DNA of 64,000 nucleotides from Acinetobacter sp. XH1741 (GTDB taxonomy: Bacteria > Pseudomonadota > Gammaproteobacteria > Pseudomonadales > Moraxellaceae), in NCBI RefSeq assembly GCF_041021895.1, contig NZ_CP157428.1:1612001-1676000 (forward strand), in the 5' to 3' direction. The notes beneath the pieces were generated by a model. That model ran no database searches, had not been told where the DNA came from, and worked only from the letters and a program-made list of their open reading frames with translations. The position numbers and the translations under genes were made by a program. Shown in pieces: positions 1 through 64,000 of the stretch. Numbering within the stretch: the stretch's first letter is position 1; each line of letters begins with the position of its first letter.

Positions 1-1712
1 TCTTTTACCACCTTACGCGCAATTTTAGAAACTTCACGTTCTAAACTACGAACACCAGCTTCACGTGTGTAACGTTGAACAATGTCACGAATCGCTTCTT
101 CATGAATTGTTAACTCTTTTGCACGTAGACCATTGTTCTTAATTGCTTTTGGAACAAGGTAACGTTCAGCAATATTTACTTTTTCATCTTCGGTATAACC
201 TGGTAGACGAATAACTTCCATACGGTCAAGCAATGCTTCTGGAATATTCATACTGTTTGCTGTACAGATGAACATCACTTCAGATAGGTCAAGATCAAGA
301 TCTAAATAATGATCGTTGAACTTACTGTTTTGTGATGGATCAAGTACTTCAAGCAATGCAGAAGCAGGGTCACCACGGTAGTCTTGAGCCATCTTGTCAA
401 TTTCATCGAGTAAGAACAATGGGTTCTTCACGCCGACTTTTGTTAAAGACTGCACAATTTTACCTGGCATCGCACCAATATAAGTACGACGGTGTCCACG
501 AATTTCTGCTTCATCACGTACGCCACCAAGCGCCATGCGAACAAATTCACGACCTGTTGCTTTAGCTACTGATTCACCGAGTGAAGTTTTACCAACCCCT
601 GGAGGACCTACTAAACAAAGGATAGGGCCTTTGAGTTTTTTCACACGTGATTGAACAGCTAAGTACTCAACAATACGGTCTTTAACATCATCAAGACCAT
701 AATGGTCAGCATCAAGAATCTCTTGAGCTTTCGCAAGGTTAATACTGACTTTACTTGCTTTGTTCCACGGCGTATCTAAAATTACTTCTAGATAGTTACG
801 TACAACGGCAGCTTCACTAGAAGCGGGCTGCATTGCTTTAAGTTTACGGAACTCAGCTTCAGCTTTTTTGCGTACGTGTTCAGGTAAATCAGCTTCAGCA
901 AGACGTTTCTCAATTTCAGCAACGTCATCTTCAGCACCGCCATTCATATCGGAAAGCTCACGTTGAATAACTTTCATTTTTTCATTTAGAAAGTATTCGC
1001 GTTGATTTTTTTCCATTTGGCGTTTTACGCTGTCATGCAAAGTTTGTTCAATTTGCTGTTCAGCAGATTGATTCATCAAGTAGTTCATCAACTCTTGTAA
1101 ATGAGCTTCAAACTCATCGTGCTCTAGAAACTTCTGTTTAATTTCAATATTAAGAGGCACACGAGTTGCTACGAAGAACATAAGTTGTAATAAGTCTTCG
1201 ATTTTATTAGCCGCAGCGACTAATTCACGTGCATTACGTAATTTTGCTTCTGCATATTGAGCAAATAAGTTACGTAACTCTTGTAAACGAGTCTCTTGAG
1301 TTGCCTTATCTACATTAATAGTCATTGGACTTAAATCATGTTCAGCAGTCAAATAACTATCTTCATCGATAATTTTTGTGAGCTTAGAACGATGTAAGCC
1401 TTCAATAAGTACTTTAATGCAGTTTTCATCATTTTCATGATTAACTACTTGCACAATCTTAGCGACTGTACCGTACTGGTATAAATTGTCGTGATCAATT
1501 TCTTCTGTAAGCGAATCTTTTTGCGCAACTACAAATACTAAATTGTCACTGTTACGAGCCACATCAACTGCATTGATCGATTTTTCACGACCCACGAATA
1601 GCGCAATTTGCATGTGTGGATAAACCACCACATCACGTAACGCTAATAGTGGTAATACACTTGGAACCTGAGGCTCTAAGTCAGTTTTTTCATTCATAAT
1701 AAGTTCAGACAT
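1..1712 (-). CDS. lon: ATP-dependent protease Lon, N-terminal part (cut by window edge)
   Basis: About 570 codons are visible from the ATG at 1712, preceded by a good Shine-Dalgarno (AGGAG); the 3' end lies outside the window. Lon is a cytoplasmic AAA+ serine protease that degrades misfolded and regulatory proteins. Visible in order are the N-terminal LAN substrate-binding domain (starting PSVLPLLALRDVVVYPHMQ), a long helical region (about residues 190-300), and the AAA+ module with Walker A (GPPGVGKTSL), Walker B (LFLLDEIDK) and the conserved RGHRRTYIGAMPGKI segment. The Ser-Lys protease domain is not in view, so its integrity cannot be judged. It is divergent from the adhesin gene that starts at 2501. 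Confidence 0.97.
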   Translation of the reverse strand, partial: MSELIMNEKTDLEPQVPSVLPLLALRDVVVYPHMQIALFVGREKSINAVDVARNSDNLVFVVAQKDSLTEEIDHDNLYQYGTVAKIVQVVNHENDENCIKVLIEGLHRSKLTKIIDEDSYLTAEHDLSPMTINVDKATQETRLQELRNLFAQYAEAKLRNARELVAAANKIEDLLQLMFFVATRVPLNIEIKQKFLEHDEFEAHLQELMNYLMNQSAEQQIEQTLHDSVKRQMEKNQREYFLNEKMKVIQRELSDMNGGAEDDVAEIEKRLAEADLPEHVRKKAEAEFRKLKAMQPASSEAAVVRNYLEVILDTPWNKASKVSINLAKAQEILDADHYGLDDVKDRIVEYLAVQSRVKKLKGPILCLVGPPGVGKTSLGESVAKATGREFVRMALGGVRDEAEIRGHRRTYIGAMPGKIVQSLTKVGVKNPLFLLDEIDKMAQDYRGDPASALLEVLDPSQNSKFNDHYLDLDLDLSEVMFICTANSMNIPEALLDRMEVIRLPGYTEDEKVNIAERYLVPKAIKNNGLRAKELTIHEEAIRDIVQRYTREAGVRSLEREVSKIARKVVK

Positions 1713-2500
1713 GGGCACTCCTAATGAGTGACAACGAGGTTGCCATGTTTTTTATAGTGATGTGTATTTCAAAAATTACAAGGGCATGACAATAGAAAAT
1801 GTTGAAAAAATGACTAATTTAGTCAACTTTTTTTTAAAAATGTTATGAATCAATAGATTAATTCTTAAGAAGAATAAAATTTTGTAGTGAAGCTAAGCAT
1901 TTTTACTTAATAATTATTCTTTACGATGTAAGGAAGATAATTCTCTTCTGGTACAAGTTTTTGTTTAGTTTTATTTTATAATTTCTATATCTGTTAAGTA
2001 TATTTAAAAATTAATTTATTTTATAATTTTATTATTAATGAGGTAATTGCACTATTATTTATAATATACACATGTATTTTAAAATATATAATTGCGAGTA
2101 AAAATTTATATTAATAACGATATTTTTTAGAGTTAATATTCTATTTTAATAAAATACAAATGTATTTTTAAAAATATTTATTTTTATTAATTTTATCAAA
2201 ATTAATCATATATTTAGAGCTATTATTCTATTTTAAAATAAAGTTACAAACTATTAACATAAACTAAACAATATATTCTTTTTTAATTTTTTATTAAATA
2301 AATTCAATATGTTGAAATTAACTATAAAATTATATTTTGTGATTAAAGTCTCATATTTTTGAGCGTTTATGTGGTTTTTATATTTACCCTTTAAATTTAT
2401 TCATTTAGGATGCCGCCTCTTTTTTTGGGCCTGAAAATTATAAAAATGTACTTCTACATTTTTATGGGTCTTTGATTTTGGTATTTGTCTGAGAAGTTTT
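1713..2500. other. AT-rich intergenic region upstream of the first adhesin
   Basis: About 790 bases without a credible gene. Roughly 1790-2400 is extremely AT-rich with long A and T runs, in contrast to the coding DNA on both sides. It must carry the promoters of lon (leftward) and of the adhesin (rightward), but I cannot place a convincing -35/-10 pair for the adhesin. DNA of this kind is a typical H-NS target, and H-NS repression of ata has been reported in A. baumannii; binding here is inference. Confidence 0.6.
2440..2465 (+). promoter_or_regulatory. Perfect hairpin in the adhesin 5' leader
   Basis: An 11-bp perfect inverted repeat (arms 2440-2450 and 2455-2465) encloses a CTTC tetraloop, 35 bases before the adhesin start codon. 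The right arm contains five T residues but is followed by ATGGGTC, so it is not a classical terminator. It could be a leader stem that affects mRNA stability or translation. Function is inferred. Confidence 0.5.
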
Positions 2501-5500
2501 ATGAATAAAGTTTATAAAGTCATTTGGAATGCTTCGATTGGAGCATGGGTTGCAACATCTGAAATTGCAAAAGGTAAAACCAAGACTAAATCAAAAACTT
2601 TAAATGTATCAGCGGTGGTTTTAGCGGGCGTAATTAGTTTTGCTCCACATGCCTTTGCAGGGACAAATACCGATGGAGGATTAGGTCAAGGTACATCTAT
2701 TTCAGGTACAACTTCATGTCGTGAAGGAAATGCGAATACTGCCAATGAAAAAGATGTCGCTATTGGTTGTGGCGCCCAAACTCAAGACAGAACAGGCTCT
2801 AACATCGCAAACCGTAACAATCCATATAATAATTCTACGGGTGCTTACGCCGGTGCAATGAAACAAGGTGGAGCAATCAGTGTCGGTACGGGCGCTGTAG
2901 TTGAAAAAGGTTTAGGAACAGCAATTGGTTCTTATGCAACAACACAAGGTATTTCAGGTGTAGCAATTGGTACAGGTGCTCTATCTTCAGGGAATACCGC
3001 TCTTGCACTTGGACGTCAATCTGCAGCGACTGCCGATTTTTCTCAAGCCATTGGTAATGTTGCAGCGGCTACAGGTAAAGGTTCTTTAGCAATTGGGCAT
3101 TCGGCAACGGCAGAAGGTTATCGTTCAATTGCAATTGGTTCACCAGATATTGAAAATGCTGACCCAGTTGCAGGACAGGCGGGTGCTGCTTATCAACCTA
3201 AAATGGCAACAAAAGCAACTGGTAAAGACTCGATTGCATTCGGTGGTGGTGCAGTAGCAACAGAAGAAAATGCTTTAGCGATTGGTGCATTTTCAGAATC
3301 TAAAGGTAAAAAGTCTGTTGCAATTGGTACAGGCGCAAAAGCAAAAAAAGATAATGCAGTTGTGATTGGAGACCAAGCTGAGGCTACTTTTGATGGTGGT
3401 GTCGCAATTGGTAAAGGGGCCCGTTCAGAAGCTGAAAATAGTATTGCTGTAGGTAAAGATTCAAAAGCAGTCCAAGCTACAGGTGAAAGTTTCTTAACTA
3501 AACAATCAGCTCCAACTGGTGTTTTATCAATTGGTGACGTGGGAAGTGAGCGCCGTATTCAAAACGTAGCAGATGGTGCAGCAGATTCGGATGCTGCCAC
3601 TATACGTCAGTTAAAAGCCGCTCGTACTCACTATGTCAGTATTAATGACAATGGTCAGCAAGGTGGCAATTTTGAAAATGATGGGGCGACTGGACTTAAT
3701 GCGATTGCTGTTGGGGTGAATACTTCGGCTGCTGGTCGTGATGCATTGGCGATTGGTGGATATGCACAAGCAATGGGCGTTGGTGCAATTTCAATGGGAA
3801 GTAGCAGCCAAACCATTGGCAGTGGTGATGTTGCTATTGGCCGTAATGCATCGACAAAAGGTGCAGCAGGAACGCCGACTGGCTATAGCAATCAGTCGAT
3901 TGCGATTGGTGATCAGACAAAAGCAATTGGAGATCAGTCAATTGCGATTGGTGCGGATGTCATTGCAAGAGGAAACTCATCTGTTGCCATTGGTGGTGAT
4001 GATGTAGATAAAATCGCCCAAGATGCCGAGTTGAGTAAAACCTATACAGAAATTACAGGTGGTGTGCTTAAAGCAGGTAAGTATCCAACGACTGAAGCGA
4101 ATCACGGCTCAACTGCTGTAGGTACTCAAGCAGTGGGTACTGGTGCATTTTCATCGGCTTTTGGTATGACTTCTAAAGCTACGGGTGATGCTTCCTCGGC
4201 TTTTGGTGTGATGTCAAATGCTTCGGGTAAAGGTGCCGCTGCATTTGGTGCGGTTGCTCAAGCAACAGGTGACGGCGCATCGGCAATGGGTATTAACTCA
4301 TTTGCATCGGGTACAAATTCAACAGCAATTGGTTCTGGTAATAAACCAGGTGAAGGTGCAAAAGCAACTGGACACAGTGCTGCTGCAATTGGTAGTGGTG
4401 CCCAAGCAACAGGCGATAACTCGGCTGCAATTGGTAAAGGGGCTGAGGCTACAAACGAAAATGCTGCTGCTGTAGGCGGCGGTGCAAAAGCAGCGGGTAA
4501 AAATGCTGCCGCTATTGGTGGTGGTGCAATTGCTGACCAAGAAAATGCAGTTGCAATTGGTCAAGGTGCTCAATCATTGGTTGAAGGTGGTGTAGCTTTA
4601 GGCGCACGCAGTAAAGTAGAAGCTAAAAATAGTGTTGCTTTAGGTCAAGATGCTGTAGCAACTGAAGCGACAGGAAGTTCTTTCCTCACGAATCGCGATG
4701 CTTCTAAATCTAATGGTGTTATTTCTGTTGGATCGGCTGGAAAAGAACGCCGTATTACCAATGTTGAAGATGGTTCGGCTGACTCGGATGCAGTAACAGT
4801 ACGCCAGCTTAAAAATGTTGATGGACGTGTAAATCAAAATGCGAGCAATATTAGTAAAAATGCTCAGAATATTACCAATCTAAATCAAAAGTTAGATGAT
4901 ACAAAAACTGACTTGGGTAACCAGATTACGGATACAAACACCAAGTTAAACAATACCAAAGATCAGTTAACAACTCAGATTAACGACACTAAAACTGAGT
5001 TAAACAATACGATTGGTAATACGAAAATTGAACTGAATAGCAAAATTGACAACACCAAGACCGAGCTTGAAAACAAAGGTTTGAACTTTGCTGGCAATAG
5101 TGGTGCAGACGTACATCGTAAATTGGGCGAGAAGCTCAATATTGTGGGTGGTGCAGCTGCTTCAACACCAGCTTCAAAAACAAGCGGTGAAAATGTCATT
5201 ACCCGTACCACTCAAGATGGCATTCAGATTGAACTGTTAAAAGACTCGAAGTTTGACAGTGTGACTACTGGCAATACTACTTTAAACAATAATGGTCTGA
5301 CGATTAAAGACGGTCCAAGCATTACTAAAGATGGTATTAATGCTGGCGGTAAACAAATTACCAATGTAGCTGATGGTGTAAATGCTAAAGATGCAGTAAA
5401 TGTTGATCAGCTAACCAAAGTAAAAGATAACTTGAATGGCAAAATTACTGATACAAATAATCAGTTAAATGATGTGAAAAAAGATTTGGGTAATCAGATC

Positions 5501-8500
5501 GCAGATACCAACAAGAATTTAAATGATGCTAAGAATGATCTTGGTAATCAGATTACGGACACCAATACCAAGTTAAACAATACCAAAGATCAGTTAACAA
5601 CTCAGATTAACGATACTAAAACTGAGTTAAACAACACGATTGGTAATACGAAAACTGAACTGAATAGCAAAATCGATAACACCAAGACCGAGCTTGAAAA
5701 CAAAGGCTTGAACTTTGCTGGTAATAGCGGTGCAGATGTACATCGTAAACTTGGCGAGAAGCTCAATATAGTGGGTGGTGCAGCTGCCTCAACACCAGCT
5801 TCAAAAACAAGCGGTGAAAATGTCATTACTCGTACCACTCAAGATGGTATTCAGATTGAACTGTTAAAAGATTCGAAGTTTGACAGTGTGACTACTGGCA
5901 ATACCACTTTAAACAATAATGGTCTGACTATTAAAGATGGGCCAAGCATTACTAAAGAAGGTATTAATGCGGGTGGTAAACAAATTACCAATGTGGCTGA
6001 TGGTGTAAATGCTAAAGATGCAGTCAATAAAGGTCAGTTAGATGATCTTGCTGCCAAGCAAAATGCAACTGATGATGCTGCAGTGAAATACGATGATGCT
6101 AAGACCAAAGACAAAGTTACCTTAAAAGGTAAGGACGGTACGGTTTTAGATAACGTGAAAGCAGGTAACATTTCATCGACTTCAAAAGAAGCAGTAAATG
6201 GTAGCCAGATTCACAATATTTCAAACAGTATTAAAAATAGTATTGGTGGCAATACAGTTGTAAATCCAGATGGTAGTTTGACTACGAATAACATTGGTGG
6301 AACAGGCAAAAACAACATCAATGATGCAATTAAATCTGTAGATGACAAAGTTACAAATGGCATTAAGGATGTTGAAAACAAAGGCTTAAACTTTGCTGGT
6401 AATAGCGGTGCAGATGTACATCGTAAACTTGGCGAGAAGCTCAACATTGTGGGTGGTGCAGCTGCCTCAACACCAGCTTCAAAAACAAGCGGTGAAAATG
6501 TCATTACTCGTACCACTCAAGATGGCATTCAGATTGAACTGTTAAAAGACTCGAAGTTTGACAGTGTGACTACTGGCAATACTACTTTAAACAATAATGG
6601 TCTGACGATTAAAGACGGTCCAAGCATTACTAAAGATGGTATTAATGCTGGCGGTAAACAAATTACCAATGTAGCTGATGGTGTAAATGCTAAAGATGCA
6701 GTTAATAAAGGTCAATTAGATGATCTTGCTGCTAAGCAAAATGCAACTGATGATGCTGCGGTGAAATACGATGACGCCAAGACCAAAGACAAAGTTACTT
6801 TAAAAGGTAAGGATGGTACGGTTTTAGATAATGTGAAAGCAGGTAATATTTCATCGACTTCAAAAGAAGCAGTAAATGGTAGCCAAATTCACAATATTTC
6901 AAACAGTATTAAAAATAGTATTGGTGGCAATACAGTTGTAAATCCAGATGGTAGTTTGACCACAAATAACATTGGTGGAACAGGTAAAAACAACATCAAT
7001 GATGCAATTAGTGAAGTGAAAAATACTGCAACTAAAGCAAAAACGACTGTAACTGAAGGTGACAACATTGTAGTAAAAGAAACTGTAAATAAAGATGGCA
7101 GTACTAACTACGAAGTATCAACCAAAAAAGATCTGATATTAGACAGCGTAACTGCGGGCGATAGCGTACTTAATCATAATGGTTTGACTATTAAAGATGG
7201 TCCAAGCATGACTAAAGATGGCATTAATGCTGGCGGTAAGAAAATTACTGATGTCGCGAACGGTGTGATTGCACAAAACTCTAAAGATGCTGTAAATGGT
7301 AGCCAGATTCACAATATTTCAAAAAGTATTAAAAATAGTATTGGTGGCAATACAGTTGTAAACCCAGATGGTAGTTTGACTACCAATAACATTGGTGGAA
7401 CGGGTAAAAACAACATCAATGATGCTATCAAGTCTGTAGATGACAAAGTTACTAATGGTGTAAATGACTTGACTCAAAAAGGGTTGAATTTTGGTGCGAA
7501 TGACCAGAAGGCAACTAAAGGTAAAGCTGTCCACCGTAAGCTTGGTGACACCATCAATATTATGGGTGGTGCTGATGCAGAAATTGCTGAGGATAAAACC
7601 AGTGGTGAAAACATCATTACTCGTACCACAGAAGATGGCATCAAAATCGAAATGCTAAAAGATGTGAAGTTCGACAGTGTAAATGTCGGTGGTCATATCT
7701 TGAATCAGCAAGGTCTCATCATTAAAGACGGTCCAAGTGTCACAATTAATGGTATTGATGCGGGTGGTAAAAAAGTTACCAATGTTGCTGATGGTGTAAA
7801 TGCCAAAGATGCTGTCAATAAAGGCCAGTTAGATAAGCAAATTAATGATGTTAAAGATCAAATTGGTAAAGATATTGGCAAACTTTCTGATCATGCTGTG
7901 CAGTATGACAAAGATAAAAATGGCAATGTCGATAAGAACTCAGTCACTTTAGGTGGCGGAGATAAAGGTACAAACCTGAAAAATGTAGCTGATGGTAAAG
8001 TTGCTGAAGGTTCTAAAGATGCCGTAAATGGTGGCCAATTATGGAATGTTCAAAATCAAGTCGATAAGAACTCGAATGATATTAAGAACATTCAGAACAA
8101 TATTGACAACATTTCTAATGGTAAAGCTGGTTTAGTTCAACAGCAAAAACCAAATGGTGAAATCACGGTTGGTAAGGATACTGGTGGTACTAGCGTAAAT
8201 ATGGCTGGTAAAGACGGTGACCGTGTTGTCCAAGGTGTCAAAGATGGCGAGATTAAAGCCGGTTCGAACCAAGCCGTAAATGGTGGTCAGATTCACAATA
8301 TTTCAGACAGTATTAAAAACAGTATTGGTGGAAATACATCAGTAAATAGTGATGGTTCAATCACGACTAAGAATATTGGTGGAACGGGTAAAGACAATAT
8401 TAATGATGCGATTGGTACATTAAATCAATCTAACCAAGAACTGGGTAATAAAATTACCAATCTGGGTGATCAGTTACAACAAGTGTTCTATGACACCAAT

Positions 8501-8752
8501 AAACGTATTGATGACGTTGAGAAAAAAGCCAATGCAGGTATTGCCGCTGCAATGGCCCTAGAAAATGCACCCTTCGTAGCAGGCAAATATACCTATGCTG
8601 TGGGTGCGGCATATCATGGTGGTGAAAACGCAGTTGGTGTGACCTTACGTAAAACCTCTGACAATGGCCGTTGGTCAATCACAGGTGGTGTGGCAGCTGC
8701 TTCTCAAGGTGAGCCAAGCGTTCGTATTGGTATTAGTGGTGTTATTAACTAA
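2501..8752 (+). CDS. ata: Trimeric autotransporter adhesin, Ata-type (copy 1)
   Basis: A 2083-residue type Vc autotransporter, expected to form an outer-membrane-anchored trimeric fibre that binds host matrix or other surfaces. It begins with an extended signal peptide region ([18 protein letters not shown]) and a hydrophobic core ending near AFA at residue 53. Two YadA-like head regions made of short AIG.A.A.G..S repeats lie at about 110-335 and 400-740. Each is closed by a neck motif ([16 protein letters not shown] near 345, [16 protein letters not shown] near 745). A long stalk with coiled-coil segments and large repeats follows (about 770-1990), then the YadA anchor in the last 80 residues ([18 protein letters not shown]). 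The protein ends GISGVIN, without the C-terminal aromatic residue common in outer-membrane beta-barrels. tpgA follows 60 bases downstream. The Ata name rests on architecture and location. Confidence 0.93.
4924..7016 (+). repeat. Large in-frame tandem repeats in adhesin 1 stalk
   Basis: The block at 4924-5403 recurs at 5551-6030 (period 627 bp), covering a coiled-coil segment plus the module from [19 protein letters not shown] to [10 protein letters not shown]. The segment 5695-6338 then recurs at 6373-7016 (period 678 bp). The copies differ by few, mostly silent, bases. All periods are multiples of three, so unequal recombination would change fibre length without breaking the frame. Confidence 0.9.
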
Positions 8753-8762
8753 GAAACTGGTT

Positions 8763-8784
8763 AGGAGAGTAGCAATGCTCTCCT
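8763..8784 (+). promoter_or_regulatory. Hairpin between adhesin 1 and tpgA1
   Basis: Seven-base arms (AGGAGAG at 8763-8769, CTCTCCT at 8778-8784) lie between the adhesin stop and the tpgA start. No T-run follows, so it is not a typical intrinsic terminator. A comparable hairpin with different sequence sits at the same place in the second cassette. It may stabilise or process the mRNA, or set the adhesin:TpgA ratio (inference). Confidence 0.5.
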
Positions 8785-8812
8785 TGCTCGACAGATTAAA
8801 GAGATTATAGAG

Positions 8813-9592
8813 ATGAACAAAACAATCCAAAGCTTAGTCGTAGCAGCCTTTGCTGGTTTCGCGGTGACAACTTATGCAAATGAACCCGTTCAACAACAGG
8901 AAATTCATTTTCCTGCAATTGAAAAAAGTTATTTAAAACAAGTAAAACGTTATGAATACCAAGATGTTGCTCGTTTAGATGCAGGACTGAATAAAGATCA
9001 AATTCGAGCTTTATTGGGTAATCCACAATTTAGTGAAGGTCTTTTTGCAGTAAAAATCTGGAACTATGTACTTGATGTTCGTATTCCTAATACGAACCAA
9101 TATCAACGTTGTCAGTTGCGTATTGATTTTGATAAGCACTATTTGGCAGAGCGTTTATCATGGAAAGGTGAAGCATGTGAAGGCTTGGTTGCTTGGGGGG
9201 AAAATAATCAGGTACCAGCGCATAGCAACTTAATAGGTGAGCGTACAGCCAGTGTGTTATTTGCTTTTGATCAGTTTGATGCTAAAGCGATTGAACAAGG
9301 AACTGATAGCGTTACTAAAGTTGCTGAACAAATCAAGAAAAGTGGGGCAACAACTCCTATTGTAGTTTCGGGCTTTACAGATCCTTTGGGTAAATTTAGC
9401 TATAACCAGAAATTGTCTTCTCAACGTGCTAATACGGTTGCCAAGCTATTGGTAGAACAAGGTATTGAAGCAAGCCGAATACAAATACATGCAAATAGCC
9501 AAACCGATTTATATAAGCAGTGTAGCGGTAACAATAGTTCACAAATTATTCAATGTTTAGCACCAAATAGACGTGTTAATATTACTTGGTAA
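8813..9592 (+). CDS. tpgA: TpgA-type periplasmic helper of the trimeric autotransporter (copy 1)
   Basis: A 259-residue secreted protein with a signal peptide (cleavage probably after TTYA). Its N-terminal half resembles BamE/SmpA (the [18 protein letters not shown] motif near residue 60). Its C-terminal half is an OmpA-like peptidoglycan-binding domain (about 140-259) with the [19 protein letters not shown] helix and a closing NRRVNITW. TpgA of Acinetobacter sp. Tol 5 has this BamE plus OmpA layout, sits directly downstream of AtaA and is needed for its secretion, so the same role is inferred here. The gene lies 60 bases after the adhesin and is probably cotranscribed. It has a close paralogue at 17652-18434. 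Confidence 0.88.
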
Positions 9593-9605
9593 AACGGTCT
9601 GCGCG

Positions 9606-9639
9606 AAAAAGTCACCATCCTCTAAGATGGTGACTTTTT
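9606..9639 (+). terminator. Intrinsic terminator after tpgA1
   Basis: A 14-bp perfect stem (9606-9619 with 9626-9639), loop CTCTAA, with T-rich 3' arm. The same element, slightly diverged, follows tpgA2. Confidence 0.9.
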
Positions 9640-9707
9640 CGTTTTAGGAGGCTAAAAAATAAAAAACATATATTTAAACCTATTCAGTTTATAAATTTAG
9701 ATAAACA

Positions 9708-9840
9708 TCATTTCTTTAAATAATAAAAGAGCCATGAAGCCATCAACCTCTCTAGTGTTTAGCACCTGCTTTGATGTTCTAAAGTATAACTAATCAATAT
9801 ATGAATGCTGTGTAACAAACCTCTAGCTCTATAAAAATTT
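9708..9840 (-). pseudogene. Decayed 3' fragment of a 5-formyltetrahydrofolate cyclo-ligase gene
   Basis: Read on the minus strand, the last 44 codons before a TGA at 9708-9710 encode a series alignable with the end of the intact cyclo-ligase gene (18553-19137): YRARGLLH for YRLGLAH, then YTLEHQS for HTLKRQS, then LERLM for LDALL, then FYYLKK-stop for FYYFQR-stop. It carries an in-frame TAA (9759-9761) and one extra codon in each of two places. There is no start or N-terminal part. Its stop lies 116 bases after the tpgA1 stop, against 119 bases for the intact gene after tpgA2. It appears to be a scar of a duplication that ended inside the cyclo-ligase gene. Confidence 0.72.
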
Positions 9841-10203
9841 TTACAATTAAAATTTTGTCTATATAAAAAATATTTTTAAATTTTTTCATGGAAAAGTTTA
9901 ATATTTTAAAAGTATATGTTTTATTTATAACTTAAGTGGGATTTAAATAATTAACATAAGAAAACCTTTCAATGCTCGCAACTTTTATTTTTATAAGAAT
10001 TTTATAATATTTTTTTTCTATTTAAGTGTTTATATATTGTTCATTTTTTTAAGAAACTTTTCCCATTACTGATTTTTTGTGTGATTTATTTCTCATTTTT
10101 TCTCTGATATAGTGCGCGAAAATTGCTATACCTTTTGCTTTTTGAAACTTTATGTAACTTAAGGTAAGCATCGTCTATTTTGTGTAAAAATGCGAGTAAG
10201 CAT
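9841..10203. other. AT-rich leader region of the second adhesin
   Basis: No gene is visible. The stretch is strongly AT-rich with many T and A runs and must hold the promoter of the second adhesin, which I cannot place with confidence. It shows no obvious similarity to the leader of the first adhesin and lacks its 11-bp hairpin, so the two adhesins are probably controlled separately. Confidence 0.5.
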
Positions 10204-13200
10204 ATGAATAAGATATACAAAGTCATTTGGAATGCTTCATTAGGAATCTGGGTTGCCGTTTCTGAAATTGCAAAGGGCCATTCAAAAACTCGTAGCCAAA
10301 GAACAGATGATGCTTTGGTACTTTCAACTGAAGTTTCAAACAATAATTTAATTATCAATCCCTCATCTCTCCCAGCACCACTCCTTTTTCGAATCAAACC
10401 ACTTACATGGGGGGTACTAACAGTACTTGTTCCTTCCATCACTTTTGGTGCAGTTGGTGTTAATGGTGGTGCTCTTGGGCCAAATGGTACTGTTAACTCA
10501 ACAGCAATGTCAGCATGTACTGGAACCACACCGGGAACGACTACTGGCCAAGCTTATGTAGGAGGAGACCGTTCATTAGCGTTTGGTTGTGGTGCTGTAA
10601 CAGATTCAGATAGAGATATTGCAATAGGAAGCCAAGCTTCTACAGTAAATCCAGCAAATGCGACGGGAACTTATAATGAGTCTATCGCGATTGGTGCTCA
10701 AGCCACGGCAAGTGGAGCGCAAGCTGTCGCATTAGGTGGTCAGACTGTAGCGAAAGGTAATTCATCTGTCGCTATTGGTGCTGACGATATGGATAAAGTC
10801 GCTAGTACGAATGCTCCAGCTTTTAACTATACGCCAGCTGCTGGTGATAATGCTGTATATAACAATACTGCTACTGCAACTGCATATAAAAATTTGACGG
10901 GCGATTACTTAGTCAACTTTGAACAAACAAATGGTGGTGCATCTGCAGTAGGAAATCGTTATACCAGTGTACAAACAGGTGAAGCTGCGGTTGCGGTAGG
11001 GTCAAAATCAACTGCTAATGATTTGGGGACAGCTTTAGGTCCTGTAGCGACAGCTGGGGCACTAGCATCAGTAGCATTAGGTACAAAAGCGGATGCAGAG
11101 GGGCAAGGTAGTTTATCTATTGGTGCATTGGCTTATACAGGTAAAACAGGTGATGTTGCTGTAGGTATTAATTCTGCTGCTACAGGTGGTGATTCAATTG
11201 CAATTGGTGCAGGAAAAGACTTAAAAAGTACTGCCTACGTACAATCAGGTGCAACAGCGACTCAAAAAGGTGCCAGTGCATCTGGGGCAAACTCGATATC
11301 AATAGGTACTAACACTGCGGCGACTGGTACAAATGCAGTGGTTGTAGGTACGCAATCAACTGCATCAAATCTGGCAGTAGCAGTTGGTTCAGTTGCTACA
11401 GCTGGAGACCAAAGTGTTTCTATTGGTTCAAATAGCGCAGCTTCTTCTCAAACATCTGTAGCAATTGGTGCCGGAGCACAAGCAACCTTACAGAATAACT
11501 CGGTTGCTTTAGGTAGTGGTTCTGTTGCTGATAGAGCTTCTGGTTCACTCGGATATGATCCTTTAACTGAAACGAGTACAACAAGTACCAATAGTACTTG
11601 GAAGGCAACAGATGCTGCTGTTTCAGTTGGAAATGGAACTACACGAACTCGCCAGATTACTAGCGTTGCGGCTGGAACAAATGATACAGATGCAGCCAAT
11701 GTCGCACAGTTAAAGAAAGCAACTTCTAAAGTTTTAGCTGGAACAGGTACGACAGTTGCTCAGGGAACAGATAGTAACGGTATAACGACTTATACTGTAA
11801 ACGCGAATACATTTGCGATACGTCAAGGAACGACCAATAAAGCGACTATTGGCGATAACACAAATGATAAAGTTAGCTTTATCAATGGTAAAAATACTGT
11901 TGCCAAAGTAGCGGATGAATTAAATAGCAATACTGATGTTACTTTTGATTTAGCTGATGATATTTCATTAAATAGCGTAACAACTGGTAATACGGTGCTG
12001 AATAGTACAGGTGTTACAGTTAATGGTGGGGCGAATGGTCCAGTAAAATTAACAAATACTGGGCTAGATAATGGTGGAAATAAAATCATCAATGTCGCGG
12101 CAGGCACTATTTCATCTACATCCACAGATGCAGTGAATGGTAGCCAGTTAAATACCACCAACCAGAATGTAACGACTGCGCAAAATACTGCAAATACAGC
12201 AGTGACCAATGCAGCAGCAGCCCAAGCAACGGCAGATAAAGGCCTAAACTTTAGTGTCAATGGTGGCACAGCAGACAATGTGAAGCTAGGTGAAACGGTT
12301 AACTTTGCAGATGGGACTAACACCACTGCAACGTATGATCCGACAACCAATACTTATAAATACAGCGTGAATGACAATATTGGTTTAACCAATGCGGGTA
12401 GCTTAACGGTTGGCAACACCAAGGTTGATAACAGTGGATTAACCATTACTGGTGGCCCAAGTGTGACCAAGTCTGGCATTAATGCGGCTAACCAGAAGAT
12501 TACTAACGTAGCAGCAGGCACTATTTCGTCTACATCTACAGATGCAGTGAATGGTAGCCAGTTAAATGCGACCAACCAGAATGTAACGGCTGCGCAAAAT
12601 ACTGCAAATACAGCAGTGACCAACGCAGCAGCAGCACAAGCGACGGCAGACAAAGGCCTGAACTTTAGTGTGAATGGTGGTACAGCAGACAACGTGAAGT
12701 TAGGTGAAACGGTTAACTTTGCAGATGGTACCAACACGACTGCAACGTATGACCCGACAACCAATACTTATAAATACAGTGTGAATGACAACATTGCATT
12801 AACCAATGCAGGTAGTTTAACGGTTGGCAACACTAAAGTTGATAACAGTGGATTAACCATTACTGGTGGCCCAAGTGTAACGACTGCAGGTATTAATGCG
12901 GGTAACCAAAAGGTTACTAACGTTGCAGCAGGCACTATTTCTTCTACATCAACAGATGCAGTCAATGGTAGCCAGTTAAATGCGACCAACCAGAATGTAA
13001 CGACTGCTCAAAATACTGCAAACACAGCAGTCACCAATGCAGCCGCAGCCCAAGCGACGGCAGACAAAGGCCTGAACTTTAGTGTCAATGGTGGTACGGC
13101 TGACAACGTGAAGTTGGGTGAAACGGTTAACTTTGCAGATGGTACGAACACCACTGCAACGTATGACCCGACAACCAATACTTATAAATACAACGTGAAT

Positions 13201-16200
13201 GACAACATTGCATTAACCAATGCTGGCAGTTTAACCGTAGGTAACACTAAAGTTGATAACAGTGGATTAACCATTACTGGTGGTCCAAGTGTAACGTCTG
13301 CTGGTATTGATGCGGGCAACCAGAAGATTACTAACGTTGCAGCAGGTACTAACCCGACCGATGCTGTTAATGTAAGCCAGTTGGGTGCAGCAACTACAGC
13401 AGCCAATACCAAGACAGATGCTTTAGGTACCAGTACCGCAAGTAATTTAGGTGGTGGTGCAGTTTATAATCCTGTTACAGGTGCAGTTAGTTCACCGATT
13501 TATACTGTAAATGGCAACAACGTAAATAACGTGGGCGCTGCAATCACGGCATTGGACAAAGGCTGGACACTACAAAGCAATGGTGCCAATGCAGGTGCAG
13601 TGAAAGCTGGTGATACGGTTGATATTGGTACGGCTACAGGTGAAACGAACCTGAAAGTAACTAAAACTGGTAACAATATCCAGTATGGCTTAAACCGTGA
13701 TCTTAATATTGACAGTGTAACGGCAGGCGACAGCAAGTTAGACACTAACGGTTTAACTATTACTGGCGGTCCAAGTGTAACCAAGTCTGGCATTAATGCA
13801 GCTAACCAAAAGATTACTAATGTTGCAGCAGGAACCATTTCTGCTACATCAACAGATGCAGTGAATGGTAGCCAGTTAAATGCGACCAACCAGAATGTAA
13901 CGACTGCGCAAAATACTGCAAACACGGCAGTGACCAACGCAGCAGCAGCCCAAGCAACGGCAGACAAAGGCCTGAACTTTAGTGTCAATGGTGGTACGGC
14001 TAAGAACGTGAAGTTGGGTGAAACGGTTAACTTTGCAGATGGTACGAATACGACTGCGACGTATGACCCAGCAACCAATACTTATAAATACAGCGTGAAT
14101 GACAACATTGCGTTAACCAATACAGGTAGCTTAACGGTCGGCAACACTAAAGTTGATAACAGTGGATTAACCATTACTGGTGGTCCAAGTGTAACGTCTG
14201 CTGGTATTAATGCAGGCAACCAGAAGATTACCAATGTTGCAGCAGGTACTAACCCGACCGATGCTGTTAATGTAAGCCAATTGGGTGCAGCAACTACAGC
14301 AGCCAATACCAAGACAGATGCTTTAGGTACCAGTACCGCGAGCAATTTAGGTGGTGGTGCAGTTTATAATCCTGTTACAGGTGCAGTTAGTTCACCGATC
14401 TATACTGTAAATGGTACTAACGTAAATAACGTGGGCGCTGCAATCAGTGAATTGGACAAAGGCTGGACATTACAAAGCAATGGTAGCAATGCTGGTGCAG
14501 TGAAAGCTGGTGATACCGTTGACATTGGTACAGTTGCAGGTGAAGCCAACCTGAAAGTCACCAAAACTGGAAACAATATCCAGTATGGCTTAAACCGTGA
14601 TCTGAATATTGACAGCGTAACGGCAGGTGACAGCAAGTTAGACACTAACGGTTTAACTATTGCAGGTGGCCCAAGCGTGACCAAGTCTGGCATTAATGCG
14701 GCTAATCAAAAGATCACCAACGTTACAGCAGGCACTATTTCGTCTACATCAACAGATGCAGTGAATGGTAGCCAGTTAAATGCAACCAACCAGAATGTAA
14801 CGACTGCTCAGAACACTGCAAACACGGCAGTGACCAATGCAGCAGCAGCACAAGCGACGGCAGACAAAGGCCTGAACTTTAGTGTCAATGGTGGTACAGC
14901 AGACAACGTGAAGTTAGGTGAAACGGTTAACTTTGCAGATGGTACGAACACGACTGCAACGTATGACCCGACAACCAATACTTATAAATACAGCGTGAAT
15001 GACAACATTGCGTTAACCAATGCTGGCAGTTTAACCGTAGGTAACACTAAGGTTGATAACAGTGGATTAACCATTACTGGTGGTCCAAGTGTAACGTCTG
15101 CAGGTATTAATGCGGGTAACCAAAAAGTTACTAACGTTGCAGCAGGCACTATTTCTGCTACATCAACAGATGCAGTCAATGGTAGCCAGTTAAATGCAAC
15201 CAATCAGAATGTAACGACTGCTCAAAATACTGCAAATACAGCAGTGACCAATGCAGCGGCAGCACAAGCGACGGCAGACAAAGGCCTGAATTTTAGTGTC
15301 AATGGTGGTACGGCTGACAACGTGAAGTTGGGTGAAACGGTTAACTTTGCAGATGGGACTAATACCACTGCAACCTATGATCCGACAACCAATACTTATA
15401 AATACAGCGTGAATGACAACATTGGTTTAACCAATGCAGGTAGTTTAACGGTTGGCAATACTAAAGTTGATAACAGTGGTTTAACGGCTGGCAATACTAA
15501 GGTTGATAACAGTGGATTAACCATTACTGGTGGGCCAAGTGTAACGTCTGCTGGTATTAATGCAGGCAACCAGAAGATTACCAATGTTGCAGCAGGAACT
15601 AATCCGACCGATGCTGTTAATGTAAGCCAATTGGGTGCAGTAACTACAGCAGCCAATACCAAGACAGATGCGTTGGGAACCAGTACAGCGAACAACCTAG
15701 GTGGTGGTGCAGTTTATAATCCTGTTACAGGTGCAGTTAGTTCACCAACTTATACCGTAAATGGCAATAACGTAAATAACGTGGGTGCTGCAATCACTGC
15801 ATTGGACAAAGGCTGGACACTACAAAGCAATGGTGCCAATGCAGGTGCAGTGAAAGCTGGTGATACGGTTGATATTGGTACGGCTACAGGCGAAACAAAC
15901 CTGAAAGTCACCAAGACTGGAAACAATATCCAGTATGGCTTAAACCGTGATCTTAATATTGACAGCGTAACGGCAGGCGACAGCAAACTAGATACCAATG
16001 GTTTAACTATCACAGGCGGTCCAAGCGTGACCAAGTCTGGCATTAATGCAGCTAACCAAAAGATTACTAATGTTGCAGCAGGCACTATTTCTGCTACATC
16101 AACAGATGCAGTAAATGGTAGCCAGTTAAATACCCTCGATAATCGTGTGACTAAGAATGGTGATTCTACAGCCAATATTTTTGGTGGTGGTGCCAAAGCT

Positions 16201-17592
16201 AATCCAGATGGTTCGATTTCTAACCCGACTTATAATGTTGCAGGTACAAGTGCCAACAATGTAGGCGATGCATTAACAGCACTTGATAAAGCAGTCACTG
16301 ATGCAGGTACAGCAGCAAATGCAGGCTGGACTGTTTCAGCCAATGGCGATACAGCGACTGCTAAAAACATCAAGCCAAATGGCAAAGTCAACTTTACAGG
16401 CGACGATAACTTAACCGTTGCTCAGACGAGCAATACGGATAATGAAGGTAACATTAAGGTTGCGCTGAACAAAAACTTGAAGGTTGATAGCGTTACAACG
16501 GGTACGACAGTAATTGATACGACTGGCGTAAAAGTTGGAGATAACGTTCAGTTAGGAGCAACAGGTTTAACTATTGTTGGTGGACCAAGTATTATGACTT
16601 CTGGAATCAGTGCAGGTAACAAGGTTATTACCAATGTAGCTGCTGGTGTTAACACGACAGATGCAGTGAACAAAGGCCAACTTGATAGTGCAATCACGAA
16701 CATTAATAACAATGTTGGTGCATTGGCTAATAGTGCAGTTCAGTATGACAAAAATGCAGATGGTACAGTCAACAAAGACTCTGTGACTTTAGCAGGTGGT
16801 GCTAATGGTACAGCACTTAAGAATGTCGCAAATGGTACGGTAGCAGAAGGTTCTAAAGATGCTGTAAATGGAGGCCAGTTGTGGAATGTTCAACAACAGG
16901 TTGACAAAAATACGGGTGATATCTCGAACCTTCAAAATAACATTAACAATGGTAAAACTGGTCTAGTTCAACAAGCGGATAAAGATGCTGCGATTACTGT
17001 TGGTAAAGACACGGGTGGTACACAAGTTAATGTTGCTGGAAAAGCGGGTGACCGTACGGTGACTGGCGTTAAAGCGGGTGCAGTGACTGAGTCTTCAAAA
17101 GATGCAGTAAATGGTTCTCAGCTTAATGCAACCAATCAGGCGCTTGTAAACGCACTAGGTGGTGGAGCGGGTTATAACAATATTACCGAAAGCTTCTCAA
17201 ACCCTACGTATAACGTGGCTGATAAGTCTTACAACAATGTCGGTGATGCGATAGGCGCATTGAATCAAGCTGATCAAACATTAAACAATAAAATTGATAA
17301 TGTGAACAACAAGCTTGAGCAAGCGTTCTATGCAACAAATCAGCGTATCGACAACTTGGAAGAAAAAATGTCTGCTGGTATTGCTGCAAATGCTGCACTT
17401 GAAAATGCGCCATTTATTGCAGGGAAAGTCACTATGGCTGTTGGTGCTGCTTACTATAATCAGCAAAATGCTGTAGGTGTGACTGTGCGTAAAACAGCCG
17501 ACAACGGTCGCTGGTCACTTACAACAGGTGCAGCGCTTGGCAGTCAGGGTAGCCCATTAGTACGAGTTGGTGTAAGTACAGTCATTGACTAA
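10204..17592 (+). CDS. Trimeric autotransporter adhesin, Ata-like (copy 2)
   Basis: About 2462 residues from the ATG at 10204; an upstream in-frame start at 10180 is rejected because [14 protein letters not shown] is the conserved beginning of the extended signal peptide region. Unusually, some 40 polar residues separate that motif from the hydrophobic core ([14 protein letters not shown], about residues 69-82). A YadA-like head follows (about 130-460), then a neck ([19 protein letters not shown] near 480). A very repetitive stalk runs from about 510 to 2380. The YadA anchor ([19 protein letters not shown]) ends in VSTVID, again without a terminal aromatic. The last 300 residues match copy 1 closely, while heads and most of the stalk differ. 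This suggests a shared anchor with diverged binding parts. tpgA2 follows. Confidence 0.92.
12238..16130 (+). repeat. Modular repeats of adhesin 2 stalk (414-bp and 900-bp periods)
   Basis: The module starting [19 protein letters not shown] begins at 12238, 12652, 13066, 13966, 14866 and 15280, giving spacings of 414, 414, 900, 900 and 414 bp. The longer units contain a second module ([13 protein letters not shown] to [17 protein letters not shown]) that begins at 13351, 14251 and 15601. Copies are nearly identical at the DNA level. All periods are multiples of three. Confidence 0.92.
15451..15522 (+). repeat. 36-bp in-frame tandem duplication in adhesin 2
   Basis: Two adjacent units (15451-15486 and 15487-15522) encode [12 protein letters not shown] and [12 protein letters not shown]. 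All other copies of this stalk module carry the unit once. The two DNA copies differ at only four positions, so the duplication looks recent. Confidence 0.9.
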
Positions 17593-17604
17593 TTTTGACT
17601 AGGC

Positions 17605-17627
17605 GAGGAAGGCTTAAGGCCTTCCTC
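17605..17627 (+). promoter_or_regulatory. Hairpin between adhesin 2 and tpgA2
   Basis: A nine-base perfect stem (17605-17613 with 17619-17627, loop TTAAG) lies between the adhesin stop and the tpgA2 start. No T-run follows. Its position mirrors the hairpin at 8763-8784 in the first cassette, although the sequence is different. Confidence 0.55.
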
Positions 17628-17651
17628 ATTCTCCATTTCGAGAGTAAAAAT

Positions 17652-18434
17652 ATGAAAAATACAGTTAAGGTGTTATTTATTGCTGTTCTTTCTGGCCTGG
17701 CAATGGTTAGTTATGCACAAGAAGACACAAGATCTCAGCAAGAGGTTACTTTTCCTAAAGTATCTGATAGCTATTTAAAACAAGTAAAACGTTATGAGTA
17801 CCAAGATGTTGCTCGTTTAGACTTAGGGCTGAATAAAGACCAGATTCGAGCTTTATTGGGCAATCCCCAATTTAGTGAAGGAGTATTTGCAGTAAAAGTC
17901 TGGAACTATGTACTTGATGTGCGTATTCCTCACACAAACCAGTATAAACGCTGCCAGTTACGTATTGATTTTAATAAAAAGTATTTGGCAGAACGTTTAT
18001 CGTGGAAAGGTGAGGAGTGCGAAGGCTTAGCTGCTTTGGGTGAAAATAATCAGTCACCTGTGAACAATGCTGTGATTAGTGGACGTACAGCAAGCGTTTT
18101 ATTCGCTTTTGATCGTTCCGATGCAGCTGCAATTCAGCAGGGTTTAAACAATCTAGACAAAGTTGTCGATCAAATTAAGCAAAGCCCATCGACAACACCT
18201 ATTATTGTTTCTGGATTTGCAGATCCATTAGGTAAGTTTAGTCATAACCAAGAATTATCTTCTAAACGAGCCAATACGGTGGCTAAACTACTTGTACAAC
18301 AGGGAGTAGATCCAAATCGTATACAAATACAGGCAAATAGTCAGACCGATATATATAAGCAGTGTAGCGGTAACAATAGTTCACAACTTATTCAATGTTT
18401 AGCACCAAATAGACGTGTTAATATAACTTGGTAA
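17652..18434 (+). CDS. tpgA: TpgA-type periplasmic helper of the trimeric autotransporter (copy 2)
   Basis: 260 residues from the ATG at 17652; the open frame extends to 17595, but only this start gives a signal peptide ([22 protein letters not shown]). It has a BamE-like half ([18 protein letters not shown]) and an OmpA-like peptidoglycan-binding half ([19 protein letters not shown], closing NRRVNITW). It is very similar to the copy at 8813, and the last roughly 85 coding bases plus the following dozen are almost identical between copies (two differences). It is probably cotranscribed with the adhesin 59 bases upstream and supports its secretion or anchoring. Whether each TpgA serves only its own adhesin is unknown. 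Confidence 0.88.
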
Positions 18435-18450
18435 AACGGTCTGTCACGGC

Positions 18451-18481
18451 AAAGTAATCACCCTCTTAGGGTGGTTACTTT
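18451..18481 (+). terminator. Intrinsic terminator after tpgA2
   Basis: A 14-bp stem with one G-T pair (18451-18464 with 18468-18481), three-base loop CTT, then further T residues. Homologous to the terminator after tpgA1. Confidence 0.88.
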
Positions 18482-18552
18482 TTCGTTTTAGGAGACTAAA
18501 AAATACAAAGCATATATTTAAAACTGTTAAGTTCTAATATTTTATATAAATA

Positions 18553-19137
18553 TCATCTTTGAAAATAATAAAAGTGTTGAGGCGTAAGTAGAGCATCTAA
18601 GGGTTGATCCCAGCTTTGTCGTTTTAAGGTATGTTCAATGAATTGAAACTGATGTGCCAATCCTAAACGGTAAGGCTTATGCTTAGCACTTGCCAAAGTA
18701 CGATCATAATATCCGCCCCCCATACCAATACGTGTCCCATATTGATCACAGGCCAAAAGTGGCATAAGCAGTAAATCAAGCTCTGATACATGTTTTCCTC
18801 GCGTTGCCATAGGTTCTTTCATACCTAAGGGATGGTGAGAAAACCGTCGAGTTAAATATTGGTTCTTATTTATTTTTACCCATACTAAACGTTGGTTCAT
18901 TGAACAAATCATTGGTAAATAAACGTGTTTGTTCTTTTTAAAACATAGTTTGATAAGAAGATCAGTATGGATCTCACCAAATGCATGTAAATATAAGCCG
19001 ATTTTTTTTGAAGAATGAAAAATAGGAAGGTGATTCAGCTCATGTAATACCCGAAGCTGAGCCTTTTTTTGCTCAAATTGAGTTAAAGAACGTCTTTTAG
19101 ATCTTAGATTTTTTCTAATAAAACTTAGTTCATTCAT
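18553..19137 (-). CDS. ygfA: 5-formyltetrahydrofolate cyclo-ligase
   Basis: A 194-residue cytoplasmic enzyme that converts 5-formyl-THF to 5,10-methenyl-THF using ATP. Family marks are the N-terminal RKNLRSKRRSL basic helix, the central GKHVSELDLLLMPLLACD, the glycine-rich ATP site RIGMGGGYYDRTL and the C-terminal LDALLTPQ. The ATG at 19137 is preferred over an upstream TTG at 19152. In enterobacteria ygfA follows the 6S RNA gene directly, but here they are about 1.3 kb apart with opposite-strand genes between. A decayed copy of its 3' end lies at 9708-9840. Confidence 0.93.
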   Translation of the reverse strand: MNELSFIRKNLRSKRRSLTQFEQKKAQLRVLHELNHLPIFHSSKKIGLYLHAFGEIHTDLLIKLCFKKNKHVYLPMICSMNQRLVWVKINKNQYLTRRFSHHPLGMKEPMATRGKHVSELDLLLMPLLACDQYGTRIGMGGGYYDRTLASAKHKPYRLGLAHQFQFIEHTLKRQSWDQPLDALLTPQHFYYFQR

Positions 19138-19376
19138 GGATAAATCTAACAAAGATTTGAGATCAGTCGTGCAAAATTATACCTACTTTTCTATAACTTC
19201 ACTGAAATATCCTCATTATTGAAAAAATAGTCGAACTTACTTAGTAAAGTAACTATATTTTGTTCCGAGAAGAATCTATTTGCATAAGTTTTATAATTTT
19301 TTTACCTATTTACAGTATTTATTTATCTTTAATCAGGATAAGTATATTTAAAGATGAATATGAAACTGTGAAGCAG

Positions 19377-19715
19377 ATGAATTTAAAAATTTTAACCTTG
19401 ATGATATGTACTACGTTGTTCGCTGGATGTACAAAACAAGCCGAATCTGAGACTGCTCAAGTTGACTATAAGACTCAATTTGAAGAGTCTGATCAAAAAA
19501 TTAGTGAGTTCTTAGATCAACTGGACAATCCAAACACACCTCAAGAGGTTAAAGTTAAAATTTTATGCCATGATTATCCTGATGTGTACAAGAAACAATA
19601 CATGCCGGCATTAATAAAAATTTCACCAAAACCGTATACAGAAGAAAAGTTATTGTCAGATTTAAAAAGTGCCACTGATTACTATAAAGGGAATTTAGGG
19701 ATAAAGTGTGATTGA
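19377..19715 (+). CDS. Putative small lipoprotein, unknown function
   Basis: A 112-residue protein from the ATG at 19377; an in-frame TTG at 19260 would bury the signal peptide and is rejected. The N-terminus (MNLKILTLMICTTLFAGC) is a lipoprotein signal with lipobox LFAGC, so the mature protein should be lipid-anchored. The mature part is charged and helical with two further cysteines (KILCHDYPD and the C-terminal GIKCD) that could form a disulfide. I recognise no family. It is transcribed opposite to ygfA. Confidence 0.7.
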   Translation: MNLKILTLMICTTLFAGCTKQAESETAQVDYKTQFEESDQKISEFLDQLDNPNTPQEVKVKILCHDYPDVYKKQYMPALIKISPKPYTEEKLLSDLKSATDYYKGNLGIKCD

Positions 19716-19822
19716 TATTTGTTTATTAATTCTCAAATAAATTAATAAATGTGAATTGATTGGCATTATTTAGTTGTGCTAAATTTCTCTGGGTTAATTA
19801 TTTGACGTTTTCAGGATTTGAT

Positions 19823-19936
19823 ATGCAAATCTTAAAATTTTTGCAGAGCTTTAATACGGTTAGTACTTATTTGACACTTGCTTCTATCTTGCTAGTGGTC
19901 CTAATGATTTACTTTTATGTAATCAACCCTACATGA
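19823..19936 (+). CDS. Putative 37-residue single-pass membrane protein
   Basis: ATG at 19823 with AGGA at 19813-19816 (six-base spacing) and TGA at 19934. It encodes 37 residues: a short polar N-terminus (MQILKFLQSFNTVST), one hydrophobic helix (LTLASILLVVLMIYFYV) and the tail INPT. Start, ribosome site and a single clean transmembrane helix make it a plausible real small protein. No homologue is recognised. It lies between two small exported proteins on the same strand. Confidence 0.5.
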   Translation: MQILKFLQSFNTVSTYLTLASILLVVLMIYFYVINPT

Positions 19937-20015
19937 TGATTTTGAAAAGAAAACGTTAACTTTTAACTATTTCCTTGTTTAGCGCAGCTGTTTAATAAGA
20001 AATTAGGATAGGGAT

Positions 20016-20336
20016 ATGAAATTCAAAATATTATTGCTAAGTTTTATAGCCACGGGCTGTTTTGCTAACGAGGATGTAAACGATCCTGATATTTGCAATA
20101 TCGTGAAAAAAGTTGCTTATAACGTAATGGAAGCAAGACAAAAAAAAGTACCAGCTCAAGACTTACAACAAATTGCCAATGGTCTTACCGATGAAAAAGC
20201 GCAACAGCTTTATCAAGATTTAATTAACTCGGCTTATGCAGCCAAGGTATTCAAAACAAGTTTTTTTAAACGTAAAGCCATCGAAGATTTTCAGACAGGG
20301 TGGTATGAAGAATGCCTACATAGAAATGGGCAATAA
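20016..20336 (+). CDS. Small exported protein, unknown function
   Basis: A 106-residue protein from the ATG at 20016 with a good ribosome site (AGGATAGGGAT). It has a short signal peptide (MKFKILLLSFIATGCFA), cut either by signal peptidase I after CFA or, less likely, as a lipoprotein at Cys15. The mature part is helical with cysteines in DICNIV and EECLHR, which suggests a disulfide in the periplasm. No family is recognised. It ends about 140 bases before the 3' end of the convergent 6S RNA gene. Confidence 0.72.
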   Translation: MKFKILLLSFIATGCFANEDVNDPDICNIVKKVAYNVMEARQKKVPAQDLQQIANGLTDEKAQQLYQDLINSAYAAKVFKTSFFKRKAIEDFQTGWYEECLHRNGQ

Positions 20337-20473
20337 TTAACAATAGTAGAGATTTAATTTTTAAGTTTATCTAATTAATTTGAAAAAATGAACTTTGAAA
20401 TAGACTGACAGATCTGTCTTGAAATCTTAATTTAAAATAAAAATTATATTAATAGTGATCTAAGAAAAATAAA

Positions 20474-20653
20474 TACTCCGAAGATGCCGCTGCATGTGTC
20501 GTTACCCTGAACCCGATGAGTTCAAGGTGGACGCGACGTATACTTCCTGGGTTTCCTACACAGGGTAGGCATACACTCTAAATATACAGAACACAATCCA
20601 TAAGTTTAAGTATCGGCAGGGGAATAGACCCGCTGGCGAACATCCCAGAGTTA
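20474..20653 (-). ncRNA. ssrS: 6S RNA
   Basis: Minus-strand sequence matches 6S RNA landmarks: near the 5' end GGGATGTTCGCCAGCGGG, then TCCCCTGCCGATA, and near the 3' end CCTTGAACTCATCGGGTTCA with GTAACGACACATGCAG. The two ends pair to form the closing stem around a large central bubble that mimics an open promoter and traps sigma-70 RNA polymerase in stationary phase. The location downstream of zapA is the conserved gammaproteobacterial position. Ends are approximate: the 5' end is set from the promoter at 20659-20686. Confidence 0.9.
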
Positions 20654-20658
20654 GCTTA

Positions 20659-20686
20659 AGTATAACCGATCTGGTTCCTTTGGCAA
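20659..20686 (-). promoter_or_regulatory. Putative sigma-70 promoter of 6S RNA
   Basis: On the minus strand TTGCCA (20681-20686) and TATACT (20659-20664) are separated by 16 bases and place a start near 20653, at the expected 6S RNA 5' end. The zapA terminator lies upstream, so 6S RNA should have its own promoter. Confidence 0.6.
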
Positions 20687-20786
20687 TGATCTGAGTTTAT
20701 TGAACTGTAAAGTTATTCTTCGTTTGATGAAGCTTTGTACACTCAAGGAACATTAATCAATATTTAAGTACACTAAATAGTTTGAA

Positions 20787-20834
20787 TACAAAAATGCCTT
20801 GCTTCTATAAATGATAGTGCAAGGCATTTTTGTA
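20787..20834 (-). terminator. Intrinsic terminator after zapA
   Basis: A 16-bp perfect stem (20787-20802 with 20819-20834) with A-run and T-run ends, placed just beyond the zapA stop on the minus strand. Confidence 0.85.
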
Positions 20835-20852
20835 TTGATAGCTATCTATCTA

Positions 20853-21137
20853 TTAAACAGCTTGTTCAACATCTTCCAAAATAGCCTGTAGCAGGCGTTC
20901 ACAATGCGTATATTCTTGCAAAGATTTATTTAAACTTAACACTTCTTGAGTGAGCTGTAGAGCAACCATAATCACAAGTTTATTGTGCTCAACGCGAGGT
21001 GCACTACGGCGCATATCATTGAACTTCTCGTTAAGGAGTTCTGCTGCACGTTCAAGCTCATCTCTTTTATCGGAAGTAGTAGCAAGCCTAAAGGTCTGCT
21101 CAATCAGCCGAAGCTCTACCATGACTTGTTCACTCAT
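20853..21137 (-). CDS. zapA: Cell division protein ZapA
   Basis: 94 residues. ZapA binds and crosslinks FtsZ filaments at the division ring. The N-terminal domain (MVELRLIEQTFRLAT, then ERAAELLNEKF) and the C-terminal coiled coil (KLVIMVALQLTQEVLSLNKSL) match the family in length and order. The start overlaps the preceding gene's stop by four bases (ATGA), so the two are translationally coupled. The neighbourhood (UPF0149, pepP, ubiH, 6S RNA) is the one found around zapA in other gammaproteobacteria. Confidence 0.9.
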   Translation of the reverse strand: MSEQVMVELRLIEQTFRLATTSDKRDELERAAELLNEKFNDMRRSAPRVEHNKLVIMVALQLTQEVLSLNKSLQEYTHCERLLQAILEDVEQAV

Positions 21138-21694
21138 GATTGTGTCTCCTCGCCAGCTTCAGCAATTGGATGGGCAAGTTGCTGAATTTCTTGTGCATGT
21201 TGATCTTGAGCTGTGCCTAAAATTGCTAAACGTTGAATAATGGCTTCAACTTTGGCTTTGGCAAGTTCATTTTTTTGTAACAAACGATCACGATCTTGCT
21301 GTAAGTCATGTAACTCTTGCTGAGTTTGACGCTGATGTGACTGAAGTTTTTCTTTGGTCACGCGTAGCTCATTACGTTCTGCCAAAATTTCCTGAAAACG
21401 ATTTTTTAAATCGGTCGTACTTTTCTCTAGGCGACTGTAACGTTCAGCAAGTGTGTTAGCATCTTGATTCAATTGTTGAAATTGACCTTGTAACTGAGTA
21501 AGTTGCTCAGTTAATGTCTCAATTTCCTCTTGTTTTTTAGTGATGATGCTATTTTTTTGCACAACTTGTGCGTGATGCTCTGTTTCAGCCAGTTCTTTAG
21601 CTTCCAAGAGAGTCGTATTTTCACTCTCTAGATGATGTAAGCGTGTTTTTAAAACGCCAATATGCGCTTGTAGCCGCTGTAATTGTTCTAACAT
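21134..21694 (-). CDS. Coiled-coil protein upstream of zapA (TIGR02449-like, possibly ZapB-like)
   Basis: 186 residues from the ATG at 21694 (a TTG at 21721 is possible). Almost the whole protein is predicted coiled coil with heptads rich in Gln, Leu and Glu and no glycine or proline until the C-terminus. The first 40 residues (MLEQLQRLQAHIGVLKTRLH) resemble the short TIGR02449 proteins found between zapA and the UPF0149 gene in Pseudomonas. This copy is more than twice their usual length of about 70 residues (from memory). The four-base overlap with zapA suggests a role with ZapA at the division site, perhaps as a ZapB-like linker. That role is inference. Confidence 0.7.
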   Translation of the reverse strand: MLEQLQRLQAHIGVLKTRLHHLESENTTLLEAKELAETEHHAQVVQKNSIITKKQEEIETLTEQLTQLQGQFQQLNQDANTLAERYSRLEKSTTDLKNRFQEILAERNELRVTKEKLQSHQRQTQQELHDLQQDRDRLLQKNELAKAKVEAIIQRLAILGTAQDQHAQEIQQLAHPIAEAGEETQS

Positions 21695-21758
21695 AACGAG
21701 GTCGCACAGAATTGCAATCAAAGGTAATATATACGAAGTATAGAGATTGGATAAACGA

Positions 21759-22391
21759 ATGCAAGACGATATTTCAGGCTGGACAGAATGGAACGCTCAT
21801 TTTGAAGGAATTGAAGAAATTTCAAGCCCTAGTGAGTTACATGGTTTACTAACAGGTATTGTTTGTGTGACTGAAGCGCCAACGCGTGAAGAATGGACAC
21901 AAATTTTAACAACTCTTAATGTGCCAGAGTTAAATGAAGAAGCTTTAGCCGTCTTAACTGATGAAGCGCAAGATGTCTCACACGCATTATCGGAAGATGA
22001 ATTGGACTATTTACCAATGCTTCCAGATGATGAGCACACACTTCAAGATCGTGTACAAGCATTATCGGACTGGTGTGCTGGTGTTGTACTTGGTTTTGGT
22101 TTGGCATCGGGGCATGTTCGTGGTGATGAACGTGAGCTGATTGAACATTTACAAGATGTTGCAGCAGTAGAGTTTGAAGACTCTGATAATGATGAAGAAG
22201 GCGAAAGTAGTTACGAAGAACTCTATGAATTTGTACGCTTAATCCCTGTAAGCTTGTCAATTGGTAGAACGAAAGTAGCTGTTGCTGAAAGTTCATTATT
22301 GAAAAACTTTTATGCAAAAAGTAAAACTTCTGCTGTAAGCACTCTAGATCAAAATATTGTAGAAATGTTTACACCACATCGCCCAAGTTAA
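21759..22391 (+). CDS. ygfB: UPF0149 family protein (YgfB-like)
   Basis: 210 residues from the ATG at 21759; an in-frame TTG lies 12 bases upstream. Family marks are the early LHGLLTGIVCVTEAPTREEW segment, the central LSDWCAGVVLGFGLASG and the acidic stretch DSDNDEEGESSYEELYEFVR. YgfB is a cytoplasmic all-helical protein; the Pseudomonas homologue affects expression of ampDh3 and hence beta-lactam resistance. Its biochemical role here is not evident. It is divergent from the coiled-coil/zapA pair and begins 68 bases before pepP, so cotranscription with pepP-ubiH-ubiI is likely. Confidence 0.85.
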   Translation: MQDDISGWTEWNAHFEGIEEISSPSELHGLLTGIVCVTEAPTREEWTQILTTLNVPELNEEALAVLTDEAQDVSHALSEDELDYLPMLPDDEHTLQDRVQALSDWCAGVVLGFGLASGHVRGDERELIEHLQDVAAVEFEDSDNDEEGESSYEELYEFVRLIPVSLSIGRTKVAVAESSLLKNFYAKSKTSAVSTLDQNIVEMFTPHRPS

Positions 22392-22458
22392 TTGAGGCGA
22401 TGGGTTATTGGTTATATTTTATTTTTTGACTTTAAAATTCTAAATCAAGTAGATCATT

Positions 22459-23781
22459 ATGAAATTGCCTCAAGCTGATTTTCAACATCGCAGAGACCGT
22501 CTGGCAGAAAAAATGGGTCCTAACAGTATTGCAATTATTGCAACACGTGAGGAAATGTACCGTAATCGCGATGCGGATTATAAATTCCGTGCCGATAGTA
22601 GTTTTTTCTATTTGACGGGTTTTGCGGAGCCTGAGGCAGTGGCTGTCATTGAAACTTTTGATGACGTTAATGACTATAGCTATAGTCTTTTTTGCCGTGA
22701 ACGTAATCGTGAGATGGAAATCTGGAATGGTTATCGTGCGGGAATCGATGGCGCAATTGAAGAGTATGAAGCAGATGAAGCCTATGCTATTGATCTACTT
22801 GATGAAGAAATTATTGAAAAACTATTAAACAAAGAACGTCTTTATTATCGAATTGGGCACAATGCAACATTTGATGCGCGTGTGAGCCAGTGGATTAAAA
22901 AAGCGAATGCTGAGCATCGTCATGAAGCTGCTCCAGCTCAGTTGGTTCAACTTGACCGCATTGTCGATGAAATGCGTTTAATCAAGTCACCGCAAGAAAT
23001 CGAGCTAATGCAGATTGCCTCAACAATTAGTGCTAAGGCACATACTCGTGCAATGCAAACTGTTCGCCCCGGCATGATGGAATATGCACTTGAAGCCGAG
23101 CTCAATTATGTATTTGGGCAAAATGGTTGCGTACCTTCTTACAACAGTATTGTCGGTGGTGGCGCTAACGCTTGCATTTTACACTATGTTGAAAATAACC
23201 AAGCTCTTAAAGACGGCGATTTGGTTTTAATTGATGCCGCATGTGAATATGAATTTTATGCATCGGACATTACCCGTACTTTTCCGGTAAATGGGAAGTT
23301 TAGTGCTGAACAAAAAGCATTGTATGAAGTGGTATTGGCATCTCAATATGCGGCGATTAATGCGGTACGTATTGGTAATTCGTATCGTGAGCCTCATGAG
23401 GTTGCAGTTAAAATTTTAACTGAAGGCTTAGTTGATTTAGGTTTGCTCAAAGGTAATGTGAGTGAGCTGATTGAAAATGAAGCATATCGTCAGTTTTATA
23501 TGCATGGTACAGGCCACTGGTTAGGTATGGATGTACATGATGTCGGTTCTTATAAAAAAGATGACGACTGGCGCCAGTATGAAGAGGGCATGGTCGTTAC
23601 CGTTGAACCAGGCTTATATATTGCGCCAGACGATGAAACTGTAGATCAAAAATGGCGTGGTATTGGTATTCGTATTGAAGATGACGTGGTCGCAACATCA
23701 AAAGGCCCACGAATTTTAACTGCCGACGTAGTTAAAGATATTGCAGATATTGAATATTTAATGGCGCAAGCTAAAGCATAA
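22459..23781 (+). CDS. pepP: Xaa-Pro aminopeptidase (aminopeptidase P)
   Basis: 440 residues, the usual length. It removes N-terminal residues that precede proline and uses two Mn ions in a pita-bread fold. The N-terminal domain contains the YRNRDADYKFRADSSFFYLT segment. The catalytic half shows the metal ligands in order: Asp in LIDAACEY, Asp in ASDITRTFPV, His in HGTGHWLGMDVHDVG, Glu in VEPGLYI and Glu in GIGIRIEDD. It lies upstream of ubiH with 31 bases between, as in E. coli and Pseudomonas. Confidence 0.96.
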   Translation: MKLPQADFQHRRDRLAEKMGPNSIAIIATREEMYRNRDADYKFRADSSFFYLTGFAEPEAVAVIETFDDVNDYSYSLFCRERNREMEIWNGYRAGIDGAIEEYEADEAYAIDLLDEEIIEKLLNKERLYYRIGHNATFDARVSQWIKKANAEHRHEAAPAQLVQLDRIVDEMRLIKSPQEIELMQIASTISAKAHTRAMQTVRPGMMEYALEAELNYVFGQNGCVPSYNSIVGGGANACILHYVENNQALKDGDLVLIDAACEYEFYASDITRTFPVNGKFSAEQKALYEVVLASQYAAINAVRIGNSYREPHEVAVKILTEGLVDLGLLKGNVSELIENEAYRQFYMHGTGHWLGMDVHDVGSYKKDDDWRQYEEGMVVTVEPGLYIAPDDETVDQKWRGIGIRIEDDVVATSKGPRILTADVVKDIADIEYLMAQAKA

Positions 23782-23812
23782 TTAAACGTATTCGCCTAAG
23801 GAGCAAAACTCT

Positions 23813-25021
23813 ATGCAACAACAAGTGATTATTGTAGGTGGGGGTATGGTGGGTTTGAGCCTTTCCCTGATGCTGGCGAAAGCTAATATCGCAGTAAAGT
23901 TATTAGAAGCTGTGAAATACCCAAACTATGATGATCAGAATGTTGCTCCTTACCATTCCAGTTTTGATGCACGTAATACGGCTTTATCACGCCGTAGCGT
24001 ACAGATTTATCAGAAGCTAGGGTTATGGGATGCGTTACAACAACATGCAACCCCAATTTTACAAGTTCACATTACTGAACAAGGTAGTTTTGGCAAAGCA
24101 CGTTTAATTGCTGAGCAAGAGAAAGTTGAAAGCTTTGGGCAGGTGATTGAAAACGCTTGGCTTGGGCGAGTTTTATTAACTCAAGTACGTCAGCAGCCTT
24201 TGATTGAGCTGATTGATGGTGTACAGGTTACTGCTTTAACTCAAGATGCTGAACAGGTACATATTGAAGCTGAGCGTGGCGATGAAGTCTTAAAGCTTGA
24301 GACAAAATTATTAATTGCAGCAGATGGGCGTGATTCTTTTTGTCGTCAAGCAATTGGTGTGGGTGTCGATGTTCATGACTATGATCAGGTTGCCATCGTT
24401 ACGACTGTTCAGACCTCAAAACCGCATGAGCAGGTGGGCTTTGAGCGTTTTAGCGCATTAGGGCCTTTAGCTTTATTACCTTTACCGGGTGAATACCGTC
24501 GCTCAGTGGTATGGCCTGTTAAAAAAGGGACGGAGGGTGAGTGGCTGGGTGAAGAAAATGACCAACACTTTTTAGATGCTCTACAACAAACTTATGGCGA
24601 TAGAGCGGGTAAATTTGAAAAAACGGGTAAACGTTTTAGCTATCCGCTTTCACAAGTGCTGGCACATAAACAAGCTGTTGGCCGCGTTATTTTAATGGGG
24701 AACGCAGCGCATACAATCCATCCAGTTGCAGGACAAGGATTTAACTTATGTCTACGTGACGCTGATGTTTTGGTACGTTATTTAGTGAATCAGTTAAGCG
24801 CATCTGATGACATTGGTAACCCAGATAATTTACTTGCCTATGAACAGGCACGTTTGTCAGACCAGCAGCGCGTGATTAAGTTCTGCGATACTGTCGTTCG
24901 GGGTTTTAGTAACCAAAATCCATTATTAAAATTGATCCGTAATACGGGATTAATTGCATTTGATGTGATTCCGGGTGTTAAGCCACTGGTAGCGAACTAT
25001 GCAATGGGGCTAAAAGCATGA
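23813..25021 (+). CDS. ubiH: 2-octaprenyl-6-methoxyphenol hydroxylase (ubiquinone synthesis)
   Basis: A 402-residue FAD-dependent monooxygenase of the UbiH/UbiF/COQ6 family. It hydroxylates the ubiquinone ring, in E. coli at C1. The FAD-binding GGGMVGLSLSL is at the N-terminus, the DGRDS motif lies near residue 172, and the second FAD motif is GNAAHTIHPVAGQGFNL near 299. The ribosome site AAGGAGC is strong. The stop overlaps the next gene's start by four bases. The two consecutive paralogues are told apart by gene order and by AAHTIHPVAGQGFN, typical of UbiH; the assignment between UbiH and UbiI is the less certain part. Confidence 0.85.
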   Translation: MQQQVIIVGGGMVGLSLSLMLAKANIAVKLLEAVKYPNYDDQNVAPYHSSFDARNTALSRRSVQIYQKLGLWDALQQHATPILQVHITEQGSFGKARLIAEQEKVESFGQVIENAWLGRVLLTQVRQQPLIELIDGVQVTALTQDAEQVHIEAERGDEVLKLETKLLIAADGRDSFCRQAIGVGVDVHDYDQVAIVTTVQTSKPHEQVGFERFSALGPLALLPLPGEYRRSVVWPVKKGTEGEWLGEENDQHFLDALQQTYGDRAGKFEKTGKRFSYPLSQVLAHKQAVGRVILMGNAAHTIHPVAGQGFNLCLRDADVLVRYLVNQLSASDDIGNPDNLLAYEQARLSDQQRVIKFCDTVVRGFSNQNPLLKLIRNTGLIAFDVIPGVKPLVANYAMGLKA

Positions 25022-26250
25022 GTGAAGTGTTAGATGTCGTTATTGTTGGTGGTGGACTGGTCGGTGGCTTAACGGCTTTATTACTTGCACAAGGTGGTAT
25101 ACAGCCTACAGTGCTGGATGCTGCTCCTGTACTTGATGTTGAAAAAACATTAAGCGTGATGAACCCACGTGTTTTAGCACTGAGCCAAGCGACGATTCAT
25201 TTACTTAAAACGGTTAATGTTTGGGATGATCTTGCACGCCAAATGCCTTATACCGGCATGCAGGTGTGGAATATGAATGGCTATGGAGAAATTAATTTTG
25301 GTCATGAGTCTGTAAAAAGACCAATGCCTGAACAAGCCTTGGGCTCTATGGTTGAGCCGAGCGTATTGAATGTGGCCATTCAGCAAAAAATGCTTGAGCA
25401 GTTAACAGACTATCGTACTCAAGTTCGCGTTACCCGTATTGAGCAAGGTGTAGGATGCTGGCATATTCAACTGGCTGACGGCACAACACTTAAAACTAAA
25501 TTGCTTATTGGTGCAGATGGTGCAAATTCATTTGTACGTGAGCAAGCTTTTATTGATTTAGATGTACTGGATTACAAACAAGCAGCCATTAGCTGTGCAA
25601 TTAAGACTTCTAAGCCTCATCACTATGTTGCTCGTCAAATTTTCTTACCTACGGGACCTTTGGCATATCTGCCGATGGCTAGTCTTGAAGAAAGTGAAAA
25701 TGGCTACTGGCAGTCTATTGTCTGGACGCTACCAGACGATTATGCCGATGAATATTCCGCTTTAACCGATCATGAGTTTATGCAGCTTTTAACTCGTGAA
25801 AGCCAACATATGTTGGGTGAAGTGCTCGATGTTCGTTCAAGAGCACAATTCCCACTTAAGGCTCGCGCTGCAAAACAATATGTTAAAGCTGGTTTAGCCC
25901 TCATAGGGGATGCAGCACATGTTATTCATCCACTAGCTGGGCAAGGGGTGAATATTGGTTGTTTAGATGCAGCAGTACTCTGTGATACATTGCTGCATGA
26001 TTTAGGCCGCGGTGTCTGGGCACATGAACAAACATTAATGCGTTATGAACATCGCCGTAAGGGACAAAACGATGCGATGATGCATAGTATGTCGGCAATT
26101 GGCTGGGTAGAAAGTAGTGAGCTATTTCCATTTGTTTGGGCCCGAAATGTGGGGCGCAAGCAGGTTGAACAAATTTCGTTCTTAAAAGAGCGTTTTATGC
26201 AACAAGCGAATGGTTTAGGGGCTTTACAAAACACCCAGTATAGTCGTTAA
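25018..26250 (+). CDS. ubiI: FAD-dependent 2-octaprenylphenol hydroxylase
   Basis: A 410-residue paralogue of UbiH (family name VisC/UbiI), expected to hydroxylate the ubiquinone precursor at C5. It shows GGGLVGGLTALLLAQGG at the N-terminus, GADGANSFVR near residue 165 and GDAAHVIHPLAGQGVNIG near 297. It is translationally coupled to ubiH through ATGA. An imperfect inverted repeat lies after it (26330-26341 with 26357-26368, 10 of 12 positions) but without a T-run. Confidence 0.85.
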   Translation: MSEVLDVVIVGGGLVGGLTALLLAQGGIQPTVLDAAPVLDVEKTLSVMNPRVLALSQATIHLLKTVNVWDDLARQMPYTGMQVWNMNGYGEINFGHESVKRPMPEQALGSMVEPSVLNVAIQQKMLEQLTDYRTQVRVTRIEQGVGCWHIQLADGTTLKTKLLIGADGANSFVREQAFIDLDVLDYKQAAISCAIKTSKPHHYVARQIFLPTGPLAYLPMASLEESENGYWQSIVWTLPDDYADEYSALTDHEFMQLLTRESQHMLGEVLDVRSRAQFPLKARAAKQYVKAGLALIGDAAHVIHPLAGQGVNIGCLDAAVLCDTLLHDLGRGVWAHEQTLMRYEHRRKGQNDAMMHSMSAIGWVESSELFPFVWARNVGRKQVEQISFLKERFMQQANGLGALQNTQYSR

Positions 26251-26459
26251 AATAATTACGAAGTTTATGCTCTACTGGTCGAAATAAATATCAGTAGATA
26301 TTTTTTAAACAATCATTTATATATCATTACCAATTCGGTCAGAAAAGATACGGATTTGACCAATTTGGCTCTTTGCTAAATGCAAAGAGATTGCTAAATT
26401 TCTGAGGTCTCAAAAGCCATAGCGATGATGCAATACAAATCATTGTGGGGAGTGTAAAT

Positions 26460-26711
26460 ATGACAGATATCAATGATTATGAAGATGCAGAAGATTCTGC
26501 TGTAGATGAAGACGAAGCCAAAGCGGCTGAAAGTGGTGCAGCTGATGAAGAAGCAGGCAACTTAACTGATGCTGATCTTGCAGAAGCAGAAACGCTTACC
26601 GTAACTGCGAAACAAAAACAGCGCCAAGCATTGGAAGATGAAGTTGCCGCGTTTTTAGCTCGTGGCGGGAGAATTACTGAAGTTCCACCAGATGAACATA
26701 GCGATCATTAA
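26460..26711 (+). CDS. Small acidic protein, SutA-like (RNA polymerase-associated)
   Basis: 83 residues from the ATG at 26460 with ribosome site GGGGAG; an upstream in-frame TTG at 26445 is rejected. The first 45 residues are extremely acidic and probably disordered. The C-terminus has a basic helix (KQKQRQALEDEVAAFLARGG) followed by RITEVPPDEHSDH. The FLARGG..TEVPP region recalls SutA, a Pseudomonas protein that binds RNA polymerase and aids transcription during slow growth. The similarity is by recollection of that motif, so function is tentative. A strong terminator follows. Confidence 0.6.
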   Translation: MTDINDYEDAEDSAVDEDEAKAAESGAADEEAGNLTDADLAEAETLTVTAKQKQRQALEDEVAAFLARGGRITEVPPDEHSDH

Positions 26712-26715
26712 TATT

Positions 26716-26745
26716 AAAAAAGCATCACATGAGTGATGCTTTTTT
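26716..26745 (+). terminator. Intrinsic terminator
   Basis: A 13-bp perfect stem (26716-26728 with 26733-26745), loop ATGA, ending in six T. It ends the SutA-like gene and may act in both directions for the convergent MerR-family gene. Confidence 0.92.
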
Positions 26746-26765
26746 ATGGCCTGCTGTAGGCTGAG

Positions 26766-27167
26766 TTAAAGGTTGTTTTGCAATTCTTTTAAAATGCCGC
26801 ATTCGTCTACTGTACGGTCAGTAGAGCAGTGCTGTTTTAAATCGATGAGAGTTTCTTTTAACAGCAAAAGTCGTTCAATTTTTTCAGATACTTCAATCAA
26901 ATATTTATTCACCAAATTATCAATTTCCGTACACGCCTGTTTGGGCTGAGCTTTCATTTCTTTTAGCGTTTTAATGTCATTAAGAGAAATATCTAATTCA
27001 CGGCAATGCTTAATAAATAAAAGATCGGCGAGTGTCTGGTCTGTGTAAATACGATAGTTATTTTCTGAGCGCTGAATACGGTCTAGTACGCCTACTTTTT
27101 CGTAATAACGAATAGTATCGATCGGGACATCCGCTTTTTTTGATAATTGGCCAATAGAAAGATTCAT
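26766..27167 (-). CDS. MerR-family metal-responsive regulator, CadR-like
   Basis: 133 residues. The N-terminal MerR helix-turn-helix (MNLSIGQLSKKADVPIDTIRYYEKVG) is followed by the dimerisation helix with KHCRELDISLNDIKTL. The C-terminal part has cysteines in QACTEID, LKQHCSTD and ECGILKEL. The HCR.LD, C..I..L and CGIL pattern is that of Cd(II)/Pb(II)-responsive CadR/PbrR proteins, so a soft or divalent metal is the likely inducer. It is divergent from a CDF-type transporter across a MerR-type promoter (27173-27203). Which metal it senses cannot be read from sequence. Confidence 0.82.
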   Translation of the reverse strand: MNLSIGQLSKKADVPIDTIRYYEKVGVLDRIQRSENNYRIYTDQTLADLLFIKHCRELDISLNDIKTLKEMKAQPKQACTEIDNLVNKYLIEVSEKIERLLLLKETLIDLKQHCSTDRTVDECGILKELQNNL

Positions 27168-27172
27168 AAGAC

Positions 27173-27203
27173 TTGACTCTGGAGCTACTCAAGGGTTTTT
27201 AAT
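27173..27203 (+). promoter_or_regulatory. MerR-type promoter/operator for the CDF transporter
   Basis: TTGACT (27173-27178) and TTTAAT (27198-27203) are separated by 19 bases, the overlong spacer that MerR-family activators correct by twisting DNA. Within it lies the dyad ACTCTGGAG (27176-27184), CTA, CTCAAGGGT (27188-27196), with seven of nine positions complementary. The arrangement fits a CadR-like operator. Confidence 0.75.
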
Positions 27204-27232
27204 CACTATAAAAGAGTTTTTGAGGAAATAAA

Positions 27233-27874
27233 ATGGCTGGATGTGGATGCGCTTCAACATGTTCTCCTACAAAGAAAGTAAGTCCACGCTTTAGAAAAGC
27301 GTTATGGATTGCACTTGTCATTAATGCACTGATGTTTGTGGTTGAAATTGTGGGAGGTTACAAAGCCCAATCTGTTTCACTATGGGCAGATGCACTAGAC
27401 TTTGCCGGCGATGCAGCAAATTATGCTTTGTCTTTAGTTGTGCTTTCGATGAGTCTTTATTGGCGAGCAACGGCAGCACTTGTTAAGGGGATCACAATGG
27501 CATCTTTTGGATTCTTCGTGATTGCAAAAGTAGTGTGGTCATTTTTTCATGGCGTTTCACCTGAACCTATGGTTATGGGGGCAATTGGAGTAATCGCCTT
27601 AATTGCTAACGTTTCAGTCGCTTTAATGCTTTATGCATTTAGAGATGGTGATGCCAATATGCGTTCGGTTTGGTTATGCAGTCGAAATGACTCTATTGCC
27701 AACATTGCAGTTATTTTTGCTGCTGTAGGGGTGTTTGGAACAGGCACCGTATTTCCAGATTTATTGGTAGCCTTTGTGATCGCATACTTAGGTGTATCTT
27801 CGGGCTATGCTGTGATTAAGCAATCATTACAAGAAAGAAAACAGTCTAAGATGATATTGGGTTCAGAAGCTTGA
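27233..27874 (+). CDS. Short CDF-type cation transporter without C-terminal domain
   Basis: 213 residues with a good ribosome site (GAGGAAA). Six transmembrane segments are visible (about 22-44, 48-75, 81-106, 111-135, 143-168, 172-194), in the cation diffusion facilitator layout. The usual metal-site helices carry WADALDFAGDA in TM2 and SRNDSIANI in TM5. The usual cytoplasmic C-terminal metallochaperone-like domain is missing, and the N-terminus has a GCGCASTC cysteine cluster. Control by the divergent CadR-like gene suggests efflux of Cd, Zn, Pb or a related ion. It is probably an inner-membrane antiporter; substrate is unknown. Confidence 0.8.
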   Translation: MAGCGCASTCSPTKKVSPRFRKALWIALVINALMFVVEIVGGYKAQSVSLWADALDFAGDAANYALSLVVLSMSLYWRATAALVKGITMASFGFFVIAKVVWSFFHGVSPEPMVMGAIGVIALIANVSVALMLYAFRDGDANMRSVWLCSRNDSIANIAVIFAAVGVFGTGTVFPDLLVAFVIAYLGVSSGYAVIKQSLQERKQSKMILGSEA

Positions 27875-27892
27875 TTTTGATTGCATAAATAA

Positions 27893-27922
27893 AAAAAGTA
27901 CCATGTAAACATGGTACTTTTT
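27893..27922. terminator. Bidirectional terminator between CDF gene and argO
   Basis: A 13-bp perfect stem (27893-27905 with 27910-27922), loop TAAA, with A-run and T-run on the two sides. It lies between convergent genes. Confidence 0.9.
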
Positions 27923-27936
27923 ACTGTTTGAATGCA

Positions 27937-28545
27937 TTAGATGAGAAGCGAAATTGCAATACTCCACATCACGCAACCAATGAGAAAATCTAAAATTTTC
28001 CAAGCTTTAGGATTGGTAAATAATGGTTTTAATAATCTTGCGCCGTAACCCAAACTGAAAAAGAAAAGCCAAGAAGCAAGAATACTGCCCAATGCAAAAC
28101 TAAGTTTGTCTTCTAATTGGGTTGCAACAGAACCCATCAACACAATGGTGTCCAAATACACATGCGGATTTAGCCAAGTAAAGGCAAGACAGGTCACGAG
28201 TGCTTGGGTTAAAGTCTGTTTTTGGCTGCCCTCAAGCTCCATGCCTTGATTCGTTTTAAATGCTGCATAGAATGCTTTTGCGCCGTAGACGAATAAGAAA
28301 GTTGCTCCTAAATATTTAGCGACTGTAATTAAGATGGGTGATGCTGTCATAATTTCAGCAAAACCTAATACACCACAGGCAATTAAAATCGAGTCGGACA
28401 ATGCACAGATTAAACATAGCCAGAATACATATTGCTGTTTAAGCCCTTGTTTTAGAACAAAAGCATTTTGAGCACCAATCGCTACAATTAGGCCACTACC
28501 AATACCCAAACCTTTAAAAAATACACTGAGAGAAAGCATAACCAT
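27937..28545 (-). CDS. argO: LysE/ArgO-family amino-acid exporter
   Basis: About 202 residues from the ATG at 28545 (28539 is also possible). The LysE-superfamily start GLGIGSGLIVAIGAQNAFVLKQGL and the WLNPHVYLDT motif after TM3 are characteristic. Roughly six hydrophobic segments are seen. It exports basic amino acids, arginine in E. coli ArgO and lysine or arginine in LysE. It is divergent from an ArgP-like LysR regulator, the usual partner. Substrate choice is inferred from family and context. Confidence 0.88.
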   Translation of the reverse strand: MVMLSLSVFFKGLGIGSGLIVAIGAQNAFVLKQGLKQQYVFWLCLICALSDSILIACGVLGFAEIMTASPILITVAKYLGATFLFVYGAKAFYAAFKTNQGMELEGSQKQTLTQALVTCLAFTWLNPHVYLDTIVLMGSVATQLEDKLSFALGSILASWLFFFSLGYGARLLKPLFTNPKAWKILDFLIGCVMWSIAISLLI

Positions 28546-28609
28546 CAAGTAGAAAATAATCAGATGCGGGAATTATCTGACTTTTTATTGAGAAATAAGT
28601 AAAATTAAG

Positions 28610-28644
28610 AATATTTAGGTTTGGCTAAAAAATATTTAGGTTTG
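28610..28644. promoter_or_regulatory. Two 14-bp direct repeats in the argO-argP intergenic region
   Basis: AATATTTAGGTTTG occurs at 28610-28623 and 28631-28644, a 21-base period equal to two helical turns, immediately before the argP start. Helically phased repeats suit a LysR-type regulator, so this may be an ArgP site or an autoregulatory element. It could also be a chance small duplication. Confidence 0.45.
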
Positions 28645-28647
28645 TAT

Positions 28648-29538
28648 ATGTTAGATAGTAGGCAATGTGAAGCTTTTCTGGCTGTTGCAGAGGTTGGAAG
28701 CTTCGATGCAGCAGGAGAGCATTTATGTATAACGCCCTCTGCTGTATCATTACGTGTACAGGCATTAGAAAAATATTTAGGGCAGATTTTAATTATACGT
28801 GGTCGCCCAAGCGTGCTGACGCAAGCAGGGCAAATCTTACTGCAACATTTGCGTCATACAAGATTAATGGAGCAAAATTTATTACAAGGCTTAATGGGTA
28901 AATCATCTGAGTCAGAATTTTATAAAATTGCTTTGGCCTCAAATGCCGATTCATTAGCCACTTGGCTTTTACCCAGCATTCAGCAAACCTTGTTTAAAGA
29001 AAAAATAGTATTAGAGCTAAAAATTGATGATCAATCTCATACGCATACTTTGCTAGAAACAGGGCAAGTCAATGCATGTATATCGGCAGAAGAGCAAGTG
29101 ATGGCAGGTTGTTTAGCCCAGCCTCTGGGTAAAATGCGCTATAAAATGCTGGCATCGGCCGAGTTTGTGAACCACTGGTTTAGTGGGGGAATTAACCGAG
29201 AAACTCTAAGAAAAACTCCAGCAGTGATCTTTAATCATAAAGATTTAATGCATTCGGAAGTCTTATTGAAGGGCTATGGTTTACCGATGCAAAGTTATCC
29301 TTACAGTTTTATTCCGGCAACAGATGCTTTCGTTAAAGCAATTCAATTAGGTTTAGGTTACGGTATGGTGCCAGAGCTTCAAGTTCAGCCATTACTCGAA
29401 AATGGAACACTCATTGAGATTATGCCCGAGGCTCAACTTGATGTCCCTTTGTATTGGCACCATTGGAAAAGACAGTCGAAACAACTTGATGCACTGACCG
29501 AGACTATTGTCCAAGCAGCAAAACATGTACTGAGATAA
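28648..29538 (+). CDS. argP: LysR-family regulator, ArgP-like
   Basis: 296 residues from the ATG at 28648; a further upstream TTG start would translate through the direct repeats. The N-terminal helix-turn-helix reads LDSRQCEAFLAVAEVGSFDAAGEHLCITPSAVS in order, near the ArgP/IciA pattern, followed by SLRVQALEKYLGQILIIRGRP. The effector domain covers about 90-290. ArgP activates argO in response to arginine and lysine; here the two genes are divergent with about 100 bases between. Confidence 0.85.
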   Translation: MLDSRQCEAFLAVAEVGSFDAAGEHLCITPSAVSLRVQALEKYLGQILIIRGRPSVLTQAGQILLQHLRHTRLMEQNLLQGLMGKSSESEFYKIALASNADSLATWLLPSIQQTLFKEKIVLELKIDDQSHTHTLLETGQVNACISAEEQVMAGCLAQPLGKMRYKMLASAEFVNHWFSGGINRETLRKTPAVIFNHKDLMHSEVLLKGYGLPMQSYPYSFIPATDAFVKAIQLGLGYGMVPELQVQPLLENGTLIEIMPEAQLDVPLYWHHWKRQSKQLDALTETIVQAAKHVLR

Positions 29539-29541
29539 CGT

Positions 29542-29928
29542 TTAGATATTTCTGTCTGAATAAAAATTTGAAATATGCTGAATATAAAACTCTATATCTT
29601 GTGGTGAGTAACCTAAAAGTTGTCCGATCCTACGGTCTAAGCCTAAACGCTCTTTAAATTGAGTTTCTGTTAGTGATTTTTCAATACACATCACAAGCTC
29701 ATTTAAATCGGCTAAAGATGCATCTTTATAGATCAACATAATTGAAAAAGGAATAGGAAGAGAAGTTTCAATATCTTTACTGAGCATAGTTAAAGTACCT
29801 TGCTCAAGGTGCTTTAGAAATTTAATAGGTAATAAGTCATAAAATAAAGCAATCGGTTTATGACCAGAAAGTAATAATTCTAGTTCTTGCCCTTCATGGG
29901 GCCCAAGTTTGCCAAGCTGTTCAGCCAT
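29542..29928 (-). CDS. Conserved hypothetical protein
   Basis: 128 residues from the ATG at 29928, with AAGAG seven bases upstream; an in-frame TTG at 29967 is rejected. The sequence starts MAEQLGKLGPHEGQELELLL and ends NFYSDRNI. It is soluble, mixed alpha/beta and has no signal peptide, no cysteine-rich site and no recognised motif. The stop lies three bases from the stop of the convergent argP. I do not recognise a family. Confidence 0.7.
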   Translation of the reverse strand: MAEQLGKLGPHEGQELELLLSGHKPIALFYDLLPIKFLKHLEQGTLTMLSKDIETSLPIPFSIMLIYKDASLADLNELVMCIEKSLTETQFKERLGLDRRIGQLLGYSPQDIEFYIQHISNFYSDRNI

Positions 29929-30023
29929 ATCAATACTCTTGTTTTTATATTTAATATTATTATGCAAAATTCATGTACGATGATGAGATACTCTGTTTGT
30001 CATCACCGCACGTAATTAAAAAA

Positions 30024-30860
30024 TTAAGATTGTGTTAACTCAAGCGCACGTTGATAAGCAACTTTTTTCTTAATACCCGTTAAATCGGCCGCAAGTTGAG
30101 ATGCCGCTTTAACCGATAAATCTTGAAGTAAACGCTTTAAAAGCTCGTCTAATTTTTCTTGTTCTAGATCCGTTTTTTCCGGTGCACCGCCAATCACAAG
30201 AACAATTTCACCTTTTTCTTGGTTATGGTCATTTTCAATAAAACTAACCAAATCTTTTAAGGTCATTTTTTTGATGGTTTCAAACGTTTTTGTAATTTCA
30301 CGTGCAAAACCAACAGGGCGATTTTCGCCAAATACCTCAGCCATATTTTTTACGCATTCTAAAATACGGTGTGGGGCTTCATAAAAAATTAATGTCTGAG
30401 TTTCATTTTTTAGCTTTTCGAGTTGCGTAATACGTTGAGAGGCTTTAGATGGTAAAAAACCTTCAAAACTAAAACGGTCACTTGGTAAGCCTACAGCACT
30501 TAACGCAGCAATTGCAGCGCATGCACCTGGTACAGGCACGACTCTAATACCATGCTCTTGAGCGGCACGAACCAGTTTAAAACCGGGGTCACTAATAAGC
30601 GGTGTACCAGCATCACTGATCAAAGCAATATTTTCACCAGCAAGTAACTTTTGAACTAACTGATCAATTTTATTACTCTCGTTGTGGTCATGGCATGCGG
30701 TAAGTGGGGTAGATATATTATAGTGCTTGAATAATTGAGCCGACTGGCGTGTATCTTCGGCAGCAACAATAGAAACTGATTTTAAGATATCAATTGCACG
30801 GAAAGTCATATCATCTAAGTGCCCGATTGGGGTGGCTACAACAAATAACTGAGCACTCAT
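30024..30860 (-). CDS. rsmI: 16S rRNA 2'-O-methyltransferase RsmI
   Basis: 278 residues. It methylates the 2'-OH of C1402 of 16S rRNA with S-adenosylmethionine. Conserved motifs are the N-terminal LFVVATPIGHLDDMTFRAID, AAEDTRQSAQLF, the SAM-site ALISDAGTPLISDPG, VPVPGACAAIAAL and FYEAPHRI. The C-terminal region (about 225-278) carries a helical extension common in longer RsmI proteins. It is divergent from yraN, a conserved pairing. Confidence 0.95.
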   Translation of the reverse strand: MSAQLFVVATPIGHLDDMTFRAIDILKSVSIVAAEDTRQSAQLFKHYNISTPLTACHDHNESNKIDQLVQKLLAGENIALISDAGTPLISDPGFKLVRAAQEHGIRVVPVPGACAAIAALSAVGLPSDRFSFEGFLPSKASQRITQLEKLKNETQTLIFYEAPHRILECVKNMAEVFGENRPVGFAREITKTFETIKKMTLKDLVSFIENDHNQEKGEIVLVIGGAPEKTDLEQEKLDELLKRLLQDLSVKAASQLAADLTGIKKKVAYQRALELTQS

Positions 30861-31054
30861 TTGGTCTTACTCCGTACAGATAAACAATTTTAATGGGTTA
30901 GTGTACCCGAAATTATGTTTTTGGCGTGAACAATGTCAGCGGGCTTTTTATTTTCAAAAGTCATCTGCTTTGGATTTGCTCAATTCAAAAAATTAAAAAG
31001 GCATAGCACAAGCAATGCAGCGGACATACTTTTTAAATGGGGAAAACAATTATC

Positions 31055-31456
31055 ATGTTAGTGGCACAGCAACTCGGCCAATGGGCTGAACAAACGGCAT
31101 TGGATATTTTAAAAAAACAAAATTATGAATGGGTCGCCAGTAATTATCACTCACGCCGTGGCGAGGTTGACCTGATTGTAAAACGCGGTAACGAATTGAT
31201 TTTTGTTGAGGTAAAAGCGCGAGGGCAGGGAAATTATGGTCAAGCTTGTGAAATGGTCACTGTGAGTAAACAGAAAAAAATAATTAAAACAGCGATGAGG
31301 TTTTTACAGCGCTACCCATCTTATCAGGATTTTTATTGTCGTTTTGATGTGATTTGTTTTGATTTTCCACAGAAAATTGCAAAAACAGTACAGCAAGACT
31401 TTTCTAAATTCCATTATGATCTGCAATGGATCGAAAATGCATTTACTTTGGATTAA
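31055..31456 (+). CDS. yraN: UPF0102 / YraN-family endonuclease-like protein
   Basis: 133 residues from the ATG at 31055, which has GGGGAAAA upstream; the ATG at 31037 lacks a ribosome site. The PD-(D/E)XK-like core is visible: Gln18-Asn-Tyr segment, [14 protein letters not shown] (acidic Glu and Asp) and [10 protein letters not shown] (E-x-K). The cellular role of YraN is not established. In E. coli it sits between lpoA and diaA; here it is divergent from rsmI and followed by dolP. Confidence 0.88.
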
Positions 31457-31536
31457 GAGTTCATTACTCTTTTGACCAAGTTAAAAACTGATGTTTTATG
31501 ATCAAGCCAAGAAGAGATTGATAGGAGTCTGGTGGA

Positions 31537-32244
31537 GTGTTAAAACGTATTGCTGTAACGGCGCTTTGTGTCGCAAGTTTGTCAGGTTGCGCAAGTTTTA
31601 TTTCTGGTGGAACAGGTACAGCTCCAGTTGGAACAGATAGTGGTGTACGTAGTTTAGGTCAAGTATTCATTGATTCTTCAATTAAGCGTACAGCGAATAT
31701 TAATCTTTATAAGCTTGATCAGCGTTTCAAAGAGTCTCGTATTAACATCGAAAGCTTCCATAGCACAGTATTGTTAACAGGTCAGGTGCCAGATCCATAC
31801 TTGAAACAATTGGCAGAAGACAATGTTAAAGCAATGAGTGATGTAAAAGCCGTACATAACTATATTACGGTGGGTAACAAAGTTAGCTATAACACCATCA
31901 TGCAAGATGCGGGTGTAACTGCAAATACACGTGCTCTATTAATGAAAGCACCTGTTGTATCAGACAGTAAAGTATTGGTGCATACAGAAAATGGTGTTTT
32001 ATATGTGATGGGACGCTTAAACACAGCTGAAATTAATGATTTAAATAATGTGCTGCAAAACGTTGGTAACGTGACTAAAATCGTGACGCTTATTGATAAT
32101 ATTGATTTAGCACCAGCTCCAGCAGCAAATACTGCCAGCGCAACAACGACTCCGGTCATTAATAACGTTCTTGCTCAACCAACAGTTCAAACTCCTGTTG
32201 CAATTGATCCGGACCAAACAGAGCCAGCGTCTACTGCACAATAA
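31537..32244 (+). CDS. dolP: BON-domain outer-membrane lipoprotein DolP (YraP)
   Basis: 235 residues starting at GTG (31537) with a strong GGAG upstream. The lipoprotein signal MLKRIAVTALCVASLSGC has lipobox LSGC. Two BON domains follow (about 50-115 and 118-190), marked by VLLTGQVPDPYLKQLAEDNV and VLYVMGRLNTAEINDL. The last 40 residues are Pro/Ala/Thr-rich. DolP binds anionic lipids and helps maintain outer-membrane integrity. The tail is longer than in E. coli. Confidence 0.87.
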   Translation: MLKRIAVTALCVASLSGCASFISGGTGTAPVGTDSGVRSLGQVFIDSSIKRTANINLYKLDQRFKESRINIESFHSTVLLTGQVPDPYLKQLAEDNVKAMSDVKAVHNYITVGNKVSYNTIMQDAGVTANTRALLMKAPVVSDSKVLVHTENGVLYVMGRLNTAEINDLNNVLQNVGNVTKIVTLIDNIDLAPAPAANTASATTTPVINNVLAQPTVQTPVAIDPDQTEPASTAQ

Positions 32245-32247
32245 AAT

Positions 32248-33111
32248 ATGAATCTGATTGAACAATTACAAAGCAAAATTGAACAGGCGAGAACTCTTTA
32301 CAAAGAGTTCCGTCTATATGATTTGGGGAGCTTTGCTTTAAACCGTTTTACTCCAAAAGACGGCTTTGAGCAGGTTTTAAATGTGCGTTATGGCTTAAAG
32401 CCACGCCATCGTTTAGATATTTATCGTTCTGCAAAAAAATTACCACACCGACCACTCATTGTTTTTGTACATGGTGGTGCATGGCAACACGGTAATAAAC
32501 GGGACTATTTATTTGTTGGTGAAGCATTTACCAAAGAAGGTTATGACGTTGCCGTTATTAACTATCAGCTTGCTCCAAAAAATATTTTTCCAAGTTATGT
32601 GGATGACTTAACCCAAGCGTTAAATCATTTACACCAAAATCAAGAAAAGCTCGAAATATCGACAGAGAATGTTGTACTTATGGGACATTCGGCAGGAGCG
32701 TTTAACGTGATGTCTGCTGTTTATCACCCAACACCAAATACAATTCAATGTTTAGGCAATATTAAAGCAATTTTTGGTTTAGCAGGTCCTTATCATTTTG
32801 ATTATAATGGTGATCCACTTGCTGAAGATGCTTTTGATCAAAGCATTTCTTATCAGGAGGTGATGCCATATTATTTTGTAAATCAAAACAATATTAAGCA
32901 TTATCTTTTAATGGCTGAGAATGATCAGCTTGTAAAAAAAGAAAATACCTTTGATCTTGATCAAGCCCTAAGACAAAGTGGAAATCACAGTCATATTGCC
33001 GTGATTCCTAAAACAGGCCATATCACAATTTTGGCGAGCCTCTCGAGCTTTGTAAGTCATTACTTCAGAACGAAACGGACTATTTTGCATTTTCTCGATG
33101 AAGTATTCTAA
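32248..33111 (+). CDS. Alpha/beta-hydrolase, esterase/lipase family
   Basis: 287 residues, starting three bases after the dolP stop. The oxyanion-hole motif FVHGGAWQHGNKRDY (near residue 73) and the nucleophile elbow GHSAGAF (near 150) are typical of the hormone-sensitive-lipase/carboxylesterase group. The acid and base are probably Asp in AENDQL and His in KTGHITIL. No signal peptide is seen, so it is likely cytoplasmic. Substrate unknown; resemblance to kynurenine formamidase-type enzymes is only general. Confidence 0.82.
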   Translation: MNLIEQLQSKIEQARTLYKEFRLYDLGSFALNRFTPKDGFEQVLNVRYGLKPRHRLDIYRSAKKLPHRPLIVFVHGGAWQHGNKRDYLFVGEAFTKEGYDVAVINYQLAPKNIFPSYVDDLTQALNHLHQNQEKLEISTENVVLMGHSAGAFNVMSAVYHPTPNTIQCLGNIKAIFGLAGPYHFDYNGDPLAEDAFDQSISYQEVMPYYFVNQNNIKHYLLMAENDQLVKKENTFDLDQALRQSGNHSHIAVIPKTGHITILASLSSFVSHYFRTKRTILHFLDEVF

Positions 33112-33125
33112 AAAACATCTAGTTT

Positions 33126-33161
33126 TAAAAAGCGCAGATTACTTCGCTTGAGTAATCTGCG
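33126..33161 (-). terminator. Terminator overlapping the nudC 3' end
   Basis: An 11-bp perfect stem (33133-33143 with 33151-33161), loop of seven, followed on the minus strand by CTTTTT. One arm includes the last nudC codons. Confidence 0.8.
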
Positions 33162-33882
33162 TAATCATTGCGTGTGCAATACTGCCTTTAAATGGAATTT
33201 CAGGAAGCTGATCAAATTTAAAGAACTGTGCATCGGCAATTTCATCTTCTTGCAAAGAAATTTCGCCTGACTCATATTCAGCTCTAAACGCAATCATTAA
33301 ATTACTTGGGAATGGCCAAGGCTGGCTTGACATATATTGAATATTTTTGAGTTTAAGACCCACTTCTTCTAACGCTTCACGTTGTACAGCTTCTTCGAGT
33401 GTTTCACCGACTTCCACAAATCCTGCGATCAAACCATACATATTGGTTTTATTGTGAATAGATTTCGCCAATAAAATTTCATTATCACCTTTGGTAATGA
33501 TCGTGATAATGCATGGGTTTACACGAGGGTATTGGTGATAACGACAAGAAGGGCACACCATTGCATATTCAGTCGGGTGTACTTCGGTTGGGTGTCCACA
33601 GTGGCTACAAAACTTGTGGTTACGTCGCCATTCGAGCAATTGAACAGCACGACTCGCCTGTAAAAATTGCTCTTTTGACCAGTTGGAAATAAGTTGTCGA
33701 ATTGGAACGAGCTGTAAACCTTCGGGTATGGACTCTTCATTTAACAGGTCACGAGCAATGACCTGTTCATCATGACTGAAAAGCAAATCACTTGCTAACT
33801 TTTCGACTTTGGGTAATTGAAGGTTTTGGTCAACCAATAACTGTTGATGATGAAAAATATATGCAAGTGATAACTCAGACAT
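33139..33882 (-). CDS. nudC: NAD+ diphosphatase NudC (also RNA de-NADding enzyme)
   Basis: 247 residues. NudC hydrolyses NAD(H) to NMN(H) and AMP and removes NAD caps from RNA. The four-cysteine zinc site (CSHCGHP, then CPSCRY) lies at about residues 92-113, and the Nudix box GFVEVGETLEEAVQREALEEVG at about 155-177. The SQPWPFPSNLM signature specific to NudC follows. Its start overlaps the upstream FimL-like gene's stop by one base, so the pair is coupled. Confidence 0.95.
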   Translation of the reverse strand: MSELSLAYIFHHQQLLVDQNLQLPKVEKLASDLLFSHDEQVIARDLLNEESIPEGLQLVPIRQLISNWSKEQFLQASRAVQLLEWRRNHKFCSHCGHPTEVHPTEYAMVCPSCRYHQYPRVNPCIITIITKGDNEILLAKSIHNKTNMYGLIAGFVEVGETLEEAVQREALEEVGLKLKNIQYMSSQPWPFPSNLMIAFRAEYESGEISLQEDEIADAQFFKFDQLPEIPFKGSIAHAMITQITQAK

Positions 33883-35525
33883 TAAGCTGCCTTTTTTTGA
33901 AGTTGTTGACTACTAAGCAATGCTACATCAAACATGGATTGTAGAACAGGCTGTTTATTTTTTAAATTGTCAACTAACATATCTAGTCCAGCTAACACGT
34001 TAAAAATACAGTGAATCTGATCATGATTAAAAGGCTGATTTAGATCAATTTGCTGCTGTACAAATTTTGCTGTTTCAAGCAAAGCATTTTGTTGAACCGT
34101 ACTTCCTAAAAACTCAGCCGCACCCGCTAATTCTTTTAAAGAGCCTGCAATTGCTTCAATATTTTGTGTTGGATCGTTGGCATACAGTGTCAAACTTTGA
34201 CATACAAAATCGGTTAAATTTTTCGTCTCATTTAATAAAGTTTGATGTGCTTCGTCTAAACGATCTAGAGAAATATGCGTATTGTTGACACGAATTTGTA
34301 GACGATTAGATGAATAATGACGTACCAAAATACCAATTGAGTTCATGGCAGATAAAATGCTTTTCATGAGCTGCTGAGCGTAATTTTCATTACTCAATAT
34401 ATTCATCTGACTTAAACTACTCGCTTGCTGAGTAAGTTCTAAAGCAGCTTCATTTAAGTTAAGTAGTTTAAAGGTGTGAGCAAGCTGCATAAGATTCGTT
34501 TGCAGTTGTTGGGCCTTTTCTGGGGACATGTTTTGGTAGTTATATTCAATATCATTACGAATTTTGTTCATTTCGCTTAATATTAATTGGCTTACCGTTT
34601 GCATAGTATCAAAGTCTGGACCATACAAATGCTTGCTTAACGTTTTGAGTTGAGAGTCGGTAAGAAACTCATTGCCAATATCGAGTTGATTACGAATCTG
34701 CTGAGCAAAGTGATCTTCTTGTCCAATTACAATACTCAAAATATCTGCTAATACATTTAAACCCGCTTCAAAACTTTCAGGCGATGCTAAAAATAGGCTT
34801 ATTGCATTTTCAAGGTTAATGAATACACGCAAGCGTGCATCATTTAAAACAAGCTCATCAATATGATTAAAGGCAGCGTTAACCAATTGCCAATACTGCT
34901 GGCTTGGTTGACCATGAGCCATACTCACTAAATAGCTTCCAATGAGCTTAAATGCCTGAAACTCTCGGGCAGTTTCAGCTTTATTTAAAAACTGATAAAG
35001 AGATAATTTATAAAGTTGATGGATAAACTGAGTTCTTTCATTAATCAGAATTTCGGGTTGTGGCAACTCAAGTGAGCTTGTCGTAAGGTTTGAAGCAATC
35101 TGTTGGCCTGATGAAGTTAAAGGTTTGTTTAAAGCTTTTTCCAGATTATTTAGGGTGTCTAAAAGAAACTGAGGTACTTCGACTTCACGTAAACAAATAA
35201 ACTCAATATAGCGTTTCACCATGGTTGTGCCTTCACTTAAAGCAACAACGTCATCGGTATTGATGTGTTCTGGCTTCGCCATAATTTTTTGCATCAATTC
35301 AGCTGAATATTGAGTGATCTTTGCTAAATAGGGAATATCAATAAGGCGTAATACTTGAGTGCATTGCTTAAATTGTTCTAATGCATCATCAATACCAAAA
35401 GGGAGAGTCTGTTCTTCAATTAATGTGCTTACAGCGCCTTCCACCAGTTTTATTGAATTATCAATTTCATTTTTAATGATGAGTAAAGCTGTTGGATCAA
35501 ACTGAATCGAATTATGCCCAGACAT
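33882..35525 (-). CDS. fimL: FimL-like type IV pilus/twitching regulator
   Basis: 547 residues from the ATG at 35525, with AGGGG upstream. All-helical protein without signal peptide; segments such as LEQFKQCTQVLRLIDI and GSLKELAGAAEFLGS resemble degenerate Hpt-like domains of ChpA. FimL in Pseudomonas (PA1822) is homologous to the ChpA N-terminus, lacks the phosphorylatable histidine, affects cAMP and twitching, and is adjacent to nudC, as here. The assignment depends on that context and general resemblance. No catalytic motif is visible. Confidence 0.65.
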   Translation of the reverse strand: MSGHNSIQFDPTALLIIKNEIDNSIKLVEGAVSTLIEEQTLPFGIDDALEQFKQCTQVLRLIDIPYLAKITQYSAELMQKIMAKPEHINTDDVVALSEGTTMVKRYIEFICLREVEVPQFLLDTLNNLEKALNKPLTSSGQQIASNLTTSSLELPQPEILINERTQFIHQLYKLSLYQFLNKAETAREFQAFKLIGSYLVSMAHGQPSQQYWQLVNAAFNHIDELVLNDARLRVFINLENAISLFLASPESFEAGLNVLADILSIVIGQEDHFAQQIRNQLDIGNEFLTDSQLKTLSKHLYGPDFDTMQTVSQLILSEMNKIRNDIEYNYQNMSPEKAQQLQTNLMQLAHTFKLLNLNEAALELTQQASSLSQMNILSNENYAQQLMKSILSAMNSIGILVRHYSSNRLQIRVNNTHISLDRLDEAHQTLLNETKNLTDFVCQSLTLYANDPTQNIEAIAGSLKELAGAAEFLGSTVQQNALLETAKFVQQQIDLNQPFNHDQIHCIFNVLAGLDMLVDNLKNKQPVLQSMFDVALLSSQQLQKKAA

Positions 35526-35658
35526 AAAAATTCCCCTTTGCAAAAAAAATCAATTGTTATATTCGTCATGGCTCAATAGTTTGAGCTAAAAATCTATATA
35601 ACTAATATAACTTAACTTGCAAAAGGGGAAACTAAAAAAACACTAGAGAATCAAAAAA

Positions 35659-37038
35659 TTATTTTGCAAAAAGGCAAGGTTCTCCATATTTTTTCTCAAA
35701 TTCTTTGACCCAAGTCTCATGTATGTTTAACTCTTCATCCGAAGGATAAATGATGGGTAAATCAATTTGAACACGGGTTCTTTTGGTATTTTGCTGGTCT
35801 TTTTCACTTTGAGATAATGCATCCATATCAAAGGAAACCTGACCACCTGTCATTGCCAAGTAAACATCAGAAAGAATTTCAGCATCGAGTAACGCACCAT
35901 GGAAGGTACGGTCACGTGCTGGAATCTCATAACGTCTCACTAAGGCATCGAGTGAGTTTTTCTGTCCAGGGTGTTTATTTTTTGCGAGTGCTAACGTATC
36001 AGTAACTTCACAAACTTCTGAAAGAGCAGGCAAACCAACGCGCTTAAACTCCATGTCCAAGAAGTTCATATCGAAGGTTGCGTTATGAGCGATAATTTCT
36101 GCGCCTTTTAGATACTCAAACAAAGTATCTGCAATGTCGGCATACAGAGGTTTGTCTTTTAAGAAATCATCACTGATACCGTGAATGTTTTCTGAATCTC
36201 CCACAGGTTTTTGCGGGTTAATATAAATGTGAATTGAGCTGCCCGTAAGCTTACGGTTAATCATTTCGATCGCGCCGACTTCAATAATGCGGTCGCCATC
36301 TTGGAAATAGAAACCTGTCGTTTCCGTATCGAGAATGAGTTGTCGAGGGCCTTGCAGCTTAAGCTTTGCTTCGGTAACAACAATCTGTGGATGAATATTG
36401 CTAGTTTGCTGCTTTGTTTCTTGCTCGACAGCTTCAACCTCATTCATTTCTTGGTCCACACTTATCATCTCAACTTCTTGTGGTTGCTCAAGAGCGATAT
36501 CTTCATCTTCGGATGTTTCAACCAGATCAAATCCGAACGGATCATCTAGCAACCAGTCCTGTTCAGGCTTTTTTATATCTTGCGGTACAGCTACAGACTG
36601 TGGTTGCTTGAGTTCTTGAGCAGTTTTGTCTGCACCTAAGTTTGCAAGTTGGTCTGCCATTTCATTGCCAGTATGTCCAGCGTGGCCTTTAATCCAATTC
36701 CACTCAATATTTCTACCTGCGCAAACAGCATCAAGTTTTTGCCATAAGTCAGGATTTTTAACATCTTTCCAATTTTTCTTTTTCCAACCATGAATCCATT
36801 CTGTAATGCCTTGTTTCACATAATTTGAGTCTGTCCAGACAATTAATTGTGCATCGGGTGGGCAAAAAGAAACGCCTTCAATAGCCGCTGTAAGTTCCAT
36901 ACGGTTATTGGTTGTGTCGGGTTCGCCGCCAAATAATTTATGTTCACCCTGTTCAGTAATGACATATGCACCCCAACCGCCTAAACCGGGATTGCCACGA
37001 CATGCACCATCAACATACAGTGTGATTGTTTGAGACAT
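35659..37038 (-). CDS. rnhA-dnaQ: Fused RNase HI / DNA polymerase III epsilon (proofreading) subunit
   Basis: 459 residues from the ATG at 37038 with AGG upstream. Residues 1-140 are RNase HI, with catalytic Asp10 (LYVDGACRGNPG), Glu48 (NNRMELTA), Asp70 (WTDSNY) and Asp129 (NEMADQLAN). An acidic linker of about 85 residues follows. Residues 230-410 are a DnaQ-type DEDDh exonuclease: LILDTETTG (Asp237, Glu239), HNATFDMNFLD and FHGALLDAEIL. GGQVSFDM aligns with the clamp-binding GGQTSM.F of E. coli epsilon. E. coli has rnhA and dnaQ as adjacent divergent genes; here they form one chain, so primer removal and proofreading activities would be stoichiometric. Confidence 0.95.
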   Translation of the reverse strand: MSQTITLYVDGACRGNPGLGGWGAYVITEQGEHKLFGGEPDTTNNRMELTAAIEGVSFCPPDAQLIVWTDSNYVKQGITEWIHGWKKKNWKDVKNPDLWQKLDAVCAGRNIEWNWIKGHAGHTGNEMADQLANLGADKTAQELKQPQSVAVPQDIKKPEQDWLLDDPFGFDLVETSEDEDIALEQPQEVEMISVDQEMNEVEAVEQETKQQTSNIHPQIVVTEAKLKLQGPRQLILDTETTGFYFQDGDRIIEVGAIEMINRKLTGSSIHIYINPQKPVGDSENIHGISDDFLKDKPLYADIADTLFEYLKGAEIIAHNATFDMNFLDMEFKRVGLPALSEVCEVTDTLALAKNKHPGQKNSLDALVRRYEIPARDRTFHGALLDAEILSDVYLAMTGGQVSFDMDALSQSEKDQQNTKRTRVQIDLPIIYPSDEELNIHETWVKEFEKKYGEPCLFAK

Positions 37039-37270
37039 AAATCGAAACCTAAACTGAAAGAAAAAGAGCTGAATATGGTGTATTGTATACGCAAAAAGTT
37101 CGGTTCCATCGTTACAAAGCAAGCTTTTTTTAATTTCTTGTAACATTTCCATGCAAATGACATTAAATTATTGCCTTGTCTATCCTGCATGCTTTACTAC
37201 AATGGCATCGAAGACCTAGGGTTTGTGGGCAGACCCCAAGAAATATTACGCGAGTTGTTTGGAAGTTTTT

Positions 37271-40200
37271 ATGTATAAACCAACCACATTTGTGTGGCAG
37301 CCATCTGCAGCATCATTATTCAAAATTACAGTACTTAGCTCTGCTTTAGCTGCGTTGGGTATTACAACAGGCTGCTCTTCGACTCCGCAATCTGCAAAAA
37401 CCTCGAAATCAAAACAGGTCAGTGGAGCAGGCTATCTTGATGCAAGCAGTCTAGACTCGTTAGAAGATTTACTTTCAGCAACAGATATGCGTGCTGTAGA
37501 AGGCGACCGTTTACTCATTTTAAAACACGGTGACGTCTGGAAGCGTATGGCTGTGGGTTTCAAAATGGACTTAAACCATTGGGACTCTCGTATTGAAGCA
37601 CAGCGTAGCTGGTTTATTTCACGTCAGCCTTATATTGACCGTTTAAGTGCTCGTGCAAGTCGCTATTTATATCATACGGTGAAAGAAGCAGAGCGCCGTG
37701 GTCTTCCAACTGAACTCGCTTTATTGCCTGTAATTGAAAGTTCATATGACCCTGCTGCAACAAGTAGTGCAGCAGCAGCAGGTTTATGGCAGTTTATTCC
37801 GAGTACGGGTCGTATCTATGGTTTACAACAAACCGGTATGTACGATGGTCGCCGTGATGTTGTCGAATCTACACGTGCCGCATATGAGTTTTTAGGAAGC
37901 TTATATAACCAGTTTGGTTCATGGGAATTGGCTTTGGCAGCCTATAATGCTGGTCCGGGTCGTATTCAACAAGCGATTAACCGTAACCAAGCAGCTGGCT
38001 TACCAACTGACTATTGGTCATTAAAACTTCCACAAGAAACCATGAACTATGTTCCACGTTTCTTGGCGGTTGCTCAAATTATTAAAAATCCGCGTGCTTA
38101 TGGTGTGACATTACCACCAATTGCTAACAGACCCCATTTCCGTGAAGTTACTTTATCTGCACCTTTATCATTAAATGAAATTGCATCGGTAACAGGGCTT
38201 AGCCGTGCTGAGTTATATGCATTAAACCCAGGTTATCGTGGTGAAACAGTAGACCCTGCAAGTCCGATGCGTATTTTAATTCCGGCTGATATAAGCCCAT
38301 CAGTTGATAATAAGCTAAAAGGCATGAAAGCAGGTGGAAGTACAGGCTGGTGGGCAAATGTCACTTCGCCATCTAAACCTACGACCAGTCCTTCAAGCTC
38401 AGTTACAATTAAAACTACTCCTGCAACTCAAGTTCAGCCAGTAAGACCATCGACACCTGCTAAAACAACCAGCGGTTCTGTGACTGTAAAAGGTTCAACA
38501 CCGCGTGGTTCTGATGCTTTAGCTGCTTTTGCAGCCTCAGCTGACGTACCAAGTGCACCGCGTATTCCGGTTGCAGTAACACCAGCGACCAATGTTAAGC
38601 CTGTACGTACAGAACCACCAATTTCAGCAACTGAGCGTGAGAAGATTTTAGCGGCAGTACGTGCTGAAGGTGAGAAGGAAACAGTTGAACAAGCTCTACA
38701 GCCACAAGCTACTCAAGCTGAAAAAGACCAAGTGGTTGCTGAGTTAAAGGCAATTGCACCTCAAGGTACTGAAATTGTCGATCCTTATGATGGCAAAATT
38801 AAGTTAACGGCGATTCAGACAAGTCAGTCGGTTGCTGAACAACAAGGTAAAGAGTTAAGTAAAGGCTTTGCTTATCCGAAAACTTTAACTGAAGATGCAA
38901 GCGTTGCGAACTCTGAAGATGCAAAGCGTAATCAAGATAAGCCTTATATTAAAACTGATACTGATGTTGTAGTTGTGCCGCCTAAAGGTAAACGTAGTAC
39001 CTACACCATACAACCAGGTGATACCTTAGCTATTATTGCAATGAAAAATGGTGTCAACTGGCGTGACGTAGCGAAGTGGAACCAGATTGATCCTGAAAAG
39101 ACTTTATTTGTAGGAACTAGCCTATATCTTTATGATGCCAAGCCTCAAGAAGTAGAGTCTAGTTCAAAATCAACAACTAAACCTGATGTATATGTTGTTC
39201 AAGCAAATGACAGTTTAACTGGTGTGGCAAATCAATTTAATTTGTCTGTGAAACAGCTTGCTGAATATAACGACCTATCTGTAAGTGATGGTCTATTTGT
39301 TGGTCAAAAACTGCATTTGAAAGAGCCTAAAGGCAACCGTAATTCGGCTAAGACAGAGTCTAAAGCTGTTCAGGCAAGTACACGTCGTATTGCAACAAAG
39401 AGCTATACGGTTAAACGTGGCGAATATTTAAAATTAATTGCAGATCGTTATGCGTTATCGAACCAAGAATTGGCAGAGCTAACACCAGGCTTGTCAGCTG
39501 GTAGTAATTTAATGGCTGGTCAGAAGATTAATGTACCTGCAAAAGAAGTTGCCGCTGTTGACGAATCTGATGACAACAAAACTTCTGGTAAATATGAAAA
39601 ACTTGCCGCGGGTCCGTCGTATAAGACTGAAAGTTATAAAGTACAGCGTGGTGATACCTTATCGAGTATTGCGACTAAGTCTAAAATTAGCTTAGCGGAA
39701 CTTGCCGAACTGAATAACTTAAAAGCGAGTAGCCATGTACAACTTGGTCAAAACTTGAAAGTACCTGCAGGCGTAAGTGTTCCAGACCACTATGTGGTGC
39801 AGTCAGGCGATAGTTTGCATGCGATTGCAGCTAAATATAACCTGCAGACAAGTTATTTGGCTGATTTAAACGGTTTATCTCGTACAGCAGGTGTTCGTGC
39901 TGGTCAGCGTTTAAAATTGACAGGTGAGGTTGAAGCACCAAGCAAGGCTACTACTAAAAATATCAAAGAAGAAACACCAGATACCTATACCGTTAAATCT
40001 GGCGATAACTTACGAAGTATCGCTAGCCGCTATCATTTACAGTTAGATTACCTGACTGCATTAAATGGCTTGTCTCGTAACAGCAGTGTGCGTGTCGGTC
40101 AGCATTTAAAGCTAACAGGTGATGTTCCTACTGTAGAAACAGCGAAAGCTGATACAGCAAAATCATCAGCTAAACCTGTTGCAGCAGGCAAAAATACTGA

Positions 40201-40492
40201 AAAGTATACGGTTAAAGCGGGTGAGTCGTTAAATGCGATTGCGAGTCGCGCAGGTATTTCAGTTCGTGAGCTTGCTGAAATGAATGCATTAAAAGCAAAT
40301 GCTAACTTACAACGCGGTCAAAATATTGTGATTCCAAAAACTGTAGTGGAATACAAAGTTAAACGTGGTGATACCTTAATTGGTCTTGCAAGTAAATATG
40401 GTCTAGAAACGACTTTACTGGCGGAACTCAATAATTTAACACCGTCGACGCAATTACGTATTGGCGATATCATTAAAGTGCCTAATTTATAG
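37271..40492 (+). CDS. mltD: MltD-like membrane-bound lytic transglycosylase with eight LysM repeats
   Basis: 1073 residues from the ATG at 37271 (ribosome site GGAAG); an in-frame start at 37223 would add 16 residues. The signal peptide ends in TTGC, a probable lipobox. The SLT domain (about 130-270) has the catalytic Glu156 in IESSYDPAA, then AGLWQFIPSTG and AAYNAGPGR. A degenerate LysM-like segment and a Pro/Thr/Ser-rich spacer follow. Eight LysM repeats fill about 577-1073 (for example YTIQPGDTLAIIA and YKVKRGDTLIGLA). E. coli MltD has about 450 residues with few LysM, so this is an expanded version. It cleaves peptidoglycan glycan strands, releasing anhydro-muropeptides. Confidence 0.92.
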   Translation: MYKPTTFVWQPSAASLFKITVLSSALAALGITTGCSSTPQSAKTSKSKQVSGAGYLDASSLDSLEDLLSATDMRAVEGDRLLILKHGDVWKRMAVGFKMDLNHWDSRIEAQRSWFISRQPYIDRLSARASRYLYHTVKEAERRGLPTELALLPVIESSYDPAATSSAAAAGLWQFIPSTGRIYGLQQTGMYDGRRDVVESTRAAYEFLGSLYNQFGSWELALAAYNAGPGRIQQAINRNQAAGLPTDYWSLKLPQETMNYVPRFLAVAQIIKNPRAYGVTLPPIANRPHFREVTLSAPLSLNEIASVTGLSRAELYALNPGYRGETVDPASPMRILIPADISPSVDNKLKGMKAGGSTGWWANVTSPSKPTTSPSSSVTIKTTPATQVQPVRPSTPAKTTSGSVTVKGSTPRGSDALAAFAASADVPSAPRIPVAVTPATNVKPVRTEPPISATEREKILAAVRAEGEKETVEQALQPQATQAEKDQVVAELKAIAPQGTEIVDPYDGKIKLTAIQTSQSVAEQQGKELSKGFAYPKTLTEDASVANSEDAKRNQDKPYIKTDTDVVVVPPKGKRSTYTIQPGDTLAIIAMKNGVNWRDVAKWNQIDPEKTLFVGTSLYLYDAKPQEVESSSKSTTKPDVYVVQANDSLTGVANQFNLSVKQLAEYNDLSVSDGLFVGQKLHLKEPKGNRNSAKTESKAVQASTRRIATKSYTVKRGEYLKLIADRYALSNQELAELTPGLSAGSNLMAGQKINVPAKEVAAVDESDDNKTSGKYEKLAAGPSYKTESYKVQRGDTLSSIATKSKISLAELAELNNLKASSHVQLGQNLKVPAGVSVPDHYVVQSGDSLHAIAAKYNLQTSYLADLNGLSRTAGVRAGQRLKLTGEVEAPSKATTKNIKEETPDTYTVKSGDNLRSIASRYHLQLDYLTALNGLSRNSSVRVGQHLKLTGDVPTVETAKADTAKSSAKPVAAGKNTEKYTVKAGESLNAIASRAGISVRELAEMNALKANANLQRGQNIVIPKTVVEYKVKRGDTLIGLASKYGLETTLLAELNNLTPSTQLRIGDIIKVPNL

Positions 40493-40507
40493 AATAATTA
40501 GAACTTT

Positions 40508-42343
40508 ATGCAAAAGTTATATTCTCAACTGAGCCTGCTAGTCGGGCTCAGTGTTTTTTCGCAAGCTATTTTTTCTGCACAGCAGACCACGCCCTATATT
40601 GCAGTTCATTCCAAACCTAAATATCTTTCAATGACTGCTATGCCTTATGCCAATCCCAATGCGCCTAAAGGTGGAGTACTAAGTCGGGCGGCACAAGGTA
40701 CGTTCGATAACTTAAATAGTATGAACGGCAAGGGAAACGCGACAGAAGGGGTAAATTATCTTTTTGATACTTTAATGACGCAGTCACTCGACGAAGTTGG
40801 AGTTTTATATCCACTTCTGGCAGAAAAAGTTTCCTACGATCCTGAAAAAACGCAGTCAGTTACTTTCTATTTAAACCCTAAAGCTCGGTTTAGTAATGGA
40901 CAGCCTTTAACCGCAGCAGATGTCAAATTTAGCTTTGATATCTATCAGGCCAAATCCAACTTTGGTTTACAAATGTATCTTTCGGACTTGGCAAAAACGG
41001 AAGTGATAAACCCACATCAAGTTAAGTTCACCTTTAAGTCTCACCATAACCTGAAAATGGCATTTGTCGTGGCGACTTTACCCATTTATTCAAAAGCAGA
41101 TTGGCAGAACCGTGATTTTACACGTCTTACCTTGCAACCGATTATAGGTTCAGGCCCATATGTGCTTGAGAAGATTGATGCAGGACGAAGTATTAGCTAT
41201 AAACGAAACCCCAATTATTGGGCGAAGGACTTGCCTATTAATAAAGGGCGCTATAACTTCGACCATTTAAAATATGTCTACTATCGAAATTGGGATATTG
41301 CATTTGAAGGTTTTAAATCTGGGCAATACACCTTGCATGAAGAGACTAGTCCTAAAAAATGGGTCACTGACTATCAGTTTCCAGCGGTAAAAGCTGGTTT
41401 AGTCACTCAATATAAATTTAGACACCATAATCCGATTGCAACCGAAAGTTATGTGTTTAACACAAGGCGCAAACCTTTAAACGATATCCGCTTTAGACAA
41501 GCCTTAACCTATGCCTATGATTTTGAATGGCAGAACAAAGCTTTGTTTTATGGGCAATATCAGCGATTACAAAGTTATTTTGAAAATAGTGAATTGGCAG
41601 CAACAGGCCGTCCATCAAAGAGTGAGCTGGCTATATTAAAGCCTTTATTGCTAAAGCTCTCCCCAATAATGCAAAAAGGTGTATTGGCAGATTGGAAATA
41701 TCCAGTCTCAGATGCTAGTGGTTTTAACCGTCAAAATTTGTTAATTGCAAGACAACTACTTATTCAGGCAGGTTATAAAATTAAAGAAGGGCAGTTATAT
41801 ACGCCTGAAGCTAAACCTGTGCAAATTGAGTTTCTTATTCAACAAGATGGTAAACAAAGAACACTCATGCCATTTGTAAGAAATTTAAAAAAATTAGGAA
41901 TTAATATTCAATTACGCCAAGTTGATGCACCGCAATATTTAGAGCGTACACGCCGTTATGACTTTGACATGACGACTATGAACTTACCGCAATCTTTAAA
42001 TCCGGGCAATGAACAGGCTCAGTTCTGGGGGAGTGTCGCAGCCGTTCAAGATGGCAACTATAATTACGCAGGTATTCGTAATTCTGTCATTGATGAAGTT
42101 ATTTCAAAACTGGTCACTGCCAAAGACCGTGAACAGCAAATTACTTATACTCATGTTCTTGATCGATTACTTCGAGCAGGCTATTACCAGATTCCGACTT
42201 ATGGAAAAGGTGATTATTGGTATGCATACTGGAATATGTATCAGCAACCTAAAGTGAAACCTGTGCTCTCTGCTGGTATAGAGTATTGGTGGAGTAATGC
42301 AAACCAAGCCAAGAAAGTTGCTCAGTATTTACATCAACAATAA
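40508..42343 (+). CDS. yejA: Peptide ABC transporter substrate-binding protein YejA
   Basis: 611 residues with a signal peptide (LSLLVGLSVFSQAIFSAQQ). Family 5 extracellular solute-binding protein: NAPKGGVLSRAAQGTFDNLN, LNPKARFSNGQPLTAADVKFS, GSGPYVLEK and the FETSP-like HEETSPKKW. YejABEF imports peptides and, in E. coli, microcin C. It starts 16 bases after mltD, with yejB 30 bases downstream. Confidence 0.92.
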   Translation: MQKLYSQLSLLVGLSVFSQAIFSAQQTTPYIAVHSKPKYLSMTAMPYANPNAPKGGVLSRAAQGTFDNLNSMNGKGNATEGVNYLFDTLMTQSLDEVGVLYPLLAEKVSYDPEKTQSVTFYLNPKARFSNGQPLTAADVKFSFDIYQAKSNFGLQMYLSDLAKTEVINPHQVKFTFKSHHNLKMAFVVATLPIYSKADWQNRDFTRLTLQPIIGSGPYVLEKIDAGRSISYKRNPNYWAKDLPINKGRYNFDHLKYVYYRNWDIAFEGFKSGQYTLHEETSPKKWVTDYQFPAVKAGLVTQYKFRHHNPIATESYVFNTRRKPLNDIRFRQALTYAYDFEWQNKALFYGQYQRLQSYFENSELAATGRPSKSELAILKPLLLKLSPIMQKGVLADWKYPVSDASGFNRQNLLIARQLLIQAGYKIKEGQLYTPEAKPVQIEFLIQQDGKQRTLMPFVRNLKKLGINIQLRQVDAPQYLERTRRYDFDMTTMNLPQSLNPGNEQAQFWGSVAAVQDGNYNYAGIRNSVIDEVISKLVTAKDREQQITYTHVLDRLLRAGYYQIPTYGKGDYWYAYWNMYQQPKVKPVLSAGIEYWWSNANQAKKVAQYLHQQ

Positions 42344-42372
42344 AAACATGTACCTAAAGGAAATCCTGTTAT

Positions 42373-43425
42373 ATGGGTTCATATATTCTTAAGCGACTTC
42401 TTTTAATGATTCCAACGTTGTTCATTATTTTATTGATCAACTTTGTGATTGTTCAAATTGCACCGGGTGGACCTGTTGAACAAGCAATCCATGAGGTGCA
42501 AAGTGGTGTAGGGGCAGGGCGTATATTAGGTACTGAAATGTACTATCAGGGTACTAAAGGATTAAGCCCTGAAATGGTCGAGCAAATTAAAGCACAATAC
42601 GGTTTTGACCATCCTCCAGTAGAACGTTTCTTATTGATGTTAAAAGGTTATTTAACTCTGGATTTTGGACAAAGTTTTTTTAAAGATAAATCAGTAGTTG
42701 AGCTGCTTTGGGAAAAAATGCCTGTGTCGATTTCACTTGGGCTATGGAGTACTTTGCTGATTTACCTCATTTCTATTCCACTTGGTATAAAAAAAGCAAA
42801 ACAACAAGGGTCTTGGTTTGATCGTTCTACTTCACTCTTGCTCGTGGTGGGTTATGCGGTGCCAAGTTTTGTCTTTGCGATATTACTGATTGTTTTCTTT
42901 GCTGGTGGGTCATATTTTCACTGGTTTCCATTGCAAAACCTAGTATCAGATAATTTTCATCAGTTGAGTTTATTTGGCAAAATTATGGACTATTTATGGC
43001 ATATGACTTTGCCACTTATTACCATGGTTTTAGGTGGTTTTGCGAGCTTAACTTATTTAACCAAATATTCATTTTTAGAAGAACTCAATAAACCTTATGT
43101 TTTGGCCGCTTATGCAAAAGGCTTAAATGATCAGCAAGTTTTATATAAGCATGTATTTCGGAATGCTATTTTAGTGGTGCTCGCTGGATTGCCAGAGGTT
43201 TTAGCAGGTATTTTCTTTGTGGGAAATCTGTTTATTGAAATTATTTTTCACCTCGATGGAGTTGGGTTATTAGGCTTTGAAGCAATTGTGCAGCGGGATT
43301 ATCCGGTTATTTTTGGTGTGTTATTTTTCTTCACACTTTTTAGTCTACTTTTGCGACTTATTTGCGACGTGCTGTATCAATGGATTGATCCGCGTATTCA
43401 CTTTAACGCACAAGGAGGCAAATAA
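42373..43425 (+). CDS. yejB: Peptide ABC transporter permease YejB
   Basis: 350-residue inner-membrane permease with about six transmembrane segments; the N-terminal MGSYILKRLLLMIPTLFIIL and the long periplasmic loop (to about 115) are typical of OppB/DppB/YejB. The coupling segment is YVLAAYAKGLNDQQVLYKHVFRNA. AAGGAAA precedes the ATG. It overlaps yejE by one base. Confidence 0.93.
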   Translation: MGSYILKRLLLMIPTLFIILLINFVIVQIAPGGPVEQAIHEVQSGVGAGRILGTEMYYQGTKGLSPEMVEQIKAQYGFDHPPVERFLLMLKGYLTLDFGQSFFKDKSVVELLWEKMPVSISLGLWSTLLIYLISIPLGIKKAKQQGSWFDRSTSLLLVVGYAVPSFVFAILLIVFFAGGSYFHWFPLQNLVSDNFHQLSLFGKIMDYLWHMTLPLITMVLGGFASLTYLTKYSFLEELNKPYVLAAYAKGLNDQQVLYKHVFRNAILVVLAGLPEVLAGIFFVGNLFIEIIFHLDGVGLLGFEAIVQRDYPVIFGVLFFFTLFSLLLRLICDVLYQWIDPRIHFNAQGGK

Positions 43426-44435
43426 TGTCTCTCATGGCGCAATCACGGCTGCAAAAGTTTAGACAACATAAATTGGGATGGATAAGCTTTATTCTGTTTA
43501 GCCTCATTTTGATAATGTCATTATCTGCTGAACTCATTGCCAATGACAAACCATTGTTGGTCAAATATGAGGATGCTTATTATTTGCCGGTTTTTAAGGC
43601 ATATCCCGAAACCACTTTTGGTGGTGTGTTTGAAACAGAAACAGATTATAAAGACCCCGCTGTACAAGACCTCATTAATCATAAGGGCTGGGCGATTTGG
43701 CCGCTTATTCAATTTTCTTATCAGACTCCTAATTTAGACTTGGCTGTACCTGTGCCGTCACCACCTTCCAAGCAGAATTGGTTAGGCACAGATGACCAAG
43801 GACGAGATGTGTTAGCACGTATACTTTATGGGCTTAGAGTTTCGTTACTTTTTGGTTTGGCTTTAACGGGTTGTGCAGCCTTATTTGGTATTTTAGTGGG
43901 CGCTGTACAGGGCTACTATGGTGGTTGGGCCGATTTGTTGGGACAACGACTGGTAGAAGTCTGGAATGGTTTACCCATGCTGTTTATGGTCATGATTTTG
44001 GTCAGCATGTTTACTCCAAATGTATATTGGCTATTTTTTATTATGCTGTTCTTTAGCTGGACTGTACTGGTGGGGATTGTTCGTGCGGAATTTTTAAAGG
44101 CGCGCCAGCTTGACTATGTTCGCGCCGCTCAGGTTTTAGGTGTAAATGATAGCGGAATTATCTTTAAACACATTTTACCGAATGCCATAAGTTCTAGCCT
44201 GTCGCAGCTACCATTTATTTTGACGACCAATATTATTGCTTTAACAGCACTTGATTTCTTGGGCTATGGTTTGCCGCCAGATGCGGCTTCTTTAGGTGAG
44301 TTATTGTTACAAGGCAAAAATAACTTAGATGCACCTTGGTTGGCTTTATCTGGGTTTTTTAGCTTAGCTTTTGTGTTGTCATTATTAATTTATATTGGGG
44401 AGGCGGCACGCGATGCATTTGACCCAAGAAAATAA
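43425..44435 (+). CDS. yejE: Peptide ABC transporter permease YejE
   Basis: 336-residue permease, OppC type. It has an N-terminal membrane anchor (LGWISFILFSLILIMSL), a periplasmic region ending WLGTDDQGRDVLARILYG, and five further helices with the coupling motif DYVRAAQVLGVNDSGIIFKH. It overlaps yejB by one base and yejF by 23 bases. Confidence 0.93.
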   Translation: MSLMAQSRLQKFRQHKLGWISFILFSLILIMSLSAELIANDKPLLVKYEDAYYLPVFKAYPETTFGGVFETETDYKDPAVQDLINHKGWAIWPLIQFSYQTPNLDLAVPVPSPPSKQNWLGTDDQGRDVLARILYGLRVSLLFGLALTGCAALFGILVGAVQGYYGGWADLLGQRLVEVWNGLPMLFMVMILVSMFTPNVYWLFFIMLFFSWTVLVGIVRAEFLKARQLDYVRAAQVLGVNDSGIIFKHILPNAISSSLSQLPFILTTNIIALTALDFLGYGLPPDAASLGELLLQGKNNLDAPWLALSGFFSLAFVLSLLIYIGEAARDAFDPRK

Positions 44436-46002
44436 CTTAAGTGTAGATGGTACGTTGCTAAAAATAGAAAACCTTTCAATTTCTACGCAAGGTCAGCTTT
44501 TATTAGAAGGCCTTAATTTGCAGTTACAAGCTGGTGATACGCTTGCAATTGTAGGTGAAAGTGGTTCAGGTAAAACAATAACCTGTTTGGCGATGATGGG
44601 TCTATTACCAGAAAAATTAAAAACATCTGGTCGTATTCTTATTGAGTCCAAAAATATTTTAGACATAGACGAAAAAGCGAAAACCTATATACGGGGTCGC
44701 CAAATTGCCATGATTTTTCAGGAGCCTTCTACGGCTTTAAATCCATTACATAGGGTTGAAAGAATTGTCGGTGAACATTTTATTTTACAAGGTTGGTCAA
44801 AAAACAAAGTACAGCAACATGTTATTCAACTATTAAAAGATGTAGGAATAGCTAACCCAGAGCAAATTTTAAAACGTTATCCGCATGAGCTCTCTGGTGG
44901 ACAAAAGCAAAGGGTCATGATTGCGTCAGCTCTGGCACTTCAGCCTAAAATTTTAATTGCAGATGAACCAACCACTGCGCTTGATGTGATTTTACAGTCA
45001 CAGATTTTAGAGTTGTTAAAGTCTTTACAGAATAAATATGGCATGGCGCTGATTTTAATTAGCCATGATTTGAATGTGGTACGCCGTTATGCAAATGGCC
45101 TTATAGTATTACACAAGGGACAAGTTGTAGAGCAAGGTCAGCTTCAACAGATTTTTGAAAAGCCCACATCAATTTATACCCAGCAATTGTTAGATCATGA
45201 TCTTGGCTTTGCTGAGCCTCTAGCATCTGGTCAGAAAATTTTATCTGTCCAACACTTAAATATTAAATACCCAATTCGAAGTGGTTTCTTTAACCGAATT
45301 CAAGGTTATACCACTGCTATTGAAAACTTAAGTTTTGAGCTTATCCAAGGTGAAGCACTAGGCATTGTGGGTGAAAGTGGTTCCGGAAAATCTTCATTGG
45401 CTTTGGCGTTGGTTCGCTTAATTAAAAGTGATGGGCAAATTGTCTTTTTAGGACAGGATTTAAACCACTTAGAACAAAAAGCTTTGCGTAAGATGAGGTC
45501 AGACCTGCAAATTGTATTCCAAGACCCATTTGGTAGCTTAAACCCACGTATGACAATAGGGCAGATTATTGCCGAAGGGTTGAAAGTAAAGGGAGTCGCT
45601 GATAAACAGATTAAACAGCAAGTTGAATCTGCCTTGGTAAAAGTTGAGTTGGCTGAAGACTTTCAATATCGCTACCCACACGAGCTTTCTGGTGGACAGC
45701 GTCAACGCGTTGCTCTAGCGAGAGCTTTAGTGGTTCAACCTAAACTTTTAATTTTAGATGAACCAACGTCTGCATTAGACCGAACGACACAAAAAGCGAT
45801 GATTCAATTATTGCGACGTTTACAACAAACAGAGCACTTAAGCTATATTTTTATTAGTCATGATTTAAATGTGGTCAAAGCACTCTGTCATAAAGTGATG
45901 GTATTACACCATGCAAAAGTTGTGGAATATCAGTCGACTGAACAGTTATTTAATGATCCTAAAACTGAATATACCAAGCAATTAATTATGGAAAGTCTTT
46001 AA
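44413..46002 (+). CDS. yejF: Double ATPase of the Yej peptide transporter
   Basis: 529 residues from the ATG at 44413, inside the yejE 3' end, with GGGGAGGCGG upstream. Two complete ABC modules are present: Walker A GESGSGKT near 49 and 320, signature LSGGQKQR near 160 and LSGGQRQR near 425, and Walker B ILIADEPT and LILDEPT. It supplies both nucleotide-binding domains for YejB/YejE. No terminator is evident after it. Confidence 0.94.
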   Translation: MHLTQENNLSVDGTLLKIENLSISTQGQLLLEGLNLQLQAGDTLAIVGESGSGKTITCLAMMGLLPEKLKTSGRILIESKNILDIDEKAKTYIRGRQIAMIFQEPSTALNPLHRVERIVGEHFILQGWSKNKVQQHVIQLLKDVGIANPEQILKRYPHELSGGQKQRVMIASALALQPKILIADEPTTALDVILQSQILELLKSLQNKYGMALILISHDLNVVRRYANGLIVLHKGQVVEQGQLQQIFEKPTSIYTQQLLDHDLGFAEPLASGQKILSVQHLNIKYPIRSGFFNRIQGYTTAIENLSFELIQGEALGIVGESGSGKSSLALALVRLIKSDGQIVFLGQDLNHLEQKALRKMRSDLQIVFQDPFGSLNPRMTIGQIIAEGLKVKGVADKQIKQQVESALVKVELAEDFQYRYPHELSGGQRQRVALARALVVQPKLLILDEPTSALDRTTQKAMIQLLRRLQQTEHLSYIFISHDLNVVKALCHKVMVLHHAKVVEYQSTEQLFNDPKTEYTKQLIMESL

Positions 46003-46149
46003 TTTACTTTAATAAAAATTTGTTTTATAAGCATAAATTTCATTTAAATTTTTAATGCAAAAAGTTGCAGTTTTCTATACTTTTTAAATTTGACATGTGC
46101 TATTGTCAGTTATCGATTTTACCTTGACATGACCTATAACTCGTCTAAA

Positions 46150-46167
46150 TTAGAGTAATTGCTCTAA
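46150..46167. promoter_or_regulatory. Operator-like inverted repeat before the flavin oxidoreductase
   Basis: TTAGAG (46150-46155) and CTCTAA (46162-46167) form a six-base dyad with six-base spacer, 20 bases before the start codon. TTGACATG occurs upstream at about 46091 and 46124 and may supply -35 elements. A repressor site is possible; no cognate regulator is adjacent. Confidence 0.4.
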
Positions 46168-46187
46168 AATATTAAAAGAGGTTAACC

Positions 46188-47432
46188 ATGAGCCAGATTG
46201 CACAACCAATCACGATTCGAAATACCACCTTTAAAAACCGGATTATTAAGGGTGCAATGAGTGAGGCACTTGCAAACTATGAGGGGCAGCCGAATGACTT
46301 ACATTTAGGTTTGTACGGTGCTTGGGCAAAAGGTGGTTTGGGCTGTGCAATCACTGGTAATGTCATGGTCAATGTCGAAGCCAAAAATGAGCCGGGTGTA
46401 GTGGTTATTGAAACTGAGCGTGATCTGGAACGTTTAAAAGAATGGGCAGCAGTCGGTAAACAATATGGCATGGTGCAGCTCATTCAGTTGTCTCACCCTG
46501 GTCGTCAGTGCCCTAAGGGCTTAAATAAAGAAACGGTTGCACCTTCGGCAGTTCCTTTTAGCCCAGCTTTAGCGACTATGTTTGGGACACCACGTGCGCT
46601 TACACATGAAGAAATTTTAGACATTATTAACCGCTTTGCAAAGGCTGCTTGCATATGTGAAAAAGCAGGTTTTGAAGGGGTTCAGTTACATGGTGCACAT
46701 GGTTATTTAATTAGCCAGTTTTTATCGCCATTAACCAATAAGCGTACAGACCAGTGGGGTGGTTCATTTGAAAACCGTACTCGCTTTTTACTAGAAGTTT
46801 ATAAAGCGGTACGTGAAGCAACTTCAGAGAATTTTATTATTTCCGTGAAGCTTAACTCTGCTGACTTTCAGCGTGGTGGTATTAGCGAAGAAGATGTGAT
46901 TTCGGTATTTAAAGCAGTTGATGAGGCGGGTATCGATTTAATTGAAATCTCAGGCGGTACTTACGAAGCACCTGCAATGGCTGGTGTTAAAGCCGATAAA
47001 CGTAAGGCAAGTACGATTGCACGTGAAGCATACTTTTTAGACTTCGCTGAAAAAATTCGTCAGCATGTAAAATGTAAACTTATGGTGACAGGCGGTTTTC
47101 GTACAGTAGAAGGCATGAATGCTGCTCTGGCAAGCGGGGCATGTGACTTTGTTGGTATTGCTCGTCCACTTGCTGTTGAAACAGATTTAACAAACCGATT
47201 AATCGCAGGCCAAGACGTTCGCTACGCAGTAAAACCAATTAAAACAGGTTTACCTTTTGTCGATAAAATGGCGATTATGGAAATCATTTGGTACGCAGCA
47301 CAATTTAAAGCAATTGGACAGGGTAAAAAGCCAAATCCAAAACTATCACCATTAATTGTGTTTTTAAATTACGCCAAGGGCAATATTAAGGCGATTGTTC
47401 AAGGGCGCGTGAATTCACGTAAGTCTGCATAA
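46188..47432 (+). CDS. NADH:flavin oxidoreductase, Old Yellow Enzyme family
   Basis: A 414-residue FMN-dependent TIM barrel. Motifs include IRNTTFKNRIIKGAMSE, VQLIQLSHPGRQCP, the substrate-binding GVQLHGAHGYLISQFLSPLTNKRTD (split here as GVQLHGAHGYL and ISQFLSPLTNKRTDQWGG), and CDFVGIARPL near the end. Such enzymes reduce electrophilic alkenes; the native substrate is unknown. No FeS or NADPH domain follows, unlike fadH at 54111. It is convergent with a GST gene five bases away. Confidence 0.88.
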   Translation: MSQIAQPITIRNTTFKNRIIKGAMSEALANYEGQPNDLHLGLYGAWAKGGLGCAITGNVMVNVEAKNEPGVVVIETERDLERLKEWAAVGKQYGMVQLIQLSHPGRQCPKGLNKETVAPSAVPFSPALATMFGTPRALTHEEILDIINRFAKAACICEKAGFEGVQLHGAHGYLISQFLSPLTNKRTDQWGGSFENRTRFLLEVYKAVREATSENFIISVKLNSADFQRGGISEEDVISVFKAVDEAGIDLIEISGGTYEAPAMAGVKADKRKASTIAREAYFLDFAEKIRQHVKCKLMVTGGFRTVEGMNAALASGACDFVGIARPLAVETDLTNRLIAGQDVRYAVKPIKTGLPFVDKMAIMEIIWYAAQFKAIGQGKKPNPKLSPLIVFLNYAKGNIKAIVQGRVNSRKSA

Positions 47433-47437
47433 ATAAA

Positions 47438-48121
47438 TTACCAAGCAATAGCCCAGTAAGTCTGAAACATAGAAGCAGACCATTGTCCTTTAATTAAAGC
47501 ATTTTTAAAGGCAGGTCTGTTTTCTATTTGGGTCAAATAACGCTGTATATGTTTAAACTGGCTGTAGTTTTGTGTGCAAGCCAATAATGGAAACCACATC
47601 AAAATATCAGCAGTAGTAAATTGATCTCCGACAAACCATAAGTGATGCTCTAAATGTTTATCAATCATGCTCATGTGTTGTTGTAATAGTTGATTGAGAT
47701 AACCTTGATCAAATCCATATTTTAAAAGCTTGGGAATAAAACGGACTGGAAAAGGCGTACGCTGTGCAATTTGGTGAAAGATTTGTTTGAGTACTAGATC
47801 GGGAATGAATGTTGCCTCGCAATAATTTTTCCAATAATAGAAATCTTGAAGTTGTTGGCTTAATAAATTGTTCTGTCCCAACTGAGGATGTAAATGAGAT
47901 AAATAATCTAAGATTGCTGAGGTTTCAGCCAAAATTGAAGTTTGCCCTTGTTCAATAATTTCAAGAGTTGGAAATTTTGATAATTGATGTGGTGAGTTAT
48001 TATTTTTGTCTTCATCTGAATGGTATTTAGTCATTAGCTCATAGTTGAGTCCTAATTCTTCTAAAAACCAAATAATGCGTTGCGAGCGTGAATTTTGTAA
48101 GTGAAATAATCGAATTTGCAT
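47438..48121 (-). CDS. Glutathione S-transferase family protein
   Basis: 227 residues. A thioredoxin-fold N-terminal domain (MQIRLFHLQNSRSQRIIWFLEELGL, then FPTLEI and the glutathione-contact ILAETSAILDYLSH) is followed by an all-helical C-terminal domain with LWFVGDQFTTADILMWFPL. Likely a cytoplasmic detoxification or redox enzyme; class not assigned. Confidence 0.88.
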   Translation of the reverse strand: MQIRLFHLQNSRSQRIIWFLEELGLNYELMTKYHSDEDKNNNSPHQLSKFPTLEIIEQGQTSILAETSAILDYLSHLHPQLGQNNLLSQQLQDFYYWKNYCEATFIPDLVLKQIFHQIAQRTPFPVRFIPKLLKYGFDQGYLNQLLQQHMSMIDKHLEHHLWFVGDQFTTADILMWFPLLACTQNYSQFKHIQRYLTQIENRPAFKNALIKGQWSASMFQTYWAIAW

Positions 48122-48463
48122 GTCATGTTCAAATTATAGTTCTGATCTATTTTTAGTATAATGTGGAATATAACTCAAACATAATAAAATATTGATAAAT
48201 CATAAATTTATAATTTTTTGAAGAGGTTTAATATAGAAATTACCGCTGGTAAAGTTATGGGTCTTAAAACCAGTTAGACCTTGATCCCCCAAGTTGCTAA
48301 CATACGTTACACTACTAGCTCAAATATGTACAATTATGTTTTGGGTTACCATATTAGCCTACTGAAAGAATAAAATCCTTTCACAGCAGGTAGCATAACT
48401 AGTCGTTTTTAATTGTATTTTTGAAAATCAAAATAGTTTTTATATTTATTTAGGGGAAATTCG
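48122..48463. other. Intergenic region, no gene seen
   Basis: About 340 AT-rich bases between a GST gene and the DUF2726 gene. There are two short inverted repeats (GGTCT...AGACC near 48260-48280, TGAAAG...CTTTCA near 48363-48382). I see no coding region, tRNA or recognised RNA. The second repeat could be part of a leader hairpin of the DUF2726 gene. Confidence 0.4.
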
Positions 48464-49057
48464 ATGTTTGCGATTGTTGGCATATTTTTAATAGCCATGA
48501 TGATATTGGCAATTTTAAGTGTTTTAAAAAAAGGGGAAAGCAAAAATAGAAATGCAAAACGTAACCCAATCAAGGGAAAGCGTATCATTACTATGAATGA
48601 ACAACCTACTTTTATGAAGCTAAGAGAAGCTTTGCCTGAACATATTATTTTGGTACAAGTTGCTTTTAGTGCTTTTATGACAGCACAAGGATACGCGACA
48701 CGTAATTTATTTAATCGCAAAATTGCTGATTTTGTTGTGTTAGATAAAGCATTTAATATAGTTGCTATTGTTGAACTAGATGATTCGAGCCATAAAGGAA
48801 AAGAAAAGTTTGATGCTGAGCGAGATGCTTTAATTCAAGAAGCAGGTTTTAAAGTTATACGTTATAAAAGAACCCCAGAGTTAGCACAAATATATGTTGA
48901 TTTCAATATTGCATCAAGTTCATTGACCCAAGTTTCAATAGAACCAAATGTAACTGTGACAAGAACAAAGTTTGTCGCTGATACAATAATTATTGAGAGA
49001 GATGATCCAACATTACAACCCACTCAACATATTGATGAAGTAAAGCTGAAGTCTTAA
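48464..49057 (+). CDS. Membrane-anchored DUF2726 protein
   Basis: 197 residues with ribosome site AGGGGAAA. One N-terminal transmembrane helix (FAIVGIFLIAMMILAILSVL) is followed by a basic linker and a DUF2726 domain (about 45-150). Within it are RKIADFVVLDK, VAIVELDDSSHKGKEKFDAERDALI and GFKVIRYKR. The spaced Asp and Glu..Asp, followed by a conserved Lys/His stretch, recall restriction-endonuclease-like folds, but activity is not established for the family. It is probably cytoplasmic on an inner-membrane anchor. Confidence 0.8.
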   Translation: MFAIVGIFLIAMMILAILSVLKKGESKNRNAKRNPIKGKRIITMNEQPTFMKLREALPEHIILVQVAFSAFMTAQGYATRNLFNRKIADFVVLDKAFNIVAIVELDDSSHKGKEKFDAERDALIQEAGFKVIRYKRTPELAQIYVDFNIASSSLTQVSIEPNVTVTRTKFVADTIIIERDDPTLQPTQHIDEVKLKS

Positions 49058-49143
49058 ATTTTGACAATAAGAAATTTATCTCATGGATGAAATTTGAAGT
49101 GAGATAAAATAATTTGAAGCGATGATTCTTTATAAAAAGAATA

Positions 49144-49219
49144 TGGCGTCCCTACGGGGATTCGAACCCCGGTTACCGCCGTGAAAGGGCGATGTCCTAG
49201 GCCTCTAGACGATAGGGAC
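49144..49219 (-). tRNA. tRNA-Glu (TTC)
   Basis: A 76-base cloverleaf on the minus strand starts GTCCCTATCGTCTAGAGG, with anticodon TTC in CCCTTTCACGG, T-arm GGTTCGAATCC and encoded CCA. The acceptor stem GTCCCTA pairs with TAGGGAC. Confidence 0.97.
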
Positions 49220-49237
49220 GTTGAGGATGGCGGTATC

Positions 49238-49900
49238 TTAAGAAGCCGCCACCAAACTGTCAAGGAGGTAAGGAGACAGTTTGTTCAAAATATAGCAAAA
49301 CAGTTCAGCAGTCTTCTGAGTATCGTATAAAGCAGAGTGTGCTTCTTTACCATCGAACTCAATTCCAGCTTGAATACATGCTTTTGCAAGCACAGTTTGA
49401 CCGAACATAACCGCACTTAACGTAACGGTATCCATGACTGAAAAACTATGGAACGGGTTTTGGTTTTTTGTAGCTGAGCGAGCAATGGCTGCTTGTAAAA
49501 AACCAAGGTCAAAATGTGCGTTGTGACCTACGAGTACCGCATGAGTACAATGTTGCTGTTTACGGACTTCATTGACAGATTTAAAAATGCGACGTAACGC
49601 AGTACGTTCATCTTCAGCCATAGCAACACGCATTGGGTTGAATGGATCAATTCCAATAAAGTCGAGCGAACGGCGGTCAAGGTTAGCCCCTTCAAAAGGG
49701 TTAATGTGTGCATGAAATGCAGGACCAGGGACAAATTGCCCCTGAGCATCATACACAATTGGAATGCACGCGATTTCTAGCAATGCATCTGTCTGGGCAT
49801 TAAAACCTGCCGTTTCAACGTCAACAACAACAGGTAAGAAGCCACGAAAACGTTGGCCAATGACCGGGACAGAGGTTTCTTGTGTCACACTTTTCTCCAT
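49238..49900 (-). CDS. rnt: Ribonuclease T
   Basis: A 220-residue DEDDh 3'-5' exonuclease that trims the 3' ends of tRNA and other stable RNAs. Catalytic motifs are [20 protein letters not shown] (Asp, Glu), [13 protein letters not shown] (Asp) and [14 protein letters not shown] (His, Asp). The start lies inside the 3' end of pyrC (16-base overlap), so the genes are coupled. tRNA-Glu follows on the same strand. Confidence 0.96.
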
Positions 49901-50919
49901 TGCAGCGTTTTCCCGGCATGCAGCGGGATGATTTTTTGATCATCTAAATAATCAAAAGATTCTGGAACGAGGTTATCTTCTTTGACCAAAGTAATGGTAG
50001 AAGTATTACGAGGTAAGCCGTAGAAGTCAGCACCAAAGTGGCTTGCAAAACCTTCTAGGCGTTCTAATTTACCAACTTGGTCAAACGCTTGTGCATAAAG
50101 CTCAATTGCATTAGGTGCACTATAGCAGCCTGCACAGCCACAAGCATTCTCTTTTGCATTTTGTGCATGAGGTGCACTATCTGTACCTAAGAAAAACTTA
50201 GGATTACCGCTTGTCGCCACTTCAAGCAAAGTCGTTTGATGTGTTTGACGTTTTAAAATTGGTAAACAGTAGAAGTGCGGTCTAATCCCACCGACCAACA
50301 TATCATTACGGTTAAATAATAAATGTTGAGGTGTGATCGTTGCAGCGACATTACGATCTTGTTCTAAAACAAAGTGTGCAGCATCACTGGTCGTGATGTG
50401 CTCAAGCACTACTTTAAGTTTTGGGAACTGTTTCAGTAATGGTGATAATACCTCATCTAGGAAGCGTTTTTCACGATCAAAAATATCTACATGATTGTGA
50501 GTGACTTCACCATGAAGCAATAACGGCACTTGATGCTCTTCTAATTGCTCAATAACTGCATAAACTTTGCGAATATCACTCACACCATTGTCAGAGTTTG
50601 TAGTCGCACCAGCGGGATAAAGTTTAATTGCATTTACATATTGTGATTCTTTAATTTTACGAACTTCATCTGGTGAAGTGTGGTCCGTAAAATAAAGCAC
50701 CATACGAGGGTCAAAATTATTGCCTTCTGGAACATGGGCAAGAATACGTTCGCGATACGCTAAAGCTTCTTCCACAGTTTTTACAGGAGGTACAAGGTTT
50801 GGCATACAGATCGCGCGTGCGAATTGTTTAGCCAAATCTGGAACAGTACGTTTTAATGCTAAACCATCACGTAAATGTGCATGCCAATCATCTGGCTGGA
50901 GCAGGGTAATAGAGTTCAA
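49885..50919 (-). CDS. pyrC: Dihydroorotase (class II PyrC)
   Basis: 344 residues. It catalyses reversible cyclisation of N-carbamoyl-aspartate to dihydroorotate in pyrimidine synthesis. The zinc ligands are visible: [10 protein letters not shown] (HxH), carboxylated Lys in [30 protein letters not shown] and catalytic Asp in GTDSAPHAQ. The start appears to be TTG (50919): a stop codon lies three codons upstream and every ATG further in would delete HxH. No strong ribosome site is visible, which suggests modest translation. Confidence 0.95.
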
Positions 50920-51068
50920 GGCAGTTCAAACTTCGAAATAAAACAAATGATAATCGATAAAGTGTGAAAATGGTAACGAGAATTACGGACAAATGGCAAA
51001 ATAAAGCACAGGGAGCTTTAAAAAATAATGTTATATTTTGTTAACGCAAGATATGTAGGAACCGAGTA

Positions 51069-52331
51069 GTGGTCAATAGGGGAAATGTACATCAATTACT
51101 CAAATCAAAAGAAGAAATTGAATATTTGGTCACGCTACATACCCATCGTTACGCCAATACGGCTTTGCCAAAGCAACTTGAAAAAAAGTTCTGGTGTTTG
51201 AATCTTGATCGGACTCGGCAGAATATTTCGAAGTTTTTAGCAAGTGGCATACTCACTTATTTAATTTTTATTTTACTTGTTCTTCCAACCGACTATTTAG
51301 TGATAGGTGAGCCTTATATTACTTTGGACTTTGTTCATTGTTTGCTTAGCGCCATGAATATTGCTTTTGCGCTATTACTTTTTTGGATTTTTGCTAGATT
51401 CAAAAAGCTTTCTGAGCATTTTTATCTGGCTGCATGTGGCATTGTCTTTTTATCAATTATTACGAGTGCCATGCTCTTACTGAGTGTTGCAAATATGGCA
51501 CTTAAAAATCAGTCGATGTTGCTTCTTTCATTTTTATATATGCTTGGGTTTATCTTAAGCGGTATTAAGCCGTTGCATATGGCATATGTCGGCTTATCAG
51601 CGGCAATCTTGGTTTTTGTTTTACTTATTTTTTTAAACGTAGACTGTGATTATATTGCGCTAGGGCGTGCCTTATTTGGTAGTTGTATTTTAGGTTTTTC
51701 AATTAGCAGTATGCTTATTTCAAGGGAAAGAAGTCTTTTTCTAAATAACCAGCTTGCTGAAATTAATGAGCAGATTTTACGGATTGAAGCATCAGAGTTA
51801 CTGCATTTGAGCCAACAAGATGCGCTTACTCAAATTTCCAATCGTCGTACTTTTGATGAAATGTTTGATTTTTTCTACTATCGAGCCAATCAAGAGAAAC
51901 GCCCTTTAGCCGTTTTATTTATTGATATCGATTTTTTTAAAAACTATAACGATTTTTATGGGCATCAGATGGGGGATAAAGTCATCTCTAGCATTGCCTC
52001 AGCAATTAAAAACTCAATTCGGCATGTTGACTTTGTTGCGCGATACGGTGGTGAAGAGTTTGTCGTGCTATTACCTGAAACACCTGCACAAGGTGCATAT
52101 TCAGTAGCGGCCAATATTTATAAAGCCATTGAAAGACAGGCCATTCCTCATGCTGCTTCGTTAGTATCGAAGTATGTCACGATCAGTTTAGGGTTTACCG
52201 TATATACGGGCGGGTTAAAGTTGGGGCAAGATAAATTAATTCATGCCGCAGATCAGGCTTTGTATCGAGCAAAGCAACTGGGACGTAATCAAATTTATTA
52301 TCAGCCTTTACAAGTTGCTGAAATTGCCTAA
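51069..52331 (+). CDS. Membrane-bound diguanylate cyclase (GGDEF)
   Basis: 420 residues starting at GTG (51069), preceded by AGGA; a nearby ATG is out of frame. Six hydrophobic helices (about 50-220) form an N-terminal membrane sensor, followed by a short coiled linker and a GGDEF domain (about 255-415). The active site is GGEEF in VARYGGEEFVVLLPE, and the product-inhibition I-site RHVD lies five residues before it. Both point to a functional, feedback-controlled enzyme making cyclic di-GMP. The signal sensed is unknown. Confidence 0.92.
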   Translation: MVNRGNVHQLLKSKEEIEYLVTLHTHRYANTALPKQLEKKFWCLNLDRTRQNISKFLASGILTYLIFILLVLPTDYLVIGEPYITLDFVHCLLSAMNIAFALLLFWIFARFKKLSEHFYLAACGIVFLSIITSAMLLLSVANMALKNQSMLLLSFLYMLGFILSGIKPLHMAYVGLSAAILVFVLLIFLNVDCDYIALGRALFGSCILGFSISSMLISRERSLFLNNQLAEINEQILRIEASELLHLSQQDALTQISNRRTFDEMFDFFYYRANQEKRPLAVLFIDIDFFKNYNDFYGHQMGDKVISSIASAIKNSIRHVDFVARYGGEEFVVLLPETPAQGAYSVAANIYKAIERQAIPHAASLVSKYVTISLGFTVYTGGLKLGQDKLIHAADQALYRAKQLGRNQIYYQPLQVAEIA

Positions 52332-52346
52332 CTTAACTTTAAATAT

Positions 52347-52378
52347 AAAAAAGGCCACCTCACTAGGTGGCCTTTTTT
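52347..52378. terminator. Bidirectional terminator between GGDEF gene and argG
   Basis: A 14-bp perfect stem (52347-52360 with 52365-52378), loop CACT, with A6 and T6 ends, between convergent genes. Confidence 0.95.
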
Positions 52379-52393
52379 GACGTCATAAGAGAA

Positions 52394-56141
<3,748 letters not shown>

Positions 56142-56226
56142 AATTGATGAAACAATATGCACTTGAACACAAAGCGATGATATTTTTCTTGAATAAAATG
56201 AATAAGCTTTGTATTCTTACGCACAT

Positions 56227-56316
56227 GGAAGCGTGGCAGAGCGGTTTAATGCACCGGTCTTGAAAACCGACGAGGGTGTGAGTCCTCCGTGAGTTCGAAT
56301 CTCACCGCTTCCGCCA
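56227..56316 (+). tRNA. tRNA-Ser (TGA)
   Basis: 90 bases including encoded CCA. The acceptor GGAAGCG pairs with CGCTTCC, the anticodon TGA sits in GGTCTTGAAAACC, a long variable arm (GAGGGTGTGAGTCCTC) is present, and the T-arm has GTTCGAATC. Confidence 0.97.
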
Positions 56317-56324
56317 AATATTTA

Positions 56325-56354
56325 AATAAGCCCTTGTTTTTACAAGGGCTTATT
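56325..56354 (+). terminator. Terminator after tRNA-Ser
   Basis: A 13-bp perfect stem (56325-56337 with 56342-56354), loop TTTT, then four more T. Confidence 0.92.
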
Positions 56355-56511
56355 TTTTACCTATGCGTTTACCCCTCATCATATTCCACACAAAAATTTG
56401 GGTTGAATTACATGGGATAGGACTAGAAAAGAATAAATGGGAAATCGCTAACGGTTAGTTGAGTCGTTGAACAGCCACAAAATAATTTACAGGCCCAGTT
56501 GGCATTTTATG

Positions 56512-57927
56512 TCAACCTACTATGGTTTTAGGCTCAAGATATGCGTTAATGCCCCAACGACCATTTTCCCGACCTAATCCAGAAAACTTGAAACCTCCAA
56601 ATGGTGCATGAGGTTCATTGGTTAGTGTATTGATCAGCACACGTCCTGCATTAATTTGTTGAGCAATTGCTTCACAACGAGCTATATCTGTTCCCAAGAC
56701 CAATGCACTTAGACCATAGTTTGTATCATTGGCAATGCTAATAGCCTCTTGATCATTGTTATAAGGAATAATCGTTAGTACTGGACCAAAGATTTCCTCT
56801 CGAGCAATTCGCATTTGATTGTTGGCTTGGGTAAAGACTGTGGGTTTGACAAACCAACCTGCTTGAAATCCATCTGGTCTACCTTCGCCTCCAGTAAGTA
56901 GTACAGCACCTTCCTCTTGTCCCAGACGGATATAATTTTGTACCCGTAGCCATTGTTTCTCACTAACCATAGGCCCAATGTCTGTATCAGCCAGATATGG
57001 GTTTCCAGATTTAAGTTTTATGACAGCTTGTTTGGTGATTTGTTCGAATTCGCTCAGACGTGATCGAGGGACTAGAATACGAGTACCAGCGATACAGGCT
57101 TGACCACTATTAGCAAATCCAGCTTGTAATACTAGTGGTATAATCGTATTAAAATTTGCATCATCTAATACTATTGTAGGTGACTTACCTCCTAGTTCTA
57201 AGGTAATACGTTTCATCGTAGCAGCGCCTGCGGTCACTAAATGTTGTCCAACCAAAGTTGAGCCAGTGAAAGAGATTTTTGCGATATCTGGATGTTTAGA
57301 GATTTCTTCTCCAACAATCTCTCCGCGCCCATTTACGATATTAAAAACGCCGGGTGGGAGGACGGCTTTGTGTAAAGCTTTAATTATCACTTGTGTCTGT
57401 AATGCACTCATTTCACTTGGTTTTATGACTGTTGTGCACCCAGCTGCTAATGCAGTGGCTAATTTATTGCAAATAAAGCCTGCATTGCTATTCCATGGGG
57501 TGATCAAGCCTGCTACGCCTACAGGTGTATAGACTACTTTGGCATGACCAAGTTTTTCTTCAAAGATAAATTCCTTTAAGGAACTAATGGTTTGTGCAAT
57601 TGCATCAGCTGGGTAGGTTGCCATCCAACGACCTTTAACTGATGGAGCGCCATATTCTAAAAGAATGGCTTCCATGAGCTCATCTTCACATGCAACAATA
57701 GCTTGATGCATTCGTTCCAGTACCGCAATGCGTTCTTCACGGGTAGTGCGTGACCAGGCCGGAAATGCCAACTTTGCAGCAGAAATTGCAAGTTGTACAT
57801 CCTGTTCGTTGCCTAGTCTTACTTGACCAAAAACCTCTTCGGTACTTGGATTATGAAGGTTAGCCCATTCTTGCCCAAATGGAGTCACAAACTCGCCATT
57901 GATATAGATTTGTTCAATACGGGTCAT
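56512..57927 (-). CDS. NAD(P)-dependent aldehyde dehydrogenase
   Basis: 471 residues. It oxidises aldehydes to acids. PWNSNAGFICNKLATALAAG binds the cofactor, the general base Glu is in TLELGGKSPTIVL, the catalytic Cys in GFANSGQACIAGTRI, and the C-terminal REEIFGPVLTIIPY and PFGGFKFSGLGRENG are conserved. Substrate is not evident. It is divergent from a LysR gene that probably controls it (105 bases between), in an accessory-looking stretch after tRNA-Ser. Confidence 0.92.
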   Translation of the reverse strand: MTRIEQIYINGEFVTPFGQEWANLHNPSTEEVFGQVRLGNEQDVQLAISAAKLAFPAWSRTTREERIAVLERMHQAIVACEDELMEAILLEYGAPSVKGRWMATYPADAIAQTISSLKEFIFEEKLGHAKVVYTPVGVAGLITPWNSNAGFICNKLATALAAGCTTVIKPSEMSALQTQVIIKALHKAVLPPGVFNIVNGRGEIVGEEISKHPDIAKISFTGSTLVGQHLVTAGAATMKRITLELGGKSPTIVLDDANFNTIIPLVLQAGFANSGQACIAGTRILVPRSRLSEFEQITKQAVIKLKSGNPYLADTDIGPMVSEKQWLRVQNYIRLGQEEGAVLLTGGEGRPDGFQAGWFVKPTVFTQANNQMRIAREEIFGPVLTIIPYNNDQEAISIANDTNYGLSALVLGTDIARCEAIAQQINAGRVLINTLTNEPHAPFGGFKFSGLGRENGRWGINAYLEPKTIVG

Positions 57928-57971
57928 GTTGATTATCCTATTAGATATGTCATGTATTTAGTCTAGTCATG

Positions 57972-58005
57972 ATTCATTATTCTGATAAGCTAGTTTTTAA
58001 TGAAT
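57972..58005. promoter_or_regulatory. Inverted repeat between ALDH and LysR genes
   Basis: ATTCATTA (57972-57979) and TAATGAAT (57998-58005) form a perfect eight-base dyad with 18-base spacer in the divergent promoter region. A plausible LysR-type binding site controlling both genes. Confidence 0.5.
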
Positions 58006-58032
58006 GAGTCATCCTTAAATTCAGGATAATCT

Positions 58033-58923
58033 ATGCATAAAACAGGAATGACTGAACTGGAAGTGATTTTGGCTGTCGCACGTCGTAATAGCTTTCGTGG
58101 AGCAGCGCAAGAGTTAGGCATGTCTACTACTGCTGTAAGTAGCGCAGTTGCTGGGCTTGAAGCACGTCTTAAAGTACGGCTTTTTAATCGTACAACGCGG
58201 AGTGTGGCACTTACTGATACTGGGCTTCGTTATATAGAGCGTATTGCGCCAGCACTTATTGAGATTCAAAGAGCAGGTGAGGAAGCGAGCACAGGTTCTG
58301 AAATACCCAGTGGTACATTGCGTATTAATGCACCGCAAGGTGTTGCTACATTTCTGTTAGCACCATTGTTCAATCGATATGCGCAACGCTATCCTGAAAT
58401 GTGTATTGATATTACAAGTGATTCTCGTTCGGTAGATATCGTAGCTAGTGGTTTTGATGCAGGTATTCGTTTAGCTGAGTTTGTACCGCAAGATATGATT
58501 GCTGTGGCTTTGACACCCGACATTCGTATGCTAATCGTGGCAACACCTGAATACTGGGTGAACAACACTAAGCCGAGACACCCTCGAGATCTGCTTCAGC
58601 ATCAGAGTATCGGTATGCGTATGTCACATGGTGGTATTTACCACTGGGAACTAGAGAAAAAAGGGCAGAAGTTACGAATGGATCTTCCGGTTCGTTTCAC
58701 ACTTAATGAACTGACAGCAATTAAGCAAGCTGTAATGTTGGGATTAGGGGTTGGTTTTCTGCCTGAGTGGTTGATTGAGGAAGAGTTAAAGGCAGGTAAG
58801 CTCATACCTGTATTGATTTCGTGGTGTCCCTCATTTGGTGGTTTAAGATTATATTATTCTGGACATCGTTTCATACCAGCTCGGTTAAGAGCATTGATTG
58901 ATATGATACATGAATTGAATTAG
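58033..58923 (+). CDS. LysR-family transcriptional regulator
   Basis: 296 residues from the ATG at 58033 with AGGA six bases upstream. The N-terminal helix-turn-helix (ARRNSFRGAAQELGMSTTAVS) is followed by the linker helix and the periplasmic-binding-like effector domain (about 90-290) with GTLRINAPQGVATFLLAP. The sequence type (LFNRTTRSVALTDTG) is the CrgA/AaeR-like subgroup. Likely regulator of the divergent aldehyde dehydrogenase and perhaps the monooxygenase downstream. Confidence 0.9.
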   Translation: MHKTGMTELEVILAVARRNSFRGAAQELGMSTTAVSSAVAGLEARLKVRLFNRTTRSVALTDTGLRYIERIAPALIEIQRAGEEASTGSEIPSGTLRINAPQGVATFLLAPLFNRYAQRYPEMCIDITSDSRSVDIVASGFDAGIRLAEFVPQDMIAVALTPDIRMLIVATPEYWVNNTKPRHPRDLLQHQSIGMRMSHGGIYHWELEKKGQKLRMDLPVRFTLNELTAIKQAVMLGLGVGFLPEWLIEEELKAGKLIPVLISWCPSFGGLRLYYSGHRFIPARLRALIDMIHELN

Positions 58924-59608
58924 AGGCTAGACAGTTTATTGTTGTATGCAGATCTGATGGAGCACGTGTCGCATATAGGAGGGCAGATCAAGCAGGTTGT
59001 ACCTAAAGGGAAGTTTGAAGTGTGCTCAGTCGGATTGAATGGATTTGCTCGCCAAACAAGCCATTCTTTTTTTCAGATAAGCCCCAAGTAAGTAATATAA
59101 ACATTATCTCGATAATAATTTATAATTTTTATATCACTAAAATTAGTATTATAAATAACTGTTTTACCATTTTTGAGTGGTATTTTTTAATTTTAATTAA
59201 TGATTTTGTGATTTTATAGCCAATCGTATTGATATGCATTTAAAATCTTTATAAATTCAATCTCTTTGCTATCCTCTGCTATAGAGACTCGGTGGATTTA
59301 TTGTTTTGGGTAATAGATATAATTTGCATAGATTTGCCAATGCAATCAATAAATCTCAAGTGTTATATTTATTTTAAACTCTAGATCATCTAGTTATTTT
59401 AGCTTTACCTTGTTTATTAAAATTTTGAACTTTAGAAGACATTAAAATCTACTTTATAGGCTTATTTAATAATTAATGCTGTGAAGGATTTAACTAAAGT
59501 TGGTCTAAATGAGTTTTAAGAAACAATATTAAACCTACAATGGTTATTTTCTTTAAATATATGCAATAGCCATTTAGTTACCAAGAATATGTAAGTAATA
59601 GGATAAAA
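58924..59608. other. AT-rich intergenic region, no convincing gene
   Basis: About 685 bases. A 65-codon open frame (59022-59219) has a GTG start, no ribosome site and an AT-driven Ile/Asn/Phe-rich composition, so it is not called. No tRNA, insertion-sequence end or terminator is recognised. The region resembles the worn DNA often found in accessory stretches. Confidence 0.5.
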
Positions 59609-61357
59609 ATGTTAGAAACTGATGTTTTAATTGTTGGAAGCGGTCCTGCTGGTTCTTCTGCTGCACTTATGTTAAGTACTTATGGAATCAGAAATATCAT
59701 AATAACTAAATATAGATGGCTGGCAAATAGTCCTCGTGCCCATTATATCAGTCAAAGAACAATGGAAGTTGTCCGAGACTTAGGGATATCTGATGAAGTA
59801 ATAGCAAAAGCAGCGCCAAAGGAAGTTATGGGAGATGTTGTTTATTGCACATCTTTAACGGGAGATGAAATTGGACGCTTTCCATATGGCATGAATAATC
59901 CAGAAAGAATGTCAGAGTATGCTAAAGCAAGTCCCTGTGAGCAGTGCGATCTGCCTCAACACCTATTTGAACCTATTTTGCTTTCAAATGCAGCATCACG
60001 AGGTAGCCATCCAAGATTTGATACGGAATATTTATCTCATGTACAAGATGAAGATGGTGTAACTGTCACTGTTTTAGATAGATTAACTAAAGAAACATAC
60101 TTAATCCGATGTAAGTATTTAATCGGAGCTGATGGGGCGAGCAGCCAAGTCGTAAAAGATCTAGATTTACCTATGGCAGGTAAAATGGGAAAAAGTGGCA
60201 GTATCAGCATTATTTTTAAAGCCGATTTAACAAAATATGTTTCGCATCGACCTGGATACCTATGGTGGATTATACAACCCGGAGCAAACATTGGTGGAAT
60301 CGGGTTGGGGTTGTTGCGCATGGTCAGACCTTGGAATGAATGGCAAATTGTTTGGGGGTATGACATTGAAAAAGAAGAGCCTTCTCTTACCGATGATGAA
60401 GCGATTGCGATTTGCAAACAGCTTATTGGTGATAACGATATTGAAATAAATATAAGTAGTAAGTCGTTATGGACAGTCAATGAAATGTATGCAGAGCAAT
60501 ATTCGAAAGGACGAGTTTTCTGTATTGGTGATGCTGTCCATCGTCATCCGCCTTCTAATGGCTTAGGTTCAAACTCATCTATACAAGACGCTTATAATTT
60601 ATGTTGGAAATTAGCATTTGTATTAAATGGCAAAGCAGGTCGTGGTTTATTAGACAGTTTTAATGATGAAAGAGCACCGGTTGGTGAGCGAATTGTTAAA
60701 CGAGCCAATCAAAGTGTTAGAGAGTTCTCTACAATATTTTCTGCTTTAGAGCTAGATGGAAAGTATAGTACCGAGATGATGCAAGGAAGCATAAACGCTT
60801 TAAGTGAGGCTAATGAAAACGGTGCTGTTAAACGTCGTGATTTAAGGTCTGCAATTGAATATAAAGCTTATGAATTTGCTGCTTTAGGAGTAGAAACTAA
60901 CGTGCGCTATAATTCATCTGCAATTATTGGAGCAGAGTCTGCTATTGAAAATAAAGTAGATTCTAGTAGAGATGAAGATCTTCATTATTATCCTTCATTT
61001 ACCCCTGGTCATAAACTTCCTCATACATGGCTAGTCAAAAATCACAGAAAAATCTCAACTTTAGACTTAATTGGAAATGGAAAGTTTACGCTTTTCTGTT
61101 GGCTACAAGGTGACAAATGGAAGTGTGCTGTAGACAAACTTAATAACCAGCTCAACTTGGATATTAAAGTTATACAGGTAGGCCCGAAAAGAGATGTTGA
61201 GGACTCTTATGGAGAACTTTCTCGCTCTTGGACTAATGATGAAAATGATTGCATGCTGATTAGACCGGACGGTTATATTGCTTGGACAAGTAACAAAATT
61301 GAAGCGGCGGATGATGAATTATCTAGTGCTATATCATCAATACTTAGTTTGATTTAG
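59609..61357 (+). CDS. FAD-dependent aromatic monooxygenase, TfdB/phenol hydroxylase-like
   Basis: 582 residues with ribosome site AGGA. It belongs to the PHBH-fold flavin hydroxylases: GSGPAGSSAALMLSTYG binds FAD, RAHYISQRTMEVVRDLGI and FEPILLSNAASRG follow, GADGASSQVV is the DG motif, and CIGDAVHRHPPSNGLGSNSS is the second FAD motif with WKLAFVLNGKAG after it. The last 170 residues are the thioredoxin-like C-terminal domain of phenol and 2,4-dichlorophenol 6-monooxygenases. The exact substrate is unknown; no ring-cleavage dioxygenase is nearby. Codons such as AGA and ATA are frequent compared with neighbours, which suggests recent transfer. Confidence 0.87.
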   Translation: MLETDVLIVGSGPAGSSAALMLSTYGIRNIIITKYRWLANSPRAHYISQRTMEVVRDLGISDEVIAKAAPKEVMGDVVYCTSLTGDEIGRFPYGMNNPERMSEYAKASPCEQCDLPQHLFEPILLSNAASRGSHPRFDTEYLSHVQDEDGVTVTVLDRLTKETYLIRCKYLIGADGASSQVVKDLDLPMAGKMGKSGSISIIFKADLTKYVSHRPGYLWWIIQPGANIGGIGLGLLRMVRPWNEWQIVWGYDIEKEEPSLTDDEAIAICKQLIGDNDIEINISSKSLWTVNEMYAEQYSKGRVFCIGDAVHRHPPSNGLGSNSSIQDAYNLCWKLAFVLNGKAGRGLLDSFNDERAPVGERIVKRANQSVREFSTIFSALELDGKYSTEMMQGSINALSEANENGAVKRRDLRSAIEYKAYEFAALGVETNVRYNSSAIIGAESAIENKVDSSRDEDLHYYPSFTPGHKLPHTWLVKNHRKISTLDLIGNGKFTLFCWLQGDKWKCAVDKLNNQLNLDIKVIQVGPKRDVEDSYGELSRSWTNDENDCMLIRPDGYIAWTSNKIEAADDELSSAISSILSLI

Positions 61358-61877
61358 TTGATTGTCTATGAGATAAATTTTAATAAAATCTATTGAAAAG
61401 TATTTTATTGAATTTGGATTTCCAGTATCCGTCAAATTCTAAAAGCCTCTGTTAAAAGCAGGGGTTTCTTATATGCAAAGTCTATAAATCAAACCAATCT
61501 TTAGCTTAATTATTGATAACAAATCCTAAAAATTTCATATAAATCAAAAGAGTATGTATTTTAACCAAAATTGATTCATTTATATAATATATTTTTTATT
61601 TTCAATATCTTACAGTGATTCTGCCTACATGTCAGAATTGATCAAGTTATTTGTAGAATATTCATTTATTGATATATGATGAGCCAATACTTAGAAACTG
61701 ATTCAAAACATAATTCTATTGTTCGGCGAGCAAGTTCAAGGAAGAAATAAGGCTGAATTCAGGTTTCTAAACCCTATATCTGGAAATTATTTCTAGCCAA
61801 ATATTATATTTTGACCCAATAGTTGGGAATGTCTCACTCTTATTTGGAGGAGGCGTTTCCTAGTTTAGGATATATCT
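61358..61877. other. Intergenic region between monooxygenase and metQ-like gene
   Basis: About 520 AT-rich bases. It holds the hairpin at 61443-61467 and, near the end, the ribosome site and probably the promoter of the lipoprotein gene. I see no gene and no recognised SAM riboswitch or MetJ-box array. Confidence 0.5.
61443..61467 (+). terminator. Probable terminator after the monooxygenase
   Basis: A nine-base-pair stem with two G-T pairs (61443-61451 with 61459-61467), loop of seven, ending TTTCTT. It lies about 85 bases after the stop codon. Confidence 0.6.
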
Positions 61878-62756
61878 ATGAAAAAATTATTTAGTGTACT
61901 GTTCAGCGCATCTGTACTGACACTGACTGCATGTAACAAACAACCTGCACAAACTGAAAATACAGCAGCAAGCAAAGACAAAACAGAGTCAGTTCGTACA
62001 ATTAAACTGGTTTCAACAGGTTCAGATACTGACGTATGGAAATATGTTGCAACGCTTCCTGAGACTAAAGAAGCGGGTATTAAACTCGAAGTGACCAATT
62101 TGACAGACTATGTTGTGCTTAATACATCTGTCGCAAGTGGTGAACAAGATGTCAATGCGTTCCAGTCATTTAACTATTTGGCTGCTTATAATGCTTCAAA
62201 CAAAGCCAAAGTTGCTGCGGTTGCGACGACTTACTTAGAGCCAATGGGACTTTATGCAAATAAAGTTAAAACTGTTGAAGAGTTCCCGCAAGGCGCTACA
62301 ATCGCGATTCCAAATGATACTGCCAATGAAGCTCGTGCATTAACATTATTGCAGTCTGCTAAACTGATTAAACTTAAACCGAACTTTGACCCTGTAAAAG
62401 GGACTATCACTGATATTGCTGAAAATCCTAAAAATTTGCAATTAAAACCAATTCAAATGACGACAGCAGTTCGTGTTAAAAACGATGTAGATGCGATTGT
62501 ACTTGGTAATACATTGGCACTAGAAGGTGGTCTCAATGTAATGAAAGACTCTATCTTCCGTGAGCCAATTGACCAATCTACTAAGCTTTATGTCAATTTA
62601 TTGGGTGTGGCTGAAGCAAACAAAAATGATCCGATCTATACGAAGCTAGGCGAACTTTATCACTTACCTAAAGTACAAAAATTTGTGAGTGAAAAATTCG
62701 GTGGTACAAAAGTTGAAGTGAACAAGCCTGTTTCTGAATTTGCGGACATCAAATAA
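61878..62756 (+). CDS. metQ: MetQ/NLPA-family substrate-binding lipoprotein
   Basis: 292 residues with lipoprotein signal MKKLFSVLFSASVLTLTAC (lipobox LTAC). The mature part matches NLPA proteins: GIKLEVTNLTDYVVLNTSVASGEQDVNAFQ (split around TDYVVLN and DVNAFQSF), LEPMGLYANKVKTVEEFPQG, IAIPNDTANEARAL and the C-terminal VSEKFGGTKVEV. Usually binds methionine for MetNI. No metN or metI is seen nearby, so it either works with a transporter elsewhere or binds another amino acid. Confidence 0.85.
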   Translation: MKKLFSVLFSASVLTLTACNKQPAQTENTAASKDKTESVRTIKLVSTGSDTDVWKYVATLPETKEAGIKLEVTNLTDYVVLNTSVASGEQDVNAFQSFNYLAAYNASNKAKVAAVATTYLEPMGLYANKVKTVEEFPQGATIAIPNDTANEARALTLLQSAKLIKLKPNFDPVKGTITDIAENPKNLQLKPIQMTTAVRVKNDVDAIVLGNTLALEGGLNVMKDSIFREPIDQSTKLYVNLLGVAEANKNDPIYTKLGELYHLPKVQKFVSEKFGGTKVEVNKPVSEFADIK

Positions 62757-62787
62757 GTAATTTTTTAATTAAAATTATTTTTCAAAG

Positions 62788-62817
62788 CTAAGCTCCGGTA
62801 TCGGGGCTTAGTTTTTT
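62788..62817 (+). terminator. Terminator after the metQ-like gene
   Basis: A ten-base-pair stem with one G-T pair (62788-62797 with 62802-62811), loop GTAT, then T6. Confidence 0.93.
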
Positions 62818-63129
62818 ATAATGTTGTACTTAAGTGAAATGATAATAAAATTATTTATTAACTTAATTTTACATCTATATTTTAAGTTGTTTTATAGGGA
62901 ATTAAGAGTTAAAAAATAAGCTGTTCTAAAGAATAGGCAAGGCATAGCCATAATCATTGGGTAAATATAAAAGTTTTTTAATATCAGTTCTTTTTAGCAT
63001 TTGTACGCTATTCATTCTTTTAAAATCATACATCTGCTTAACTATATTCATCAAAATGACATCGATTGGTCATCTAAATGAAATTCTGCTGGTCGAAAAT
63101 AATCCAATTTATTGGGGTGAATTCCAGTC
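62818..63129. other. Intergenic region, no gene seen
   Basis: About 310 AT-rich bases between the metQ-like terminator and the ParB-like lipoprotein. A 66-codon frame (62957-63157) overlaps the next gene's start and lacks a ribosome site, so it is not called. The promoter of the following gene should lie here. Confidence 0.5.
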
Positions 63130-64000
63130 ATGCAGAAAAAATCTTATAAAGTTCTAAGTTTGGCGTTTCTTATTGCGAGCACGATGGGTTTAACTGCCTG
63201 TAATGATAGCCAAGATCAGCAATCTACAGTAGTTTCCCCAACACCAACAGATACTCGTGACCAGCGTTTTCTAACGGTAAAAACCAATGATGTGATACAA
63301 GTTGCGATTGATGACTTGATCCCAACGCAGGGTGCGATTGGCTATGATCAAATTTATTATAAATTAGGTCGTTGGCAAGGTGATTTACAGCGCCCAACTT
63401 GGCAAGCAGACCCAGTCAATCAATTAGTTTATTTAAATAAAACCATTGGTAAGAAGTTTAGCGATTATTGTGAAGCGATTGGTGCAAAAGGTCGTGATGA
63501 TTTTACAAGTCTGCAAGACCTACAAAAGGCCAATTTAAAACAATTAGAGACATTTAAGTGCCAAGAACAGCCGGGCACTGAAACGGCTGATTTGAAAACA
63601 GTCGTTGTTGGCTATGATGGGCGACTTTACCTGACCGATGGTCATCATACGATGACAGAGTTCCGTGAACTGCCAGATGGTGGTGGTCAACTTAAAGTAT
63701 GGGTAAAAGTTGTTGGGAACTATAACGATAGTAAAACGGCAGATGAGTTTTGGGCGAAAATGCTTGCAAATGGCCGAGCATGGTTAAGAGATGGAAAGAA
63801 TCAACCGATTTCATATCAACAATTACCTAAAAACTTAGGCCTCAAAACTGCAACAAACCCTGATGGTATGCAGAATAATCCATATCGTTCATTGGTCTAT
63901 TTCACGCGTGATATTGGTTATAGCAAAGTTGCCAACGCAACGGACTATACTGAATTTCTATGGGAAGATTGGTTTAATAAGCAAATCGACAAAAACTTGG
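63130..64000 (+). CDS. ParB-like-domain lipoprotein (cut by window edge)
   Basis: 290 codons are visible; the 3' end is outside the window. The signal MQKKSYKVLSLAFLIASTMGL ends in TAC, a probable lipobox, so the protein should be exported. The body resembles the ParB-like nuclease family ParBc_2: VAIDDLIPTQGAIGYDQIYY near the start, VVVGYDGRLYLTDGHHTMTEF at about residue 155-177, and a helical region after it. Despite the name, no DNA role is shown, and an exported location argues for another function. Confidence 0.78.
   Translation, partial: MQKKSYKVLSLAFLIASTMGLTACNDSQDQQSTVVSPTPTDTRDQRFLTVKTNDVIQVAIDDLIPTQGAIGYDQIYYKLGRWQGDLQRPTWQADPVNQLVYLNKTIGKKFSDYCEAIGAKGRDDFTSLQDLQKANLKQLETFKCQEQPGTETADLKTVVVGYDGRLYLTDGHHTMTEFRELPDGGGQLKVWVKVVGNYNDSKTADEFWAKMLANGRAWLRDGKNQPISYQQLPKNLGLKTATNPDGMQNNPYRSLVYFTRDIGYSKVANATDYTEFLWEDWFNKQIDKNL

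Follow-up and report, generated by a model that had tools for sequence, protein, structure and literature searches.

A decayed ygfA 3' end between two ata-tpgA cassettes in the adhesin slot of an Acinetobacter

The window, a stretch of 64,000 nucleotides from Acinetobacter sp. XH1741 (contig NZ_CP157428.1), comes from a member of the A. baumannii complex and carries two adhesin cassettes, each made of an ata gene followed by tpgA, in the slot between lon and ygfA (Table 1). Between the cassettes lie a second copy of the spacer that separates tpgA from ygfA and, beyond it, a short minus-strand segment that resembles the end of ygfA and runs directly into the upstream region of ata2. As regards site-specific integration at the ygfA 3' end, the only open reading frame of at least 80 codons in this A-B junction, according to the ORF list, is an antisense frame at 10086-10529 that overlaps the start of ata2. 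The inverted repeat in the left spacer is probably a two-way terminator and probably still ends transcription of tpgA1; a simple terminator scan listed none in the left spacer (9593-9707), and a sigma-70 scan of 9500-10260 was uninformative, with 3 promoters found and 4.5 expected from shuffles. On the far side of the slot, a 6S RNA gene (20471-20654, minus strand, Rfam 100.6 bits) lies on the 5' side of ygfA at a distance of about 1.3 kb, and two plus-strand ORFs occupy the interval.

Table 1. Features of the lon-ygfA slot in the window
Feature	Coordinates	Strand	Remarks
lon, left edge of the adhesin slot	3..1718	-	Runs off the window start; lon matches also in relatives
ata1, trimeric autotransporter adhesin, cassette A	2501..8752	+	
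tpgA1, cassette A	8813..9592	+	
Left copy of the tpgA-ygfA spacer	9593..9707	.	82% over 115 columns to the right copy; spacer profile E 1.3e-16
Inverted repeat in the left spacer	9604-9641	.	Self-inverted, 89% over 38
ygfA 3'-end relic	9708..9821	-	Terminal TGA 9710-9708, one internal stop; best-supported part 9709-9797
Upstream region of ata2 (B type), fused to the ygfA relic	9822..10203	+	
ata2, trimeric autotransporter adhesin, B type	10204..17592	+	ATG common to relatives at 10204; start in the ORF list is TTG 10180
B/C crossover zone (cassette fusion)	17552..17600	+	B-type to the left, C-type to the right
tpgA2, C type	17652..18434	+	
Right copy of the spacer and terminator	18435..18552	.	
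Intact ygfA (5-formyltetrahydrofolate cyclo-ligase)	18553..19152	-	Last 90-115 bases are the relic's counterpart

Translated on the minus strand, positions 9839-9708 read NFYRARGLLHSIHILISYTLEHQSRC-stop-TLERLMASWLFYYLKK-stop. These 44 codons, counted with the closing TGA, are interrupted by a single stop, in agreement with an earlier note on this DNA. That note took these codons for the 3' end of ygfA and named the lack of a significant translated match to YgfA as evidence to the contrary; the match is significant. The best translated alignment spans 37 codons (9821-9711) and pairs GLLHSIHILISYTLEHQSRC-stop-TLERLMASWLFYYLKK with GLAHQFQ-FIEHTLERQSWDQPLDGLLTPQHFYYFKR at the C-terminus of YgfA from genome G097, which we take to be A. 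baumannii ATCC 19606. It scores 55, a value reached by none of 500 dinucleotide shuffles (mean 21.1, SD 3.5, maximum 44). A DNA profile built from the coding sequences of 16 ygfA genes, spacer excluded, matches window positions 9797-9709 at model positions 511-599 of 600 (E 1.4e-4 in a search of 12 slot intergenic regions). Only two matches at E<1 emerge from these 12 regions: both lie in A-B junctions, on the ygfA strand, and end at the last bases of the gene. A profile of the last 240 bases of ygfA, run over 2.2 Mb (192 records, some overlapping), recovers the window relic at E 0.008. It yields 163 matches; among the 25 listed below 26 bits, the two A-B junctions score 15.4 and 20.9, a row at 25.2 bits belongs to the ygfA of L151, and no site other than ygfA exceeds 12.3 bits, the score of a place in L156. 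The block formed by spacer, terminator and tail (9590-9798) aligns at 72-74% identity (E 1e-26 to 1e-32) to the junctions of tpgA with ygfA in the window itself and in four other genomes, and at 63-69% (E 1e-10 to 1e-23) to those in eight further genomes. The distances from tpgA to the end of ygfA, given by the earlier note as 116 and 119 bases, are right (tpgA1 ends at 9592, tpgA2 at 18434, ygfA at 18553).

By these alignments, minus-strand 9708-9821 is what decay has left of the 3' end of ygfA, roughly the final sixth of the gene. The similarity is in the frame and orientation of ygfA, its signal is confined to about 30-37 of the 44 codons, and the enzyme cannot be encoded: of 199 codons only about the last 30-37 are present, interrupted by a stop. 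Since the enzyme is not encodable, and since the two recognisable relics, that of the window and the one described below from A. nosocomialis NIPH 2119, share just 58% identity over 90 bases, the segment appears to be dead and decaying, with no sign of function. The ygfA coding profile detects no further piece of the gene in the A-B junction below E 1. A resemblance of another segment, 9986-10037, to 19277-19326, which lies upstream of ygfA, came up in blastn when low-complexity filtering was switched off (E 2e-5) and was set aside: in the A-B junctions, a profile of the ygfA upstream region from 16 genomes gives only E 2 in A. nosocomialis GNU001 and 9.5 in the window, and at another place. 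Nor do relics of ygfA appear at E≤1 in three B-C junctions, two lon-A intergenic regions or, outside the complex, four joints between first and second cassettes and four stretches of 1500 bases after the last cassette; six lon-side intergenic regions likewise hold none below E 1 by the coding profile.

We surveyed the slot in 15 genomes of the complex and in a locus of A. lactucae, picked by ygfA identity of about 87% or more or by DNA match; genus-wide searches covered 175 genomes, which may include further members of the complex. Three cassettes occupy the slot in A. nosocomialis GNU001 (G008) and A. nosocomialis NIPH 2119 (G169), two in the window and in A. seifertii NIPH 973 (G112), and one in G097 and G007, while G158 and G121 have at least one on contigs that end short of lon. 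The slot is empty in A. pittii ATCC 19004 (G004), in G095, G148, G060, G066, G074 and G165, and in the A. lactucae locus (L093). Genomes with one cassette, which the earlier note had recommended looking for, are represented by G097 and G007; in these two, and in G158 (whose contig ends short of lon), ygfA is directly preceded by a lone cassette whose ata anchor is of the A type. Seven of the empty slots (L077, L078, L082, L084, L086, L088 and L180; 435-452 bases) retain, by eye, the tpgA terminator, and three of these seven (G060, G066 and G074) match the last 27 codons of tpgA in tblastn searches; from the terminators and tpgA remnants, the empty slots are identifiable as scars of cassette loss. 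Searching the genus with 9593-9850 as DNA gives matches at E≤1e-4 in at least nine of 175 genomes (best few candidates per genome). Eight of the nine lie within the lon-ygfA slot and the ninth, in G110, is 59 bases long, so that the segment away from tpgA, which the earlier note would have held against its reading, did not turn up among the eight placed matches. In A. seifertii NIPH 973 (L073) the two cassettes have short, broken ata frames, and the first combines an A-type upstream region with a B-type anchor and tpgA; its A-B junction has probably been lost. In NIPH 2119 (L178 from 11683 to L179 15632) ata B starts about 24 kb away from its anchor, and the intervening DNA matches neither tpgA nor the end of another ata, which points to either a giant adhesin gene or an insertion.

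The relic is shared. NIPH 2119 carries one at the same A-B junction (coding profile, model positions 521-600, E 2.7e-6; translated score 60, reached by 0 of 500 shuffles), and the junctions are colinear, with 67% identity over 649 positions between the window and NIPH 2119 and 77% over 614 between NIPH 2119 and GNU001. Between the window and GNU001 identity is 72% over 389 positions plus the terminator, with no match between these; in the GNU001 junction the relic is not detectable, as the ygfA profile finds none and the translated test stays within chance (38 of 500 shuffles reach the score). From this colinearity, the join most likely either arose once before the lineages split or passed between them. 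The A-B junction of the window and A. nosocomialis thus most likely descends from one old event, and the joining event, by its presence in A. nosocomialis, appears older than the window's species.

At 11 sites one base is common to the ygfA ends of G169, G008, G112 and G097 and another stands in the ygfA of the window. The window relic sides with the four at 8 of these sites, with the window's ygfA at 1 and with neither at 2, a pattern which argues that it is not a recent copy of the window's ygfA. The NIPH 2119 relic has the base of the four at 7 of 10 such sites and the window's base at 2. Where these four genomes are fixed for a different base from G158, G007, G121, G095, G165 and G004, the window relic has the base of the four at 5 of 5 sites, and the relic of NIPH 2119 has it at 3 of 5. 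Among the spacers, the left copy in NIPH 2119 shows more identity to those of G165 (94%) and G097 (92%) than to the right copy in the same genome (89%), while the left copy in the window has several spacers at about equal distance. The longest exact run common to both repeats is 18 bases in the window and 25 in NIPH 2119, and with runs this short, present-day excision between the repeats is probably rare.

Tandem duplication and unequal crossing-over leave scars in which a truncated gene copy marks the join. A truncated copy marks the join here too, but the DNA beyond it does not clearly repeat what precedes the first unit: for cassette A, no derivation from the region upstream of ata1 is apparent. 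At E≤0.01, neither a profile of the A upstream regions nor one of the B upstream regions detects the other type, and for the window's B region against five A regions z lies between -0.1 and 1.3 (60 shuffles a pair). The B upstream regions of GNU001 and NIPH 2119 reach z of 2.4 to 3.0 against some A regions (again 60 shuffles a pair), by which a very faint kinship of the two may exist. Among the matches listed, the B upstream region occurs only in the three A-B junctions; long matches are found in 3 of 175 genus genomes, and four further genomes have matches of only 39-50 bases. The cassettes differ in their genes as well: A and B ata anchors share about 66-72% protein identity, and tpgA1 and tpgA2 are 76.7% identical in DNA. 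In the tpgA tree, all 14 sequences of the complex fall into one clade (support 100/100), which suggests that, within the sampled tree, tpgA itself did not come from outside the complex. A and B sequences are sisters (96/94), and tpgA of G097 groups with A. The tpgA sequences of G007 and G158 group with those of C (85/85, not strong) rather than with A, so both genomes are imperfect stand-ins for the ancestor.

In its second cassette the window appears to combine a B-type ata with a C-type tpgA, a fusion of cassettes that A. nosocomialis keeps apart. Within the final 900 bases of ata2, types B and C can hardly be told apart as far as about 17220. Between 17280 and 17460, identity is 96-98% to cassette B of GNU001 and 64-76% to cassette C; from about 17580 it is 95% to C and 50% to B. 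The switch is sharp and lies at the end of ata2. The tpgA of B and the ata of C, together with the junction between B and C, have therefore probably disappeared from the window, which probably carries a shrunken three-cassette array. The fusion appears later than the joining event. Near the 3' end of tpgA2 (18294-18434), one 120-column interval is closer to the A type (88%) than to the C type (80-82%), and an exchange between cassette 3' ends may perhaps have taken place there.

How the junction was made we infer from these patterns, and we lean, with some reserve, towards a one-sided recombination that put other cassettes between cassette A and ygfA through a non-homologous join within ygfA. 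The ancestor of the window's species and A. nosocomialis would have had cassette A directly before ygfA, as single-cassette genomes have today. A later recombination would have separated the two by inserting at least one cassette of a different type, B and perhaps also C. On one side, about 90-115 bases of ygfA, still attached to the terminator of cassette A, would have been fused non-homologously to the upstream region of ata B, with the join at about base 485-510 of the 600 bases of ygfA. On the other side, the incoming cassettes would have ended in the same terminator and ygfA, where ordinary homology, in the terminator or in ygfA, kept the gene intact. Afterwards the relic would have drifted and, in the window, the B-type ata and C-type tpgA would have been fused. 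The reading of the earlier note is borne out in part: tpgA1 very probably once adjoined ygfA, and a breakpoint inside ygfA is supported. Its proposal that the second cassette arose by duplication or by homologous insertion holds in part. Insertion with one homologous end fits, and a simple duplicate of cassette A is not supported, given the upstream scores of the window; another unit of the array may still have been duplicated, and the present second cassette is itself a later B/C fusion.

Several observations count against the one-sided insertion. No donor with B directly before ygfA was seen in the B upstream search of 175 genus genomes, GNU001 has no detectable relic, G007 and G158 group with C in the tpgA tree, and some A-B upstream pairs reach z of 2.4 to 3.0. 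The sisterhood of A and B tpgA also weighs against it, as duplication within the array would give the same grouping. This sisterhood is explained by the main rival, which we regard as improbable though serious: a tandem duplication of an inner unit, from the B upstream region to inside ygfA, after which the left copy recombined with cassette A. Such a course would account for the non-homologous join of ygfA to the B upstream region as well, and the window, probably like A. seifertii, shows an array contracted by recombination; this rival requires an extra step, however, and leaves the difference between A and B ata anchors to be explained. A tandem duplication of the whole unit (ata, tpgA, terminator and ygfA tail, with its left end upstream of ata1), in which the second cassette copies the first, would yield exactly a ygfA tail on the left and an intact ygfA on the right, and would agree with the tpgA sisters and with the faint upstream scores of up to z 3.0. 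Against it stand the upstream region of ata2, which is not clearly like that of ata1, and the divergence of both ata anchors and tpgA genes between the cassettes; it was already disfavoured, and we give it little credence.

Less probable still is ectopic gene conversion, in which the right end of the array would have served as template and the tpgA 3' end, terminator and ygfA tail would have been written beside tpgA1. The A-like interval in tpgA2 from 18294 suggests that an exchange of 3' ends may have happened, but the conversion tract would have to extend past the homology into ygfA, and the relic is closer to the ygfA of other species than to the window's own, by the 8-to-1 pattern described above. 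Chance resemblance in AT-rich DNA draws on a weak result, the unanchored DNA-only comparison of the whole intergenic region with the whole ygfA coding sequence, where 59 of 1000 shuffles reach the score; when the DNA test is restricted to 133 bases, with the bounds chosen by the earlier note, 0 of 1000 do. A relic at the same place in another genome, the matching spacer and terminator, the end of the match at the last codon and the translated shuffles together refute chance in practice.

Homology-facilitated illegitimate recombination is known from Acinetobacter transformation, in work on Acinetobacter baylyi. The locus shows one homologous end and an intact anchor gene, with spacer, terminator and ygfA tail on both sides. 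A product of such recombination would also have a few bases of microhomology at the illegitimate join; here the junction is much decayed, and the profile matches begin at model position 511 in the window and 521 in NIPH 2119. The outcome proposed above is the one expected of this process: in naturally competent bacteria, homologous recombination at one end and an illegitimate join at the other can leave an insertion that is flanked on one side by a shortened anchor gene (PMC3240628). That description concerns linear DNA in the laboratory (PMC3240628), whereas the event here is deduced from an old, decayed junction. In A. baumannii, the order lon-ata-tpgA-cyclo-ligase is reported to be conserved in 93% of the ata-bearing genomes whose contigs permit the test, and lon and the cyclo-ligase gene are neighbours where ata is missing (PMC6363060). 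The same source finds ata in 78% of genomes of the nosocomialis-seifertii-baumannii clade versus 2% of the calcoaceticus-dijkshoorniae-pittii clade (PMC6363060). The order lon-ata-tpgA-ygfA is the same in our material, and the seven empty slots agree with the reported absences, with the terminator still visible. The part of that report concerned with the locus makes no mention of more than one ata (PMC6363060); here there are two cassettes, three in two A. nosocomialis genomes, and a ygfA fossil between the first two. A literature search of titles and abstract openings returned no account of several ata cassettes in the slot or of a ygfA relic. Scars of this kind are ordinary. The relic is a modest but clean example of a gene tail as a fossil marker, useful for adhesin evolution: it helps to order the history of an adhesin locus in hospital bacteria, and suggests that, of the cassettes, the first was the earlier to adjoin ygfA, the extra ones having come between them in a shared ancestor. 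Counts of ata by locus will overlook fused and lost cassettes.

Outside the complex, the ata genes near ygfA are found on its 5' side and not between it and lon (loci L094-L099, L186, L189 and L191). An ata starts there and diverges from ygfA in A. higginsii, NIPH 2100, ANC 3929, A. proteolyticus, A. gyllenbergii, 15BJ, G084 and G069. The stretch available beside ygfA in A. proteolyticus and A. gyllenbergii contains no tpgA; G132 has an ata end with tpgA beside ygfA followed by a second cassette, and a second ata is also present in 15BJ, G084 and G069. The order is thus lon-ygfA-ata-tpgA outside the complex and lon-ata-tpgA-ygfA inside it, which implies that cassettes have swapped sides relative to ygfA at least once. 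The lon-ygfA slot could, as a tentative proposal, be a long-lived, genus-wide cassette array that grows by one-sided captures clipping ygfA and shrinks by crossing-over between cassettes; clipped tails would then record steps of growth, and perhaps the passage of ygfA between the sides of the array. The upstream region of ata1 (2104-2500) is homologous to the divergent ygfA-ata intergenic region of species outside the complex, and the A upstream region is recognisable there ahead of the ygfA-proximal ata (profile E 4e-6 to 1.5e-12, z 4.9 to 9.6). Cassette C has an upstream region similar to the one before the second cassette of 15BJ (z 3.2 to 4.9), a likeness by which the array may in part predate the complex.
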